This document shows, one piece after another, positions 1-64,000 of a stretch of DNA of 64,000 nucleotides. Position numbers and translations under genes: made by a program. The stretch is from contig NZ_PHUJ01000003.1 in NCBI RefSeq assembly GCF_002813375.1, positions 5,580,001 through 5,644,000 on the forward strand, read 5' to 3'. The DNA is from Pseudonocardia alni. Lineage in GTDB: Bacteria; Actinomycetota; Actinomycetes; Mycobacteriales; Pseudonocardiaceae. A model generated the notes under the pieces. That model saw nothing but the letters and a program-made list of their open reading frames with translations, had not been told where the DNA came from and did no database searches. Position 1 is the first letter of the stretch, and each line of letters begins with the position of its first letter.

Positions 1-969
1 GGCGGGCCACACCAGCAGGCAGATCCGCCGCAGCACCGCCCGGGCGAACACGTGCGCGTGCGCCGGGTTCCGGGAGCCCTCCACGACCAGCGCCGAGGTG
101 ATCGCCATCGACAGCATGCTCATCGCGAGGAAGACCGTCTGGGCCGGCAGCAGGTAGGCACTGGCCGCCTGGCTGATCGTCATGACCACCAGCACCGGCA
201 GGAATGACGACATGGCCTGGTTGAACACCTGGCCGAGGTAGTCGCCGCCCATGTAGCGGGCGAGCGTGGCGCGGTCCGGGGCGCCCGCGTCGTCGCGGTC
301 CGCGGTCTCGGCGGTGTGCCGGGGGAGCAGCCGCCGCGAGATCAGGAGGGTGAACGGCACCAGCAGCGCGATGACCGGCGCGCTCCAGGAGGTGAACACG
401 CCGTCGGACACCGAGGTGAACGCGACGACCACGAGCAGCCCGAGCTTCACGACGCCGTAGACGCCGTTCTCCAGCACCACCCACATCGCCGAGCGCAGCC
501 CGGTCAGGACCTGGTCCTGCAGGTTGAAGATGGACCACGCGGCGGTCGAGACCACGAACCACGCGGCGAAGCCGGGGGAGACGTGCAGCGGGTCGCCGGG
601 GGCGTAGGCGACGTGGCAGTAGGTCATGACCGCGGCCGAGCCGACGACCGCCATGGCGGCGCTGATCCCGTACGCGAGCCGCACCAGCGACCGTGAGTCG
701 CGTCCGGCCGTCGGGAGGAAGCGGATGAGGGCCTGACCGAAGTTGAGCGAGGTCAGGACCGATATCAGCATCATCAGGTTGACCATGGCGTTGCCACGGC
801 CGACGTCCTCGGTGCTGAACACGCGGGCGGCGAAGACCCAGTAGAGCAACCCGAAGCCGGAGTTGACGACGGTGTTGAGCATCAGGGCGTAGGCGTTGCG
901 GTAGAGCGGGTTGCCCATCTCGCGGCGGACCGATCGGACCCGGCCGGCGACCATCTCCCCGACGCTCAT
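1..969 (-). CDS. Oligosaccharide flippase (Wzx/MVF-like), 3' end cut by window edge
   Basis: An open frame of 323 codons runs from an ATG at 969 to the window edge without a stop; the C-terminus lies outside. The protein is almost all hydrophobic, with about eight or nine membrane helices visible. It opens with a short basic cytoplasmic stretch, then NPLYRNAYALMLNTVV and FAARVFSTEDVGRGNAM. That opening is typical of polysaccharide-biosynthesis flippases of the MATE-like MVF superfamily, which move lipid-linked sugars across the membrane. No good ribosome site precedes the ATG; in-frame GTGs at 978 and 981 are alternative starts. A TAGCGT box on this strand near 1026-1031 could be its -10. It is divergent from the monooxygenase at 1190. 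Family assignment is fairly sure; the substrate is unknown. Confidence 0.8.
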   Translation of the reverse strand, partial: MSVGEMVAGRVRSVRREMGNPLYRNAYALMLNTVVNSGFGLLYWVFAARVFSTEDVGRGNAMVNLMMLISVLTSLNFGQALIRFLPTAGRDSRSLVRLAYGISAAMAVVGSAAVMTYCHVAYAPGDPLHVSPGFAAWFVVSTAAWSIFNLQDQVLTGLRSAMWVVLENGVYGVVKLGLLVVVAFTSVSDGVFTSWSAPVIALLVPFTLLISRRLLPRHTAETADRDDAGAPDRATLARYMGGDYLGQVFNQAMSSFLPVLVVMTISQAASAYLLPAQTVFLAMSMLSMAITSALVVEGSRNPAHAHVFARAVLRRICLLVWPA

Positions 970-1189
970 CGCGCGCACCACCGGACGGCGGCGCGGGACG
1001 TCCCGCTGAGTGCGTGCACACCACCACGCTAACCAGGTGTCGACCACCCGGGTGCCAGGGGGAGGGGCCCCGGACGGCCCGTCACCGGCCGGGGTCGGAC
1101 CTCCCGGACATACACACCCCGTCGTGGCGCGCAATCGCTGCGCTACGGTGCATCCTTTCCGGTGACCTGATGAACCGAAGGGGGCTCGC

Positions 1190-2425
1190 GTGCGTATCGC
1201 CTGCGCGGGTGGGGGGCCGGCCGGTCTGTATCTGGCGGTCCTCGCCAGGCTCCGGTCCGGTGGACGCGACGAGGTCGTCGTGCACGAACGCAACGAGGCG
1301 GGGCGGACCCACGGGTTCGCCGTCACCTACGGCGAGGACATGCTCGACGACGCGTTCCGCAACGATCCGGCGGGAGGCGAGGCGCTGCGCCGTGCGTCCC
1401 GGCTGTGGAACGCACAGGAGATCCGGGTCGGCGACCACCGCCCGGTGCACGTCGGCGGCAAGTACGGCTACGCGATCGCCCGCGTCGACCTGCTCGACGT
1501 GCTGGCGCGCCGGGCCGAGCAGCTGGGCGTGACGATCGAGTACGGCTCCCCGGTGGACCGCGCGGACCTCGACGCCGACCTGGTCGTCGCCTCCGACGGC
1601 GTCGGCAGCCGGATCCGCACCGCGCGCGCCGAGCACTTCGGCACCACCGTCGACGAGGGGACGAACCCCTACGTCTGGCTCGGCGCCGACAGTGACTCCG
1701 ACACCTTCGTCTGGGACTTCCAGCCGACCGACGCGGGCTGGATGTGGATCCACCTCTACCCCTCGTCGAACGGGGTCAGCACCTGCATCGTCGAGTGCGA
1801 GCCCGACACCTGGGAGGCGCTGGGCCTGGACCACATGTCCGGGGCCGAGGCCGTCCGGCTCGTCGAGTCGGTCTTCCACCGCACGCTGGCCGGCCGCCGG
1901 CTCATCGAGCCCCTCGGCGGGCTCGGGGACAAGCCGTGGCTGCGCTTCCGCGAGGTCCGCAACCGGACCTGGCGCGACGGCGACCTCGTGCTGGCCGGCG
2001 ACGCCGCGCACACCACGCACTTCGGGATCGGCTCGGGCACCGTGCTGGCCATGCAGGACTCGATGGGTCTGGTCGACGCCCTCTACGGCGTCGCCGGTCA
2101 GACGGCTGCGGCCGACCTGACCTGCCCGAACGGCCGCGGCGCCGCGCTGTCGGCCTACGACGCCCGCCGGCGTGCCGAGATCGGCCCGATCCAGGACGCC
2201 GCCCGGCGCAACATGCAGTGGTTCGAGCAGGCCGGACGCCAGCTCGAACAGGTCACCGACCCCGTCGAGTTCGCGTGGTCGCTCACCGACCGCCGGGGCG
2301 ACATGGGCCGCATCCACCGCACCCTGCACCGCGCCACCCAGGTGCCCGCGCTGCGTCAGGTGCGGCGCGGTCTGACCACCGCCCGGCGCGTCCGGAGGTC
2401 CGCCCTACGCGGCCGGCACGACTGA
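1190..2425 (+). CDS. FAD-dependent monooxygenase (aryl-CoA hydroxylase type), copy 1
   Basis: A 411-residue group A flavoprotein monooxygenase. The N-terminal dinucleotide fold has GGGPAGLYLAVLARLR (residues 7-22). The middle has ASDGVGSRIR (the DG motif), and the second FAD motif is LAGDAAHTTHFGIGSG near residue 270. Overall pattern and the HVGGKYGYAIARVDLLDVL stretch resemble the oxygenase half of salicylyl-CoA 5-hydroxylase and 2-aminobenzoyl-CoA monooxygenase, so an aryl-CoA or similar aromatic substrate is likely but unproven. The reductase half of the bifunctional members is missing. The GTG start follows AAGGGGG at a good distance; TACGGT at 1144-1149 is a plausible -10. A close paralogue follows at 2560. 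Confidence 0.88.
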   Translation: MRIACAGGGPAGLYLAVLARLRSGGRDEVVVHERNEAGRTHGFAVTYGEDMLDDAFRNDPAGGEALRRASRLWNAQEIRVGDHRPVHVGGKYGYAIARVDLLDVLARRAEQLGVTIEYGSPVDRADLDADLVVASDGVGSRIRTARAEHFGTTVDEGTNPYVWLGADSDSDTFVWDFQPTDAGWMWIHLYPSSNGVSTCIVECEPDTWEALGLDHMSGAEAVRLVESVFHRTLAGRRLIEPLGGLGDKPWLRFREVRNRTWRDGDLVLAGDAAHTTHFGIGSGTVLAMQDSMGLVDALYGVAGQTAAADLTCPNGRGAALSAYDARRRAEIGPIQDAARRNMQWFEQAGRQLEQVTDPVEFAWSLTDRRGDMGRIHRTLHRATQVPALRQVRRGLTTARRVRRSALRGRHD

Positions 2426-2559
2426 CGTTCCGGGCCGACACCGTTCGCCGATGGTGTCGGCGCCGTCACCGATCGTGGTCGGACCCGGTGTCCACACAGG
2501 CCCGCCACGTTCGTAGGGTCGTCGCGTCCCAGATCGATGACATCCGATGGAGGTCCGGT

Positions 2560-3813
2560 GTGAAGATCGTGGTCGTCGGTGGTGGACCGGCCGGTCTGTA
2601 CTTCTCGATCCTGGCCCGGCTGCGGTCGGGCGGTCAGGACGAGGTCGTCCTCGCGGAGCGCAACGGTCCCGGCACGGCCTCCGGCTTCGCGGTCACACTC
2701 GGTGAGGACATCCTCGACGAGCTCTTCCGCACCGACCCCCTCGGTGCCGAGAAGGTGCGGGCCGCGGCGCACGTGTGGGACTCCCAGGTCGTGGAGGTGT
2801 CCGGGCGCCCGGTGCACCTCGGCGGGCGCTACGGCTACTCCATCGGCCGTGCGCGACTGCTGGAGGTGCTGGCGGAGCGGGCCCGCCAGGTCGGCGTGAA
2901 GCTCATGTTCGACACCGCCGTCGCCGCCGACGGTGACACCGCACGCGACCCGCTGACCGCGGACGCGGACGTCGTCGTCGCGGCGGACGGGGTCGGGTCC
3001 GCGATCCGCGCCGCCCGGGCCGACGTCTTCGGCACCCGGGTCGCCCACGGCGCGAACCGCTACGTGTGGTTCGGGACGAGCAAGCCGTTCCGGCCGTTCA
3101 CCTTCGCGTTCGAGAAGACCCACGCCGGCTGGATCTGGTTCCACGCCTACCCTGCGGCGGACTGCGTCAGCACCTGCATCGTGGAGTGCACGCCGGAGAC
3201 GTGGACGGGCCTGGGGCTCGACACGATGGCGCCCGACGAGGCCATGCGGATGCTCGAGGGCGTCTTCGCCCGCTCGCTCGACGGGCACTCGCTGATCGCC
3301 CCGCCCGGCATGGGGTCCTCGCCCTGGCTGCAGTTCCGCGAGGTCCGGAACATGTCCTGGCGCGACGGCAACATCGTTCTCGCCGGCGACGCGGCGCACA
3401 CCACGCACTTCGCCATCGGCTCGGGCACCGTGCTCGCGGTCGCCGATTCGATCGCGCTGGCCGAGGAGCTGTACCCGCGTGGGACCCGCGGCACCGACGA
3501 CGTCGAGGCCGCCCTCGCCGGGTACGACGCGCGTCGCCGCGCCGCGATGGCGCCCATCCAGCGGATGGCCCGGGCCAGCATGGAGTGGTTCGAGACCGTC
3601 CCGGAGAGCCTCGAGGGCGCCGACGACGCGCTGGCCTTCTCCTGGTCGCTGCTCGACCGCCGGCACGACCAGGGCCGGCTCAACGAGCGTCTGCACCGCG
3701 CGACGCAGGTGGAGCCGGTCCGTCAGGTCCGTCGCAGGCTGACCGCGGCCCGCCGGGTCCGCCGGGCGCTGGCCCGCGGCGAGATCACCCCCCGCGAGGC
3801 CCTGCAGCGCTGA
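2560..3813 (+). CDS. FAD-dependent monooxygenase (aryl-CoA hydroxylase type), copy 2
   Basis: A 417-residue paralogue of the preceding gene, alignable end to end and clearly above half identical by eye. It has the same GGGPAGLYFSILARLR nucleotide motif, AADGVGSAIRAARAD, and LAGDAAHTTHFAIGSG. The start is the GTG after GGAGG (2549-2553), which places VKIVVVGGGPAG at the N-terminus; the reading frame is open far upstream but that part has no homology. A TAGGGT box at 2514-2519 suggests its own promoter about 40 bases ahead, so the pair need not be one transcript. The duplication in tandem suggests division of substrates or a heteromeric enzyme; the sequence does not decide this. Confidence 0.88.
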   Translation: MKIVVVGGGPAGLYFSILARLRSGGQDEVVLAERNGPGTASGFAVTLGEDILDELFRTDPLGAEKVRAAAHVWDSQVVEVSGRPVHLGGRYGYSIGRARLLEVLAERARQVGVKLMFDTAVAADGDTARDPLTADADVVVAADGVGSAIRAARADVFGTRVAHGANRYVWFGTSKPFRPFTFAFEKTHAGWIWFHAYPAADCVSTCIVECTPETWTGLGLDTMAPDEAMRMLEGVFARSLDGHSLIAPPGMGSSPWLQFREVRNMSWRDGNIVLAGDAAHTTHFAIGSGTVLAVADSIALAEELYPRGTRGTDDVEAALAGYDARRRAAMAPIQRMARASMEWFETVPESLEGADDALAFSWSLLDRRHDQGRLNERLHRATQVEPVRQVRRRLTAARRVRRALARGEITPREALQR

Positions 3814-3823
3814 CCCGCGGCCC

Positions 3824-3852
3824 GGCGGGGCCGGCTCAGTCCCGGCCCCGCC
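3824..3852. terminator. Hairpin between convergent genes
   Basis: A perfect 11-bp stem (3824-3834 with 3842-3852) and a 7-base loop lie between the converging monooxygenase and permease genes and overlap the permease stop codon. There is no T run. It probably ends transcription from both sides. Confidence 0.6.
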
Positions 3853-5317
3853 CGGCCCCGGAACCCTCCCGTTCCTCGCGTGCGAGGAACGAGTGCTTCC
3901 GCCCGTAGACGGCGTAGACGACCAGGCCGAGCAGCAGCCAGCCGACGAACCGGATCCACGTGTCCAGGTTCAGGTTCAGCATCAGGTAGAGGCACGCGAT
4001 CGCGGTGATCGCCGGCACCACCGGCGAGAACGGCACCGTGAACGGCCGGTCGAGGTCGGGGCGGGTCCGGCGCAGCACCGGCACCGCGATCGCCACGATG
4101 ATCATCGCCGAGAGCGCGCCGATCGACACCATGTCGGCCAGTGCGGTGATCGGGGTGAACGCCGCGATCACCGCGCAGACGACACCACCGACGATCGTCA
4201 TCCGGTGCGGGGTACCCCACGTCGGGTGCGCGGTGCCGATGGCCTTCGGCAGCAGGCCGTCGCGACCCATCGCGAAGCCGATCCGGCCGATCGTCACGAG
4301 CTCCACCATCATCACCGAGGTCAGCCCGGTGACCGCGCCGAGCGCGATCAGCGCGCCCACCCACGGCAGCCCGACCCCGGCGAACGCCGACGCCAGCGGG
4401 GCGCCGGTGTCGATCTCGGTGTAGGGGACCATCCCGGTGAGCACGATCGAGACGCCGACGTAGAGCACCGCGCAGATGGCGAGCGCGCCGAGCAGGCCGA
4501 TCTTCAGGTCGCGGTCGGGACGCTCCGCCTCCTCGCCGAGGTTGGCCAGCGCCTCGAACCCGGTGTAGGCGAAGAACACCACCGCGGCCGCGGTGAGCAT
4601 GCCGCCCACGCCGAACACGGTCGGCGCGAGCCCGAACACCCCGGAGATGATCGGCTGGGTGAACACCGAGCCGCCGTCCTCGGGCGCCTGCGCCGGCGGG
4701 ATGAACGGCTGCAGGTTGGCCGGGTCGATGTAGAACACGCCCACGGCCAGGATCAGCACGCAGACCGCGAGCTTCACCAGGACCAGCAGGTTCGTCAGCC
4801 GCGCCGACTGCTGGATGCCCGCGACCGCGACGACCGTCAGCACCGCGATGATCAGCACCGCGCCGATGTTGACCGTCGCGTCCTCCCCGAACCACGCCGT
4901 CGGCAGCCCGAACAGTGACGCCAGGTAGCCGGACCAGCTGCGCGAGACGACGGCGAGGCCGAGGCCGAACTCCAGCAGCAGGTCCCAGCCGATGATCCAG
5001 GCGAAGACCTCGCCGAGGGTGGCGAAGGCGTAGGTGTAGGCCGAGCCCGCCGTCGGTACCGAGGAGGCCAGCTCGGCGTAGCAGACGGCGGCGAGCCCGG
5101 CGACGACCGCGCCGATGAGGAACGACAGCGTGACGGCGGGGCCCGCGTGCTGCTGGGCCTCGACCCCGGCGAGGGTGAAGATGCCGGTGCCGATGATGAT
5201 GCCGACACCGAATCCGACCAGGTCGCGGGCCTTCAGCGTGCGCTTGAGGGGTGTCCCGTGTCCGTCGGCACCCCCGTCGCCGTGCTCGCTCCGGGCCAGG
5301 ATCCGTTCCACCGGCAT
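3836..5317 (-). CDS. APC-family amino acid permease
   Basis: A 493-residue polytopic membrane protein with about twelve helices. The first helix region reads DLVGFGVGIIIGTGIFTLAG, the classic APC substrate-binding unwound helix with GIGTGIF-like glycines. PTAGSAYTYAFATLGEVFAWIIGW and FFAYTGFEALANLGEEAERP are typical of the cationic amino acid transporter branch. It should import amino acids, probably with protons; basic amino acids are the best guess. The start is the ATG at 5317 (MPVERILARSEHG); an in-frame GTG at 5335, closer to a G-rich ribosome-site candidate, would add six residues. It is divergent from the secreted hydrolase at 5533. Confidence 0.88.
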   Translation of the reverse strand: MPVERILARSEHGDGGADGHGTPLKRTLKARDLVGFGVGIIIGTGIFTLAGVEAQQHAGPAVTLSFLIGAVVAGLAAVCYAELASSVPTAGSAYTYAFATLGEVFAWIIGWDLLLEFGLGLAVVSRSWSGYLASLFGLPTAWFGEDATVNIGAVLIIAVLTVVAVAGIQQSARLTNLLVLVKLAVCVLILAVGVFYIDPANLQPFIPPAQAPEDGGSVFTQPIISGVFGLAPTVFGVGGMLTAAAVVFFAYTGFEALANLGEEAERPDRDLKIGLLGALAICAVLYVGVSIVLTGMVPYTEIDTGAPLASAFAGVGLPWVGALIALGAVTGLTSVMMVELVTIGRIGFAMGRDGLLPKAIGTAHPTWGTPHRMTIVGGVVCAVIAAFTPITALADMVSIGALSAMIIVAIAVPVLRRTRPDLDRPFTVPFSPVVPAITAIACLYLMLNLNLDTWIRFVGWLLLGLVVYAVYGRKHSFLAREEREGSGAGRGRD

Positions 5318-5532
5318 CGTGCGCGTCCAGCCCACTCCGCCACCCCCACTCGTCGTCGGTCGACCGGTCGTTGCGTGACGGTATGACGCCGGGTGACGAC
5401 GCGCCGCACGAGGTGCGACGACGATCCTGATAATCCCGTGTGAACGTTCTGTTCTCCCTGTCCGAGTCGGCCACGATCGGGGCACGATGTCGGTCGTGGG
5501 CAACCGACCGGGTGCCCGCGACCGGAGGAGCC

Positions 5533-6477
5533 GTGGCGGAGCGCAGGCCGGGACGCCGACGGTCCCGGGCGGCCCGGGGGGCGGGGCTCGCCGTCGTCGC
5601 CGCGCTCGTGCTGGCCGCCGGGGCCGCCGGGGCGGCCGGGCCGGTGCCGACGGCCCTGGCCGGCCCTGCCGTGCCACCCCCACCCGCCGCCCGGCTGCAG
5701 CACGCCCCCGCGGCCGACGCGGAGCCGCCCGGCACCCTGCGCGAGCTCCTCGCGGCGATCACCGGGTCGGCGACGGCCGACCCGCTCGACCTCGCGCCCG
5801 GCACGCTCGCCGTCGACCGGGAGGGGGAGGAAGGGCTCGCCGTGTCCTGGGCGCTGCTCGACACCGACGACGGCCGCTGGACCGGCTCCGCGGACGCCGC
5901 GACCCGCCGCAGCGAGGCCGAGTCGACGATCAAGGCCTGGCTGGCCCTGGACACCCTGCGGGCCGCCGCGCAGCGGGGCCGCCCGGTCCCGCCCGCCGTA
6001 CGTGCCGACATCGCCGCCGCCGTCCGCGCCTCCGACGACGGCGCGGCCGAACGGCTCTACCGCGCGCTCGGCGGCGACGCGAGCACCGCCCGGCTCGGAC
6101 CGGAGTGCGGGGTGGCGGTGTCGACGTCGCGGCCCGGGTGGTGGTCCTACACGCAGGTCAGCGCGCTCGACGCCGCCCGCGTCCTCGCCTGCGTGCGCGA
6201 GCGCGCCCCCGGCCTGCCCGGCGGACCCGCACTGCTCGCCGACCTCGACGCCGTCACCCCGGACGGGCGGTCCGGGATCCGGCCCGTGCTCCCCGGCGCC
6301 GTCGCGGAGAAGAACGGCTGGACCCTGCACGGCGCGGACGGCTGGAACGTGCACTGCGTGCTGGCCTGGGAGGACCGCGCGCTGGCCGTCCTCACCACCT
6401 ATCCGGGCGGGCTCGGCGTCGAGCACGGCTGGCAGGTCTGCCGCGACGTCGCCGCGGACGTGCTCGCCGCGTCCTGA
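5533..6477 (+). CDS. Secreted serine hydrolase, beta-lactamase-like
   Basis: A 314-residue protein with a basic N-terminus and an Ala/Val-rich segment ending near AGAAG, read as a Sec signal peptide (about residues 1-35). The mature part has a STIKAW segment that fits the SxxK nucleophile/base motif of class A beta-lactamases and penicillin-binding proteins. A C-terminal EKNGWTLHGADGW takes the place of the KTG strand. It may be a peptidoglycan-related hydrolase rather than a true resistance enzyme, since the SDN and KTG motifs are not canonical. The GTG start has GGAGG four bases ahead. An alternative GTG at 5440 sits beside a GATAAT -10-like box and would add 31 residues before the signal peptide. 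Confidence 0.7.
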   Translation: MAERRPGRRRSRAARGAGLAVVAALVLAAGAAGAAGPVPTALAGPAVPPPPAARLQHAPAADAEPPGTLRELLAAITGSATADPLDLAPGTLAVDREGEEGLAVSWALLDTDDGRWTGSADAATRRSEAESTIKAWLALDTLRAAAQRGRPVPPAVRADIAAAVRASDDGAAERLYRALGGDASTARLGPECGVAVSTSRPGWWSYTQVSALDAARVLACVRERAPGLPGGPALLADLDAVTPDGRSGIRPVLPGAVAEKNGWTLHGADGWNVHCVLAWEDRALAVLTTYPGGLGVEHGWQVCRDVAADVLAAS

Positions 6478-6546
6478 GGCGGACGGTTTCGACGGGTCCG
6501 GCACCGGGAATGCGATCGATCGCCCCGACCCGACGAGAGGTGGACG

Positions 6547-9054
<2,508 letters not shown>

Positions 9055-9073
9055 ACCCGACCTCGCGGGGTTC

Positions 9074-9098
9074 ACATGCGAATGTGTGCATGTATGGT
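9074..9098 (+). promoter_or_regulatory. Leaderless promoter with operator-like dyad
   Basis: TATGGT (9093-9098) ends six bases before the ATG at 9105, so transcription should begin on the start codon. A dyad, ACATGC (9074-9079), eight bases, then GCATGT (9088-9093), covers the spacer and touches the -10 box. This is where a repressor or spacer-distorting activator would bind. The controlled gene is a metal exporter, so a metal sensor is the natural guess. Confidence 0.6.
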
Positions 9099-9104
9099 GG
9101 CCGC

Positions 9105-10034
9105 ATGGGGCACGGACACGGACACGGCGGCGGGTCGGGCCACGGGCACGCCGGCGCGGGCACCGACCGCCGCCGGCTCGCGACGGCACTCGGCGTCACC
9201 CTGATCACGGCGGTCCTCGGCGCCGCGGGCGCGGTGTACACCGGCTCGCTCGCGCTGCTGGCCGACCTCGGCCACCTGCTCACCGACGCAGGGGCGCTGG
9301 TCGCGGCGCTGATCGCCAGCGTGCTCGCCACCCGACCGGCGACGACGTCGCGGACCTACGGGATGGGCCGGGCCGAGGTGCTCGTGGCGGCGCTGAACGC
9401 GCTGACCCTCGTCGCGGTCGTGGTGTGGGTGGGGATCGAGGCGGTGCAGCGGCTGTTCGTGCCCGCCGAGATCCCGGGCCTGCCGCTGCTGGTCATCGGC
9501 GTGCTCGGCCTGATCGGCAACCTGGTGTCGCTCGCCGTCCTGGCAGGCGGCGACCGCGGGAACATGAACCTGCGCGGTGCCATGCTGCACGTCCTCGGCG
9601 ACGCCCTCGGCTCGGTGGGCGTGCTCGCCGCCGCCGTCGTCCTGATGACGACCGGCTGGCCCTACGCGGACACGATCGCCTCGCTCTTCATCGTCGCGCT
9701 CATCCTCCCGCGTGCCGTGGCGCTGCTGCGCGAGGCCGCGCACGTCCTGCTGGAGGGGGCACCCAAGGGGGTCGACGCCCAGGAGGTCAAGGCGGCGCTG
9801 CTGGCCGTCGACGGGGTGGCCGACGTCCACGACCTCCACGTGTGGGCGATCAACGACCGCACCCCGGCCATGTCGGCGCACGTCGTCGTCGACGAGGAGG
9901 TGTCCGCGCACTGCGGGGACACCTCGGTCCTCGACCGGGCCGGGCACATGCTGCGCGAGCGGTTCGGCCTCGACCACTCCACCCTGCAGGTCGAGCACGC
10001 AGCGCACACCGGGCACGAGAACCACTGCGGCTGA
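9105..10034 (+). CDS. Cation diffusion facilitator (zinc-type exporter)
   Basis: A 309-residue CDF transporter that should export Zn2+ or a similar divalent ion in exchange for protons. The N-terminus is His/Gly rich (MGHGHGHGGGSGHGHAG). Six helices follow. Metal-site residues appear in ADLGHLLTDAGAL (HxxxD, helix 2) and HVLGDALGSVG (HxxxD, helix 5), the zinc-type HD-HD pattern. The C-terminal cytoplasmic domain (about 215-300) carries VHDLHVWAIND. The ATG has no ribosome site and is placed for leaderless translation. It is separated from the Clp gene by 50 bases and has its own promoter. Confidence 0.92.
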   Translation: MGHGHGHGGGSGHGHAGAGTDRRRLATALGVTLITAVLGAAGAVYTGSLALLADLGHLLTDAGALVAALIASVLATRPATTSRTYGMGRAEVLVAALNALTLVAVVVWVGIEAVQRLFVPAEIPGLPLLVIGVLGLIGNLVSLAVLAGGDRGNMNLRGAMLHVLGDALGSVGVLAAAVVLMTTGWPYADTIASLFIVALILPRAVALLREAAHVLLEGAPKGVDAQEVKAALLAVDGVADVHDLHVWAINDRTPAMSAHVVVDEEVSAHCGDTSVLDRAGHMLRERFGLDHSTLQVEHAAHTGHENHCG

Positions 10035-10077
10035 GACGCCCGATGGTCCGCGGGGCCGCCATGGGTAGCCTCCGGGC

Positions 10078-10938
10078 GTGGAGCACGCGTCCGGCCCGTC
10101 CACGCCCGAGGGGGCGAGCCCGCGTGACCGCGGCGCGGGCGTCGCCGGTGACCGTGCCGCGGCCGGGGGAGTGACCGCGCGCGCCGTCGCGCCGGACGGC
10201 GCCGGCATCGCTTTCGACGTCCGGGGCACCGGCGACCCGCTGGTGCTGCTGCCCGGACAGGCGAACTCGCGGCACTGGTGGAGCACCGTGCGTGCGGATC
10301 TCGTCGGGCACCGCACCGTCGCCGTGGACACCGCAGGCACGGGGTGCAGCGACGACGTCGTCGACCGCGACTGGAGCACACGCCGGCTCGCCCGCGATGT
10401 CGTCGCCGTGCTGGACGCGGCCGGGATCGACCGTGCCCACCTCTACGGGACGTCGATGGGCGGCCGGGTCGCGCAGTGGGTCGCCGCCGACCACCCGGAC
10501 CGGGTGGGTGCGCTCGTCCTCGCGTGCACCACCGCGGGCGGACCCGACGCGGTCCCTCCCGCCCCGGAGGTTCTGCGTCGCCTCGCCGACCCGGCGGACA
10601 ACGCCGCCGAGCTGCGACGGCTGATGGTCGGTCCGGAGACGACCGGCCCGCTGACCGTGCTCGGCGACGACACCATGAGCCCGGCGGCCCGGGCGGGGCA
10701 CCGCCGGGCGAGCGCCCGCCACGACGCCGGGGACGCGATCGCGACGATCACCGCGCCGACCCTGGTCCTGCACGGTGCCGACGACGAGTTCACGCCGCCG
10801 GGGAACGGACGGCGCCTGGCCGCGCGGATCCCCGGGGCAGAGCTGCTCGTGCTGCCCGGCGCCCGGCACGCCTGCTTCCTCGACGGTCGTGCGACCGCCG
10901 CGGTCCTCACCTTCCTCGCACGTCACCCCCTGCGCTGA
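10078..10938 (+). CDS. Alpha/beta hydrolase
   Basis: A 286-residue alpha/beta-fold hydrolase. The nucleophile elbow is GTSMGG, the acid is in LHGADDEF, and the base is in GARHACF. The first 30 residues are low-complexity and not part of the fold. The GTG at 10078 was chosen because TAGCCT (10066-10071) lies six bases before it, ideal for a leaderless transcript; a GTG at 10171 gives the fold alone. Substrate unknown; esterases, lactonases and haloperoxidase-like enzymes share this pattern. It converges on the ABC exporter at 11059. Confidence 0.82.
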   Translation: MEHASGPSTPEGASPRDRGAGVAGDRAAAGGVTARAVAPDGAGIAFDVRGTGDPLVLLPGQANSRHWWSTVRADLVGHRTVAVDTAGTGCSDDVVDRDWSTRRLARDVVAVLDAAGIDRAHLYGTSMGGRVAQWVAADHPDRVGALVLACTTAGGPDAVPPAPEVLRRLADPADNAAELRRLMVGPETTGPLTVLGDDTMSPAARAGHRRASARHDAGDAIATITAPTLVLHGADDEFTPPGNGRRLAARIPGAELLVLPGARHACFLDGRATAAVLTFLARHPLR

Positions 10939-11058
10939 CCGGCGGACCCGGCACCCACGTCGGCGGGCTCCGGCCGGACCAGCAGGCGGGCCCGGCCGTC
11001 GGCCGCGGCGACCCACCGCGGGCCGGTGCCCGGCCCCCGGCACGAGGTGCGACCGGTC

Positions 11059-14000
11059 CTAGCCCGCCAGGTGCGACCAGCGGGCCGACAGCTCGTCCCA
11101 GGTGCCCTCGTCGGCGACCCGCCCGCGGTCCAGCACGACCACCCGGTCGGCCCGGGCCAGCGCCGCCCGCTTCGTGCTCGCACCGACCACGGTGCTGCCG
11201 CGGCGGCGCAGCGCCGCCCACAGCTCGATCTCGGTGCGGACGTCCAGCGCGGAGGACACGTCGTCGGCGACGATGAGCTCGGCGCCGGTCGCCAGCGCCC
11301 GGGCCATCGCGACCCGCTGCACCTGCCCGCCGGACAGCCGGATGCCCCGGTGTCCGACGACGGCGTCCGGCCCGCCTGCCGTGGCCACGTCCCGGTCGAG
11401 CCGGGCGTCGCCGACCGCGTCCTGCACCGGCCGGTCGTGCCCGAGGGCGATGTTGTCGCCGAACGTGCCCGAGAGCACCCGGGGGACCTGCCCGACGTAG
11501 GCGACCTGCCCGGGACGCAGGAACGTCTGCGGATCGTCGACCGCGCGCCCGTTCCACCGGATGACGCCCTCGTGCCCGACCAGCCCGGCCAGGCCCGCGA
11601 GCAGGCTGGACTTGCCCGACCCGACCTGGCCGGTGACCAGCACCAGCGAGCCCGCGTCGATGTCGAGGTCCACACCCTCGACGCCGACGGTGCCGTCGTC
11701 GTGCACGGCGGTGACCTTCTCCAGGCTCAGCCGCTGCAGCGGCTCGCGCTCCGCCGGCTCCGGGGCCGGCGCGGCCCCGGTGGCCAGGTCGACCCCCGGC
11801 GGCAGCCGGGTCAGGTCCGCAGGACCCGCGAACGGGGCGACGGCTCGTAGCCAGCGCCGTGCGATCGGGGCCTCGGTGACCGCGGCCGCGCACACCTGCC
11901 CGAGGAACCCGGCCCCGTTCAGCGTGGTCGACACCAGCAGCGCCGTCGCCAGCGGCCAGGTCCCGGCCAGGTACAGCGACCAGGTGAGCACCACCGCGCC
12001 CTGCAGCAGCACGCCGGGGACACCGTCGAGCAGGGTGCGCACCCGGTACTCGCGGACCGTGGCCCGGACCCGGTCGCCGTCGACGGCGGCGAGGTGGGCC
12101 CGCAGGGCTCCGGTCGCGGCGGCGAGCTTCACCGTGCGCACCGACTCCAGGACCGATCCCAGCGCGGTGCCGAACCGGGCCCGTGCATCGGCCGCGATCC
12201 GCCCGGACCGCCCCGCGAACGGCGCCCCGATCGCCGCGACGCCCGCGCAGACCAGCAGGAACCCGCCGATGACGCCGGCCGCGCGCACGTCGGCCGCCAC
12301 CAGCCCGGCCACCACGACGACGACCACCGAGTTGGTGACGTCGACCCAGCGGTCCACGTAGAGGATCATCCGATCCGAGTCCAGCGCCCGCGCCACGACC
12401 TCGCCCGCGGGGGAGCGCGGACCACGCCGCTGCATGGTCTGCCCGCGCAGCACCCCGAGCCGCAGCCGCAGCGTCGTCGCGGACCACCAGCGCGGGTAGG
12501 TGCGGAACGCGACGGCGATCCACACCGGGAACAGCATCAGCACCATTGTCAGCGCGGCGGCGGGCCCCCACGGCGTGCCGCCGCCCTCCAGCCCCGCGAC
12601 GACGAGCCCCCACAGCCAGCCGGTGAGCACACCCGTGGCCGAGCCCAGGATGGCGAGGGTGAACATCGACCCGCCGGCCAGCCCCCAGCGCGGGTGGGCC
12701 AGCGCCAGCCGCAGCACGACCCGCCACAACGGGGGAGCGGGCACCGGGTCCACGGGCGGCACCGCGCGCCGGACCGCCCGGTGCAGCAGCGGCGACCCCG
12801 GGTCGGCGACCGCACCGTCGCGCCGCGCCCCCGCGGGCCCGGTCAGTACGGCCCCGGTGGCGCCCGTGGACCCGGGCAGGGACCGGTCCGCGGCGAGCAG
12901 GTCGGCGTAGCGGCCCGGCTCGGCGGCCAGCTGCTCCCGCGCACCGTGCTGGACCAGGCGGCCGTCGGACAGCACCGCGACGGCGTCGGCGCGGCGGATC
13001 GTCGACAGCCGGTGCGCCACGACGATCCCGGTGCGGCCCGCGAGCAGCGCCCGCGACGCGCGGGTCACCCGCTCCTCGGTGCGCGGGTCCATCCGCGCGG
13101 TGGCCTCGTCCAGCACGACGACGGCGACGTCGCGCACCAGCAGCCGGGCGAAGGCCACCAGCTGCTCCTCGCCGGAGGACAGTGCGATCCCGCCGGTGCC
13201 GAGGCGGGTGTCCAGGCCGTGGGGCAGGGCCTCGACCCACTCGTCGAGACCCAGCGCGGCCGTCGCGGCCTCGACCGCGCCGCGCGGGACGGCGGGGTCG
13301 AACAGTGTGACGTTCTCCGCGAGCGTCGCCGCCAGGATCTCGGTGCGCTGGGTGACCACGCCGACCCCGCGGCGCAGCCCGTCCAGGTCCAGGTCGCGCA
13401 CGTCGACCCCGGCCAGGAACACCTGCCCGCGCGGCGGCTCCACGGCGCGCGAGAGCACCTTGGTGACCGTCGACTTCCCCGAGCCGGTGCGGCCGAGCAG
13501 CGCGCACGTCGTGCCGGCCGGCACGGTCAGGTCGATCCCGCCCAGGCGGAACCCGTCGTCGTATCCGGCGGTCAGCCCGCGCAGCTCCACCGACGCGGAC
13601 CCCGGCGGCAGCGGACGGCCGCCCACGGGCTCCCGCTCGGTCTCCAGCAGCGACGACACCCGGGTGAGCGCACCCAGACCGGCCTGGATGTCGGGCATCC
13701 GGTCGACGACCGCGTCGATCTGCCCGACGAACGCGGTGACCAGCAGCCACAGCGTGACCAGCGCGGCGATCCCGCCCGGGTCGCCGGCGACCAGCCACAC
13801 CCCGCCGAGCGCGAGCGCCCCGAGCAGCGCGTGCGCGACGGTGCCCGTCCGCAGCCCGAGCCGGGTCGCGATCCGGCACACCTCGTGGGTGCGCGCGACG
13901 ACCGTCGCCGCCCGGCGGGCGAACCCGGCCACCACGTGCGGCTGGCCCAGCGAGGTGCGCACGTCGTCCTGCCCGGCAACCGCCTCCTCCAGCTGCGCCG

Positions 14001-14547
14001 CGTGGTCCGACCAGGCCGTCTCCTCGGCGACCTTGGCCCGCGCGATCTGCGGCGTCAACGGCCGCGCCACCAGCACGATCACGGCGGCGACCAGCGGGAA
14101 CACGACGAACGCCGGCCAGAACACCAGCCCGGCGACGATCCACGCGACGACCGAGCGCAGCAGCGAGCGGCCGGTCTCCCAGCCGATCCGCCGGATGAGC
14201 TGGGCGAGCTGGCGGCAGTCGTCGTCGACCCGGTCGAGGAGCTCACCGACCGCCTGGTCCTCCAGCGCGGGCAGCGGCTGCGCCAGCGCGGACCCCACGA
14301 GGTCCGACCGGAGCCTCCCCTCCGCGCGCCCGACCACCCCGGAGAACAGGACCCGGCCCAGGGTGTCCAGCAGGGCGGCGCCCAGCAGCAGCGCGGCCAG
14401 CACGGCGACCAGGGTGGCCGTCGGCCCGCTCACCACCGCCCCCACCACGGTCGCCGCCGTCGCCTCCGCCACTGCGGCCACCACCGCGGCGCCCACCGCC
14501 ACGACCGACACCGGTCCACCCAGCCGACGCCAGGACAGCGCGCGCAC
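11059..14547 (-). CDS. Single-chain ABC exporter (TMD-NBD-TMD-NBD)
   Basis: A 1162-residue full ABC exporter, two type IV exporter halves in one chain. Half 1 has membrane helices (about 10-300) and an ATPase with Walker A GRTGSGKS (352-359), signature LSSGE (456-460), Walker B VVVLDEAT and switch His in VVAHRLST. Half 2 has membrane helices (about 610-890) and an ATPase with Walker A GQVGSGKS (from 973), a canonical LSGGQ (1071-1075), but ADD instead of DE at Walker B and no switch His. Together they make one working and one degenerate ATP site. The start is a GTG after a G-rich ribosome site; the longer frame to 14775 lacks homology. Cargo unknown. Confidence 0.88.
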   Translation of the reverse strand: MRALSWRRLGGPVSVVAVGAAVVAAVAEATAATVVGAVVSGPTATLVAVLAALLLGAALLDTLGRVLFSGVVGRAEGRLRSDLVGSALAQPLPALEDQAVGELLDRVDDDCRQLAQLIRRIGWETGRSLLRSVVAWIVAGLVFWPAFVVFPLVAAVIVLVARPLTPQIARAKVAEETAWSDHAAQLEEAVAGQDDVRTSLGQPHVVAGFARRAATVVARTHEVCRIATRLGLRTGTVAHALLGALALGGVWLVAGDPGGIAALVTLWLLVTAFVGQIDAVVDRMPDIQAGLGALTRVSSLLETEREPVGGRPLPPGSASVELRGLTAGYDDGFRLGGIDLTVPAGTTCALLGRTGSGKSTVTKVLSRAVEPPRGQVFLAGVDVRDLDLDGLRRGVGVVTQRTEILAATLAENVTLFDPAVPRGAVEAATAALGLDEWVEALPHGLDTRLGTGGIALSSGEEQLVAFARLLVRDVAVVVLDEATARMDPRTEERVTRASRALLAGRTGIVVAHRLSTIRRADAVAVLSDGRLVQHGAREQLAAEPGRYADLLAADRSLPGSTGATGAVLTGPAGARRDGAVADPGSPLLHRAVRRAVPPVDPVPAPPLWRVVLRLALAHPRWGLAGGSMFTLAILGSATGVLTGWLWGLVVAGLEGGGTPWGPAAALTMVLMLFPVWIAVAFRTYPRWWSATTLRLRLGVLRGQTMQRRGPRSPAGEVVARALDSDRMILYVDRWVDVTNSVVVVVVAGLVAADVRAAGVIGGFLLVCAGVAAIGAPFAGRSGRIAADARARFGTALGSVLESVRTVKLAAATGALRAHLAAVDGDRVRATVREYRVRTLLDGVPGVLLQGAVVLTWSLYLAGTWPLATALLVSTTLNGAGFLGQVCAAAVTEAPIARRWLRAVAPFAGPADLTRLPPGVDLATGAAPAPEPAEREPLQRLSLEKVTAVHDDGTVGVEGVDLDIDAGSLVLVTGQVGSGKSSLLAGLAGLVGHEGVIRWNGRAVDDPQTFLRPGQVAYVGQVPRVLSGTFGDNIALGHDRPVQDAVGDARLDRDVATAGGPDAVVGHRGIRLSGGQVQRVAMARALATGAELIVADDVSSALDVRTEIELWAALRRRGSTVVGASTKRAALARADRVVVLDRGRVADEGTWDELSARWSHLAG

Positions 14548-14787
14548 CCCCGACCCCCCCGACGAGACCGCGCTACGGGATCTCCGGCGCCGTCGATGAT
14601 CGACGTTAACCGCGACCCCCGACAGAATCGCCCGGTTTTCGGCGGCCCTGCCCCCGATCGGCCGGTCGAAACCGGATCGGGCGGCGCCCCATACGAAGCG
14701 GTCGACAACGCCCCGAGGGGGCGCGGCCGGGCCCCCGGTGTCCGCATGCTTGGCCCGCAGCGACGCGTGGAACACGAGGGGGAACCG

Positions 14788-15357
14788 ATGGGACCGTGGT
14801 CGACCAGGTGGGCCGGGGGCGCGCTCTGCGCGGTGGCGGCACTGGCATTCACCGCGTCACCGGCGCTGGCCGAGGACGCACCCGTACCGGAGCCCCCCAC
14901 GTTCACCAGCACGCTCACCGCGACCCTGACCCCGGACGCGGTCCGCGCCGACGACGGCGCACCGGTGCCCGGCCAGCAGGGCGCGAGCGGACAGTTCACC
15001 CTGCGCCTGAACAGCCAGCAGGACATCGTCTGCTACGACATCCGGATGACCGGGGTCACCCCGCCGTTCAGCAGCCCCGCGCGGACCGCCACGCACCTGC
15101 AGGAGGGGCAGCCGAACGAGTCCGGCAACCCGCGGATGGTCTTCCCGGACCCGCAGGGCCCGCCCGGTGGCCCGATGACCAGCACGGGCTGCCTGCAGGG
15201 GCCGTTCACCACCGGCGTGGTCGTCGGCGGCGTCGACACCGGCACCGGGTTCACGGTCAAGGACCTGGAGGCCAACCCGGCGGCCTGGTTCGTCGACACC
15301 CACACCGAGCAGTACCGGACCGGCGCGGTGCGCGGGCAGCTGTCCAAGACGGGCTGA
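14788..15357 (+). CDS. Secreted CHRD-domain protein
   Basis: A 189-residue protein with a signal peptide ending near PALAED and a single CHRD-like beta-sandwich (about 35-185), with FTLRLNSQQDIVCYDIRMTGV and RTATHLQEG. CHRD domains are named after chordin; in bacteria they are secreted and of unknown function. Two Cys in the domain may form a disulfide. The ATG follows GAGGGGG. It has no obvious operon partner: the exporter upstream is divergent and the hydrolase downstream has its own leader. Confidence 0.82.
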   Translation: MGPWSTRWAGGALCAVAALAFTASPALAEDAPVPEPPTFTSTLTATLTPDAVRADDGAPVPGQQGASGQFTLRLNSQQDIVCYDIRMTGVTPPFSSPARTATHLQEGQPNESGNPRMVFPDPQGPPGGPMTSTGCLQGPFTTGVVVGGVDTGTGFTVKDLEANPAAWFVDTHTEQYRTGAVRGQLSKTG

Positions 15358-15438
15358 CGGCGCTGCCGGGGCCGATGAGTCCGCGGCCCCGGCACGGTCG
15401 GTAGAGGGACGGACCCTCGACCCACCGCGGGAGACACC

Positions 15439-16296
15439 ATGACCGGAGCGGCCACCACCACCCCGTCGCCGACCTCGAGCGGGCACCTGCCGGTCAACGG
15501 ACTGGACCTGTACCACGAGATGTACGGCGAGCTCGGGACGTCGCCACCGCTGCTCCTGCTCCCGGGCGCGTTCATGGCCGCCGGCTCGATGGCGGCCTGG
15601 GCGGATGGGCTCGCCGACGACCGCACCGTGGTCGTCGCCGACATGCAGGGCCAGGGCCGGACACCGGACGCGCCCCGTGCGCTGTCCTACGAGCAGTTCG
15701 CCGACGACGCCGCGGCGCTGCTCCGCGGCCTGGGCGTCGACCGGGCGGACGTGATGGGCTACTCGCAGGGCGGCGGCGTGGCGCTGCAGCTCGCGCTCCG
15801 GCACCCGGACCTCGTCGGCAGGCTGGTCGTGATGGCCGCGACGTTCCGCCGCGACGGCTGGTACCCCGCCGTGCACGCCGCGATCACCGGGATGGACGCG
15901 ACGACACTGGCCGGCTCGCCCGTCGAGTCCGCGTTCCTGGAGCACACGCCGGACCCCGTCGCGTTCGCGGCCTGGGTGGAGAAGGTGAAGGTCCTCAACG
16001 CCGAGGACCAGGAGATCCCCGACGACCGGATGCGTGCGATCACGGCCCGGTCCATGGTGATCGTCGGCGACGCCGACGGCGTGCGGCCCGAGCACGCGGT
16101 GGAGATGTTCCGCCTGCTCGGCGGCGGTGACGAACGGGCCGCGGCGACCGGGATGCTGCAGGAGGTCCCCCGTGCGCGCCTGGTGGTGCTGCCCGCGACC
16201 TCGCACATCGGCCTGGTGGGGGAGACGGCCACCCTCGTCCCGGCGATCACCGCGTTCCTCGACGACGTCGCACCCGCGACGCCGGACCTGTTCTGA
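15439..16296 (+). CDS. Alpha/beta hydrolase
   Basis: A 285-residue alpha/beta hydrolase with oxyanion-region LLLLPGAFMAAGS, nucleophile elbow GYSQGG, acid in VIVGDADGV, and base His in ATSHIGL. A helical cap lies between about 150 and 220. This pattern is common to haloperoxidase-like and carboxyl-ester hydrolases; the substrate cannot be read from sequence. It is unrelated in detail to the hydrolase at 10078. The ATG follows GGGAGA. Its 3' end meets the strong hairpin shared with sigA. Confidence 0.82.
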   Translation: MTGAATTTPSPTSSGHLPVNGLDLYHEMYGELGTSPPLLLLPGAFMAAGSMAAWADGLADDRTVVVADMQGQGRTPDAPRALSYEQFADDAAALLRGLGVDRADVMGYSQGGGVALQLALRHPDLVGRLVVMAATFRRDGWYPAVHAAITGMDATTLAGSPVESAFLEHTPDPVAFAAWVEKVKVLNAEDQEIPDDRMRAITARSMVIVGDADGVRPEHAVEMFRLLGGGDERAAATGMLQEVPRARLVVLPATSHIGLVGETATLVPAITAFLDDVAPATPDLF

Positions 16297-16302
16297 CCGC
16301 GG

Positions 16303-16345
16303 ACGACGAGGGCCCCGCCGGATCGTCCGGCGGGGCCCTCGTCGT
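16303..16345. terminator. Strong bidirectional hairpin, hydrolase / sigA
   Basis: A perfect 20-bp stem (16303-16322 with 16326-16345) with a 3-base loop sits between two convergent stop codons. No T run follows, as is usual in this GC range. It is the strongest hairpin in the window. Confidence 0.85.
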
Positions 16346-16359
16346 GGAACGGGTGGTGC

Positions 16360-17799
<1,440 letters not shown>

Positions 17800-17952
17800 C
17801 TGGGCCCTCTCGCTACGTGCGCTGGAGTCGTTACGCGGCCCGGTCGCGGCGCGCTCGTCGGGGGAGACGAGGCCACGACGGCCGGGATGTCCTGTCCTGC
17901 CACCGCCTCGGTCGCCGGCGTCGATGGTGGTCGCCGCGCGTCCCGGAGACGG

Positions 17953-17980
17953 GGTACGCGTTCCATTGTAACTGCGTACC
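17953..17980 (-). promoter_or_regulatory. sigA promoter, TACAAT within a dyad
   Basis: On the minus strand TACAAT (17970-17965) matches the actinobacterial -10 consensus and is rare in this sequence. It is enclosed by an inverted repeat, GGTACGC (17953-17959) and GCGTACC (17974-17980), 14 bases apart. No clear -35 is seen. Expected start of transcription is near 17958, giving a leader of about 160 bases. Confidence 0.6.
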
Positions 17981-18047
17981 GGCCGGGGGGACGCACCTCA
18001 CGCCGCCCCGCGCGTCCGGGTGGCTCCGCACGTGGTCGGATGGGGTG

Positions 18048-18878
18048 GTGAGCCCGCACGAGAGCAGCGATCCCGCCACCCTGCGCGCCGTCGCCGAGCA
18101 GGTCGCGGCCGAGGCCGCGGAGCACCTGCGCGGCCTGCCCGCACCGCACGACGACGGCGTCACGACGAAGTCCTCGCCGACCGACGTCGTCACCGCCTCC
18201 GACGCGTCGGTGGAGCGCTTCGTCCGTGACCGGCTCGCGCAGCTGCGCCCCGGCGAGCCGGTGTACGGGGAGGAGGGCGCGGGCGACGCCGCCGCCGCGC
18301 GTTGGGTGGTCGACCCGATCGACGGCACCGTGAACTACCTCTACGGGTTGCCCTGGTACGGGATCTCGATCGCCGCCGTCCTCGACGGGCAGGGCGTCGC
18401 CGGTGCCGTGTCCGAGCCCGCCTCCGGGCGTCTCTGGTCGGCCGGACGCGGTCTCGGCGCGACCCTCGACGGGCGCCCCCTGCGCGCCGCGGCGACGACC
18501 GAGCTGGGCCAGTCCCTGGTCGGTACCGGGTTCGCCTACCGCGCCGAGCGGCGCGCCCGCCAGGCCCGGATGGTCGCCGCGATGCTCCCCGAGGTCCGCG
18601 ACGTGCGCCGGGCCGGCGCGGCGTCGCTGGACCTGTGCGCGGTCGCGGCCGGCTGGCTCGACGGCTACCTCGAGCACGGCTGCAACTGGTGGGACTGGGC
18701 GGCCGGTGCGCTGATCGCGACCGAGGCCGGTGCCGTCGTGCACGTCGCGGGCAGCCCCGGCGTCCGCGGTCCCGTCGACGGCGACGCCCTCGGTGCCGAC
18801 GTCACCCTCGCCGCCGCGCCCGGGGTCGCCGCCGACCTGGCCGCGCTGGCCCGCCGCAGCGGCGCCGACACCGTCTGA
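18048..18878 (+). CDS. suhB: Inositol monophosphatase family (SuhB-like)
   Basis: A 276-residue Mg-dependent phosphatase of the IMPase fold. Metal-site residues are in YGEEGAG, VDPIDGTVNY and, near the C-terminus, NWWDWAAGALIATEAG. It should remove phosphate from inositol monophosphate or a related sugar phosphate. Divergent from sigA and followed by cei, it occupies the place of M. tuberculosis suhB (Rv2701c). The frame is open far upstream over the sigA leader; the GTG at 18048 was chosen because the homologous part starts just after it. The ribosome site is weak. Confidence 0.87.
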   Translation: MSPHESSDPATLRAVAEQVAAEAAEHLRGLPAPHDDGVTTKSSPTDVVTASDASVERFVRDRLAQLRPGEPVYGEEGAGDAAAARWVVDPIDGTVNYLYGLPWYGISIAAVLDGQGVAGAVSEPASGRLWSAGRGLGATLDGRPLRAAATTELGQSLVGTGFAYRAERRARQARMVAAMLPEVRDVRRAGAASLDLCAVAAGWLDGYLEHGCNWWDWAAGALIATEAGAVVHVAGSPGVRGPVDGDALGADVTLAAAPGVAADLAALARRSGADTV

Positions 18879-18911
18879 GCGGTCCGGACCCCCCGCCCGG
18901 ACGGTCGCGGC

Positions 18912-19541
18912 TCAGCAGACCGCGGCGCGGGCCTGGGCCAGCAGGCCCGGGTCCGCGCGCGGACCGCCCTCGGTCCCCGGCGCGGACAGCTGGTCCAGCA
19001 CGTCGCGGGCCGCGCGGCCCGGTGCGACGTCGGTGAACGCCGACCCGACGACGACGTCGACCACCGCGCCCTGCCGGTCGTCGCGGATCAGCTCGACGCA
19101 CGGCAGCGCGAGCGCCAGCGTCGACGCCGACGCCGTACCGGCCGGACCGAAGCGCACCTGCCCGATGCAGTCCAGGTCCCCCTCCGGGAACGCGGGGTCG
19201 TTGCCCGGCGTACCGGCCTCGCCGAACTGCAGGTCCTTCAGCTCGGCCGAGACCAGGTTCGCCTGCCCGCGCTGCCCGCCGGCGTTGAGGACCTGGAAAC
19301 GGACGTCGTCCGGGGCGGTGGGGGCGGCGGAGTCGAGCTCGGCCCGATCGATCTCGGAGCCCGCCAGGGTCCCCGACGACGGCGCCGGGCAGTTCGTCGA
19401 CGCCGAGCCGTCCGAGGCGGTGCCCAGCACGACCGCCCACGTGGCCACGGCCAGCACGGCCAGCAGCGCGGTGGTGACCAGGATGGGGCGGGACCGGCGC
19501 CGCTCGTAGGGACGGTCGCCGCGGGTACGGGTGGGAAGCAT
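18912..19541 (-). CDS. cei: Envelope integrity protein Cei (LytR_C domain)
   Basis: A 209-residue protein with a basic cytoplasmic start (to about residue 20), one membrane helix (ILVTTALLAVLAVATWAVV) and an exported LytR C-terminal-type domain. In it VRFQVLNAGGQRGQANLVS is characteristic. It matches, by content and place, the mycobacterial Cei (Rv2700), needed for cell-envelope integrity. Its ATG overlaps the stop codon of the phosphotransferase upstream by one base, so the two are likely co-translated. It ends close to the convergent suhB-like gene. Confidence 0.8.
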   Translation of the reverse strand: MLPTRTRGDRPYERRRSRPILVTTALLAVLAVATWAVVLGTASDGSASTNCPAPSSGTLAGSEIDRAELDSAAPTAPDDVRFQVLNAGGQRGQANLVSAELKDLQFGEAGTPGNDPAFPEGDLDCIGQVRFGPAGTASASTLALALPCVELIRDDRQGAVVDVVVGSAFTDVAPGRAARDVLDQLSAPGTEGGPRADPGLLAQARAAVC

Positions 19542-20626
19542 CAGAACGACCCTCCGTCCAGGACGTGGTGCCCCAGCGCGACGAGCGGGCCGACCGACCC
19601 GTCGAGGCCCTCGGCCATCTCCTCGGGCACCGACCCGGCCCGGACCCGGGCCAGGATCCCGGCGAGCACGACGGCCAGCTTGAACGCGCCGAACCCGACG
19701 TACCAGGGCAGCGGGCCGGCGTCGAGGCCGGTGCGCGCGGTGTAGCCCCCGACGAGCTCGCGCCGCGTCGGGAAGCCGGGCAGGCCGGTCGGGCTCGGCA
19801 GCGGCTGGGCCGCGGACCAGACGGCGTCGTCGCCGTCCTGCTTCCAGTAGACGAGCAGCAGCCCGAGGTCGGCCAGCGGGTCGCCGAGGGTGGACATCTC
19901 CCAGTCCAGCACCGCGCGGATACGGCCGGGGTCCTCGGCGTCGAACACGCAGTTGTCGAGCCGGTAGTCACCGTGCACGACGGTGTGCCGCTGCGCGGCG
20001 GGGACGTCGGCGGCCAGCCGCTCGGACAGCCGGGTGAGCTCGGACTCCTCGTCGGCGTCGACGGGGACGGGGTCGTCGCCGTCGCGGGCGGCGGCCCACT
20101 GCGTGCCCCAGCGCCGGATCTGGCGCTCCATGAAGCCGTCCGGGCGACCGAAGTCACCCAGCCCCGCCGCGGCCGGGTCGACGGCGTGCAGCGCGGCCAG
20201 CACGTCCACCAGCGCGTCGCCCGCGGCGCGGCGCTGCGCCTCGGTGGACGCCCAGCCCTCGGGCAGGTCGTCGAGCGGCACGACGCCGTCGACGAGCTCC
20301 ATCACGAAGCAGGGGGCGCCGAGCACGTCGCCGTCGTCGGCGGCCAGCACCGCGGGGACGGGCACGGCGCTCGGCCCGAGAGCGGAGATCACGCGCTGCT
20401 CGCGGCCCATGTCGTGGGCGGTCGCGGCGACCTCGCCGACCGGCGGACGACGCAGCACGACGGCGCCGGCGGGGGAGGAGACCCGGTAGGTCAGGTTGGA
20501 CCGCCCGGCGCCGATCGAGGTGAGCTGCGCCTCGCGCCACCGTTCGTCGCCGAGGGCCGTGGACAGCCACGCGCCGACGGTGGCGGGGTCGGCACCGGGC
20601 GTGGGCGTGCGGGCGCTCGTCGTCAC
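19541..20626 (-). CDS. APH-family phosphotransferase (ACAD10-like)
   Basis: A 361-residue kinase-like protein of the aminoglycoside/choline phosphotransferase fold. It has LTYRVSSPAGAVVLRRPP (ATP-binding lobe), VVHGDYRLDNCVF (catalytic loop HGDxxxxN) and VLDWEMSTLGDP (metal-binding DWE). This subfamily usually sits with acyl-CoA dehydrogenases and is thought to phosphorylate hydroxyacyl-CoA or small molecules; no such partner is nearby. The GTG start lies two bases past the expected transcription start set by TAGTGT on this strand (20640-20635), hence nearly leaderless. It is an insertion relative to the order cei/DUF4193 in mycobacteria. Confidence 0.83.
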   Translation of the reverse strand: MTTSARTPTPGADPATVGAWLSTALGDERWREAQLTSIGAGRSNLTYRVSSPAGAVVLRRPPVGEVAATAHDMGREQRVISALGPSAVPVPAVLAADDGDVLGAPCFVMELVDGVVPLDDLPEGWASTEAQRRAAGDALVDVLAALHAVDPAAAGLGDFGRPDGFMERQIRRWGTQWAAARDGDDPVPVDADEESELTRLSERLAADVPAAQRHTVVHGDYRLDNCVFDAEDPGRIRAVLDWEMSTLGDPLADLGLLLVYWKQDGDDAVWSAAQPLPSPTGLPGFPTRRELVGGYTARTGLDAGPLPWYVGFGAFKLAVVLAGILARVRAGSVPEEMAEGLDGSVGPLVALGHHVLDGGSF

Positions 20627-20640
20627 ACCGGGCGACACTA

Positions 20641-20939
20641 GTGCGCCCGGCGGCGCCCGCGCCCGGGCGACACCCGGCGTGATCGGGGGACTCGCCGCGA
20701 CGCCCGCCGGACGCTGGGCTACCCTCCCCGCCGCCGGTGCCGGACCGGCCGCGACAGGACGCGCGACGGACGAGCCACCCGGACCTGCGGGGAAGGTGAG
20801 ACCGGCGTCACTCCGGGAGCCGGGCACAAACCCGCTTCCCGCGACGTTCCTCAGCGGCACGCGACGACCAACCGATGCGAAGTACCGCTGTTCGAGGGCC
20901 GAATCGAGCAGCACGGACGTAAGGCAAGGGTGAGACCTG
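20641..20939. other. Non-coding spacer and long leader of the DUF4193 gene
   Basis: About 300 bases with no convincing gene. A TACCCT box near 20719 could start a leader of about 200 bases for the gene at 20940. Some short GC hairpins are present. A cobalamin-type riboswitch was looked for and not found. Confidence 0.4.
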
Positions 20940-21242
20940 ATGGCGACCGACTACGACGCCCCACGTCGCAATGAGGCCGACGAGATGGCCGAGGACTCGC
21001 TCGACGAGCTCAAGCAGCGCCGCAACGAGGCGCAGTCCGCGGTCGTCGACGTCGAGGAGACCGACACCGCGGAGAGCTACGAGCTCCCGGGCGCGGACCT
21101 GTCGGGCGAGGAGCTGACGGTGAACGTCCTGCCGAAGCAGGCGGACGAGTTCACCTGTGCGAGCTGCTTCCTGGTGCACCACCGGAGCCGTCTCGCCAGC
21201 ACCTCGGGCGGGCAGTTCCTCTGCCGCGACTGCGCGGCCTGA
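20940..21242 (+). CDS. DUF4193 zinc-ribbon-like small protein
   Basis: A 100-residue acidic protein conserved across Actinobacteria (M. tuberculosis Rv2699c). The first half is charged and helical (EMAEDSLDELKQRRNEAQ). The second half holds two CxxC pairs, CASC and CRDC, spaced like a zinc ribbon, with an HHRSR stretch between. Function unknown; small size and ribbon suggest a partner of RNA polymerase or another nucleic-acid enzyme, which is a guess. The ATG follows AAGGGTGAG. A 17-bp hairpin ends the gene. Confidence 0.88.
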   Translation: MATDYDAPRRNEADEMAEDSLDELKQRRNEAQSAVVDVEETDTAESYELPGADLSGEELTVNVLPKQADEFTCASCFLVHHRSRLASTSGGQFLCRDCAA

Positions 21243-21266
21243 CCGGGCCCGCACTGCGGGACCACG

Positions 21267-21303
21267 ACGACGGGCCCCGGCGGATTCCGCCGGGGCCCGT
21301 CGT
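21267..21303. terminator. Hairpin between DUF4193 and DUF3093 genes
   Basis: A perfect 17-bp stem (21267-21283 with 21287-21303) with an ATT loop between convergent genes. Confidence 0.8.
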
Positions 21304-21315
21304 GTGTCCGCGGGG

Positions 21316-21813
21316 TCAGCTCTGCTGGGGGTGCGGCGCCTGCGCGGCGATCGCCGCCCGCAGCGCGTCGGGACGGCGCGTGCTGAGCACCCAGTAGGGC
21401 TCGTCGCGGCCGGTCGCCTGGACCCGCACCAGCGGCCCCACCCACGCCCGGTGCAGCACGTAGGCCTGCGGGTCGAGGTCGGGGCCCATCGCCTGCTGCT
21501 TGTCGGCGCGCGCGACGGTGTCGGTGACCCCGGCCGCGGACAGCGGCAGCTCCCGGCCGTTCGAGATCAGCACGCCGTCGCGGACGGTGGTGCGGCTGCG
21601 GCCCATCCACCACAGGACGCCGACGCACAGCGGCACCATGACCAGATAGCCCAGCCACGCCCGCAGGCCGGGATAGCCCATGTGGATCTGCGCGCCCATC
21701 AGGACACCGAGCCCGACGGCGAGCAGGTACCACCACACCGGGACGGACAACCGCTCGTCGAACGCAGCAGGGCCAGCCGTCGCAGAGTCGGTCTCCGGAA
21801 CCCGTTCGCTCAC
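21316..21813 (-). CDS. DUF3093 membrane protein
   Basis: A 165-residue protein with two adjacent membrane helices (about 25-70, including [17 protein letters not shown]) and a soluble C-terminal domain ending in PHPQQS. It matches DUF3093, found beside dut in most Actinobacteria (Rv2698). Function unknown. The GTG at 21813 was chosen because TACCCT on this strand (21826-21821) lies seven bases before it, so the gene is probably leaderless; the longer frame runs into dut. Confidence 0.83.
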
Positions 21814-21820
21814 GAGGCCC

Positions 21821-21830
21821 AGGGTAGCGT
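21821..21830. promoter_or_regulatory. Overlapping divergent -10 boxes
   Basis: The ten bases AGGGTAGCGT hold two -10 boxes sharing the central TA: TACCCT reading left (21826-21821) for the DUF3093 gene and TAGCGT reading right (21825-21830) for dut. Expected starts fall on or next to both start codons, 26 bases apart. Confidence 0.6.
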
Positions 21831-21838
21831 CGCCCGCC

Positions 21839-22354
21839 GTGCCCGGTTCCGTGCCCGCTCCCCCGGACCAGCCGCCGGCAGCAGCGTCCGTCGACGTCCT
21901 GCTGACGCGGCTCGACCCCGACGTCCCCCACCCCGCGTACGCGCGGCCCGGGGACGCCGGGGCCGACCTCGTGACGACCACCGACGTGGTCCTCCTGCCC
22001 GGGCGCCGGGCGCTCGTCGGGACCGGGGTGGCGATCGCGCTGCCCGAGGGCTACGCCGGGTTCGTGCACCCGCGGTCCGGCCTCGCGGCCCGCTGCGGGT
22101 TGTCGATCGTCAACGCGCCCGGCACCGTGGACGCCGGGTACCGGGGCGAGATCACGGTGTGCCTGGTCAACACCGACCCGGACACGCCGGTGGAGCTGCG
22201 CCGGGGGGACCGCATCGCGCAGCTGGTGGTGCAGCGGGTCGAGACGGCCCGGTTCGTGGAGGTCACCGCGCTGCCCGCGTCGGTACGCGGCGCCGCCGGT
22301 CACGGCTCGACCGGCGGGAACGCCGCGCTCGTCGCCGGGGGAGGGGACCAGTAG
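21839..22354 (+). CDS. dut: dUTP pyrophosphatase
   Basis: A 171-residue trimeric dUTPase, which hydrolyses dUTP to dUMP and keeps uracil out of DNA. All five motifs are present: 1 [10 protein letters not shown], 2 PRSGLA, 3 [12 protein letters not shown], 4 [11 protein letters not shown], and 5 [11 protein letters not shown] (with H in place of the usual F). The start is the GTG eight bases after TAGCGT; the frame upstream belongs to the divergent gene. The stop codon directly abuts the ATG of the DUF3710 gene, so the two are one operon. Confidence 0.95.
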
Positions 22355-25300
22355 ATGCCGGGACGCGCACGCGGTCGGATGTTCGACATCCGTCCCGAGG
22401 ACGGGGTCGAGGACACCGGGACGGGTGCCTATCCGGGCTATCCCGGCTACGGCGACTCCGACATCGACGACTTCGACGACTACGCCGACCACTACGCCGA
22501 GCAGGACGTCCGTCGCGGGGCGCCGCCGGTGAACGGCGCGGCCCCGCGCAACGGCTCCGGACCCGGTGCGCCGAACGGCAGGCCGCCCGCGCCGGGGCGC
22601 AACGGCCCCGTACCCGCCGCCGGCCGCCCGGTACCGGGGAACGGCCGCCCGGCCGGCCCGCGGACCGGTGCCGTCCCCGCCCCCGACGGCTCCGCCGCGG
22701 CGACGACGGCGGTGCGCGCGGTCGGTCGCGACACCACCGGCGGTCCCCCGGCCCCCGGCGCCTCCGGGCGCCTGCCCGGCCCCGCACCCGCCGGGCACGA
22801 CGACCGGGTCGCCCCCGACGGCCGCTGGGACGACGAGGAGCCGCCGCTGCTGTCGCACCGGGCCGAGGACGACGAGCTCGCCTACGCCCGCGACCGCACC
22901 CCGCAGGGCTTCGACGGCGGCGACCCCGACGACCCGTCCTGGGGCCGGCGCCGCTCCGCGCCGCCCTCCGACGACCTCGACGACGAGGAGGACGACGACT
23001 ACGACTACGACGACGAGGACGAGTACGACGAGGACGAGTACGGAGTCGGCGACGCCCCGCTCTCGGTCCCGCCGCCCGGCAGCGGCGGCCGCCCACTGGG
23101 CCCGGCCGACGTCGAGGAGCTCGACCCGTCGATGACCGACGCGCTCGCCCGCGTCGACCTCGGTGCCCTGCAGGTCCCGGTGCCCTACGGCGCCGAGCTG
23201 AAGCTGGAGCCCGCGGGTGCCGAGCGCCCCCAGGCCGTGCACCTGCTGCTGGCCGAGGGCCGGATCGCGGTGAGCGCGCTGGCCGCGCCACGGTCGTCCG
23301 GTCTGTGGGCGGACCTGTCCGCGGAGATCGAGCAGTCCCTGCGCAAGGGCGGCGCCCGGGTGCGCAACGCCCGCGGCGACTGGGGCCGCGAACTCCATGC
23401 CCGCACCGAGAACGCCGCCTCGGTGTTCGTCGGCTGCGACGGCCCGCGCTGGATGGTCTACGGCGTGGCGACGGCGTCGCTGGAGACCGTCGAGGCCCTC
23501 GACGTGGAGCTCCGCCGCGTGCTGCGGGGGATCATCGTCGTCCGCGGGAAGTCGCCGTACCCGCCGCGGACGGTCCTGCCGCTGGAGCTGCCCGAGCACC
23601 TGCGCGAGCAGCAGCCCGAGGTCGGGCCCCAGAAGCCCAGCATCACCGTCTCCGTCCCGGCCCCCACCGGCGCGACGGGGGCGACCCCGGTGCCGTCGGG
23701 AACCACCGGCGCGACCCCGGTGCCGTCCGGCCCGGCGACCGGCGCCCGCCCGGTGCCGGCCGCCGCCTCCGCGGAACCGGCGACGCCGGTCGAGCCCGCC
23801 CGACCGGCACGTCCGCGCCGCGCCGCGCCCGCCGCCGCCTCCCCGGCACCGGCCACGCAGCCCGCCGCGGGGCCGAGGGGGCCCCGCCCGTCGGTCGAGG
23901 ACGCCGACCCGCGCACCCGCGCGTTGCCGCAGGTCCGCCGCCCAGCCGCGGCGGCTCCGGCAGAGCTGCCCGCGGAGCGCACGGAGCTCACCCCCGCCGT
24001 CCGCGCCGACGAGTCGCCCGCCGAGCGCACCGCGCTGACCGGCGGCCCGCTGGTCACCCCCGGGCCCGAGGCGCGGCCCGGCCGCCGTCGCGGACGTCCG
24101 GCCCGGCCCGACCGGACCGGCGCGAACCGGCTCGGCGGCGCCCCGGCCGGTGCCGCCCCGGCCGGGGGCGTCCCCGGCAGCGCGAGCCCGACCGGCGCGA
24201 TCCCGACGGCGGGTGGCGTCGCGCCCGCGGCCGGCCCGGTCCGGCCCGGGGCCGACACCGGTGCGCGCCCGCTGCCCGGCCGCGCGTCGACCCACGCCCC
24301 GGCGCCGCTGCACGCACCGGACCCGGCGCCGTCCGCAGCCGCCCCGGTCCGGGCCGTCGAGCCCGAGCCGGTGGAGCCCCCGGCCCGCCGGGACCCGGCG
24401 GTGACCACGCTGTCGGTCGCCGACCTGCTCGCGGGCGCCGAGGAGGACCGGTCCGCGACCCCGCTCGCCGGTTTCGGCCGGGGCGCGTCGGCCGGCGACA
24501 TCCTGGACACCGGCACCCCCGTGCCGGCCCCCGCCCTCGACGACGGCGCCCCCCTGTCCGGCACCGCCCTCGACGGCCGTACGGCTCTCGACCCCGGCAC
24601 GGCTCCCGGTGTCGGCCCGGCCCTCGGCGGCAGTACCGACATCGGGACCGGTACCGGCCTCGGGGACGGTGACGCCGCGGACGGGCGCGAGACCCGTGGC
24701 AGCGCGACCACCGCCGGCGGTGCCGCGGGCACGGCCGTACCGGGCACCGGTGGGGCGGGCCGGCGCTCCCGGCGTGACCGCGCGGCCGACGCCACCCGTG
24801 TCGACGCCGCGGACCTGCTCGCCGGGCGCACCCGGGACACCCCGGCCGCCACCCCCGAACCGGCGGCGCAGCCCACCGGGGCCATCGAGGACATTCCGCT
24901 GTCGGACGTGCCGCTGATGGAGGCCACGCTCGACCGGCTCCCGGCCCCGCCGGAGCCCGCCGCGCCCGCGGCGACCCGTCGTCGGCGGGGCGCCCGCCCC
25001 ACCGCGGACGCGCCCGGCCACACGGCACCCGCCGACCCCACCCCGGACGACGACGGCTGGCTGTCCGCCGAGATCGCCGCCAGCCGCCGCTCCGGCCGGC
25101 ACGGAGCGGGGGCGGGCACCTCGGTGGCCGACCTGCTCGCCGCCGTCGCCCTCGACGCCCCCGCGGGCGGGGGACGACGCCGCGAACCCGACGCCGTCCC
25201 CGACGCCGGGAGCGGCACCGCGGGTCCCGCGCCCGCGGGTCCCGCACTCGCCGGTTCCGCGCTCGCCGGTTCCGCACCGCTCGGCGCGGACGCCGACGAG

Positions 25301-25906
25301 GACCGGAGGACCGGTGTGGGACACCGCACCGAAGCGGCCCCTGCATCACCCAGCTCTGCGTCGCCGAATCCCGCGTCGCCGAACCCCACGGTGACGGGCC
25401 CCGCATCGCCGGGCCCGTCCGACCGTGGAACGGACGACCGGGCGGAATCGGGCACGAACGGCCGGGCCGTGCCGGGCCCGGGCGGGGACGACCTGTTCCG
25501 GGCCGCGGGCGACGCGGGCCGCCCCTGGCACGGAGGCGGTCCCACCTCGGCCGACGAGGCACGCAGCGCCCTGCAGGACCTGCTCCGCAGCGCGTCGGCC
25601 GACCGCGGACCCGACGCCGACGGGCGGGGGGCCGACCGTGCCAACGGGCACGGCGGCGTCACCGGCCTGGCCGACTACCGGGCCAGCCGGGCCGCCGCCG
25701 GACGGGCCGCGGCCCGCGCCGCCGAGGACCCCGCGGACGCGGACCCGGCCCGCACCGGCACCGCGGACGACGACACCGACGAGGTCCCCGACGCGCTCGA
25801 CGCCGGCCGTGCCGCGGGCGGGTCCGGGCTCACCGGCCAGTGGTCGTCCGGTCGGCGCGCGGGCGGCACCGGTCCCCGCGACCTCGGACGGCACCGCCGG
25901 GACTGA
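22355..25906 (+). CDS. DUF3710 protein with very long disordered tail
   Basis: A 1183-residue frame. Residues 1-250 are acidic and low in complexity, with a DDEEDDDYDYDDED run. Residues 252-423 are the DUF3710 domain (VPYGAELKLEPAG, RNARGDWGRELHART, LRRVLRGIIVVRGKSPYPP), conserved next to dut (Rv2696c). The remaining 760 residues are Ala/Pro/Gly/Thr-rich and predicted disordered. They carry three similar short helices, SVADLLAGAEE (about 683), DAADLLAGRT (about 815) and SVADLLAAVAL (about 922), and a late EARSALQDLLRSA. The usual family member is only about 250 residues. No stop or frameshift interrupts it. Its role is unknown; the tail looks like a multivalent docking platform. Confidence 0.75.
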   Translation: MPGRARGRMFDIRPEDGVEDTGTGAYPGYPGYGDSDIDDFDDYADHYAEQDVRRGAPPVNGAAPRNGSGPGAPNGRPPAPGRNGPVPAAGRPVPGNGRPAGPRTGAVPAPDGSAAATTAVRAVGRDTTGGPPAPGASGRLPGPAPAGHDDRVAPDGRWDDEEPPLLSHRAEDDELAYARDRTPQGFDGGDPDDPSWGRRRSAPPSDDLDDEEDDDYDYDDEDEYDEDEYGVGDAPLSVPPPGSGGRPLGPADVEELDPSMTDALARVDLGALQVPVPYGAELKLEPAGAERPQAVHLLLAEGRIAVSALAAPRSSGLWADLSAEIEQSLRKGGARVRNARGDWGRELHARTENAASVFVGCDGPRWMVYGVATASLETVEALDVELRRVLRGIIVVRGKSPYPPRTVLPLELPEHLREQQPEVGPQKPSITVSVPAPTGATGATPVPSGTTGATPVPSGPATGARPVPAAASAEPATPVEPARPARPRRAAPAAASPAPATQPAAGPRGPRPSVEDADPRTRALPQVRRPAAAAPAELPAERTELTPAVRADESPAERTALTGGPLVTPGPEARPGRRRGRPARPDRTGANRLGGAPAGAAPAGGVPGSASPTGAIPTAGGVAPAAGPVRPGADTGARPLPGRASTHAPAPLHAPDPAPSAAAPVRAVEPEPVEPPARRDPAVTTLSVADLLAGAEEDRSATPLAGFGRGASAGDILDTGTPVPAPALDDGAPLSGTALDGRTALDPGTAPGVGPALGGSTDIGTGTGLGDGDAADGRETRGSATTAGGAAGTAVPGTGGAGRRSRRDRAADATRVDAADLLAGRTRDTPAATPEPAAQPTGAIEDIPLSDVPLMEATLDRLPAPPEPAAPAATRRRRGARPTADAPGHTAPADPTPDDDGWLSAEIAASRRSGRHGAGAGTSVADLLAAVALDAPAGGGRRREPDAVPDAGSGTAGPAPAGPALAGSALAGSAPLGADADEDRRTGVGHRTEAAPASPSSASPNPASPNPTVTGPASPGPSDRGTDDRAESGTNGRAVPGPGGDDLFRAAGDAGRPWHGGGPTSADEARSALQDLLRSASADRGPDADGRGADRANGHGGVTGLADYRASRAAAGRAAARAAEDPADADPARTGTADDDTDEVPDALDAGRAAGGSGLTGQWSSGRRAGGTGPRDLGRHRRD

Positions 25907-26048
25907 GCGGCAGCGCGGTGGGCGCGGGTGTCCGGTACGCCCGGCCCGCGCCTGCCCGCCGACCACCGGGCGCGGCCCGGGAACCGGTCGGCGGGGCGGT
26001 GACCGGGAGGTCAGGGCCGCCACGGGCACAAACCGGAGCGTCCGCGCG

Positions 26049-26122
26049 TTAGGCTCTCGGGGCCACCACGACACCCTGTCGGGTCGCCACGCGAGTGCGG
26101 GTCACCGGAGGGTCCGGTGACC
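26049..26122 (+). promoter_or_regulatory. Promoter and leader hairpin of the OB-fold gene
   Basis: TAGGCT (26049-26054) is a likely -10. About 45 bases on is a 10-bp hairpin (26100-26109 with 26113-26122, GGG loop). Eighteen bases of it (26104-26121) recur exactly in the leader of the ECF sigma gene (46775-46792). Non-coding otherwise. Confidence 0.45.
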
Positions 26123-26156
26123 CCGGGCCGGTACCGGATGCGGGCCGAGGAGAGAC

Positions 26157-26534
26157 ATGGGCAGCACGGATGGCGGAGCGTTCCGCCGGATGCTCCGCAA
26201 ACTCACCAGCGACGTCGACGAGCTCGACGCGCGCGATCTCGCCGAGGACGTCGAGGAGACCGGGGCACGCCCGGCCCGCGACTGCGCCTGCGGCGAGGAG
26301 GTCACGATGCTCGGCCGGATCCGCAGCGTCGACCTCTGTCCGCAGAGCGCCGACGCCACGCTGAAGGCCGAGCTGTTCGACGGCACCGACGGTGTCACCC
26401 TGGTCTGGATGGGCCGGCGCAGCATCCCCGGTATCGAGGCCGGGCGCACCATGCGGGTCCGTGGCCGGATCTCGGTCCGCGACGGTCGCAAGGTGCTCTA
26501 CAACCCGTACTACGAGATCTGCCAGGCGCAGTGA
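26157..26534 (+). CDS. OB-fold nucleic-acid-binding protein
   Basis: A 125-residue protein. The N-terminus is a short acidic helix region (SDVDELDARDLAEDVEE), followed by CACGEEVTMLGRIRSVDLCP and a five-strand OB-fold (about 45-120) ending in KVLYNPYYEI. It matches the conserved actinobacterial gene of this neighbourhood (Rv2694c). It probably binds single-stranded DNA or RNA; the partner is unknown. The ATG follows GAGGAGAG. Confidence 0.85.
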   Translation: MGSTDGGAFRRMLRKLTSDVDELDARDLAEDVEETGARPARDCACGEEVTMLGRIRSVDLCPQSADATLKAELFDGTDGVTLVWMGRRSIPGIEAGRTMRVRGRISVRDGRKVLYNPYYEICQAQ

Positions 26535-26582
26535 CCCGCGGGACCCTCGCGGTCTGCTCCTGAGCCGACGGATCGGACCGGC

Positions 26583-27362
26583 TTGAACGACCACCACCAC
26601 GACGCCCCGACCACCCGGATCCCGCGTGTCCCCGACGTGGACCCGCAGGACCGGACCGCGCCACTCGGCAGGCCGGTGGCGGCACCGGAACACGCCGCCG
26701 GGCCCGGCCCGGACCGGACCGGCCCCGCGGGGCCACCGGCGACGGACGCGGGCGGCGAGGCTCCGACCCCCACCCTGCTCGAGCAGATGGGCGGGGTCAC
26801 CGGGATCGTCGCCTCGACGATCCCGGTCGTGGTGTTCGTCGTCGCCAACATCCTCGGCGACCTGCGGACCGCGCTGTACGCCGCGATCGGCGCCGGGGCG
26901 CTGGTGCTGCTATGGCGCCTCGTCCGGCGCGACCCGGTGATGCCGGCGATCTCCGGCCTGCTCGGCGTCGGGGTGTGCGCGCTCGTCGCGAGCCGGACCG
27001 GCGAGGCCCGCGGCTTCTACCTGCCCGGTCTGCTCTACAGCGGCGCCCTCGGGATCGTCGCACTGGTCTCGATCATCGTCCGCTGGCCGCTGGCCGGGGT
27101 GATCTGGCACAGCATCAACGGACACGGCACCGAGTGGCGCCGGGACCCCCACCTGGTCCGCGCCTACGGCTGGGCCACCGCGGTGTGGGCGACGACCTTC
27201 CTCGCGAAGGTCGTCGTGCAGGGCGGGCTGTACCTGGCCGACTCCGAGACCTGGCTGGGCGTCGCGCGGCTCGCGATGGGCTACCCGCTCACCGGGGTCG
27301 CGATCCTGGCCACGATCCTCATCGTGCGGCGCGCCGAGCGCGCCCGCACCGCGACCGCCTGA
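26583..27362 (+). CDS. DUF3159 membrane protein
   Basis: A 259-residue protein. Residues 1-60 are hydrophilic; then come about six membrane helices with the DUF3159 pattern (LLEQMGGVTGIVASTIPVVV, RGFYLPGLLYSGALGIVALV, VIWHSINGHGTEWRRD). Conserved in the block between the OB-fold gene and trkA genes in Actinobacteria. Function unknown; a link to potassium or envelope physiology is only suggested by neighbours. The start is a TTG at 26583; the N-terminal tail is poorly conserved in kind, so the start is uncertain. Confidence 0.8.
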   Translation: MNDHHHDAPTTRIPRVPDVDPQDRTAPLGRPVAAPEHAAGPGPDRTGPAGPPATDAGGEAPTPTLLEQMGGVTGIVASTIPVVVFVVANILGDLRTALYAAIGAGALVLLWRLVRRDPVMPAISGLLGVGVCALVASRTGEARGFYLPGLLYSGALGIVALVSIIVRWPLAGVIWHSINGHGTEWRRDPHLVRAYGWATAVWATTFLAKVVVQGGLYLADSETWLGVARLAMGYPLTGVAILATILIVRRAERARTATA

Positions 27363-27365
27363 CCC

Positions 27366-27396
27366 GCACCGGCGCGCGACGTCCGCGCGCCGGTGC
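27366..27396. terminator. Hairpin between DUF3159 and trkA genes
   Basis: A perfect 13-bp stem (27366-27378 with 27384-27396) with a 5-base loop between convergent genes. Confidence 0.75.
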
Positions 27397-27405
27397 CGGG
27401 CAGGG

Positions 27406-28059
27406 TCACATGAGGGCGGCGCGGATGTCCTCCTCGACCGCCGTCGTCGCCACGAACAGCAGCTCGTCGCCGCCCTCCAGGGCGTCGTCGGGCTGGGGCA
27501 CGATCACCCGGCCGCCGCGCAGGATCGTCACCAGCGCCGAGTCCGTCGGCAGCTCCAGCACCCGCACCGGCCGCCCGGCCAGCGGGGTGTCCTCGGGCAG
27601 CGTCACCTCGACGAGGTTCGCCTGCCCCTGGCGCAACGTCAGCAACCGCACCAGGTCACCCACGGCGACGGCCTCCTCGACCAGCGCCGCCAGCAGCCGC
27701 GGCGTCGACACCGCGACGTCGACGCCCCAGTTCTCCCCGAACAGCCACTCGTTGCGCGGGTCGTTCACCCGTGCCACCACCCGGCGGACCCCGAACTCGG
27801 TCTTCGCCAGCAGCGAGACCACCAGATTGACCTTGTCGTCGCCGGTCGCGGCGATCACGACGTCGCAGCCCTCGATGCCGGCGTCCTCCAGCGAGGACAG
27901 CTCGCAGGCGTCGGCGTGCACCCACTCGGCCTCGGGGACGGCGTTCGGGTCGATGTGGGTCAGCTCGCGCTCGATCAGCATGACCCGGTGGTCGGACTCG
28001 ACCAGCTCCAGCGCGATGGACCGCCCGACGGCGCCCGCCCCCGCGATCGCGACCCGCAT
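27406..28059 (-). CDS. ceoC: TrkA/RCK potassium regulator, second gene (CeoC)
   Basis: A 217-residue TrkA protein: Rossmann NAD-binding domain with AGAGAVGRSIALELV at the start and IAATGDDKVNLVVSLLA, then a TrkA_C domain (about 135-217). Such proteins sense NAD(H), ATP or c-di-AMP and gate potassium carriers from the cytoplasmic side. The ATG overlaps the stop of the preceding trkA gene by one base, giving coupled, equal expression. It matches ceoC beside ceoB in mycobacteria. The larger open frame reaching 28701 is out of register with the upstream gene and not real. Confidence 0.9.
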   Translation of the reverse strand: MRVAIAGAGAVGRSIALELVESDHRVMLIERELTHIDPNAVPEAEWVHADACELSSLEDAGIEGCDVVIAATGDDKVNLVVSLLAKTEFGVRRVVARVNDPRNEWLFGENWGVDVAVSTPRLLAALVEEAVAVGDLVRLLTLRQGQANLVEVTLPEDTPLAGRPVRVLELPTDSALVTILRGGRVIVPQPDDALEGGDELLFVATTAVEEDIRAALM

Positions 28060-28721
28060 CAGTCCTCCTCGGGCGGCGCCGCGGCGGCCGCCGTCACGTC
28101 GCTGACCGTGCCCGAGACCGCCGCCACGTAGACGGTGTCCTCGTGCTGCACGGTGGTGTCCTTGGTCGGCAGCACCCCGGTGCCGAACCGCACGATGAAC
28201 GCGACCCGCGAGTTCGTCGCCCGCTCCAGGTCCCGGATCGGGCGCCCCACCCAGTCCTCGTGCAGCGGCAGCGGCAGGACGGCCACGGTGCCGGTCGGCT
28301 CGCGCCAGGCGGTGGCGACGCCGTCGGGCAGGAGCATGCGCAGCAGCCGGTCGGTCGTCCACGGGACGGTCGCGACCGTCGGGATGCCCAGACGCTCGTA
28401 CACCGCGGCGCGCTTGGCGTCGTAGATCCGGGCGACGACCTTGCCGACGCCGTAGCTCTCGCGCGCCACCCGGGCGGCGATGATGTTGGAGTTGTCCCCG
28501 GAGGAGACGGCGGCGAACGCGTCGGCGGACTCCAGCCCGGCCTCGTCGAGGACGCTGCGGTGGAAGCCGAAACCGACGACCTGGCGCCCGCGGAAGTCCG
28601 GGCCGAGCCTGCGGAAGGCCTGCGGGTCGCGGTCGATCACCGCGACCTCGTGGCCGAGCCGCTCCAGGCCCGAGGCCAGGGACGCGCCGACGCGGCCACA
28701 TCCCATGATCACGACGTGCAT
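28059..28721 (-). CDS. ceoB: TrkA/RCK potassium regulator, first gene (CeoB)
   Basis: A 220-residue TrkA protein with the NAD-binding GCGRVGASLASGLERLG at the start, IDRD at the end of strand 2 and SSGDNSNIIAARVAR, followed by a TrkA_C domain (about 135-205). The two trkA products probably form a hetero-ring on a potassium transporter. The best candidate partner in the window is the permease encoded divergently at 28860. No Trk/Ktr channel subunit is present here. The ATG at 28721 is followed directly by the conserved fold. Confidence 0.9.
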   Translation of the reverse strand: MHVVIMGCGRVGASLASGLERLGHEVAVIDRDPQAFRRLGPDFRGRQVVGFGFHRSVLDEAGLESADAFAAVSSGDNSNIIAARVARESYGVGKVVARIYDAKRAAVYERLGIPTVATVPWTTDRLLRMLLPDGVATAWREPTGTVAVLPLPLHEDWVGRPIRDLERATNSRVAFIVRFGTGVLPTKDTTVQHEDTVYVAAVSGTVSDVTAAAAAPPEED

Positions 28722-28859
28722 GGCGTCAGGGGTCCTTCCGCCGGGTGGGGGGCCCGGGATGTACGATTCGTTCCTTCTGTACGCGGCGACGCGGACGCCG
28801 ACGACGCGGAGTGAACGCTATCGCGAAGCGCAGCGGAGCGGGGGCATAGGCTGCGCCCC

Positions 28860-30941
28860 GTGTCCAAGCTCGCCGTCGCTCTCAAGCGGCTCGTGGTCGG
28901 ACGACCGCAGCGCAGCGACCGCCTGACCAGCACCCTGCTCCCCAAGCGGATCGCCCTCCCCGTGTTCGCCTCCGACGCCATGTCGTCGGTCGCCTACGCC
29001 CCCGAGGAGATCTTCCTGACCCTGTCGGTCGCCGGTGTCGCCTCGTACGCGATGTCGCCGTGGATCGGTCTCGCGGTCGTCGTCGTCCTGCTGACGGTCG
29101 TGGCCAGCTACCGGCAGAACGTCCGCGCCTATCCCTCCGGCGGGGGCGACTACGAGGTCGCGACGGTGAACCTCGGCAAGAACGCCGGACTGACCGTCGC
29201 CAGCGCCCTGCTCGTCGACTACACCCTCACCGTCGCCGTCTCGATCTCCGCGGCCGCGGCCAACATCGGTGCGCTGGTGCCGTTCGTCGCCGAGCACAAG
29301 GTGCTGTTCGCGGTGTCGGCGATCGTCGTGCTGACCGCGATCAACCTGCGCGGCATCCGCGAGTCCGGCGCGGCCTTCGCGATCCCGGTCTACGCCTTCG
29401 TCATCGGCGTCGCGACGATGATCATCTGGGGCCTGACCCGGGTGCTGATCCTCGGCGACTCCGTGCGGGCGGAGAGTGCCGACCTGCGCCTGGTCGCCGA
29501 GGGCGACGCGTTCACCGGCCTGGCGCTCGTGCTGCTCGTGCTGCGCAGCTTCACCCAGGGCGCCGCCGCGCTGACCGGTGTCGAGGCGATCTCCAACGGG
29601 GTGCCCGCCTTCCGCAAGCCGAAGTCGAGGAACGCGGCCACCACGCTGCTGCTGCTCGGCGTGATGTCGGTGTCGCTGTTCATGGGGCTGATCGCCCTGG
29701 CCCAGCTCACCCACGTCCAGATCGCCGAGGACCCGGCCCGCCAGTTCCCCGACGCGCCGCCCGGCTACGAGCAGCACACCATGATCGCCCAGCTCGCCGA
29801 CGCCGTGTTCGACAACTTCCCGCCGGGCTACTTCTTCGTCATCGTGATGACGGCGCTGATCCTGGTCCTCGCCGCGAACACCGCGTTCAACGGCTTCCCG
29901 GTGCTGGGCTCGATCCTGTCCCAGGACCGCTACCTGCCCCGTCAGCTGCACACCCGGGGCGACCGGCTCGCGTTCTCCAACGGCATCGTCGCGCTCGCGC
30001 TGTTCGCGATCCTGCTGGTCGTCGGCTTCCAGGCCGAGGTCACCCGGCTCATCCCGCTCTACACCGTCGGCGTGTTCGTGTCGTTCACGCTGTCCCAGGC
30101 CGGGATGGTCCGGCACTGGAACCGGGAGCTCGCGCTGGACCCCTCGGCGTCCGAACGCCGCCGGATGCGCCGCGCCCAGTCGATCAACGGGTTCGGCGCC
30201 TGCATGACCGGCGTCGTGCTGGTCACGGTGCTCGTCACGAAGTTCGCCCTCGGCGCCTGGATCGCGATCGTCGCGATGGGCGGGTTCTTCGTGCTGATGC
30301 GGATGATCCAGCTCCACTACGACCGGGTCGCCGCCGCGCTGGTCGCCGACGAGTCCGACGACGTCCTGCCCTCGCGCAACCACGCCGTCGTCCTGGTCTC
30401 GACGCTGCACAAGCCGACCCTGCGGGCGCTGGCCTACGCCCGCGCGACCCGCCCGGACATCCTCGAGGCGGTCACCGTCAACGTCGACGACTCCGAGACC
30501 AAGAAGCTCGTCGAGCAGTGGCACAAGCGGAGCCTGCCGGTCCCGCTGAAGGTCGTCGAGTCGCCCTACCGGGAGATCACCCGGCCCGTGCTGGACTACG
30601 TCAAGCGCATCCGCAGCGACTCCCCGCGCAACGTCGTCACCGTCTACATCCCGGAGTACGTCGTCGGACACTGGTGGGAGCAGGTGCTGCACAACCAGAG
30701 CGCGCTGCGGCTCAAGTCGAGGCTGCTGTTCCAGCCGGGGGTGATGGTGACCAGCGTGCCGTGGCAGCTGCCGTCGTCGTCGCGCACACGGGCGCTGTCG
30801 CCGCTGCAGGCGCCGGGGGCGTCCCGGCGCGGCTACCCGGGCATGGAGCAGCTACCCGGCGAACGCCGCGACGGCGCGGGCGTCGGGACGGGTGGCGGCA
30901 CCCCGTCCGCGCCCCGGGTGACGAAGAAGGAGAACCGGTGA
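28860..30941 (+). CDS. APC-superfamily permease, KimA-like (putative K+ importer)
   Basis: A 693-residue protein with about twelve membrane helices (45-500) and a soluble C-terminal domain (about 515-640; HAVVLVSTLHKPTLRALAYAR). It belongs with the mycobacterial Rv2690c group and resembles Bacillus KimA, a K+/H+ symporter of the APC superfamily. FASDAMSSVAYAPEEIF and YEVATVNLGKNAGLTVASALL are the family marks. Its position next to two TrkA genes supports potassium transport, by inference. The GTG start lies seven bases past TAGGCT (28847-28852), so it is leaderless. The tail (640-693) is disordered. Its stop overlaps the GTG of the methyltransferase (GTGA). Confidence 0.8.
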   Translation: MSKLAVALKRLVVGRPQRSDRLTSTLLPKRIALPVFASDAMSSVAYAPEEIFLTLSVAGVASYAMSPWIGLAVVVVLLTVVASYRQNVRAYPSGGGDYEVATVNLGKNAGLTVASALLVDYTLTVAVSISAAAANIGALVPFVAEHKVLFAVSAIVVLTAINLRGIRESGAAFAIPVYAFVIGVATMIIWGLTRVLILGDSVRAESADLRLVAEGDAFTGLALVLLVLRSFTQGAAALTGVEAISNGVPAFRKPKSRNAATTLLLLGVMSVSLFMGLIALAQLTHVQIAEDPARQFPDAPPGYEQHTMIAQLADAVFDNFPPGYFFVIVMTALILVLAANTAFNGFPVLGSILSQDRYLPRQLHTRGDRLAFSNGIVALALFAILLVVGFQAEVTRLIPLYTVGVFVSFTLSQAGMVRHWNRELALDPSASERRRMRRAQSINGFGACMTGVVLVTVLVTKFALGAWIAIVAMGGFFVLMRMIQLHYDRVAAALVADESDDVLPSRNHAVVLVSTLHKPTLRALAYARATRPDILEAVTVNVDDSETKKLVEQWHKRSLPVPLKVVESPYREITRPVLDYVKRIRSDSPRNVVTVYIPEYVVGHWWEQVLHNQSALRLKSRLLFQPGVMVTSVPWQLPSSSRTRALSPLQAPGASRRGYPGMEQLPGERRDGAGVGTGGGTPSAPRVTKKENR

Positions 30942-32134
30942 ACGCCGACACGGCGACCGACTGGACCGACCGCATGCTGGAGCTGCGGGTCGGCCCCGTC
31001 GCGCACGGCGGCCACTGCGTGGCCCGCGACGGGGACGGTGGCCGGGTCGTGTTCGTCCGGCACGCACTGCCCGGTGAGCTGGTCCGCGCGGTGGTCACCG
31101 ACGACCCGGGCGGGGCGTTCTGCCGCGCCGACGCCGTCGCCGTGCTGGAGGCGTCCCCGGACCGGGTCGAGCCCGCCTGCCCGTGGGCCGGGCCCGGGGG
31201 CTGCGGCGGCTGCGACTTCCAGCACACCGACCACGCCACCCAGCGCGCCCTGAAGACGACGGTCCTGCGCGAGCAGCTGGAGCGACTCGGCGCCGGCGCC
31301 GCGGTCGTCGCCACCGCCGACCTCGCGGCCGTCGAGGTCGAGGAGCTCCCCGGCGGTCCGCTCGGCTGGCGCACCCGGGTGCGGCTGGCCGTCGACGACG
31401 ACGGCGTCCCCGGCCTGCGCGCCCACCGCAGCCACGACGTGTGCGAGATCGGAGACTGCCCGCTCGTCCCGGCGGGTGCGCTGCCGCCGGTGCTGGAGCG
31501 CCGCTTCCGGCCCGACTCCGAGCTCGACGTCACCGTCGTCGGCGACGGCGCCGCCCGGGTCGGCTCCGGCGCGACCGTGCACGCCGCGGACCGCACCTGG
31601 GAGCTGTCGGCCGGCACGTTCTGGCAGGTCCACCCGGCACTGCCGGACACCCTCGCGTCCGTCGTGCGCGACTGGGCCGACGCCCCCACCGGTGGCGTCG
31701 CCTGGGACCTCTACGGCGGCGTCGGGCTGCTCGGCTCGGTCCTCGCCGACCAGGTGGGGGAGTCGGGGACCGTGCTGGTCGTCGAGTCCGCCGCGTCCGC
31801 GGTCGCCGACGGCGCCTCCGCGCTCGCCGACCTGCCGCAGGTCCAGTTCGTCCGCGGCCGCGCCGAGCGCGAGATCAGCCGGCTCGGCCCCGACCCCGAC
31901 GTCGTGGTCACCGACCCGCCGCGCGCCGGGCTCGGGAAGGCCGCGGTGCGCGACCTCGCCGCCCGCGCCCCGCAGCGGATCGTGCACATCGCCTGCGACC
32001 CGGCCGCGCTGGCCCGCGACCTGTCCCTGTTCGCCGCCGCCGGGTACCGCACCGCCGCGCTGCGGGCGTTCGACGCGTTCCCGATGACCCACCACATGGA
32101 GGCGGCCGCCCTGCTGGAGCGGATCCCGCGGTGA
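30938..32134 (+). CDS. TRAM-domain RNA (uracil-5) methyltransferase
   Basis: A 398-residue SAM-dependent RNA methyltransferase of the RumA/TrmA type. It has a TRAM domain (about 8-62; LRVGPVAHGGHCVAR), an iron-sulfur-type cysteine cluster (CPWAGPGGCGGC and a later VCEIGDC), the SAM motif DLYGGVGLLG, VVTDPPRAGLG, and catalytic Cys in HIACDPAAL. It should methylate a uridine in 23S rRNA or tRNA; which one is not decidable. The GTG overlaps the permease stop. This matches the Rv2689c position in mycobacteria. Confidence 0.9.
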   Translation: MNADTATDWTDRMLELRVGPVAHGGHCVARDGDGGRVVFVRHALPGELVRAVVTDDPGGAFCRADAVAVLEASPDRVEPACPWAGPGGCGGCDFQHTDHATQRALKTTVLREQLERLGAGAAVVATADLAAVEVEELPGGPLGWRTRVRLAVDDDGVPGLRAHRSHDVCEIGDCPLVPAGALPPVLERRFRPDSELDVTVVGDGAARVGSGATVHAADRTWELSAGTFWQVHPALPDTLASVVRDWADAPTGGVAWDLYGGVGLLGSVLADQVGESGTVLVVESAASAVADGASALADLPQVQFVRGRAEREISRLGPDPDVVVTDPPRAGLGKAAVRDLAARAPQRIVHIACDPAALARDLSLFAAAGYRTAALRAFDAFPMTHHMEAAALLERIPR

Positions 32135-32841
32135 CCACCGTCGTCCAGCTCTCGGACCTGCACCTCGGCCACCCGGACACCGACGGCCGGGCCGCCCGCG
32201 CCGTCGCGGGGGTCCGGGCGCTGGACCCGGCGCCGGACGTCGTGCTCGTCACCGGCGACCTCGCCGACGACGGCGCCCCCGAGGCCTACTCCTCCGCCGC
32301 ACGGCTGCTCGACGGCCTCGGCGCGCTGCACGTGCCCGGCAACCACGACGACCGCGCCGCGATGGCCGACGCCGTCGGACCGGTGGGCGACCGGCTGCAC
32401 CGCACCGGCGGGACCACCGTCGCGCTGCTCGACACCCTCGTCCCCGGGGCGCCGCACGGCGCGCTGTCCGACGCCGCGGTCGCCCTGCTCGCCGAGGCCG
32501 TCCGGGATCCCGCGCCGCTGCTGGTCGCCCTGCACCACCCGCCGGTCGCGGTCGGGCACCCGGTCCTCGACGGGATGCGGCTGCTCGAGGCCGGTGTGTT
32601 CGAGGCCCTGCTCGCCGCGCGCAGCGACCCGACGCTGGTGGTGTGCGGGCACGTCCACACCCCGCTGGCGGCGACGTTCGCCGGGCACCCGCTCGTCGTC
32701 GCCCCGTCGGTGGCGCCCGCCCTGCGCTGGCCGGACGTGCCCGGGACCGGGGGGAGCGACCCCGTCCCGGCACCGGGTGGGGTGCTGCACGTGCTCGGGG
32801 ACGGGCCGCCGCGCAGCCGGTTCCTGAGCTGGCCGGTGTGA
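32131..32841 (+). CDS. Metallophosphoesterase (CpdA-like class III)
   Basis: A 236-residue two-metal phosphoesterase. Metal ligands are in DLHLGH (near the N-terminus), GDLADDG, GNHDD, LHHPP and GHVHTP. The compact size and motif spacing fit the class III cyclic-nucleotide phosphodiesterase group (CpdA, Rv0805), but the native substrate may be another phosphodiester. The GTG overlaps the stop of the methyltransferase (GTGA), so permease, methyltransferase and phosphoesterase form one coupled operon. Confidence 0.87.
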   Translation: MTTVVQLSDLHLGHPDTDGRAARAVAGVRALDPAPDVVLVTGDLADDGAPEAYSSAARLLDGLGALHVPGNHDDRAAMADAVGPVGDRLHRTGGTTVALLDTLVPGAPHGALSDAAVALLAEAVRDPAPLLVALHHPPVAVGHPVLDGMRLLEAGVFEALLAARSDPTLVVCGHVHTPLAATFAGHPLVVAPSVAPALRWPDVPGTGGSDPVPAPGGVLHVLGDGPPRSRFLSWPV

Positions 32842-32914
32842 GGCGGGTCGGCTGCCGCGGGTTGCCCGGAACCCGCTAGGATCGGTTCACAACAGAATGC
32901 AGCGAATTGCTTTC

Positions 32915-32991
32915 GCCCTCGTATTCCAACTGGCAGAGAAAGCGGTCTCAAACACCGTACAGTGTGGGTTCGAATCCCACCGGGGGCACCA
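32915..32991 (+). tRNA. tRNA with anticodon CAA (Leu UUG codon), class-I shape
   Basis: It folds as a complete tRNA. Acceptor stem 32915-32921 pairs with 32981-32987. The D arm is 3 bp with loop CAACTGGCAGA. The anticodon stem GCGGT/ACCGT has loop CTCAAAC (anticodon CAA at 32949-32951). T arm is GTGGG-TTCGAAT-CCCAC, then discriminator A (32988) and an encoded CCA (32989-32991). CAA reads UUG, leucine. The variable region, however, is only ACAGT, five bases, whereas bacterial tRNA-Leu should have a long variable arm. Charging identity is therefore uncertain. TAGGAT (32877-32882) is a likely -10. Confidence 0.85.
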
Positions 32992-33480
32992 TTCGTCGAT
33001 CTGAGAGACGTGTCGGCCCACGGCTGCGGGCCCCGCGTCCCGGGGTGCCCCCACCTCCTGGCCTGCATGTTCCTCCGGGTGGACGGGCTGGGGCACACCC
33101 GCCCGATCCTGCTCGGCAATGGCGGCGCCACATCGTCGGCGCCCGCCCCGACCGCGTCCTGCGCGACCCGCCCCCTTCCGGCGGCTGCCGCGCCACGAAC
33201 GGTGTCCGGGCCCGCCCGTCCGACGGTTCCGTGCGCGAGTACGCCACTCCGCGCCGGTTCCTCGGCACCACCTCCGACGACCGTCATGCCGCTCGCCGAG
33301 GCGGCCCCGGACCGGGTGGGGAGCGCGCACCGGCCGGCGCACGCGACCTCGCCGTCGGTCGCGCGACGTGACGCCGTCGCCGCGCCGGACGCCGCGCTCG
33401 GCCCGGCGGCGTGAGCACCGCCGCCCCTGCCCGATCGGACGGGTAATGCGGCCGGCGGAGCGTGTTTCCGCACACGAAAG
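32992..33480. other. Gene-free stretch after the tRNA
   Basis: About 490 bases with no supported gene. Open frames here are weak in composition, and those antisense to the tRNA give the familiar false GGIRTHT-type peptide. No rRNA, second tRNA or repeat was recognised. Short GC hairpins just past the tRNA may end its transcript. Confidence 0.5.
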
Positions 33481-33521
33481 GCCGAAGTGGTTCGGCTGTG
33501 CACCCGTACCGCCGGTAGCCT
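33481..33521 (+). promoter_or_regulatory. pdtaR promoter with dyad at -35
   Basis: TAGCCT (33516-33521) is a likely -10, giving a leader of about 36 bases. The dyad GCCGAA (33481-33486), four bases, TTCGGC (33491-33496) lies over the expected -35 region and could be an operator. Confidence 0.4.
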
Positions 33522-33563
33522 GGGCGATCCGGACACCCCACTGACCGATGAAGGAGTTCTCCG

Positions 33564-34196
33564 GTGACCGACAACGTTCCCGCAGAGACGCCGGCCGAGG
33601 ACGGCCCGCAGCCCGGGTGGCGGGTGCTGGTCGTCGAGGACGAGGCGCTGATCCGCATGGACCTGGCCGAGATGCTCTCCGAGGAGGGCTACCGCATCGC
33701 CGGTGAGGCCGGTGACGGCGAGGCCGCCATCATCCAGGCCCGCGAGCTGAAGCCCGACCTGGTGATCATGGACGTCAAGATGCCCAAGAAGGACGGCATC
33801 GAGGCGGCGTCGACCATCGTCGAGGAGAAGATCGCGCCGGTCGTCATGCTGACCGCGTTCAGCCAGCGCGAGCTGATCGAGCGCGCCCGCGACGCCGGCG
33901 CCATGGCCTACCTGGTCAAGCCGTTCGCCCGGCACGAGCTGGTCCCGGCCATCGAGCTCGCCGTCTCCCGGTTCGCCGAGAAGAAGGCGCTCGAGGACGA
34001 GGTCGCCTCGCTCAACGAGCGGTTCGAGACCCGCAAGGTCGTCGACCGGGCCAAGGGCCTGCTCATGACCGCACAGAAGATGTCCGAGCCGGAGGCCTTC
34101 CGCTGGATCCAGCGCACCGCGATGGACCGCCGGACGACCATGAAGGCCGTCGCCGAGGCGGTCGTCGAGGGGCTGGCTCCGGCCAAGTCCTCCTGA
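33564..34196 (+). CDS. pdtaR: Response regulator with ANTAR RNA-binding domain (PdtaR)
   Basis: A 210-residue two-component antiterminator. Receiver domain (about 20-135): acidic pair in VVEDEAL, phospho-acceptor Asp in VIMDVKMPK, Thr in MLTAFS and Lys in LVKPFARHE. C-terminal ANTAR domain (about 145-205) with VVDRAKGLLMTAQKMSEPEAF. Phosphorylation, in mycobacteria by PdtaS, lets the ANTAR domain bind paired hairpins in mRNA leaders. The kinase is not in this window. The GTG follows AAGGAG. It matches Rv1626, which also lies upstream of rpsA, although polA is not found between them here. Confidence 0.93.
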   Translation: MTDNVPAETPAEDGPQPGWRVLVVEDEALIRMDLAEMLSEEGYRIAGEAGDGEAAIIQARELKPDLVIMDVKMPKKDGIEAASTIVEEKIAPVVMLTAFSQRELIERARDAGAMAYLVKPFARHELVPAIELAVSRFAEKKALEDEVASLNERFETRKVVDRAKGLLMTAQKMSEPEAFRWIQRTAMDRRTTMKAVAEAVVEGLAPAKSS

Positions 34197-34202
34197 GACA
34201 CA

Positions 34203-34269
34203 GGCGGTGGTCGACCACCGCCGCCCGGCACCGTCGTTCCGGCCCCGTCGCGCACCGCGCGGCGGGGCC
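34203..34269 (+). terminator. Two hairpins after pdtaR
   Basis: A perfect 20-base palindrome (34203-34222) directly after the stop codon, then a 13-bp stem with an ACC loop (34241-34253 with 34257-34269, one G-T pair). Together they are likely to end the pdtaR transcript. Confidence 0.65.
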
Positions 34270-34448
34270 GGCGTCGTCCGTGCCGGCCGGCGGGCCACCC
34301 TGCCGGGCCCCGCCGGCCGACGGTCCGTCGACGGGGCCGGTGCCACCGTTCCGATGCATCACGAGACCATTCCGGTTACCGAATGTGCCCGTCCGGGCAC
34401 CGGAAAAGATCCACTTGTGTCACGCTGGTGTCGGCGGATCACATTCCT

Positions 34449-34497
34449 GTCACGAGTGGTGACGGTGTCCCCTTTCCTGGTTCGGGCGTACTACTTT
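34449..34497 (+). promoter_or_regulatory. livK promoter region with GTCAC dyad
   Basis: TACTTT (34492-34497) is a likely -10 with a leader of about 47 bases. GTCAC (34449-34453), five bases, GTGAC (34459-34463) lies upstream, and another GTGTCAC occurs near 34414. These may bind a regulator. The rest of the 34270-34550 spacer shows nothing else. Confidence 0.4.
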
Positions 34498-34550
34498 TCC
34501 GCCATCCTCCCGCGCTGCTTCGGGCGGGCGGAGAACCGAAGGGGATTCGA

Positions 34551-35876
34551 ATGACGCGAACGACGTGGCGACTCGCCGCCCTCGCCGGGGCGGCGTCGCT
34601 GGTACTGGCCGGATGCGGTGGCGGGGACACCGGTTCCGGCGGGGCCACCGGCGGCTCGGAGGAGCCCGCCGCCGCGGGGCAGGCATGCACCCCGCCGCAG
34701 GCACAGGCCACCGGCAATCCCGGCACCGCGCCGCTGAAGATCGGCTCCCTGCTGCCGGAGACCGGGAGCCTGGCGTTCCTCGGTCCGCCCGAGTTCGCGG
34801 GGGTGGACGTGGCGGTCGAGGAGATCAATGCTGCCGGGGGAGTCCTCGGCAACCCGGTCCAGCACCTGCGCGGTGACTCGGGTGACGACACCACCGACAT
34901 CGCGAACCAGACCGTCGACCGGCAGCTCAGCGCCGGGACGCAGGTCATCGTCGGTGCGGCCGCGTCGGGTGTGTCGAAGCTGGTCATCGACAAGATCACC
35001 GGTGCGGGTGTCGTCCAGTTCTCGCCGGCCAACACCTCCGACGAGTTCACCTGCTGGCAGGACCGCGGCCTGTACTTCCGGACCGCGCCGCCGGACGTCC
35101 TGCAGGGGCAGGCGCTCGCGCAGCTGATCACCTCCGACGGTGGCCAGCGGGTCGCGCTGCTCGCCCGCAACGACCCGTACGGCTCGGGCCTGGCGGACAG
35201 CGCCGAGCGCAACCTGGTCTCCGCCGGCATCCCGCAGGACCAGATCACCAAGATCATCTACGACCCGAACGCGGCGTCGTTCAACCCCGAGATCGACCAG
35301 GTCGCCCAGTTCAACCCGGACTCCGTCGCGGTCATCGGCTTCGACGAGTCCAAGCGGATCCTGTCGCGCATGAGCGAGGTGCAGATCGGACCGGCCCAGA
35401 AGGCCGTGTACGGCACCGACGGCAACATGGGCAACGCCCTGGGCGAGGGACTGCCCGCGGGCCTGCTGAACGGGATGAAGGGCACTCTGCCGCTCACCGA
35501 GCTGTCGGGCGACTTCCGGCAGCGGCTCACCGCGCAGGACCCGAGCCTGACCGACTTCAACTACGCGGCGGAGTCCTACGACGCCGTCCTGGTCTCGGCG
35601 CTGGCCGCCGAGGCCGCGAAGTCGACCAACGGTGCGGACATCGCGACCCAGATCAACGGGATCACCAAGGACGGCGAGAAGTGCACCGACTTCGCCGGCT
35701 GCAAGGCGATCCTCGACCGGGGCGGTGACGTCGACTACGACGGCGCCACCGGCACGCTCGACTTCACCGACGCCGGTGAGCCGGGCTCCGGGTCGTACGG
35801 GGTCCAGACCTTCAACGGCCAGAACCAGATCGACGAGGCGGCGACCACCTACGTCCGGGTCGGCGCCCAGGGCTGA
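34551..35876 (+). CDS. livK: Branched-chain amino acid ABC substrate-binding lipoprotein
   Basis: A 441-residue lipoprotein: signal peptide with lipobox LVLAGC (Cys near residue 22), a Gly/Ser/Ala linker, then a two-lobe periplasmic-binding fold of the LivJ/LivK type (KIGSLLPETGSLAFLG, VAVEEINAAGGVLGNPV, LARNDPYGSGLAD). It should catch leucine, isoleucine, valine or a related amide outside the membrane. Its permeases and ATPases lie beyond it on the opposite strand, so the system is split into two convergent transcripts. The ATG follows GAAGGGGA. Confidence 0.93.
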   Translation: MTRTTWRLAALAGAASLVLAGCGGGDTGSGGATGGSEEPAAAGQACTPPQAQATGNPGTAPLKIGSLLPETGSLAFLGPPEFAGVDVAVEEINAAGGVLGNPVQHLRGDSGDDTTDIANQTVDRQLSAGTQVIVGAAASGVSKLVIDKITGAGVVQFSPANTSDEFTCWQDRGLYFRTAPPDVLQGQALAQLITSDGGQRVALLARNDPYGSGLADSAERNLVSAGIPQDQITKIIYDPNAASFNPEIDQVAQFNPDSVAVIGFDESKRILSRMSEVQIGPAQKAVYGTDGNMGNALGEGLPAGLLNGMKGTLPLTELSGDFRQRLTAQDPSLTDFNYAAESYDAVLVSALAAEAAKSTNGADIATQINGITKDGEKCTDFAGCKAILDRGGDVDYDGATGTLDFTDAGEPGSGSYGVQTFNGQNQIDEAATTYVRVGAQG

Positions 35877-35899
35877 CACACCGCACCACACGCACCGAC

Positions 35900-35934
35900 A
35901 CGAGGGGGCGGGCCGCCACGGCCCGCCCCCTCGT
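35900..35934 (+). terminator. livK terminator hairpin
   Basis: A perfect 16-bp stem (35900-35915 with 35919-35934) with a 3-base loop about 25 bases after the livK stop codon. Confidence 0.8.
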
Positions 35935-36069
35935 CGTGCTCGGGACCGGCCGGGCCCCACCGGCGGGACGATGCCCCGGCCCGCCACCCGGCGCGACGCA
36001 GGGCACCACGCCCGGGCGGCACCCGGTGCGCACCGGCCCGGTGGTCCCGGTGGACCGGCGCCGGGAACA

Positions 36070-36110
36070 CGACGGCCCCGCCCCCCGTGGCTGGGGGAAC
36101 GGGGCCGTCG
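36070..36110 (-). terminator. livF-side terminator hairpin
   Basis: An 11-bp outer stem (36070-36080 with 36100-36110) encloses a second C5/G5 stem. It lies just past the livF stop codon on the minus strand. Confidence 0.7.
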
Positions 36111-36128
36111 CGGGACCGGCGCGTCAGG

Positions 36129-36944
36129 TCATTTCTTCTCGCTGCTGCCGGCCAGCGTCCCCAGGTACAGCTCGATGACCTTCGGGTCGTTCAGCAGGTC
36201 GCGGCCGCCCGCGGTGTAGGCCGCGCGGCCCTGGTCGAGCACGTAGCCGCGGTCGCAGATCTGCAGGCAGCGACGGGCGTTCTGCTCCACCATGATGACC
36301 GAGACCCCGGCCGCGTTGATGCGCTTGCAGCGGACGAACACCTCGTCCTGGAGCATCGGGGACAGGCCCGCCGACGGCTCGTCGAGCAGCAGCACCGACG
36401 GTTCCATCATCAGGGCCCGTCCCATCGCGACCATCTGGCGCTCGCCGCCGGACAGCGACCCCGCCTTGATCTTCCGGCGCTGCCCCAGCATCGGGAACAG
36501 GTCCGCGACGACGTCGAAGCGGGTCGCGAACGTCTTCGGCCGGAGGAACACACCCATCTGCATGTTCTCCTCGATCGAGAGCGAGGGGAACACGTTGTCG
36601 CGCTGCGGGACGTAGCCGAGCCCCTTGGTGACCAGGGCGTGCGCCTTGGCCCCGGTGATCTCGGCGTCGCGCAGCCGGACCGTGCCGCTGCGCACGGGGA
36701 TCAGCCCGAACATGGCCTTGAGCAGCGTCGACTTGCCGGCGCCGTTGGGCCCGATGATGCCGACGATCTCGCCGTCGCGGAGGAAGAAGTCGCTGCCGGT
36801 CAGGATGTCGACGCCCGGCACGTACCCGGCGACGAGGGTGTCGACCCGCAGCACGGCGCCCTCGGCGAGCTCGCGGTGGACCTCCGGGGTGGCGGCCTGC
36901 TCCGGTGTCATGGCCCGGTCGGCGCCGGGTGCCTGCTCGCTCAT
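36129..36944 (-). CDS. livF: Branched-chain amino acid ABC ATPase LivF
   Basis: A 271-residue ABC ATPase with Walker A GPNGAGKSTLLKA, Q-loop region GYVPQRDNVFPSLSI, signature LSGGERQM, Walker B VLLLDEPSAGLSP and switch His replaced in the usual LivF way by MVEQNARRC. About 28 residues of extra N-terminus precede the fold. The ATG overlaps the livG stop (ATGA). Last gene of the livHMGF operon. Confidence 0.93.
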   Translation of the reverse strand: MSEQAPGADRAMTPEQAATPEVHRELAEGAVLRVDTLVAGYVPGVDILTGSDFFLRDGEIVGIIGPNGAGKSTLLKAMFGLIPVRSGTVRLRDAEITGAKAHALVTKGLGYVPQRDNVFPSLSIEENMQMGVFLRPKTFATRFDVVADLFPMLGQRRKIKAGSLSGGERQMVAMGRALMMEPSVLLLDEPSAGLSPMLQDEVFVRCKRINAAGVSVIMVEQNARRCLQICDRGYVLDQGRAAYTAGGRDLLNDPKVIELYLGTLAGSSEKK

Positions 36945-37936
36945 GTGCGCTTCCCCTCCTGATCCGGGTGGGCCGTGCCGGTGCCGTCGTCGGCGAGGGA
37001 GCCCTCGATCTCGGCGGCCTCCATCTCGGCGACGATCTCCGCGGTCTGCCCGACCGGGTTGCCGTGCTCGTCGAACTCGAGGACCTGGTCGTGGTGCGAA
37101 CCGAGGTAGGCGTCGACGACGGCCTGGTTCGACGACAGCGCCGAGGGCGGCCCCTCCGCGATCACCTGCCCCTGGGCCATGACGACGACCCAGTCGGAGA
37201 TGTCCCGGATGACGTCCATGTCGTGCTCGACGAACACGACGCTCATGCCCTCGTCGCGCAGCGACTTCACGTGCCCCAGCAGGCTCTGGGTGAGCGCCGG
37301 GTTCACCCCGGCCATCGGCTCGTCGAGCATGACGACCTTCGGGTCCATCATCAGGGCCCGCGCCATCTCGAGCAGCTTGCGCTGCCCGCCGGACAGTGAC
37401 CCGGCCAGGTCCTCGGCCTTGGTGTCGAGCTTGAAGCGGGCCAGCAGCTCGCGGGCCTGCTCGGTGATCCGCCGTTCCTGCGCCCCCCAGCCGGTGAACA
37501 GCGCGCCGAGGAAGGTCTCGCCGCGCTGCCCGACCGCGCCGAGCTTCATGTTCTCCAGCACCGTCATGCCCGCGAGGGCCTTGGTGAGCTGGAACGTGCG
37601 GACGACGCCCTTGCGGGCCACCCGGTGCGGCGGCAGCTTCTGCAGGGGGTTGCCCTCGTAGATCCAGGAGCCCGTGTCGGCCCGGTCGAACCCGGTCAGC
37701 AGGTTGAACAGGGTCGTCTTCCCGGCGCCGTTGGGGCCGATGAGGCCGGTGATGGCGCCGCGCTCGAACTCCAGGTGGGCGACGTCGACGGCCTTCAGGC
37801 CGCCGAACGTGCGGGTCACGCCGTCCACGGTGAGCACCGGGTCCGGTTTGGCGACGCCCGGCTCCGGGGCGACGCCGGTGAGCGTGCGGGCCGGGTCGGT
37901 CACGGTCGGGTCGGGGGTCGTGTCCTCAGCGGCCAT
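36941..37936 (-). CDS. livG: Branched-chain amino acid ABC ATPase LivG
   Basis: A 331-residue ABC ATPase with Walker A GPNGAGKTTLFNLLTGF, VVRTFQLTKALAGMTV, signature LSGGQRKLLEMAR, Walker B VVMLDEPMAGVNP and switch His in FVEHDMDVI. The long helical insertion after the Q-loop and the GMTVLENMK stretch are LivG marks. Both ends are extended: about 35 residues before the fold and about 50 acidic residues after it. It overlaps livM by 11 bases. Confidence 0.93.
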   Translation of the reverse strand: MAAEDTTPDPTVTDPARTLTGVAPEPGVAKPDPVLTVDGVTRTFGGLKAVDVAHLEFERGAITGLIGPNGAGKTTLFNLLTGFDRADTGSWIYEGNPLQKLPPHRVARKGVVRTFQLTKALAGMTVLENMKLGAVGQRGETFLGALFTGWGAQERRITEQARELLARFKLDTKAEDLAGSLSGGQRKLLEMARALMMDPKVVMLDEPMAGVNPALTQSLLGHVKSLRDEGMSVVFVEHDMDVIRDISDWVVVMAQGQVIAEGPPSALSSNQAVVDAYLGSHHDQVLEFDEHGNPVGQTAEIVAEMEAAEIEGSLADDGTGTAHPDQEGKRT

Positions 37937-38921
37937 CGCCCAGCACCTCCCTGCGGCGTCCGAAGATGCCCTGTGGTCGGAACACCATCATGAGGCCCAG
38001 GAACAGGCCGACGAGCACGAAGCGGATCGCGCCGACGTCCTGGGAGGAGATGAACGGCAGCAGCGGCGACTCCCCGGCCGTCGCCTGGCGCAGGAACGCG
38101 TCGGCGACCGACAGCAGGAACCAGAACGCCATCGCGCCGACCACCGGGCCGAAGACCCGTCCCGCGCCGCCCAGGATGAGCGCGGCGTAGGCGAAGAAGG
38201 TCTGCGGCGGCGAGTAGAAGTCCGGCGTCAGCGACTGGGTCGCCAGGGCGAACACGATGCCGCCCAGCGCGCCGAACACCCCGCCGAGGGCGAGCGCCTG
38301 CATCTTGTAGGCGAAGACGTTCTTGCCCAGCGCGCGGGCGGCGTCCTCGTCCTCCCGGATCGCCTTGAGCACGCGGCCCCACGGGCTGCGCACGAGCAGC
38401 CAGGTGAGGAGCACGCACAGCCCGACGACCGTCCAGCCGACCAGGATCGACCAGAGGTCCGGCCCCCGCAGCGACAGCACCCCGAAGTCGTAGGTGCCGG
38501 TGCCGAACGGGTTGGCGCGGGCGAAGGAGTCGGCGAACCCGGTGAGGCCCTGGGTGCCGCCGGTGAACCCGGTCTGCGAGGTCGACCGGGTGATCAGGCG
38601 CAGGATCTCCGACGCCGCGATCGTCACGATCGCCAGGTAGTCCGCGCGCAGCCGCAGCGTCGGGATGCCGAGCACCAGGGCGAGCGCGACCCCGCAGGCC
38701 ATGCCGATGAGGACGCCCAGCCAGAGCGGGGCGCCGTAGTTCGCGACCGAGATGCCCATGCCGTAGGCGCCGACCAGCGCGAAGCCGATCTGGCCGAAGT
38801 TGAGCAGCCCGGTGTAGCCGAAGTGGATGTTGAGGCCGAGGGCCAGCAGCGCGAAGAAGATGGCCGAGGGGCCGATCAGCTGCGAGAGCCCGACCGTGAG
38901 GAGCTGTCCGAAGTCGATCAT
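37926..38921 (-). CDS. livM: Branched-chain amino acid ABC permease LivM
   Basis: A 331-residue permease with about nine membrane helices and the LivM signatures GYTGLLNFGQIGFALVGAY, LRADYLAIVTIAASEILRL and a cytoplasmic coupling loop LKAIREDEDAARALGKNVF. It forms the membrane channel with LivH. The ATG follows AGGGGG (the bases just after livH). No unusual domain is added. Confidence 0.93.
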   Translation of the reverse strand: MIDFGQLLTVGLSQLIGPSAIFFALLALGLNIHFGYTGLLNFGQIGFALVGAYGMGISVANYGAPLWLGVLIGMACGVALALVLGIPTLRLRADYLAIVTIAASEILRLITRSTSQTGFTGGTQGLTGFADSFARANPFGTGTYDFGVLSLRGPDLWSILVGWTVVGLCVLLTWLLVRSPWGRVLKAIREDEDAARALGKNVFAYKMQALALGGVFGALGGIVFALATQSLTPDFYSPPQTFFAYAALILGGAGRVFGPVVGAMAFWFLLSVADAFLRQATAGESPLLPFISSQDVGAIRFVLVGLFLGLMMVFRPQGIFGRRREVLGDGR

Positions 38922-38931
38922 GTCCGCCCCC

Positions 38932-40341
38932 TCAGCCGATCCGTGCCCGGGACCCGAGCAGGCCCTGCGGCCGGAACACGAGGATCACGATCAGCACGGC
39001 CAGCCCGCCCAGGTACTTGAGATCCAGCGGCAGCACCAGCGTCGAGAGCTGCACCAGGATGCCGACGATCAGGCAGCCGAGCAGTGCGCCGTAGGCGGTG
39101 CCGAGGCCGCCGAGGATGACGCCGGCGAACATGAGCAGCAGCAGACGGAAGCCCATCTCGTACTGGACGGTGGAGGACAGCTCCGACAGCGCGAACAGCA
39201 CGCCGCCGAGGGTGGCCAGCGCCCCGCCCAGCATCCAGACGAACAGCACCACGCGGTCGACGTCGATGCCCGACGACGCGGCGAGGTCCCGGTTGTCGGA
39301 CACCGCGCGCATGGCCTTGCCGATGCGGGTCTTCTGGAGCAGCAGCGCGACCGCGACGAGGACGACGATCGCGATGACGATGGCCGACAGGTCCTTGTCG
39401 GTCAGCGCGACCGGGCCGTAGTTCCGGACGGTCTGCCCGGTGTAGTCGGCGAAGGACTCCGACCGGCCACCGAAGATGATCAGTACGAGGTAGCGCAGCG
39501 CGATCGACAGGCCGATGGAGACGACGAGCTGGGCGATCAGCCCGGCGCCCCGCCGGCGCAGCCGCCGCCAGATGCCGAGCTCGTTCGCGGCGCCCAGCAG
39601 GGCGCCGATGAGCATCGCGACGATCGTCGCGGGGATCAGCTGCACGCCGCCGCCGACGTTGATGAACCAGGCGATGACGGCGCCGATGGTGACCATCTCG
39701 CCGTGCGCGAAGTTCGTCAGGCCGGTGGTGCCGAAGATCAGCGACAGGCCGACCGCCGAGATGCCGATGACCAGGCCGAACCGGATCCCGTCGACGAGCA
39801 GCCGCAGGAAGGTCGCGAACCCGCCGGTGTCGGTGCCCTCGACCTCGGCGCCGAAGCGGAACACCACGGTGTTCAGCGATCCGGCGGTCACCTCGCGGGT
39901 GGTCTCGCCCTGCAGGACCTCGGTGCCGGGCGGCAGCGAGGCCTCGTCGAGCCGGAACAGGTACGAGCCCGCGCCGGGGACCGTCAGGGTCCAGCGGCCG
40001 TTGGCCTCCGAGCGGGTCTCACCGGCCGGCGCACCGTCGCGCTCGGCGGTGATGCGTACGTCCGGCAGCGGCTGACCGTCCTGGTTCCGCAGCGTGCCGC
40101 TGACGTCGATGCCGTCCGCCTGCTGGAACGGGGCGACGGCACCGGGGGAGGCCGGTACGGGGCCGGCGGGGGCGGTGGCCGCGGCGGCCGTCCCGGACAG
40201 GACGAGCGCGCCCAGCAGGGTGATGAGCAGGCCCACCAGCCACCGTGCGGTCGTGGGGATCGGGGAGGGCCGGGACGCACCGACGGGCGGGGTGGCCGCG
40301 CGGTCGGCGCGCGGTCGGCGCGGGAGCGGGGGTGGTGACAA
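38932..40341 (-). CDS. livH: LivH permease fused to an extracellular beta-sandwich domain
   Basis: A 469-residue protein. A signal-peptide-like helix (about 33-54) leads to an exported domain (78-163) with the carboxypeptidase-regulatory-like pattern SGTLRNQDGQPLPDVRITAE, SEANGRWTLTVPGAGSYLF. The LivH permease follows (about 175-469), with GLSLIFGTTGLTNFAHGEM and the coupling loop MRAVSDNRDLAASSGIDVDR. LivH alone is about 290-300 residues. The extra domain sits on the side where LivK docks. The start is a TTG with GAGGA seven bases ahead; TACGTT (40411-40406) is a likely -10. First gene of livHMGF. Confidence 0.88.
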   Translation of the reverse strand: MSPPPLPRRPRADRAATPPVGASRPSPIPTTARWLVGLLITLLGALVLSGTAAAATAPAGPVPASPGAVAPFQQADGIDVSGTLRNQDGQPLPDVRITAERDGAPAGETRSEANGRWTLTVPGAGSYLFRLDEASLPPGTEVLQGETTREVTAGSLNTVVFRFGAEVEGTDTGGFATFLRLLVDGIRFGLVIGISAVGLSLIFGTTGLTNFAHGEMVTIGAVIAWFINVGGGVQLIPATIVAMLIGALLGAANELGIWRRLRRRGAGLIAQLVVSIGLSIALRYLVLIIFGGRSESFADYTGQTVRNYGPVALTDKDLSAIVIAIVVLVAVALLLQKTRIGKAMRAVSDNRDLAASSGIDVDRVVLFVWMLGGALATLGGVLFALSELSSTVQYEMGFRLLLLMFAGVILGGLGTAYGALLGCLIVGILVQLSTLVLPLDLKYLGGLAVLIVILVFRPQGLLGSRARIG

Positions 40342-40405
40342 CGTTCGTCCTCGGTGGGGTCGTCGGACACGACTCTGTGCGACACCCTGATGGGTGATGG
40401 GGGCG

Positions 40406-40463
40406 AACGTAGCCGAGGAGAGAACTGGTACGGACGTCTCGGACCAGGACGTAGCCGAGACGT
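40406..40463 (-). promoter_or_regulatory. liv operon promoter with repeats
   Basis: TACGTT (40411-40406, minus strand) is the likely -10. The 11-mer ACGTAGCCGAG occurs twice in direct orientation, at 40407-40417 (over the -10) and 40449-40459, 42 bases apart. The second copy also forms a 9-bp inverted repeat (40434-40442 with 40455-40463), which lies just past the thioesterase stop and may also end that transcript. Confidence 0.45.
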
Positions 40464-40489
40464 AACGCGACGGTGCCGCAGGGCGAGCG

Positions 40490-40918
40490 TCAGGTCACCG
40501 GCGGTCGTGTGTCGCGGTGCAGACAGGTCAGCTTCGCGGTGCAGACGCGACGGCCGTCGTCGTCGACGAGGACGATCTCGGTGGTCGACGTGGACCGTCC
40601 GACATGGATCGGCCGCGCGGTCCCGGTGACCCAGCCCGACGTGGCGGAACGGTGGTGGGTGCAGGCCAGCTCCAGCCCGACCGGGAACCGCTCGGGCAGC
40701 GCGTGCAGCGCGGACAGGGTCGACCCGAGGGTCTCGGCGAGGACGCCGCTGGCGCCGCCGTGGAGCAGCCCGTAGGGCTGGCGGTTGCCCGCGACGGGCA
40801 TTCGGCCGACGACCTCGTCGAGGTCGGCCTCGAGGATCTCGATGCCCATCCGGTCGGTGAGCTGCTCGTCGGCGTGCTCGGAGCTCAGCTCCGGCAGCTG
40901 GTCGGGGGTGATCGGCAC
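40490..40918 (-). CDS. Hotdog-fold thioesterase (PaaI type)
   Basis: A 142-residue single hotdog domain. GRMPVAGNRQPYGLLHGGASGVLAET contains the central helix with the HGGxxxxxxE pattern of PaaI/YbgC-like acyl-CoA thioesterases. The C-terminal strand reads RVCTAKLTC. It should hydrolyse an acyl- or aryl-CoA thioester as a tetramer; DHNA-CoA or phenylacetyl-CoA type substrates are possible. The GTG start lies six bases after TAGGGT on this strand (40930-40925), so it is leaderless. Confidence 0.86.
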   Translation of the reverse strand: MPITPDQLPELSSEHADEQLTDRMGIEILEADLDEVVGRMPVAGNRQPYGLLHGGASGVLAETLGSTLSALHALPERFPVGLELACTHHRSATSGWVTGTARPIHVGRSTSTTEIVLVDDDGRRVCTAKLTCLHRDTRPPVT

Positions 40919-41146
40919 CCGCCGACCCTACGACGCGCCGCCGCCCGGGACGACGTGGCGCCCCGTGGTCCCGGTCGCCGGTGCCCGCCACGACCCGGCC
41001 GCCGGCCGGGCGGAGTGGCTCGAGACGGTCCGGGCCGCCGGCCGTGCGGGTCTCGTCACACGGGAGGGGTGCGGCGGCGTGCATGCTTGCCCGCACGGAC
41101 CCGTTCGCCGATCTTGGTCGGTGGAAAGCCGACCGAGGGAGACCCT

Positions 41147-41740
41147 ATGGCGAACGACAGCAGGCCAACCGCGGCCCAGGCGTGGCAGATGATGCTGGAG
41201 GGCAACGGGCGCTGGCAGCGCGACGAGCGCGAGGATCCGCGACGGTCCGCCGAGGAGCGCGCCGCCGCCGTGGCGGGGCAGACCCCGGCCGCGATGATCC
41301 TGTCCTGCTCGGACTCCCGCGTCCCGGCGGAGCTGGTGTTCGACCTGGGGCTGGGAGACCTGTTCGTGGTGCGGACGGCCGGTCAGGTCGTCGACGACGC
41401 GGTGCTCGGCACGCTGGCGTTCGGCGCCGGGGCGCTGGGCATCCCGCTGCTGGTGGTGCTCGGCCACTCCCAGTGCGGTGCGGTGAAGGCGGCCGTGTCG
41501 GTCGCCGCCGGGCAGCCCGCGCCGGCGCCGTCGACGCTGGGTGCGCTGGTCGGCGACATCGTCCCGGTGTGCGAGGGCGAGGGCGAGGGCGCCGTGGCCG
41601 GCGCGGTCGACGCCAACGTCCGCCGGGTCGTCGCGCAGCTGACGTCCGACCCGTCGCTGTCGGGGGCGGTCTGCAACAACCACCTCACGATCATCGGTGC
41701 CCGCTACGACCTGGAGACCGGCGCGGTCCTCGAGGTCTGA
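41147..41740 (+). CDS. Beta-class carbonic anhydrase
   Basis: A 197-residue beta carbonic anhydrase interconverting CO2 and bicarbonate. Zinc ligands and the Asp/Arg dyad are in SCSDSRVPAE (Cys, Asp, Arg), and the other ligands in LGHSQCGAVKAA (His, Cys). VRTAGQVVDDAVLGTLAFG is typical. The ATG follows GAGGGA at a fitting distance. It lies alone between a divergent thioesterase and a convergent methyltransferase. Confidence 0.94.
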   Translation: MANDSRPTAAQAWQMMLEGNGRWQRDEREDPRRSAEERAAAVAGQTPAAMILSCSDSRVPAELVFDLGLGDLFVVRTAGQVVDDAVLGTLAFGAGALGIPLLVVLGHSQCGAVKAAVSVAAGQPAPAPSTLGALVGDIVPVCEGEGEGAVAGAVDANVRRVVAQLTSDPSLSGAVCNNHLTIIGARYDLETGAVLEV

Positions 41741-41744
41741 CGGC

Positions 41745-42593
41745 TCAGCCCGGCCGGTGGGTCACGAGGATCGCGGTGCCGGGGAACAGCGCGCCGCGCA
41801 GCGGCGACCACTGTCCCCACACCCGCTCGTGGCCCTCCGGCCACTCCGGCTCGACCAGGTCGTCGAGCACCAGGCCGGCGGCGACGACATCGCGCACCCG
41901 GTCGCCGAGCGTGCGGTGGTGCTCGACGTAGGTGGCCCGGCCGTCGCCGTCGACCTCCAGGTACGGGGTCCGGTCGAAGTAGGACTGGACGACGGTGAGC
42001 CCCTGCTCGCCGGGGTCGTCGGGGAAGACCCAGCGCATCGGGTGGTTCACCGCGAACACCCAGCGCCCGCCGGGACGCAGCACCCGGTGCACCTCGCGCA
42101 TGACCCGACCCGGGTCGGCGACGAAGGGGATCGCCCCGAACGCCGAGCAGGCGTGGTCGAACGTGGCGTCGGCGAACGGCAGGTGCTCGGCGCCGGCCTG
42201 CACGAGCGGCACCGGCAGCCCGAGCGCGTCGTTCAGCCGGGCCGCGTGGCGCAGCATCCCGCCGGAGACGTCGAGCGCGACCGGGTGCGCCCCGCGGCGG
42301 GCCAGCCACCGGCTGCACGGGGCGGAGCCGGCGCCCACCTCCAGCACCCGCTTCCCGACCAGGTCCGCGGGCGGGCCGAGCAGGCCCGCCTCGTCCTCGT
42401 GCAGGTTCTCCGGGCACCAGACGAACGCCTCGTCGCCGATGTCGGAACCGTGCTCGGCCAGGTAGTCGTCGGCGTCGGCGTCCCACCAGCGGCGCCCGGC
42501 CGCCTCGGACTCGGCGCTGCCGACGCGGCGCCGGGCGACACCGGCGGTCCCCACGGTGTCCTCGGCGGAGAAGTACTCGTCGCGGCTGCTCAT
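41745..42593 (-). CDS. Class I SAM-dependent methyltransferase
   Basis: A 282-residue methyltransferase. The SAM motif is VLEVGAGSAPCSRWLARRG (about 83-101), with LDVSGGMLRHA at strand 2 and VHRVLRPGGRWVFAVNHPM at motif III/post. The N-terminus (AAGRRWWDADADDYLAEHG) is shared by a group of actinobacterial methyltransferases of unknown substrate. The ATG at 42593 was chosen; an in-frame GTG lies two codons upstream. It ends four bases from the convergent carbonic anhydrase stop. Confidence 0.85.
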   Translation of the reverse strand: MSSRDEYFSAEDTVGTAGVARRRVGSAESEAAGRRWWDADADDYLAEHGSDIGDEAFVWCPENLHEDEAGLLGPPADLVGKRVLEVGAGSAPCSRWLARRGAHPVALDVSGGMLRHAARLNDALGLPVPLVQAGAEHLPFADATFDHACSAFGAIPFVADPGRVMREVHRVLRPGGRWVFAVNHPMRWVFPDDPGEQGLTVVQSYFDRTPYLEVDGDGRATYVEHHRTLGDRVRDVVAAGLVLDDLVEPEWPEGHERVWGQWSPLRGALFPGTAILVTHRPG

Positions 42594-42668
42594 GACCACC
42601 CGATCGTCGCAAGCGCATGCGCTCCCGCGGATGGCGGACCCGCATTGCCGGGGGGTTTGCGGGCCGCG

Positions 42669-42893
42669 TAGCATTCTTCCCGCACCGTGGTCAACGTGTC
42701 GGCCGACCGCGCGGCGCCACTCCAGCGCCGATCTCGCGGATGTCCGTGCACCGATGTTCCCGACCACGGGAATCGACGCCAGAGGGTGACTGTTACAACG
42801 TCACAGCTACACGTACCAGAACCGGGGCGCGCTGCTGCAGCAGAGCCGACCGGGCCGACCATGCCAGAGAAATCCATCGGAGCACCTCACTAC
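42669..42893 (+). promoter_or_regulatory. rpsA promoter and long leader
   Basis: TAGCAT (42669-42674) is a likely -10, placing the start of transcription near 42681 and leaving a leader of about 213 bases before the rpsA ATG. Such a leader could serve autoregulation by S1. The in-frame ATG at 42861 would add 11 residues. No other gene is supported between 42594 and 42893. Confidence 0.45.
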
Positions 42894-44387
42894 ATGTCCA
42901 CCGACACCACCGCCGCCCCGACCACGCCGCAGGTCGCTATCAACGACATCGGGTCGGAGGAGGACTTCCTCGCCGCCATCGACCAGACGATCAAGTACTT
43001 CAACGATGGCGACATCGTCGAGGGCACCATCGTCAAGGTCGACCGTGACGAGGTCCTGCTCGACATCGGCTACAAGACCGAGGGCGTCATCCCCTCGCGT
43101 GAGCTGTCGATCAAGCACGACGTCGACCCCGCCGAGGTCGTCGAGGTCGGCGAGTTCGTCGAGGCCCTCGTCCTCCAGAAGGAGGACAAGGAGGGCCGGC
43201 TGATCCTGTCCAAGAAGCGCGCGCAGTACGAGCGCGCCTGGGGCACGATCGAGGCGCTCAAGGAGGCCGACGAGCCGGTCGAGGGCACCGTCATCGAGGT
43301 CGTCAAGGGCGGCCTGATCCTGGACATCGGGCTCCGTGGCTTCCTCCCGGCCTCGCTGGTCGAGATGCGCCGCGTGCGGGACCTGCAGCCCTACGTCGGT
43401 CGCAAGATCGAGGCCAAGATCATCGAGCTGGACAAGAACCGCAACAACGTGGTCCTGTCCCGCCGCGCCTGGCTCGAGCAGACCCAGTCCGAGGTCCGCA
43501 GCGAGTTCCTCAACCAGCTGCAGCGCGGTCAGGTCCGCAAGGGTGTCGTCTCCTCGGTGGTCAACTTCGGTGCGTTCGTCGACCTGGGCGGGGTCGACGG
43601 TCTGGTGCACGTCTCCGAGCTGTCCTGGAAGCACATCGACCACCCGAGCGAGGTCGTCGAGGTCGGCCAGGAGGTCACCGTCGAGGTCCTCGACGTCGAC
43701 CTGGACCGCGAGCGCGTCTCCCTGTCGCTGAAGGCGACCCAGGAGGACCCGTGGCGCCTGTACGCCCGGACCCACGCGATCGGTCAGATCGTGCCGGGCA
43801 AGGTCACCAAGCTCGTCCCGTTCGGCGCGTTCGTCCGCGTCGAGGAGGGCATCGAGGGCCTGGTCCACATCTCCGAGCTGGCCGAGCGCCACGTCGAGAT
43901 CCCGGAGCAGGTCGTCCAGGTCGGCGACGACGCGATGGTCAAGGTCATCGACATCGACCTCGACCGCCGTCGCATCTCGCTGTCGCTGAAGCAGGCCAAC
44001 GAGGGCATGACGGTCGACACCGAGTTCGACCCGACCCGCTACGGCATGGCCGCCGAGTACGACGACCAGGGGAACTACATCTACCCCGAGGGCTTCGACG
44101 TCGACTCCGGCGACTGGAAGGAAGGCTTCGACGAGGCCCGCGCGGCCTGGGAGAAGCAGTACGCCGAGGCGCAGGCCCGCTACGACCAGCACATGGCGCA
44201 GATCCGCAAGGCCGCCGAGGCCGAGGCGGAGGGCGGCAACGACATCGCGCCGGCGAACTACTCCTCCGGCGGTGACGAGGACCGGTCGACCGGCGGCGGT
44301 GGCGGTGGCCAGGCCGAGTCGGGTGGTTCGCTCGCCAGCGACGAGCAGCTCGCCGCGCTGCGGGAGAAGCTCTCCGGCGGGGCCTGA
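42894..44387 (+). CDS. rpsA: 30S ribosomal protein S1
   Basis: A 497-residue S1 with four S1 (OB-fold) repeats at about 35-105, 120-190, 205-275 and 290-360, e.g. GDIVEGTIVKVDRDEVLLDIG and GQIVPGKVTKLVPFGAFVRV. It binds mRNA on the small subunit and helps initiation. The C-terminal 130 residues are acidic then Gly/Ser-rich and end in LAALREKLSGG, as in mycobacterial RpsA. The ATG giving MSTDTTAAPTTPQVAINDIG was chosen by comparison with known N-termini; the GGAG ahead of it is rather distant. Confidence 0.96.
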   Translation: MSTDTTAAPTTPQVAINDIGSEEDFLAAIDQTIKYFNDGDIVEGTIVKVDRDEVLLDIGYKTEGVIPSRELSIKHDVDPAEVVEVGEFVEALVLQKEDKEGRLILSKKRAQYERAWGTIEALKEADEPVEGTVIEVVKGGLILDIGLRGFLPASLVEMRRVRDLQPYVGRKIEAKIIELDKNRNNVVLSRRAWLEQTQSEVRSEFLNQLQRGQVRKGVVSSVVNFGAFVDLGGVDGLVHVSELSWKHIDHPSEVVEVGQEVTVEVLDVDLDRERVSLSLKATQEDPWRLYARTHAIGQIVPGKVTKLVPFGAFVRVEEGIEGLVHISELAERHVEIPEQVVQVGDDAMVKVIDIDLDRRRISLSLKQANEGMTVDTEFDPTRYGMAAEYDDQGNYIYPEGFDVDSGDWKEGFDEARAAWEKQYAEAQARYDQHMAQIRKAAEAEAEGGNDIAPANYSSGGDEDRSTGGGGGGQAESGGSLASDEQLAALREKLSGGA

Positions 44388-44430
44388 TCACCCCCGGCCG
44401 GTCCCGTGCGGACCGGCCACCAGCACCACA

Positions 44431-44495
44431 CCGGGCCCCGGTGACCGTCACGGTCACCGGGGCCCGGCCCGTTTCCGGGGCCCTACGGGCCCCGG
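44431..44495 (+). terminator. Tandem rpsA terminator hairpins
   Basis: A perfect 17-bp stem with a 3-base loop (44431-44447 with 44451-44467), then a 9-bp stem with a TAC loop (44475-44483 with 44487-44495). A short TTT sits between them. Confidence 0.8.
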
Positions 44496-44624
44496 TCGAC
44501 GCCCGTTCACGTCGCCCGGCGTGTCAGAGCGGACACGCCAGGTGCAGATCACGGTTCGGCTGCGGTTGGTCACGGCGCGCGCAGCCGTCCGGAGTCGATC
44601 TTCGGGTCGGCCTAGATTGGGTGC

Positions 44625-45428
44625 ATGGCCGGCCGTACCGTCCGCCGGACGCGTTCCGGCGAGTCCCTGTCCCACGACCGCACGTTCCTGCGTCGCGGGC
44701 GGTCCGCACTCGCGGGCGTCCTGCTCGCCGCGGTTCTCGCCGGATGCGGCACGGCGTCCGGGGACACCGGGATCGCGGTCCCGACGTTCCCGGCCGAGCA
44801 GTCCGGCGCCGCCCAGGCAGGGCGGGAACCGATCCCGATCGCGCTGCCCACCGACTGTGTGCAGCTGATGGACCCCGAGCAGGCCGGAGCGCTGTTCGGG
44901 CAGGTCCTGGGGTCGGTGTCGGTCCAGTCGGTCCGCGGCGTCCCCGAGGCGTCGGTGAACCGCACCGAGCGCACCGCCTGCACCTACCGCGCCGGCGGCC
45001 AGGCCCAGGCCTTCGGCGGGGCGCGCAACTCCGGCCCGGTGCTGTTCCAGCTCAACATCGGCCGCTACGGCGACACCGCGTCCGCGACCCGTCAGTGGCA
45101 GCTCAACACCAACGCCGAGCGCGGCTCGGCCACCGCCTCGCGTGACATCACCGTCGGCTCGGTCCCCGGCGTCCTCGTCGAGCGGCCGGACGAGACCACC
45201 CTCGCCCTGGTCTACGGCGTCGACACGCTGACGTTCATCCTGCCGGTGGCCGCTCCCGGGCAGACCCGGTCCGCGGCCGAGACCCTGCCCGACCTGGCCC
45301 AGCGCATCATCCCGGCGCTGACGCCGACGCAGCCGCCGTCCGCGCGGCCGACGCCCGCCGCACCGCCGACGGCGCCCGCCCCGCAGGCCGGCACCGGTGC
45401 CGCGGGCAACGCACGCGGCACCACCTGA
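44625..45428 (+). CDS. DUF3558-like lipoprotein
   Basis: A 267-residue lipoprotein: a basic start, hydrophobic stretch, and lipobox VLAGC (Cys near 41). The mature domain (about 70-220) has CVQLMDPEQAGALFG and RTACTYRAGG, with a Cys pair that fits DUF3558-type exported proteins. The C-terminal 40 residues are Pro/Thr/Ala-rich. TAGATT (44613-44618) ends six bases before the ATG, so the gene is leaderless. It sits between rpsA and coaE, where mycobacteria have none. Function unknown. Confidence 0.78.
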   Translation: MAGRTVRRTRSGESLSHDRTFLRRGRSALAGVLLAAVLAGCGTASGDTGIAVPTFPAEQSGAAQAGREPIPIALPTDCVQLMDPEQAGALFGQVLGSVSVQSVRGVPEASVNRTERTACTYRAGGQAQAFGGARNSGPVLFQLNIGRYGDTASATRQWQLNTNAERGSATASRDITVGSVPGVLVERPDETTLALVYGVDTLTFILPVAAPGQTRSAAETLPDLAQRIIPALTPTQPPSARPTPAAPPTAPAPQAGTGAAGNARGTT

Positions 45429-45470
45429 GCGCGGCCGGGGCGCCCCGGCACGGCCCGCTACGGTGATCAC

Positions 45471-46598
45471 GTGCTGCGGACAGGGCTGACCGGCGGAATC
45501 GGTGCGGGCAAGTCGACGGTCGCGACGCGACTGGTCGAACGCGGGGCGGTGCTGGTCGATTCCGACGTGATCGCCCGTGAGGTCGTCGAACCGGGCACCG
45601 CGGGGCTGGCGGCGATCGTCGAGGCCTTCGGCAGGGACGTCCTCGACGCCGGCGGCCGGCTCGACCGGCCCGCCCTCGCCGCCGTCGTCTTCTCCGACGC
45701 CGGGGCACGGCGCACCCTCGACGGCATCGTGCACCCGCTGGTGCGGGCCCGGTCCGACGCGATCGTCGCCGCCGCCCCGGCGGACGCGATCGTCGTGCAG
45801 GACATCCCGCTGCTCGTCGAGGGCGGCATGGCTCCGACGTTCCCGCTGGTCGTCGTGGTCGGGGTGGACGCCGAGGAGCGGGTCCGGCGGCTGGTGTCCG
45901 CGCGCGGGATGAGCGAGCAGGACGCCCGGGCCCGGATCGCCGCCCAGGCCGGTGACGAGCAGCGCCGCGCCGTCGCCGACGTCTGGCTGGACAACTCGGG
46001 GGAACCGGACGACACCCGACGCCGGGTGGACGCGCTGTGGGACGGACGGCTCGCCGGGTTCGAGGAGAACCTGCGCACGGGCCGCCCGGCCGCGGACGGG
46101 CCGCCCCTGCTCGTCGAGCACGACCCGGACTGGGAGGCGCAGGCCCACCGGCTCGCCGAGCGGGTCGCGGTCGCTGCGGGCGGTTCCGGCCGCGGGGTGG
46201 GCCACGTCGGGTCGACGGCCGTCCCGGGGCTCCCCGCCCGCGACGTACTCGATCTGCAGCTCGCCGTGGAGTCGCCCGCCGACGCCGGCACGGTCACCGA
46301 AGCCCTGGTCGCGGCCGGGTTCCCGGTCGACACCGCCGCCCCGGAGGAGACCACGGGCACGGTGCGGGTGCACCGCTCGGCCGACCCGGGGCGGGCCGCC
46401 GTGCTGGCCGTGCGGGTGCACGGCTCGCCCGCCTGGCGGCAGGCGATCGAGCTGCGGGACCGGCTGCGTGCCGACGCGACCGCCCGTGCCGGCTACGCCG
46501 CGCACAAGCGTGCGGCGGCGGAACGGCACGCCGATGACCCGGACCCGCGCGACTACCGTGCGTGCACGGCGGAGTGGCGATCCGACCCGAACGGTTGA
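45471..46598 (+). CDS. coaE: Dephospho-CoA kinase fused to a GrpB (UPF0157) domain
   Basis: A 375-residue bifunctional-looking protein. Residues 1-195 are dephospho-CoA kinase, the last step of CoA synthesis: P-loop GGIGAGKSTVA, DSDVIAREVV, LDGIVHPLVR and QDIPLLVEGGM. Residues 205-375 are a GrpB/UPF0157 domain of the nucleotidyltransferase fold (GHVGSTAVPGLPARDVLDLQ, KRAAAERHADDPDPRDY). The same fusion occurs in mycobacteria (Rv1631), where the second domain is thought to help folding or activity. TACGGT (45459-45464) ends six bases before the GTG, so it is leaderless and has its own promoter. Confidence 0.94.
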   Translation: MLRTGLTGGIGAGKSTVATRLVERGAVLVDSDVIAREVVEPGTAGLAAIVEAFGRDVLDAGGRLDRPALAAVVFSDAGARRTLDGIVHPLVRARSDAIVAAAPADAIVVQDIPLLVEGGMAPTFPLVVVVGVDAEERVRRLVSARGMSEQDARARIAAQAGDEQRRAVADVWLDNSGEPDDTRRRVDALWDGRLAGFEENLRTGRPAADGPPLLVEHDPDWEAQAHRLAERVAVAAGGSGRGVGHVGSTAVPGLPARDVLDLQLAVESPADAGTVTEALVAAGFPVDTAAPEETTGTVRVHRSADPGRAAVLAVRVHGSPAWRQAIELRDRLRADATARAGYAAHKRAAAERHADDPDPRDYRACTAEWRSDPNG

Positions 46599-46656
46599 GC
46601 GTCGCGGGACGCAGATCACGCGGAACGTGACGATCGGGTCGCGCCGGACCCGTTTC

Positions 46657-46790
46657 TGTAACGCCGCACGCTCGTTGGTCGATCAGGCGGGGCAGAGGGT
46701 GCTCCTGCCCGGATCGGCCGCGGTACCTGCGGGTACCCGTCGATCGGGCCGGTCACCGGGGTGATCGGCACCGGACCGGAGGGTCCGGTG
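46657..46790 (+). promoter_or_regulatory. Candidate ECF promoter and leader hairpin
   Basis: TGTAAC (46657-46662) followed at about 16 bases by GTCGAT resembles an ECF-type promoter and may be autoregulatory. Further on, a 9-bp hairpin (46769-46777 with 46782-46790) contains most of the 18-mer shared with the OB-fold gene leader. The spacer has no gene. Confidence 0.4.
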
Positions 46791-46812
46791 ACGGCGACGA
46801 GAGGACACGGGG

Positions 46813-47607
46813 TTGAGCACAGTGGCCCAGCGTTTCGGGGCGGACGGCGAGTTCGCCGAGCCCGAGCGCGCGCCCGCGTTCCCCCACACGGACGAGTACC
46901 GCGGTGCGCCGGAGCCGGGCGAGCCGGGTGCGATCGACCACGACGCGTGGACCGGCGCCGAGTACGAGGCCCCGCCGATCAGCGGCGCGGTCGTCCAGCA
47001 GCACCGCACGCTCCCGCACGGTGAGCTGCGTGCGGACTTCGGCGCACACCTCGAGACGCACTACCCGCGGCTGGTCGCGCAGCTCTACGCGATCACGCTC
47101 AACCCGCACGACGCGCACGACGCCGTGCAGGACGCCTACTCGCGGGCCTGGCGACGCTGGGCCGCGCTGCGCGCCGAGCCCGCGGTCCCGGACCACGAGG
47201 ACGCGGCCGTCGGCTGGGTCCGGCGGGTCGCGATCCGGACGTCGATGCGGGGGCGGATCCTGCGCCGCCGTCGCAGGCCGTCGCCGGAGGAGACCGACCC
47301 GCGCACCGGGGCGCTCCTGGAGGCGCTCGGGAGGCTCGCACCCGTCGACCGCCGGGCAGTGGTGCTGCACCACATGGCAGGCCTGTCGACCGGCGCGGTC
47401 GCCGAGCTCGAGCGGGTCACCGAGCACGAGGTGCGGCGCCGGCTCGTCCGCGGTCGCGAGGTCGTGACCGAGGGCATGGCCGAGGTGCTGGAGGAGATCA
47501 TCGGACCGGCGGGTGGCGCGGTCGGGGGACCGCCGCCGGGTCACGGGGCGCCGCAGTACGACCTGCGTGGCGGGTACCCACCCGCCACCGAGGGGGGACG
47601 GGTATGA
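46813..47607 (+). CDS. ECF-type RNA polymerase sigma factor
   Basis: A 264-residue sigma factor of the extracytoplasmic-function type. The first 70 residues are non-conserved. Region 2 spans about 75-145 (ITLNPHDAHDAVQDAYSRAW), region 4 about 165-215 (ALGRLAPVDRRAVVLHHMAGLSTGAVAELE with a helix-turn-helix). The tail is Gly/Pro-rich. The start is a TTG after GAGAGGA; a GTG nine bases later is possible. It overlaps the next gene (ATGA), which encodes a one-helix membrane protein that could be its anti-sigma factor. The signal sensed is unknown. Confidence 0.85.
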   Translation: MSTVAQRFGADGEFAEPERAPAFPHTDEYRGAPEPGEPGAIDHDAWTGAEYEAPPISGAVVQQHRTLPHGELRADFGAHLETHYPRLVAQLYAITLNPHDAHDAVQDAYSRAWRRWAALRAEPAVPDHEDAAVGWVRRVAIRTSMRGRILRRRRRPSPEETDPRTGALLEALGRLAPVDRRAVVLHHMAGLSTGAVAELERVTEHEVRRRLVRGREVVTEGMAEVLEEIIGPAGGAVGGPPPGHGAPQYDLRGGYPPATEGGRV

Positions 47608-48398
47608 ACGGGTTCGCCGACATCGACCGGGAGTTCCACCGGCTCGACGACGTCCTGGCCGCGGCGGTGCCGCTGCCCGCCGTCGACGACGTGATCTCCC
47701 GCGCCGCCGGTGCGCGCCGGGCCACCTCGGCCGCGGCCGCGGCGGTGCTCACCGTCGGGTCGCTGGGCGGGATCACCGCTGTCGCGACCGCGGCCGCCCC
47801 CGGCGGCAGCTTCGTCGGCCCGCCGTTCGCCATCGCCGCGCCGCAGGAGAGCGGCCCGGCCCCGGACCCGGTCCGGACCGGCGACGCCGGTGGCGCGGCC
47901 TCCGGTGGTCAGGGCGGGCTCCCGCCGGCGTTCGACCCCACCGTCGCGGCGACCCAGGGCGGCGCGCTGCCCGGTGGTGGCGGCTCGCCCGCCGCCCCCG
48001 CGCCCGGTCCGGCCCCCGCGCCCGGCACCCCCGGCGCGCCGGTGGTCCCGCCGCCGCCCACCGGCGGCGGTCAGCCGTCCCCGCCGTCGCACACGACCCC
48101 GCCGCGGCCGACCGACGAGGGTTCGCCCGAGCCGACGACGCCTCCGCCGCCCACCACGACGGCGCCGCCGACCACGACGAAGCCGCCGGTGACGACGACT
48201 CCGCCGCCGGAGACCTCGACGCCGAAGCCGACCGACGAGGGCACCCCGGAGCCGACGACCGACCCGGTCCCGACGACGACCAACTCGGCCGCGCCGACCA
48301 CCACCTCGCCCGACCCGACGACCACCACCGGGACCACGCCGCCGGAGACCTCGACCAGTGCCGTCGGCCTGGGCCCGGCGCAGTCCTCCGCGCTCTGA
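47604..48398 (+). CDS. One-helix membrane protein with Pro/Thr stalk (putative anti-sigma)
   Basis: A 264-residue protein. Residues 1-40 are cytoplasmic and helical (DIDREFHRLDDVLAAAVPLP). One membrane helix follows (about 42-63), then an exported part that is almost entirely Pro, Thr, Ala, Gly and Ser, with repeats such as PTDEGSPEPTT and PTDEGTPEPTT. There is no zinc-binding HxxxCxxC. Translational coupling to the ECF sigma gene makes an anti-sigma role likely. The stalk may be O-mannosylated and span the cell wall. Role inferred from context only. Confidence 0.7.
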   Translation: MNGFADIDREFHRLDDVLAAAVPLPAVDDVISRAAGARRATSAAAAAVLTVGSLGGITAVATAAAPGGSFVGPPFAIAAPQESGPAPDPVRTGDAGGAASGGQGGLPPAFDPTVAATQGGALPGGGGSPAAPAPGPAPAPGTPGAPVVPPPPTGGGQPSPPSHTTPPRPTDEGSPEPTTPPPPTTTAPPTTTKPPVTTTPPPETSTPKPTDEGTPEPTTDPVPTTTNSAAPTTTSPDPTTTTGTTPPETSTSAVGLGPAQSSAL

Positions 48399-48482
48399 CC
48401 CACCCGGGCCGGCCCGGCCGCGGCCGGTCGGTGCCCCGGGCGCGCCGTACGGACCGGCCGCGTCGCCGGTCGGTGGCGACGG

Positions 48483-49007
48483 TCAGTCGCGAGCGTCCTC
48501 CGGCCGGTCCCGCGGCCCCAGGTCGATCCCCAGGGACGCCAGCCAGGCCACGTGGTCGTGGTCGTGCCGGACCAGCCCGTCGAGCACGGCGTGCGACCGC
48601 TCCAGGGCGTATTCGGCCAGGTCGGTCCCGACCAGCCCCTGCGCCACGGCGGCGACGAACTCGTCGACGTCGATGACGTCGGTCCCGCGGCCGCGGCGCA
48701 CCACGAGGTCCAGGTAGAGGTCGGTCATGTGCAGCCGCCTGCCCTCGCGGGTGATCGCGGCGACGTCGACGTACACGTCCTGGTCGCGTTCGTGCCCCGG
48801 CCGCCACCGCCAGTCCGACAGGCACACGCCCAGCTCCGGGAGCACCCAGGTCTCGATCCACCAGGCGTTCGGCCGGGCGACGACGGGCCGTGACAGGTAC
48901 AGCCCCCAGGTCTCCTCGCGCAGTGTGGCGATCTCGCGGTGGGTCCCCTTGGTGTCGACCTGGACGCCCCGTTCGGGGTCGAAGGTCTGCGTCTTGGGCG
49001 GGTGCAC
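48483..49007 (-). CDS. DUF402 protein (Rv1632c-like)
   Basis: A 174-residue DUF402-domain protein. The FomD-like core has [35 protein letters not shown] and [10 protein letters not shown]. Members hydrolyse nucleoside-diphosphate or cyclic-nucleotide-like substrates in a few studied cases. The start is a GTG giving [12 protein letters not shown]; an ATG nearby is in another frame with no homology. The place beside uvrB, divergent, matches mycobacteria. Confidence 0.82.
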
Positions 49008-49088
49008 GGTCGCCCATCCTGCCTCCTCCGGAGGATCCGGCGGGGCGCACGGGGGGAAAGTGTCGGGGGTCGCTCGTACCCTGGTGTC

Positions 49089-51326
49089 ATGGCATTCGCG
49101 ACCGAGGTCCCGGGCAGCGCGGCGGACTCCCGTGCCCGGGAGGACGCTGCACACCCGGACGCGGGCACCACCCCGACGGACACCCCGCGCGCGCACTCCG
49201 AGCACCGCCCGGTGGGTGCGGTCGAGCGGAGCACGGCCCCGTTCCGGGTGGTCAGCGAGCACGTCCCGGCCGGTGATCAGCCGACCGCGATCGCCGAGCT
49301 GGACCGGCGCCTCCGTGCCGGCGAGCAGGACGTCGTCCTGCTGGGCGCCACCGGCACCGGCAAGTCGGCCACCACCGCGTGGCTGATCGAGCAGCAGCAG
49401 CGCCCGACGCTGGTGATGGCGCCGAACAAGACCCTGGCCGCACAGCTGGCGAACGAGCTGCGGGAGATGCTCCCGAACAACGCGGTCGAGTACTTCGTCT
49501 CGTACTACGACTACTACCAGCCCGAGGCCTACATCGCGCAGACCGACACCTACATCGAGAAGGACAGCTCGATCAACGACGACGTCGAGCGGCTGCGGCA
49601 CTCGGCGACGATGAACCTGCTGTCCCGGCGCGACGTCGTCGTGGTCGCCTCGGTGTCGTGCATCTACGGCCTCGGCACCCCGCAGTCCTACCTCGACCGG
49701 TCCGTCTCGCTGCGGGTCGGGGAGGAGGTCGAGCGGGACCGCCTGCTGCGGCTGCTGGTCGACGTGCAGTACACCCGCAACGACATGTCCTTCACCCGCG
49801 GTACGTTCCGGGTCCGCGGTGACACCGTCGAGATCATCCCCGCCTACCAGGAGCTGGCGCTGCGGATCGAGTTCTTCGGCGACGAGATCGAGGCGCTGTA
49901 CTACCTCAACCCGCTGACAGGGGAGGAGGTCGAGCAGGTCGACGAGATCAAGGTCTTCCCGGCGACGCACTACGTCGCGGGCCCGGAGGCGATGGAACGC
50001 GCCGTGCGCGCCATCGAGGCCGAGCTGGAGGAGCGCCTCGCGCAGCTGGAGAACCAGGGCAAGCTGCTCGAGGCCCAGCGACTGCGGATGCGGACCCAGT
50101 ACGACATCGAGATGATCCGCCAGGTCGGGTTCTGCTCGGGCATCGAGAACTACTCGCGCCACATCGACGGCCGCGGCGCCGGCACCGCGCCGGCCACCCT
50201 GATCGACTACTTCCCGGACGACTTCCTGCTGGTCATCGACGAGTCGCACGTGACCGTGCCGCAGATCGGCGGCATGTACGAGGGCGACATGTCCCGCAAG
50301 CGCAACCTCGTCGAGTACGGCTTCCGCCTCCCCTCGGCGGTCGACAACCGGCCGCTCACCTGGGAGGAGTTCGCCGACCGGATCGGCCAGACCGTCTACC
50401 TGTCCGCGACCCCGGGCCCCTACGAGCTCAACCGCACCGGCGGCGAGTTCGTCGAGCAGGTCATCCGCCCCACCGGCCTGGTCGACCCCGAGGTCGTCGT
50501 GAAGCCGACCAAGGGCCAGATCGACGACCTGGTCGCCGAGATCCGGGAGCGGACGGACAAGGACGAGCGGGTCCTGGTCACCACGCTGACCAAGAAGATG
50601 GCCGAGGACCTCACCGACTATCTGCTCGAGCTCGGGATCAAGGTCCGGTACCTGCACTCCGAGGTCGACACCCTGCGCCGGGTGGAGCTGCTGCGGCAGC
50701 TGCGGTCCGGCGAGTACGACGTGCTGGTCGGCATCAACCTGCTCCGCGAGGGCCTCGACCTGCCCGAGGTGTCGCTGGTGGCGATCCTCGACGCGGACAA
50801 GGAGGGTTTCCTCCGCTCCGGCACGTCACTGATCCAGACCATCGGCCGCGCGGCGCGCAACGTCTCCGGCCAGGTCCACATGTACGCCGACCGGATCACC
50901 GACTCGATGCGGTACGCCATCGACGAGACCGACCGGCGCCGCGCCAAGCAGGTCGCCTACAACACCGAGCACGGCATCGACCCGCAGCCGCTGCGCAAGA
51001 AGATCGCCGACATCCTCGACCAGGTCTACCGCGAGGCCGAGGACACCGAGGCCGTCCCTGTCGGCGGGTCGGGCCGCAACGCCTCGCGCGGCAAGCGGGC
51101 GGCGGGGGAGAAGGGCCGTCCGGCCGCGGCGGGCAGCTCCGGGGTGGCGGCGAAGGACACGGCGGGCATGCCGCGTGCCGAGCTGGCCGACCTCATCCAG
51201 CAGATGAACGACCAGATGCTCACCGCCGCACGGGACCTCCAGTTCGAGCTGGCGGCCCGGCTCCGTGACGAGATCGCCGACCTCAAGAAGGAGCTGCGGG
51301 GGATGGACGCGGCCGGGGTGTCGTAG
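49089..51326 (+). CDS. uvrB: Excinuclease ABC subunit B
   Basis: A 745-residue UvrB, the damage-loading helicase of nucleotide excision repair. Walker [17 protein letters not shown], beta-hairpin region [24 protein letters not shown] in [16 protein letters not shown], helicase motif [18 protein letters not shown], and the C-terminal UVR motif for UvrC (about 700-740). Compared with the usual 670-700 residues it has about 50 extra at the N-terminus and a linker before the UVR motif. TACCCT (49077-49082) ends six bases before the ATG, so it is leaderless. No SOS box was recognised. Confidence 0.97.
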
Positions 51327-51456
51327 GCGGGTCCCGCGGCGGGGCGCGAGGTCGCGCCCCGCTACCGTGGTCCACCGTCGTCCCCGAGCGGCCGCCGGGC
51401 TCCGCCCGTCGCGCGGCCCGTACCCGTCCGGCCCGGCCGCACACGGAGGAGCCCGC

Positions 51457-52746
51457 GTGACCGTCACCCGCACCCCGCACGACCCCGACGTGCCCGCCGC
51501 TCGCGGCGGGGCCGCCGCGGTCCTCGTCGGACGGCTGCGGACGGCGGCGCTCACCCCCTGGACACTCGTGGTCACGGTGCCGCTGCTGGCCGCGGCGCTG
51601 TACTGGTCCTGGTTCCGGCTGCGCGACTACGCACTCGACCTCGACGTCTACCGGATCGGCGTGCAGGTCTGGCTGGACGGCGGTGACATGTACGGTCGGC
51701 TCCCGCTGCCCCTGCACGGGCCCGAGCTGCCCTTCATCTACCCGACCTTCGCGGCGATCACGATGGTGCCGCTGACCGTGGTGCCCTACGCCGTCGCGTT
51801 CACCGCCCAGTTCATCGCCTCGGTGCTGTCGCTGGCGGTCTGCATCGCGCTCACGATCCGCGTCGCGTGGCCCGCGGGCGGGCGGCGGGCCCCGTTCGTG
51901 CTGGGCGTGCCGGTGCTGGCCGCGGCGCTGCTCACGGAGCCGGTCGCGCAGACCTTCGCCTTCGGCCAGATCAACCTCGTGCTGATGCTGCTCGTGCTGG
52001 TCGACCTGCTCGCCCCGCGGACCTGGTGGCCGCGCGGGCTGCTGCTCGGCCTGGCCGCGGCGATCAAGCTGACCCCGGGCGGGTTCGTCCTGTACTTCCT
52101 GGTGCGGCGGGACTGGAAGGCGGCGGGCGTCGCCGTCGTCACCGGCATCCTCGCGACCGGCATCGGGTTCGTCGTCGACCTCGACTCCTCGGTGCGGTAC
52201 TGGTTCGTCGGGGGACCGGCGGCCGGGGTCAGCGGCTCGACGTTCTTCTCCAACGAGACCGTGCAGGCCGTGCTCGCCCGCCAGGAGGTCCCCGACCCCT
52301 GGTTCCACATCCTGTGGCTGGGCATCGTCGCCGTCCTGCTGGCGCTGGCCGTGCCGGTCATCCGGCGCTCCGAGCCGGTGATCGCGATGTCGGCGACGGC
52401 CGCCGTCGTGCTGATGGCGACCCCGACCGCCTGGTCGCACCACTGGGTGTGGGTGGTGCCCGCGCTGATCGGGATCGGTGCGCACGCGCTGCGGTACCGC
52501 AGCGCCGGGTGGGCCGCGGTCGGCGCGGTGATCGCCGCGATCTTCTACATCGCGCCGTTCCGGTGGATGCCCAACGTGTGGGGCGTCGAGATGAAGTGGA
52601 GCCTCTGGGAACAGTTCCTCGGGGCCAGCTACGTCATCCCCGCCGCGCTGACCCTCGGACTGTGCTGCTGGTACGTCACCCGGGGCCCGGGCCGTCCCGG
52701 CGGTCCGCGGGCCCCGCACGCCGAACGGCGTCGCGTCGGCTCCTGA
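51457..52746 (+). CDS. GT87-type polyprenol-mannose mannosyltransferase
   Basis: A 429-residue membrane glycosyltransferase of the GT-C class with about ten helices. The first outside loop has the catalytic Asp in LDLDVYRIGVQVWLDGGDMYG, and PFIYPTFAAITMVPL follows, both typical of family GT87. These enzymes add mannose from polyprenyl-phosphate mannose to phosphatidylinositol mannosides or lipoarabinomannan. A His pair in AWSHHWVWV is typical. The GTG follows GGAGGA. Confidence 0.85.
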   Translation: MTVTRTPHDPDVPAARGGAAAVLVGRLRTAALTPWTLVVTVPLLAAALYWSWFRLRDYALDLDVYRIGVQVWLDGGDMYGRLPLPLHGPELPFIYPTFAAITMVPLTVVPYAVAFTAQFIASVLSLAVCIALTIRVAWPAGGRRAPFVLGVPVLAAALLTEPVAQTFAFGQINLVLMLLVLVDLLAPRTWWPRGLLLGLAAAIKLTPGGFVLYFLVRRDWKAAGVAVVTGILATGIGFVVDLDSSVRYWFVGGPAAGVSGSTFFSNETVQAVLARQEVPDPWFHILWLGIVAVLLALAVPVIRRSEPVIAMSATAAVVLMATPTAWSHHWVWVVPALIGIGAHALRYRSAGWAAVGAVIAAIFYIAPFRWMPNVWGVEMKWSLWEQFLGASYVIPAALTLGLCCWYVTRGPGRPGGPRAPHAERRRVGS

Positions 52747-52834
52747 CCCTCCGGCGGGGGCCGCCCGGGCACGACCGCCCGCGACTATGGCGCGGGTCAC
52801 GGGCACCCGCCTACTGTGGGAGCCGGAGGTGCCG

Positions 52835-54121
52835 GTGGAGCCAGTCGACGACGACCGGAACCGGGCAGGTGTGTGCGCCGTCCGCCCGGGGACCGACCTC
52901 GGTCGGCACGCCCGGATGCTGTCCCGGCTGCACGACGCGGTGCTGTCCGGCGACGCACGCCCCGACGACACGGCGCGCGGACGTCGGCTGGTCACCCGCT
53001 CCTGGGACCGGGTCCGGGCCCAGGGCGTGGACCCCGACGCCGGTGAGCCGCCCGGCCCGCTGGACGCCGCCGTCGTCGAGCAGCGCCGCGCGACCTCACC
53101 GCTGGTGCCGGTGCTGCCCGCGTTGCGTGCCGCGCTGACCTCGGTCGCCGAGGACGCCCGGCACGTGATGGTCGTCTGCGACGCCGACGGGGTCCTGCTG
53201 TGGCGGGAGGGCTCGACCGCGGTCCGCCGCCGCGCCGACGCGCTCGGGTTCACCGAGGGCGCGGAGTGGTCCGAGCAGTCGGTCGGCACCAACGCGATCG
53301 GGACCGCGCTCGCCGAGGGAGGGCCGGTGCAGATCTTCTCCGCCGAGCACTTCGTGCGCAGCCACCACGGCTGGACCTGCACCGCGGCCCCCGTGCACGA
53401 CCCGCGCAGCGGCGAGCTGCTCGGCGTCGTCGACCTGTCCGGGCCCGCCGAGACCATCCACCCGACGACCGTCGCGCTCGTCGACACTGCGGTGCGGCTC
53501 GCCGAGGCCGGGCTGTGGCAGCGTCACGAGGCCCGCCTCGACGCGCTGCGCACCATCGGCGCCCCGATGCTCGCCGGCGACACCGGGCCGGGCCTGGTGG
53601 TCGACGACCACGGCTGGGTCGCCGCCGCGTCCGGGCTGCCCGGTGTCGAACGGGTCGCCGCACCGGTACCGGAGCGCCTGATCGCCGTCCACGGGCTGGG
53701 GCCCTGCCTGCCCGAGCCGGTGCCCGGCGGCTGGCTGCTGCGCCCGGCGTCCGGCGGGAGCAGGCGGATGCGGCTGCGCCTGGACCTGGACGGCCGTCCG
53801 CCGCAGGCCGTCATCGAGGGCACGACCCGCTGGGTGCACCCGCTGTCGACCCGGCACGCCGAGGTCCTGGTGCTGCTCGCCCGTGCGGGGGCGAGCGGGC
53901 TGGACGCCGCCACGCTGTCCCAGGGGCTCTACGGCGACCGGGCGCACCTGGTCACCGTCCGCGCCGAGATGTCGCGGCTGCGCCGGAACCTGGGCGGGAT
54001 CCTGCTGGCACGCCCCTACCGGATCGCCCCCGAGATCGAGCTGGACCTGACGGGGCTGGCCGGTAGCCGGGTCGTGCGGGAGTCGACCGCGCCGGGCGTG
54101 GCCGTCCTGCGTCGCGACTGA
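52835..54121 (+). CDS. GAF-domain transcription regulator (AcoR-like, no AAA domain)
   Basis: A 428-residue regulator. A GAF-like sensor domain spans about 95-240 (GTNAIGTALAEGGPVQIFSAEHF, HGWTCTAAPVHDPRSGELLGVVDLSG), as in AcoR-type activators of acetoin and related pathways. The C-terminal 90 residues hold a winged-helix-like region (RHAEVLVLLARAGASGLDAAT). The sigma-54 AAA domain of true AcoR is absent, in line with the lack of sigma-54 in Actinobacteria. TACTGT (52812-52817) and GGAGG (52825-52829) support the GTG at 52835; a GTG two codons earlier and an ATG at 52787 are alternatives. It precedes an acetoin-type reductase. Confidence 0.82.
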   Translation: MEPVDDDRNRAGVCAVRPGTDLGRHARMLSRLHDAVLSGDARPDDTARGRRLVTRSWDRVRAQGVDPDAGEPPGPLDAAVVEQRRATSPLVPVLPALRAALTSVAEDARHVMVVCDADGVLLWREGSTAVRRRADALGFTEGAEWSEQSVGTNAIGTALAEGGPVQIFSAEHFVRSHHGWTCTAAPVHDPRSGELLGVVDLSGPAETIHPTTVALVDTAVRLAEAGLWQRHEARLDALRTIGAPMLAGDTGPGLVVDDHGWVAAASGLPGVERVAAPVPERLIAVHGLGPCLPEPVPGGWLLRPASGGSRRMRLRLDLDGRPPQAVIEGTTRWVHPLSTRHAEVLVLLARAGASGLDAATLSQGLYGDRAHLVTVRAEMSRLRRNLGGILLARPYRIAPEIELDLTGLAGSRVVRESTAPGVAVLRRD

Positions 54122-54132
54122 GCGACCCCGTC

Positions 54133-54172
54133 GCTGCAACCCGGCTGCAACGCTGTCCGTGACCCGCGTCAC
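54133..54172 (+). promoter_or_regulatory. Repeat pair between GAF regulator and reductase
   Basis: Direct repeats GCTGCAAC at 54133-54140 and 54144-54151 (11 bases apart, about one helical turn), followed by the inverted repeat GTGAC-CCGC-GTCAC (54159-54172). These are plausible binding sites for the neighbouring regulator. Confidence 0.45.
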
Positions 54173-54257
54173 CGGCTGGACTTGGGGTCGCGGGAACGTC
54201 CCGCCGCGGCAGGGACGCCGCCCCCGGCGGCCCGCGCGAGCGAACTGGGAGGCCGAC

Positions 54258-55025
54258 ATGGGTGTCGCCGTGGTGACCGGAGCCGGACGCGGGATCGGGC
54301 GGGGCATCGCCCTGCGCCTGTCACGGGACGGGCACGCCGTCGCGGTCAACGACCGGGACGCCCACGGCGCCACCGCCGTCGCCGAGGAGATCCGCGCGGC
54401 GGGCGGGACCGCGGTGGCCTACCCGGCCGACGTCACCGACCCCGGCGCGGTCACCGCGATGGTCGGCCAGGTCGCCGAGGAGCTCGGCGGTCTGGACGTG
54501 ATGGTCGCGAACGCCGGTATCGCCCAGGTCAAGCCGCTGCTCGAGGTGACACCCGACGATCTGCGCACCATCTTCGACGTCAACGTGTTCGGCGTCGTCT
54601 ACTGCCTGCAGGCCGCCGCCCGCGTGATGATCGACCGGGGGACCGGCGGCAAGATCGTCAGCGCCGCGTCGATCGCCGGGCACCAGGGCTTCGACCTCCT
54701 CGGGCACTACTCGGCGACCAAGTTCGCCGTCCGTGCCCTCACCCAGGCCGCGGCCAAGGAGCTGGCGCCGCACCGGATCACCGTGAACGCCTACTGCCCG
54801 GGGATCGTCGGCACCGACATGTGGGACCTGATCGACGAGCAGATGGGCGCCCGCAGCGGCGCGGGGAAGGGCGAGACGCTGAAGCAGTACGCGGCCGGTA
54901 TCCCGCTGGGCCGGGTGCAGACCGCCGACGACGTCGCCGCCTTCGTCTCCTACCTCGCCGGTCCGGACTCCGACTACATGACCGGCCAGGCCGTCATGAT
55001 CGACGGCGGGGTGGTCATGGTCTGA
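54258..55025 (+). CDS. Short-chain reductase, acetoin/diacetyl reductase type
   Basis: A 255-residue SDR. NAD-binding TGAGRGIG at the N-terminus, NAG in VANAGIAQ, catalytic Ser in SAASIAGH and YxxxK in HYSATKFAVRALTQAAAKELAP. The ending NAYCPGIVGTDMWDLIDEQ ... DSDYMTGQAVMIDGG is close to BudC and (S)-acetoin-forming diacetyl reductases. It should reduce diacetyl to acetoin and acetoin to butanediol, or oxidise them. The upstream GAF regulator supports this role. The ATG follows GGGAGG. Confidence 0.88.
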   Translation: MGVAVVTGAGRGIGRGIALRLSRDGHAVAVNDRDAHGATAVAEEIRAAGGTAVAYPADVTDPGAVTAMVGQVAEELGGLDVMVANAGIAQVKPLLEVTPDDLRTIFDVNVFGVVYCLQAAARVMIDRGTGGKIVSAASIAGHQGFDLLGHYSATKFAVRALTQAAAKELAPHRITVNAYCPGIVGTDMWDLIDEQMGARSGAGKGETLKQYAAGIPLGRVQTADDVAAFVSYLAGPDSDYMTGQAVMIDGGVVMV

Positions 55026-55035
55026 GGGCGGACCG

Positions 55036-55065
55036 GGTGCCGGGCCGCGCGGCCGGCCCGGCACC
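55036..55065. terminator. Hairpin between reductase and ABC permease
   Basis: A perfect 12-bp stem (55036-55047 with 55054-55065) with a 6-base loop between convergent genes. Confidence 0.75.
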
Positions 55066-55069
55066 GCGG

Positions 55070-55966
55070 TCAGCTGGTGATGTCCTTGGTGCGGAACCGC
55101 CACGCCGCGAGCCCCAGGAACAGGCTCGCGTAGCAGACCGCGGAGAACGTCCCGTAGGTCATGTCCGACCAGTCGACGTCGGTCGCCAGCAGCGCCGACC
55201 AGGCGTCGCCGTAGTGCGTCGGGAGGAAGTCCCGGATGAGTCCCAGGTCCTCGATCTGGTCGATGATCTGGGAGACGATCGAGGCCATCACCGCGCCGCC
55301 GACCGCGCCCAGCGGGGCGTCGGTGCTCACCGAGAGCAGCAGCGCCAGCCCGGCCACCCAGCTCAGCTGCACGGTCACGTACAGCGCGCCGAGCATCACC
55401 CGCCCGGCCGCGCTCCAGAACGGCAGCGACTCCCCGATCGGCGAGACCAGGTCGCCGGTGCCGTAGGCGATCGCCCCCACCACGAGCGACGCGACCGGGA
55501 GCAGCAGCAGCGCCGCCACCGACAGCACCCCCGCGACGACGGCCTTCTGCCGCAGCAGCCGCGCCCGCGGCACCGGGACGGCCAGCAGGTAGCGCAGCGA
55601 CGACCACGACGCCTCCGAGGCCACCGTGTCGCCGAAGAACAGCGCGACCAGTACCACCAGCAGGAAGCTCGCCGATGCGAACAGCGTGAACACCGCGAAG
55701 TTCGCGGCGCTGCCCGACGCCAGGTCGACCAGGCTCGGGCCACGGGCCCCGGGCTCGTCGTCGCCGAGGGAGAACGCCGCCCACAGGATGATCGGCATCG
55801 CCACGACCAGCGCGAACGCGACCTGGGTGCGACGGCGCTGGAGCTGGCGGACCAGCTCGGTGCGCAGCGGCATGGTCCGTCCCGGGACGGCGGGCGGCGC
55901 GGCCCGGCCGGTCACGAGGTCGCCGACGTGCCCGCGGCGGGTCGAGAGCTGACGGTCGTCACTCAC
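55070..55966 (-). CDS. ABC-2 type permease partner of the hydrolase-ABC fusion
   Basis: A 298-residue membrane protein with about six helices after a 45-residue cytoplasmic start (TELVRQLQRRRTQVAFALVV). SWSSLRYLLAVPVPRARLLRQKAVV is the coupling-region pattern of BcrB/NatB-like ABC-2 permeases. The GTG overlaps the stop of the hydrolase-ABC gene (GTGA), so the two proteins are made together and probably form one transporter. Exported substrate unknown. Confidence 0.85.
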   Translation of the reverse strand: MSDDRQLSTRRGHVGDLVTGRAAPPAVPGRTMPLRTELVRQLQRRRTQVAFALVVAMPIILWAAFSLGDDEPGARGPSLVDLASGSAANFAVFTLFASASFLLVVLVALFFGDTVASEASWSSLRYLLAVPVPRARLLRQKAVVAGVLSVAALLLLPVASLVVGAIAYGTGDLVSPIGESLPFWSAAGRVMLGALYVTVQLSWVAGLALLLSVSTDAPLGAVGGAVMASIVSQIIDQIEDLGLIRDFLPTHYGDAWSALLATDVDWSDMTYGTFSAVCYASLFLGLAAWRFRTKDITS

Positions 55967-58900
55967 GAGGTACCTCCGACGTCGCGCCCCTCGGGGCCCA
56001 CCAGTTCCAGGAACGCGTCCTCCAGCCGCCCGCGCGGCCCGGCCGCGCTGACCGCGACCCCGCCGGACACCAGCGCGGCGACGGCGTCGGCGCGGGCGGT
56101 GCCGTCGAGGTGGGCGTGCACGACGCCCGGCTGGTCCCCGGTGACGACGTCGGTGACGCCGTCGAGGGCGGCCAGCACGGCCCGGGCCCGGCCGGTGTCG
56201 TCCACGGTGAACGACGAGCCGCCCCCGGCCGCCATCAGCTCGGCGACCGTCCCCGCGGCGACGACCGTGCCGCGGTGCATGACCACGACCTCCGAGCAGG
56301 TCTGCTCCACCTCCGACAGCAGGTGGCTGGACACGAGCACGGTCCGGCCGCCCGCGGCGTAGCGGCGCAGCAGCTCGCGCATCGCGTGGATCTGGGGCGG
56401 GTCGAGCCCGTTGGTGGGCTCGTCGAGGATGAGCAGCTCGGGCAGGCCCAGCATCGCCTGCGCGATCGCGAGGCGCTGCCGCATGCCCTGGGAGTAGGTG
56501 CCGACGCGGCGGTGCACCGAGTCGCCGAGCCCGGCGATCTCCAGCGTCTCCTCCATCCGCGCCTGCTCCGGCGGGCGGCCGGTGGCCTCCCAGTAAAGTC
56601 GCAGGTTCTCCGCGCCCGACAGGTGCGGCAGGAACCCGGGGCCCTCGACGAACGCGCCGATCCGGGACAGCACCGCCGCGCCGGGACGGACGGGGCGACC
56701 GAACGCCGTCATCGTCCCGGCGGTGGGCGCGATCAGGCCCATGAGCATGCGCAGGACGGTCGTCTTGCCGGCGCCGTTCGGGCCGAGCAGGCCGAGCACC
56801 GCACCGCGCGGCACGGTGAACGACACGTCCGACACCGCGGCGAACCCGTTGCGGTAGATCTTCGCCAGCCCGCGGACGACCAGCGGCGGCGCGTCGCCGG
56901 GCACGTCGTCGTCGGAGGGCTCGGTCCGGCGCGACCGCAGCCGCGCCACCAGCCACACCAGGAGTGCCGCGGCCAGCACCGCGGCGATCCCGAGCACCGG
57001 CCACAGCGGAACGGTCCCCGCCGACTCGGTGCGGCCGGGCACCTGGGGCACCGACAGCGCGGTGTCCCCGGCGAGCCCGACCCGCCACACCGCAGGGTCG
57101 GCGCCGGAGTCGTAGCCCTGGTCGGTCGTCGACAGCTGCACCAGCAGGCGGCTGCCCGCCTGCACCGGCGCGACGACGCCGGGCAGCGTCACCGTCGCCT
57201 CGGCGGGGGAGCCGTCGGCGGGGACGGCGATCCGCAGCGGTGCGACGGCGTTGCCCAGCAGCGTGCTGCGCCCGTCGGGGGTGAGCGTGGTGAGCGACGC
57301 GAACAGCACCGCGGTGTCCGGGGCGGGCTGTCCGGCGACCCGCGCGACGCGCACCGTCACCCGCGGCGCCCCGGAGGGCTGCATCGCGTCGGCGACGGGC
57401 GCGGTGAGGAACCGGGCGGACTGGCCCGGCGTCGTCAGGCCGGACAGGCCGCCGAGCGAGCCCAGCGACCCGAGCGCCGAGCCGAGGCCGGGCAGCGACG
57501 TGAGCGCCGACGGGTTCCCGCCCGGTGGGTGGACGACGGTCTGCTCGCCGCCGTCCAGGGGCAGCGCGGTCGTCGGGGCGGGTCCGGAGCCCGCGGTCAG
57601 GCCGGGGTAGGCCCCGGCGAGGACGGTCCGGCCGGTGGGGGTGTCGCCGCGGGTGCGGACGGTGCTGCGGACCTGGTAGGCGAAGGGGGCCTCGGCGAGA
57701 CCACCGGTGGTGCCCTGCGCCGCGGGCAGGCCGCGCAGGTGTTGGTCGAACCAGTCGGCGATGCGGGCGCGGACCTCGGAGTCGGGGCCGCCGCCGTCGT
57801 GGCCGCCGGCGAACCACAGCACCGACACCGGGGTGCCGTTCGCGGCGATCTGGCGGGCGTTCGCGTCGGCCTGGTCGAGGCCGAACAGGGTGTCCTGCTC
57901 GCCCTGGACCAGCAGTGTCGGTGCGGTGATCCGGTCGGTGACGGTCGCGGGGGAGGAGCGGCGGAGCAGCTCGGCCAGCTCCGGGGAGACGCGGCCGGTG
58001 CGGGCGGCCTCGCCGTAGGCGGCGCAGACGTCGCGGGCGAAGCGTCCGCAGATCGGGTCCGGCCCCGGCCGTGACGCGTCCTGTCTCCGGCCGGCGGCCG
58101 CGCCGGTCGCCGTGGCGTCTCCCGGACCGTCCGCGGTCCCGGCGGCGGTGCCCGGTCCCGCGGTGCCGCCGGCGCCGTCCGGCCCGGACACGCCCGCGGT
58201 GCCCGTGCCGGTGCCGTCGGAGGAGGACGCCCCGCCCGAGGACGAGCCGAAACCGCCCCCACCGCCGGAGCCGCCGGAGCCGGAGCCGCCGAGCCCTCCG
58301 GACGAGCCGGCGGCGGCACCCGCCGGTGAGTCCCCGCCCGCGGGCACCCGGCCACCGGAGCCGAAGAACACCCCGGCCCAGCCGCTCTTGAACACCCCGT
58401 CGCCGGCGCCCGCACCGGCCGCGGGCGTGCCCGGCGGCGTCGCACCGGCCGGGACGGCGTTGTTCGGGAACAGCGCCTGGCCCAGGTCGTTCCAGGTGAT
58501 CACCGGCACGATCGCGTCGATCCGCCGGTCGTACCCGGCCAGCAGCAGGGCGAGGCCACCGCCGTAGGACCCGCCGGTCACACCGACGCGGGGGTCGCCG
58601 TCGGCGTCGCGCTGCACGTCGGCGCGCGCGGCGAGGCGGTCCACCAGCCGCGACGCGTCGGCGACCTCGCGGTCGGGGTCGTCCAGCCCGATCGAGCCAC
58701 CGGAGGCGCCGAAACCGCGCGCGGTCCAGGTCTGCACCACGTAGCCGCGGGCGGCGAGCTCGCGGGCGTCGGAGTCGACGGAGGCCTTGCTGCCGCCGAA
58801 GCCGTGCGCCACCAGCACCGCGGGCGCGGGGGAGGCCGCGGTCGCCGAGGCGGGGACGTAGAGCGAGGTGTCCAGGTCGATCGTGCCCGGCTGCCCGGGG

Positions 58901-59094
58901 CCGGCCGGGACGGCGACCTCCTCCTCGCTCACGGCGACCGCGCCGCCGTCGTCGGCCGCCGCGGCGGGCGCCGGCGCGGCGACCGGGACACCGGGTGCGG
59001 CCGACGCGGCCGGGGCGAACGCCAGCACCAGGGCGGCGACCGTCGCCGCCACGATCGGGGTACGGACCCACCGGGTCCGGGGGAGCACGTGCAC
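55963..59094 (-). CDS. Fusion: secreted S15-type hydrolase, membrane helix, ABC ATPase
   Basis: A 1043-residue protein. A signal-anchor (about 10-33) is followed by an exported alpha/beta hydrolase of the CocE/X-Pro dipeptidyl-peptidase kind: AHGFGGSKAS, nucleophile Ser176 in GGSYGGG, Asp401 in QGEQD and His432 in AGGHDGG. A Gly/Ser/Ala-rich insertion (222-345) interrupts it. A beta-rich domain (about 500-690) and a membrane helix (VPLWPVLGIAAVLAAALLVW) follow. A cytoplasmic BcrA-type ABC ATPase ends the chain (about 735-1043; GPNGAGKTTVLRML, YSQGMRQR, LLILDEPTNGLDP). The GTG at 59094 lies seven bases past TAGTTT, hence leaderless. One uninterrupted frame, so a real fusion. Confidence 0.85.
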   Translation of the reverse strand: MHVLPRTRWVRTPIVAATVAALVLAFAPAASAAPGVPVAAPAPAAAADDGGAVAVSEEEVAVPAGPGQPGTIDLDTSLYVPASATAASPAPAVLVAHGFGGSKASVDSDARELAARGYVVQTWTARGFGASGGSIGLDDPDREVADASRLVDRLAARADVQRDADGDPRVGVTGGSYGGGLALLLAGYDRRIDAIVPVITWNDLGQALFPNNAVPAGATPPGTPAAGAGAGDGVFKSGWAGVFFGSGGRVPAGGDSPAGAAAGSSGGLGGSGSGGSGGGGGFGSSSGGASSSDGTGTGTAGVSGPDGAGGTAGPGTAAGTADGPGDATATGAAAGRRQDASRPGPDPICGRFARDVCAAYGEAARTGRVSPELAELLRRSSPATVTDRITAPTLLVQGEQDTLFGLDQADANARQIAANGTPVSVLWFAGGHDGGGPDSEVRARIADWFDQHLRGLPAAQGTTGGLAEAPFAYQVRSTVRTRGDTPTGRTVLAGAYPGLTAGSGPAPTTALPLDGGEQTVVHPPGGNPSALTSLPGLGSALGSLGSLGGLSGLTTPGQSARFLTAPVADAMQPSGAPRVTVRVARVAGQPAPDTAVLFASLTTLTPDGRSTLLGNAVAPLRIAVPADGSPAEATVTLPGVVAPVQAGSRLLVQLSTTDQGYDSGADPAVWRVGLAGDTALSVPQVPGRTESAGTVPLWPVLGIAAVLAAALLVWLVARLRSRRTEPSDDDVPGDAPPLVVRGLAKIYRNGFAAVSDVSFTVPRGAVLGLLGPNGAGKTTVLRMLMGLIAPTAGTMTAFGRPVRPGAAVLSRIGAFVEGPGFLPHLSGAENLRLYWEATGRPPEQARMEETLEIAGLGDSVHRRVGTYSQGMRQRLAIAQAMLGLPELLILDEPTNGLDPPQIHAMRELLRRYAAGGRTVLVSSHLLSEVEQTCSEVVVMHRGTVVAAGTVAELMAAGGGSSFTVDDTGRARAVLAALDGVTDVVTGDQPGVVHAHLDGTARADAVAALVSGGVAVSAAGPRGRLEDAFLELVGPEGRDVGGTS

Positions 59095-59328
59095 GTCATC
59101 GAAACTACGCAGATCGCCGCGACCGCGTCGCCGGGCGGCGGGTGCGTCCCGCCACGCCCGCCGCACGGCACCGGTCCGGCACGGGAACCGGCACCGGCCC
59201 CGGCGAACCGGGCACCCGGGATGAATGCCGCACCAACGGCGCGTGACCCCCGGGTGTCGCCGGGCGTTCACCCGACGTTCCGCCGTGCAACGCCGACCGG
59301 AAGCCGTGGCCCGGCACCGTCACCGGGT

Positions 59329-61023
59329 GTGAGCGTCAACCCCACCGGAGAGACCCCCGGCGTCGGTGTCCCGCGGGCACTCGCCGTCGACATGACGATC
59401 GCCGACCAGCAGGACTGGCTCGCCGCCTTCCTGCGACGCCACCCCGTCAGCCGGCGCACCGCGCTGCGCGGCGGCGCCGGAGTCCTGGCGACGCTCGCGG
59501 CGTCCGGGTCGTCCTGGGCGCGCGGGGTGGCCGCGGCCGCCGCACCCGCGCCGGTCACCGTCGTCGGACGGCACCTGGCCTACGGGCCCGACCCGGCCCG
59601 CTCGATGTCGTTCTCCGGGGAGCTGACCGCGGCCCCGCCGCCCGGCCGGATGGTCGTCGACGTCGGCACCGACTCCGGGTTCGGGCTCACCCTCCCGGTG
59701 CAGGTCCGCCCCCTGGAGAGCCTCGTCCCGCAGGTCGACGGCAGCATCCGCGGCACCCGCCAGTGGTTCGCCCACGCCCGCGCCGACGGCCTCGCCCCCG
59801 GCAGCTGCTACGTCTACCGGTTCCGCATCGAGGGTCCCGGCGGAACGACGACGACCACCGCCACCAGCACGTTCCGGACGGCCGCACCCCGCGGCACCCG
59901 GCACCGGTTCACCTTCACCGCCTTCGCCGACCAGGGCGTGAGCACCGGTGGGGAGCCGAACCACTACAAGCCCGACGACACCCACCGCAGCCCGGCGCCC
60001 GCGGAGGCGCTGACCGCGCTCGTCGCCGCGGAGGCACCCGCGTTCCACCTGCTCGCCGGCGACATCTGCTACGCCGACCCCTCCGGCGCCGGCAGGCCCG
60101 TCCGCAACGGCGCCCCGCAGGACGACGAGGCCCACGACAGCTTCGACCCCACCGTCTGGAGCACCTACTTCGCCGCGATCGAACGCTCGGCCGCGTCGAC
60201 CCCGTGGATGTTCGCCACCGGCAACCACGACATGGAGGCGCTCTACGACCTGAACCGGGCCGACGGCCCCGCGCACGGCTACGCCGGTCACGCCGCCCGG
60301 CTCGCGCTGCCCGGGACCGGCCCCCGCGGCTGCCCCTCGGTGTACGCGTTCACCCACGGCACCGTCGGGGTCGTCAGCGTGGACGCCAACGACCTCTCCA
60401 CCGAGATCCCGACCAACGCCGGCTACTCCGGCGGGACCCAGCTGACCTGGCTGGAGCGGACCCTGGCCGGCTGGCGCGCCGACCCGGACATCGAGTGGAT
60501 CGTGCTGTTCTTCCACCACTGCGCGTTCGCCACCTCGGGCTCGCACGCCTCCGACGCCGGGGTGCGACGGGCGCTGGCGCCGCTGTGCGACCGCTACCGG
60601 GTCGACCTGTGCGTGCAGGGCCACAACCACCAGTACGAGCGCACCGACCCCATCCGCGACGGCCGCCCCACCCGCCCGGCCCCGGACCGCTCCACCGTCC
60701 ACCCGGAGACCGACGGCACCACCTATGTCTGCGTCGGCTCCGGCGGACGGCCCCGCTACCGCTGGCAGCCCGGCGAGACCGACAGCGTCCGCGGCCACGA
60801 GACCGAGCAGGCGCCGGTCACGAGCTTCCTGGCCGGCCCCGACGACCAGAAGCAGGCCGAGACCGTCACCTGGTCGCGGACCCGCTACCTCGGCTACGCC
60901 TACCTGCGCTGCGCGGTGGCCCCCGGTTCCGGCGGCACCGACTCCCGTCTCGTCGTGCACGCGATCACCGACCTCGGCGAGGAGATCGACATGGTCCGGC
61001 TCAGCCGTCGCGCGCGCCGCTGA
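59329..61023 (+). CDS. Tat-exported purple-acid-phosphatase-like enzyme
   Basis: A 564-residue metallophosphatase. A twin-arginine signal (VSRRTALRGGAGVLATLAAS) leads to an Fn3-like N-terminal domain and a catalytic domain. Purple acid phosphatase ligands can be seen: DxG in FADQG, GDxxY in AGDICYAD, GNHD in TGNHDM, the HH in LFFHHCAF and GHxH in QGHNHQYER. It should hydrolyse phosphomonoesters outside the cell, with a two-metal centre loaded before export. The GTG at 59329 is used; the ATG at 59392 would put the RR at residues 22-23 and is also credible. Divergent from the hydrolase-ABC operon. Confidence 0.85.
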   Translation: MSVNPTGETPGVGVPRALAVDMTIADQQDWLAAFLRRHPVSRRTALRGGAGVLATLAASGSSWARGVAAAAAPAPVTVVGRHLAYGPDPARSMSFSGELTAAPPPGRMVVDVGTDSGFGLTLPVQVRPLESLVPQVDGSIRGTRQWFAHARADGLAPGSCYVYRFRIEGPGGTTTTTATSTFRTAAPRGTRHRFTFTAFADQGVSTGGEPNHYKPDDTHRSPAPAEALTALVAAEAPAFHLLAGDICYADPSGAGRPVRNGAPQDDEAHDSFDPTVWSTYFAAIERSAASTPWMFATGNHDMEALYDLNRADGPAHGYAGHAARLALPGTGPRGCPSVYAFTHGTVGVVSVDANDLSTEIPTNAGYSGGTQLTWLERTLAGWRADPDIEWIVLFFHHCAFATSGSHASDAGVRRALAPLCDRYRVDLCVQGHNHQYERTDPIRDGRPTRPAPDRSTVHPETDGTTYVCVGSGGRPRYRWQPGETDSVRGHETEQAPVTSFLAGPDDQKQAETVTWSRTRYLGYAYLRCAVAPGSGGTDSRLVVHAITDLGEEIDMVRLSRRARR

Positions 61024-61114
61024 ACCGGACACACAGGACGACTTCCGGCCCCGACCGGGTGCCCTGGGTCACCCCGACTCGCCATGCAACGGACCAGGGA
61101 GGACACTTCACCTA

Positions 61115-61249
61115 CCGCAGGGGAGTATCCCTACCGCGGTGGTGTCGTCAGCACGGTGTCGTCGCGAGCGTGGTTCGCGAGCGGACCCGGCACCACCGGC
61201 CACACCCGGCAGCCGCAGGAACGGGCTGCCGTGGCGGGAGAGACCTCGG
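61115..61249 (+). promoter_or_regulatory. Candidate yybP-ykoY (Mn2+) riboswitch
   Basis: The 260-base leader of terC holds AGGGGAGTA (61119-61127) and, 110 bases on, GAGAGACCTCGGG. These match the conserved 5' and 3' strands of the yybP-ykoY manganese riboswitch. The closing stem pairs CCG(C)AGG (61115-61121) with CCTCGG (61244-61249). Between them are two hairpin-capable arms. Regulation of TerC-family genes by this riboswitch is well known. The platform between 61250 and the GTG at 61284 contains the GGAGG ribosome site, so translational control is plausible. Confidence 0.72.
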
Positions 61250-61283
61250 GCTGTCTGATGCTGCCCTGGTCTGGAGGAACTTC

Positions 61284-62378
61284 GTGAACGTGCCCCTGTG
61301 GGTCTGGCTGGTCACCATCATCGGATTCGTGCTGGTGATCGGCGCGGACCTGTGGCTCAACGACCACAAGCCGCACGCCGTGACCCTGGGTGAGGTCACC
61401 CGCTGGGTCGTCTTCTACGTGGTGCTGGCCGTCGCGTTCGGCTGCGGGGTCTGGTTCTTCTCCGGCGGCACCTACGCCGGCGAGTTCTTCGCCGGCTACC
61501 TGACCGAGTACTCGTTGTCGGTCGACAACCTGTTCGTCTTCCTCATCATCATGTCCGCGTTCAAGGTGCCGGTCCTCCACCAGCACCGGGTGCTGCTGGT
61601 CGGCATCGTGATCGCGCTGATCATGCGGAGCATCTTCATCGCCGCGGGCGCGGCGGTCATCGACCGCTTCAGCTGGGTGTTCTTCCTCTTCGCCGCGTTC
61701 CTCGTCTACACCGCCGTCTCGCTGGTCAAGCAGGCTGCCGGCGGCGACGACGAGGAGTGGAAGGAGGGCCGGGTCCTGCAGTGGGTCCGCAAGGCCTTCC
61801 CGGTCACCGACGACTACCACGGCGCCAAGACCACCGTGAAGATCGACGGCAAGCGCTGGCTGACCCCGATGCTGATCGTGATGATCGCCATCGGCGTCAC
61901 CGACATCATGTTCGCCCTGGACTCGATCCCGGCGATCTTCGGCCTCACCCAGGAGCCCTACCTCGTCTTCACCGCGAACGCGTTCGCGCTGATGGGGCTG
62001 CGCCAGCTCTACTTCCTGCTCGGCGGGCTGCTCAACAAGCTCGTCTTCCTGTCCTACGGCCTCGCGGTGCTGCTCGCCTTCATCGGCGTCAAGCTCGCCC
62101 TGCACGCCCTGCACGAGAACGAGCTGCCCTTCATCAACGGCGGGCAGCCGGTGCCTGTCCCCGAGGTCGGGATCGGACTCTCGCTCGGCGTCATCGTCGG
62201 CGTCCTCGCGGTCACCACGGTCGCCAGCCTCGTCGCGGTCCGGATGAAGCCCGAGCTGGCCGAGCAGGGCAGCGGGATCACCGCGCCGCCGCTGGCCCGC
62301 ACCAAGGAGGAGGCCGCGCGGATCGAGGCCCAGGACGAGCAGGCCGACCACCGGGTGAGCGCGCCCCCGCGCGACTGA
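61284..62378 (+). CDS. TerC-family membrane protein (putative Mn2+ exporter)
   Basis: A 364-residue TerC protein with about nine helices. The conserved acidic sites are in LSVDNLFVFLIIMSAF and TDIMFALDSIPAIFG, and NAFALMGLRQLYFLLGG is typical. TerC/Alx relatives export manganese, at times loading exported metalloenzymes. The candidate Mn riboswitch upstream supports this role here. The GTG follows GGAGG. The C-terminal 60 residues are polar. Its upstream neighbour encodes a secreted metalloenzyme. Confidence 0.92.
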   Translation: MNVPLWVWLVTIIGFVLVIGADLWLNDHKPHAVTLGEVTRWVVFYVVLAVAFGCGVWFFSGGTYAGEFFAGYLTEYSLSVDNLFVFLIIMSAFKVPVLHQHRVLLVGIVIALIMRSIFIAAGAAVIDRFSWVFFLFAAFLVYTAVSLVKQAAGGDDEEWKEGRVLQWVRKAFPVTDDYHGAKTTVKIDGKRWLTPMLIVMIAIGVTDIMFALDSIPAIFGLTQEPYLVFTANAFALMGLRQLYFLLGGLLNKLVFLSYGLAVLLAFIGVKLALHALHENELPFINGGQPVPVPEVGIGLSLGVIVGVLAVTTVASLVAVRMKPELAEQGSGITAPPLARTKEEAARIEAQDEQADHRVSAPPRD

Positions 62379-62405
62379 GACCCACGCTCCCCGGCGGGCA
62401 GTCCT

Positions 62406-62444
62406 CCGCCCCGGCGTCCGGTTCCCCATCGGACACCGGGGCGG
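62406..62444 (+). terminator. terC terminator hairpin
   Basis: A 15-bp stem with one mismatch (62406-62420 with 62430-62444) and a 9-base loop shortly after the terC stop. The exchanger gene downstream therefore likely has its own promoter in 62445-62570. Confidence 0.7.
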
Positions 62445-62580
62445 ACCCGTGTCCGGCGCTGCTCGGCGCGCCGTGCCTGTGACCTGCGGAGACGATGGCG
62501 TCTGCCGTGTCAAGTGTTGCATCGGCAGGTGATCCCGTTCACGATCAGTTGATCCTGGCATCGTAGCGAGGGGCTGATGC

Positions 62581-63687
62581 ATGATCCCGGTGATCGAATT
62601 CGTTCTGGGTGTCGCCGTGCTGGTCTACAGCGCGGAGAAGCTCATCGGCTATCTGGTCGGGGTGGCGAGCCGGTGGGCGATCTCGCTGTTCCTGATCGCC
62701 GTCGTCTTCACCGGGATCGAGTTCGACGATCTCGCGTTCGGCGTCGTGCTCAACATGGAGGACCTCAGCGACGTCGCGCTCGGCGCCGTCATCGGCACCA
62801 CGATCGCGCTGACCGGCGTCGTGCTGGCGCTCGCCGCGATCATCGCGCCGACCCGCGTCGAGGTCCCGCGCGACTACCTCGCGCTCTACGTCGCCGCTCC
62901 GGTGGTGATGTTCCTGCTCGCGCTCGGCGGGCTGCTCACCGCCGGCACCGGCGTCGTGCTGATCCTGTTGTTCGTCGCCTTCGTCGGCTGGATCGCCTAC
63001 CGCGAGTACTCGGCCCGGCGGCCCGTCTGGCGCAACGCTGAGGTCTACGAGCAGCTGGAGAAGGCCGGTGTCGGCGCGGGCGGGACCGCGACGGCGTCGG
63101 CCGGGTCGGGTGGGCCTGGTGGTCCGCCCCGGGCCGACGCGGCCACCGGACCGCCCGGCTTCCGGCTGCCCGAGGACCTGCGCGTCGACGACGGCTTCCT
63201 CGCCGCGCGCGCACAGCCGCCCGGCCGGACGATCCTGTTCGCCGTGATCGCGCTGATCGGGCTCGTCGTCGGCGCGCTGATCGCCGGGCAGGGCACCGAG
63301 GGCATCCTCGAGACCTGGGCGATCAGCGGCACGGTCTTCGGGGTCACGATCGCGACCCTGGCCCTGTCGCTGGAGGACCTCCTGATCACCGTCGAGCCCG
63401 CCCGCCGCGGCGCGCCGGAGATCGCCGTCGCCAACGTCCTGGGCAGCGTCGTGTTCTCGGTGACCGGCAAGCTCGGGGTGATCCTGCTGGTCGGCGGGGC
63501 GATCGTGGTCGACCCGACGGCCCTGGTCTGGCACCTGCCCGTGCTGCTCGCGCTCACCGTGCTCTCCGCGGTGTTCCTCGGAACCGGGCGGATCCGCCGC
63601 TGGCACGGCGTGGTGCTGCTCGCGCTCTACATCGCCTACTTCGTCATCAGCCTCACCGTCTTCGGCGGCGTCCCCGTCGACGACTGA
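62581..63687 (+). CDS. Cation/calcium exchanger family (CaCA) antiporter
   Basis: A 368-residue membrane protein with two repeated halves. The alpha repeats read EFDDLAFGVVLNMEDLSD with GTTIALTGVVLALA, and ATLALSLEDLLITVEPARRG with ANVLGSVVFSVTGK. They carry acidic residues where Na+/Ca2+ and Ca2+/H+ exchangers bind the ion. A cytoplasmic Gly/Ala-rich loop (about 160-210) joins the halves. It should expel Ca2+ or another divalent ion. Strikingly rich in acidic residues in the pore motifs. The ATG follows GAGGGGC. Placed between terC and the Asp-rich small gene. Confidence 0.82.
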   Translation: MIPVIEFVLGVAVLVYSAEKLIGYLVGVASRWAISLFLIAVVFTGIEFDDLAFGVVLNMEDLSDVALGAVIGTTIALTGVVLALAAIIAPTRVEVPRDYLALYVAAPVVMFLLALGGLLTAGTGVVLILLFVAFVGWIAYREYSARRPVWRNAEVYEQLEKAGVGAGGTATASAGSGGPGGPPRADAATGPPGFRLPEDLRVDDGFLAARAQPPGRTILFAVIALIGLVVGALIAGQGTEGILETWAISGTVFGVTIATLALSLEDLLITVEPARRGAPEIAVANVLGSVVFSVTGKLGVILLVGGAIVVDPTALVWHLPVLLALTVLSAVFLGTGRIRRWHGVVLLALYIAYFVISLTVFGGVPVDD

Positions 63688-63706
63688 GCACCCGCAGGGA
63701 GGGACG

Positions 63707-63940
63707 ATGCTCACCAAGAACCGGATGTCCGCGGCGCTCGCCGTCGTGGCCGCCGTGATCGGCCTGGTCCTCGTGTTCGGCACGGGCGAGGGCGCCCGCG
63801 ACGACGATGACGACGACGCGGGCGGCCCGCCGGCGGTCACGCAGATGGACGACGACGACCGGCAGCCGCCGGCCGTCCCGGCGCAGCAGGACCCGGCGCC
63901 GGGGCAGCAGCAGCAGCCCGACGACGATGACGACGACTGA
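63707..63940 (+). CDS. Small Asp-rich one-helix membrane protein
   Basis: A 77-residue protein: a short basic start, one membrane or signal helix (about 8-26, SAALAVVAAVIGLVLVFG), then a disordered outside tail with three Asp runs (DDDDDD at 32-37, DDDD near 48, DDDDDD at the C-terminus) separated by Pro/Gln stretches. A good GGAGGG site lies before the ATG, and it starts 20 bases after the exchanger stop, so it is probably co-transcribed. Poly-Asp outside the membrane suggests low-affinity Ca2+ or Mn2+ binding. No known family recognised. Confidence 0.7.
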   Translation: MLTKNRMSAALAVVAAVIGLVLVFGTGEGARDDDDDDAGGPPAVTQMDDDDRQPPAVPAQQDPAPGQQQQPDDDDDD

Positions 63941-63947
63941 GGAGGCG

Positions 63948-64000
63948 CTACAGGTGGTGCAGCACGACGTCGTCGATGCGGCCGTCGTGCAGGGTCAGCG
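63948..64000 (-). CDS. C-terminal end of a gene cut by the window edge
   Basis: Seventeen codons ending in a TAG at 63950-63948 read LTLHDGRIDDVVLHHL before the stop. The LTLHDGRI stretch is common at the end of ABC ATPases of the MacB/LolD type, but this is too short to assign. It converges on the Asp-rich small gene. Confidence 0.4.
   Translation of the reverse strand, partial: LTLHDGRIDDVVLHHL

Follow-up and report, generated by a model that had tools for sequence, protein, structure and literature searches.

The region examined lies near the end of a window of 64,000 nucleotides of Pseudonocardia alni and contains, in this order, a gene for a secreted calcineurin-like metallophosphoesterase, a 260-nt leader, terC, a gene for a divergent CaCA-type exchanger, and an open reading frame for a small Asp-rich membrane peptide (Table 1). 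Inspection of the leader, which occupies the space between the metallophosphoesterase gene and terC, located AGGGGAGTA at 61119-61127 and GAGAGACCTCGGG at 61238-61250. The first-pass annotation had read two such strands, together with a closing stem, as a yybP-ykoY riboswitch, and this reading holds. The GGAGUA and AGACCU strands of L1, which define the yybP-ykoY class, are closed by P1.1 through the pairing CCG(c)AGG/CCUCGG, in which the bulged C was identified by visual inspection of the sequence, and P1.1 covaries in the family. Likewise, the P3 arm carries the L3 motif of the class and aligns to the leader of Escherichia coli alx.

Table 1. Features of the riboswitch-terC and exchanger-peptide region, in window coordinates
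Feature	Position	Strand	Basis or remark
Secreted calcineurin-like metallophosphoesterase, outside the module	59392..61023	+	PF00149 6e-12
Probable Mn2+ (yybP-ykoY) riboswitch aptamer, three-way-junction form	61114..61252	+	R1 model, covariation
P1.1 5' strand CCG(c)AGG	61115..61121	+	Pairs with 61244-61249 CCUCGG; A2 columns 4-8 / 171-175
L1 5' side GGAGUA	61122..61127	+	GGAGTA invariant in 45 aligned leaders; Mg2+/Mn2+ pocket in known members
P1.2 5' strand UCCC	61128..61131	+	Partner GGGA 61236-61239
P3 arm	61137..61198	+	P3.1 61137-61145 / 61190-61198; L3 CGUCA..CACG / CCGG; P3.2 variable
P4 arm (GGCC...GGC), variable loop	61199..61235	+	Two-sided changes in 4/4 pairs
L1 3' side GAGA and P1.1 3' strand CCUCGG	61240..61249	+	AGACCT (nearly) invariant in 45 aligned leaders
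Predicted alternative (OFF) hairpin AGACC..GGGC / GCCC..GGUCU	61241..61272	+	Folding; abuts ribosome-binding site; tentative
Shine-Dalgarno GGAGG of terC	61273..61277	+	6 nt before GTG 61284
terC (Alx/TerC family, 364 aa)	61284..62378	+	PF03741 6e-49, TIGR03718
Strong hairpin after terC, terminator-like, no U tract	62405..62445	+	Folding of 62385-62460
Divergent CaCA-type exchanger, 368 aa	62581..63687	+	Na_Ca_ex 7e-30
Membrane-anchored Asp-rich peptide (MLTKNR..), 77 aa	63707..63940	+	One hydrophobic segment, three Asp runs

The leader recurs at 77 of the 80 related actinobacterial terC loci that we retrieved, in full by motif at 76 and by model at one more (L083). Forty-five distinct leaders were aligned (alignment A2) and used to build a covariance model, R1. 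The consensus fold of A2 consists of P1.1, P1.2, P3 with internal loop L3, and P4, arranged as a three-way junction. In this fold, 93.4% of cells are paired, and 153 two-sided changes were counted, with 18 of 25 pairs changed on both sides (0/500 shuffles). Six versions of the fold that were slid out of place gave 37-52% paired, far below the true register. The covariation extends to 8 of 9 pairs of P3.1 with two-sided changes and to two of the four pairs of P1.2, which exchange C-G with U-A (24/21) and U-A with C-G (40/3), and the L3 sequence CGUCA..CG..CCGG is (nearly) invariant in the 45 aligned leaders. The P1 register returned by RNAalifold (GGGG/CCUC) was dropped, and the canonical register GGAGG/CCUCC was adopted for P1.1, because it gained compensatory changes. 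When the window leader was folded thermodynamically over its whole length, the result was no better than for shuffles (z -0.4), and so the structure of the leader rests on covariation.

Model R1 scored the window leader, which belonged to its training set, at 80.3 bits. It also detected two leaders on which it had not been trained, that of a second terC of this genome (64.6 bits) and that of E. coli alx (42.9 bits; E=2.7e-8); it misses the P2-bearing leader of E. coli mntP. By contrast, the Infernal search with RF00080 of Rfam 15, which the first-pass annotation had proposed as a check, found no match in the window leader at the gathering score or at E<=10; at the gathering score, it also matched none of 14 related terC loci. 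A match at this score is a database criterion and not a biological one. Moreover, the same model misses E. coli alx and gives E. coli mntP 41.6 bits, below its cut-off of 45. Because RF00080 misses alx, we regard its silence here as uninformative and attribute it to a shortcoming of the Rfam 15 model.

The P2 hairpin is absent from the A2 consensus, which thus differs from the four-way junction of the Lactococcus lactis crystal structure. However, P2 is not required for membership, because three-way-junction yybP-ykoY members are already known from Streptococcus (PMC9495176). Judged from its sequence, therefore, the leader before terC is a yybP-ykoY-type riboswitch. Its kind is already known, given the Streptococcus members and the listing of a Corynebacterium glutamicum terC leader with an older RF00080, and its form is one that the current Rfam misses.

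The same picture emerged from a phylum sample, in which R1 matched in 34 of 149 Actinomycetota genomes and RF00080 exceeded its cut-off in none of the 149. The first gene after 29 R1 leaders of this sample encodes TerC in 17 cases and a P-type cation ATPase in 8; the remaining genes, one each, encode a GDT1/UPF0016 protein, a CaCA exchanger, an M50 protease, and another protein. This gene set closely resembles the regulon known for Mn2+ riboswitches. The disparity between the two models implies that Mn2+ control in the phylum is under-annotated, as the Rfam model overlooks both the actinobacterial form and that of E. coli alx. A literature search for studies of an actinobacterial terC riboswitch found only the RNA-seq listing for C. 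glutamicum.

The protein encoded directly after the leader scores 167 bits with Pfam TerC and 365.3 bits with the Alx subfamily model TIGR03718 (cut-off 246.4), and a PDB search found no relatives of TerC. Together, the R1 model, the covariation, and the TIGR03718 score support the proposal that a yybP-ykoY riboswitch precedes a TerC of the Alx type. The metallophosphoesterase gene upstream lies near terC in only 2 of the 80 relatives (L007 and L009). Its product carries a signal that we read from the sequence as Tat-like, in which SRRTALRGG precedes a hydrophobic stretch. Proteins that use Tat are usually folded and loaded with metal before they are exported. For this reason, and because TerC proteins of Bacillus subtilis work with Sec (PMC10550928), delivery of metal by TerC to the phosphatase, which the first-pass annotation saw as a possible recipient of metal, is unlikely.

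The annotation had also joined the riboswitch, terC, the exchanger, and the peptide into one unit. A single Mn2+-controlled operon, in which the riboswitch governs all three genes and their products export or buffer Mn2+/Ca2+, would agree with the placement of all genes in a row on the same strand, with the R1-type leaders found elsewhere before the genes of a CaCA exchanger (L148) and of a GDT1 transporter (L150), and with the GDT1 genes that follow some exchanger relatives. However, ≈200 bp and a strong hairpin (-49.6 kcal/mol for 62385-62460; z = -4.1) part terC from the exchanger, and this hairpin can also be made out in L009 and L087. The proposed survey of gene order showed that, among related terC loci, adjacency of the exchanger and terC is confined to three close species, namely that of the window and those of L009 and L087. 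In L005, the exchanger is ≈3 kb from terC. In P. endophytica (L007), two genes lie between terC and the exchanger-peptide pair, which has its own upstream region; this region has the motif GTGTTGCATnGnCACGTG in common with the one upstream of the window exchanger. Moreover, an R1 leader stands directly before the exchanger in 0 of 32 exchanger loci searched, and neither an R1 leader nor GGGAGTA was found in this position in the genus. The intervening hairpin, the limited adjacency, and the upstream motif kept in L007 argue against the operon, which we consider improbable, and indicate that two independent modules probably lie side by side, namely the riboswitch with terC, and the exchanger with the Asp-rich peptide. 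Since the hairpin lacks a U tract, it may be leaky, and some read-through from terC is therefore possible.

In this arrangement of two modules, the exchanger and the small membrane protein would be made together, downstream of the terminator-like hairpin. The exchanger matches PF01699 Na_Ca_ex at 104.4 bits (cut-off 24.9) over two stretches, corresponding to the two repeats of CaCA proteins. With the Ca2+/Na+ antiporter model TIGR00367, it reaches 98.2 bits, below the cut-off of 179.65. Its nearest solved relative is NCX_Mj (PDB 3v5s/5hxc), which likewise has Na_Ca_ex domains in both halves and to which it aligns over the second half. The aligned part of NCX_Mj includes Glu213 and Asp240, of which Asp240 is the Ca2+ ligand of the second half. 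In the alignment, Glu213 is replaced by Asp and Asp240 by Ser in the second repeat of the exchanger; in the first half, GTSLPE of NCX_Mj corresponds by eye to GIEFDD, which occurs in all exchanger relatives that are listed with a first half. Because the second-half Asp is replaced, transport of Ca2+ or Mn2+ by this exchanger is not implied.

The peptide contains the Asp runs DDDDDD, DDDD, and DDDDDD, and searches with Pfam and TIGR profiles found no protein-family match. Such runs are low-complexity sequence and, given the GC-rich genome, may not be specific.

Seven genomes from two genera, with that of the window among them, encode such a peptide directly after the exchanger; four belong to Pseudonocardia and the other three elsewhere in the family. 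Throughout, the peptides retain a TKDR/TKNR start, a hydrophobic segment, and Asp runs, with 43-75% identity. Ten other Pseudonocardia exchangers carry an Asp-rich tail (..GIEAPAVPGAPDDD) as a fused extension of their own C-terminus, and the separate peptide of L007 shares APAVPGxPDDDDD with this fused tail. In the exchanger tree, exchangers with a separate peptide and those with a fused tail fall into distinct groups, both of them supported (95/85 and 100/99). The recurrence of the pairing, including its fused form in a separate clade, supports a functional link between the exchanger and the Asp-rich segment, in line with the association drawn in the first-pass annotation. A non-functional or generic low-complexity reading frame that merely hitch-hikes behind the exchanger could account for the missing family match and for the absence of the peptide behind two close exchangers (L089 and L090), as GAC repeats easily yield Asp runs; yet this explanation is unlikely in view of the elements conserved across the seven genomes and two genera and of the comparable segment that exchangers of an independent clade carry as a fusion.

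CaCA proteins have their C-terminus outside, and membrane proteins follow the positive-inside rule. Both the separate and the fused arrangement would place the acidic segment outside the cell; the separate peptide would have its basic N-terminus inside and its Asp-rich tail outside, beside the exit of the exchanger. As regards the transport substrates and the role of the tail, we infer that the Asp-rich tail may bind or buffer the expelled cation. A tentative extension of this functional link is that a CaCA subfamily marked by GIEFDD...SLED...GSVVFS, and without the Asp240 of NCX_Mj, acquired an outside Asp-rich segment at least twice, once as a separate peptide and once as a fused tail, and that the segment is involved in releasing or capturing the cation, perhaps Mn2+, that these exchangers transport. 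A literature search for an Asp-rich partner of an exchanger found none, and the exchanger/Asp-rich module is possibly undescribed so far and the least familiar part of the region. The recurrent association of CaCA exchangers with an extracytoplasmic Asp-rich segment offers a clue to how such proteins handle ions.

For the riboswitch, the yybP-ykoY aptamer would fold as a three-way junction of P1.2, P3, and P4, without P2, and would bring together the L1 and L3 loops, which in solved members dock and hold Mg2+ and Mn2+. Binding of the metal would stabilise helix P1.1. When the metal is absent, the 3' strand of P1.1 would be captured by a downstream hairpin, which in most actinobacteria would include the Shine-Dalgarno sequence. 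Among 65 leaders from outside Pseudonocardia, the 3' strand of P1.1 mostly shows a complementarity of 7-8 bases to the Shine-Dalgarno sequence, and the flanks of this anti-Shine-Dalgarno pairing covary (CCUCCGAC/GUCGGAGG, CCUCCGGU/ACCGGAGG, and CCUUCGGA/UCCGGAGG; 0/2000 permutations, in a test that ignores relatedness). The mean unpaired fraction of the Shine-Dalgarno sequence is 0.44 when P1.1 is enforced (ON) and 0.08 when the 5' strand of P1.1 is barred (OFF). The covariation in most genera and the ON/OFF folding therefore predict that translation is switched on by metal in most actinobacterial genera. Since the OFF hairpin would take in the Shine-Dalgarno sequence, we propose that TerC would be made only at high Mn2+ and would then export Mn2+ or load it onto secreted proteins. 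In the window, the OFF hairpin AGACC..GGUCU is not above shuffled controls when its sequence is taken alone; hence, for Pseudonocardia, we infer the switching mechanism and its direction from these relatives.

A yybP-ykoY relative with a changed ligand (e.g., Ca2+, another transition metal, or pH), and thus with no Mn2+ switch in the genus, would accommodate the missing P2, the bulge or mismatch of P1.1 in Pseudonocardia, the additional response of E. coli alx, the closest characterised match, to alkaline pH (PMC9603457), and the additional binding of Ca2+ by a Streptococcus three-way-junction member (PMC9495176), but it is very unlikely, as L1 GGAGUA, L3 CGUCA..CG..CCGG, and AGACCU are (nearly) invariant and the downstream genes fit an Mn2+ regulon. 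Thus, the leader before terC very probably senses manganese.

Among known systems, the Mn2+-activated E. coli alx leader (PMC9603457) has in common with the window leader the L1 and L3 motifs, P1.1, P1.2, P3, P4, and a position before an Alx/TerC gene. Compared to alx and to leaders of the RF00080 type, the actinobacterial leaders have GC-rich arms and no P2 hairpin, and in most actinobacteria the anti-Shine-Dalgarno element is the 3' strand of P1.1; this form goes unseen by Rfam 15 RF00080. The leader of C. glutamicum cg2157 (terC) is likewise an actinobacterial terC leader, from another genus; it was detected by RNA-seq and scored 49.1 bits with the older RF00080 model (PMC3890552). Unlike the terC leader, the Mn2+ riboswitch of Streptococcus pneumoniae mgtA reportedly controls a P-type Ca2+/Mn2+ ATPase. 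The TerC protein of the window, whose TIGR03718 score exceeds the cut-off of the Alx subfamily, appears from sequence comparison to belong to the same family as E. coli Alx, which is annotated as an Mn2+ exporter, and as B. subtilis MeeF and MeeY, which metalate exported proteins and work with Sec (PMC10550928).

The riboswitch that precedes terC in the window is also present at the second terC of the source genome, on the minus strand, and the third terC (locus L004) is without a riboswitch. A leader of the type described by R1, our covariance model from 45 actinobacterial terC leaders, was found before a gene whose product is a CBS-domain-containing site-2 protease of family M50. Such a gene is unusual behind a Mn2+ riboswitch.

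After the genes of exchanger relatives with a fused Asp-rich tail, three comparison loci (L099, L101, and L106) encode a GDT1 (UPF0016) Mn2+/Ca2+ transporter, whose central loop contains an Asp run. Membrane-anchored Asp-rich peptides similar to that of the window were recognized by eye in the sequences of two loci from another genus of the family, near a GDT1-like gene (L158) and after an apparent SLC13-type transporter gene (L159). Therefore, peptides of this kind may partner with transporters in general. Elsewhere in the window, a permease ORF follows a long ORF on the minus strand, as read from translation only.

Locations of features in the window and comparison loci
Feature	Position	Source-genome position	Strand	Basis
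Second terC riboswitch	L003 2545-2660	G000:C3:1579164-1579279	minus	
R1-type leader and M50 protease gene	L145 1501-2827			
Long ORF, alpha/beta-hydrolase-like and ABC transporter ATPase parts	window 55963-59271		minus	translation only
E. coli alx leader	L115 5374-5505			

The E. coli alx leader gave no match to the Rfam 15 RF00080 (yybP-ykoY) model at E<=10, and E. coli mntP scored under that model's own gathering score. The RF00080 family model seems too narrow.
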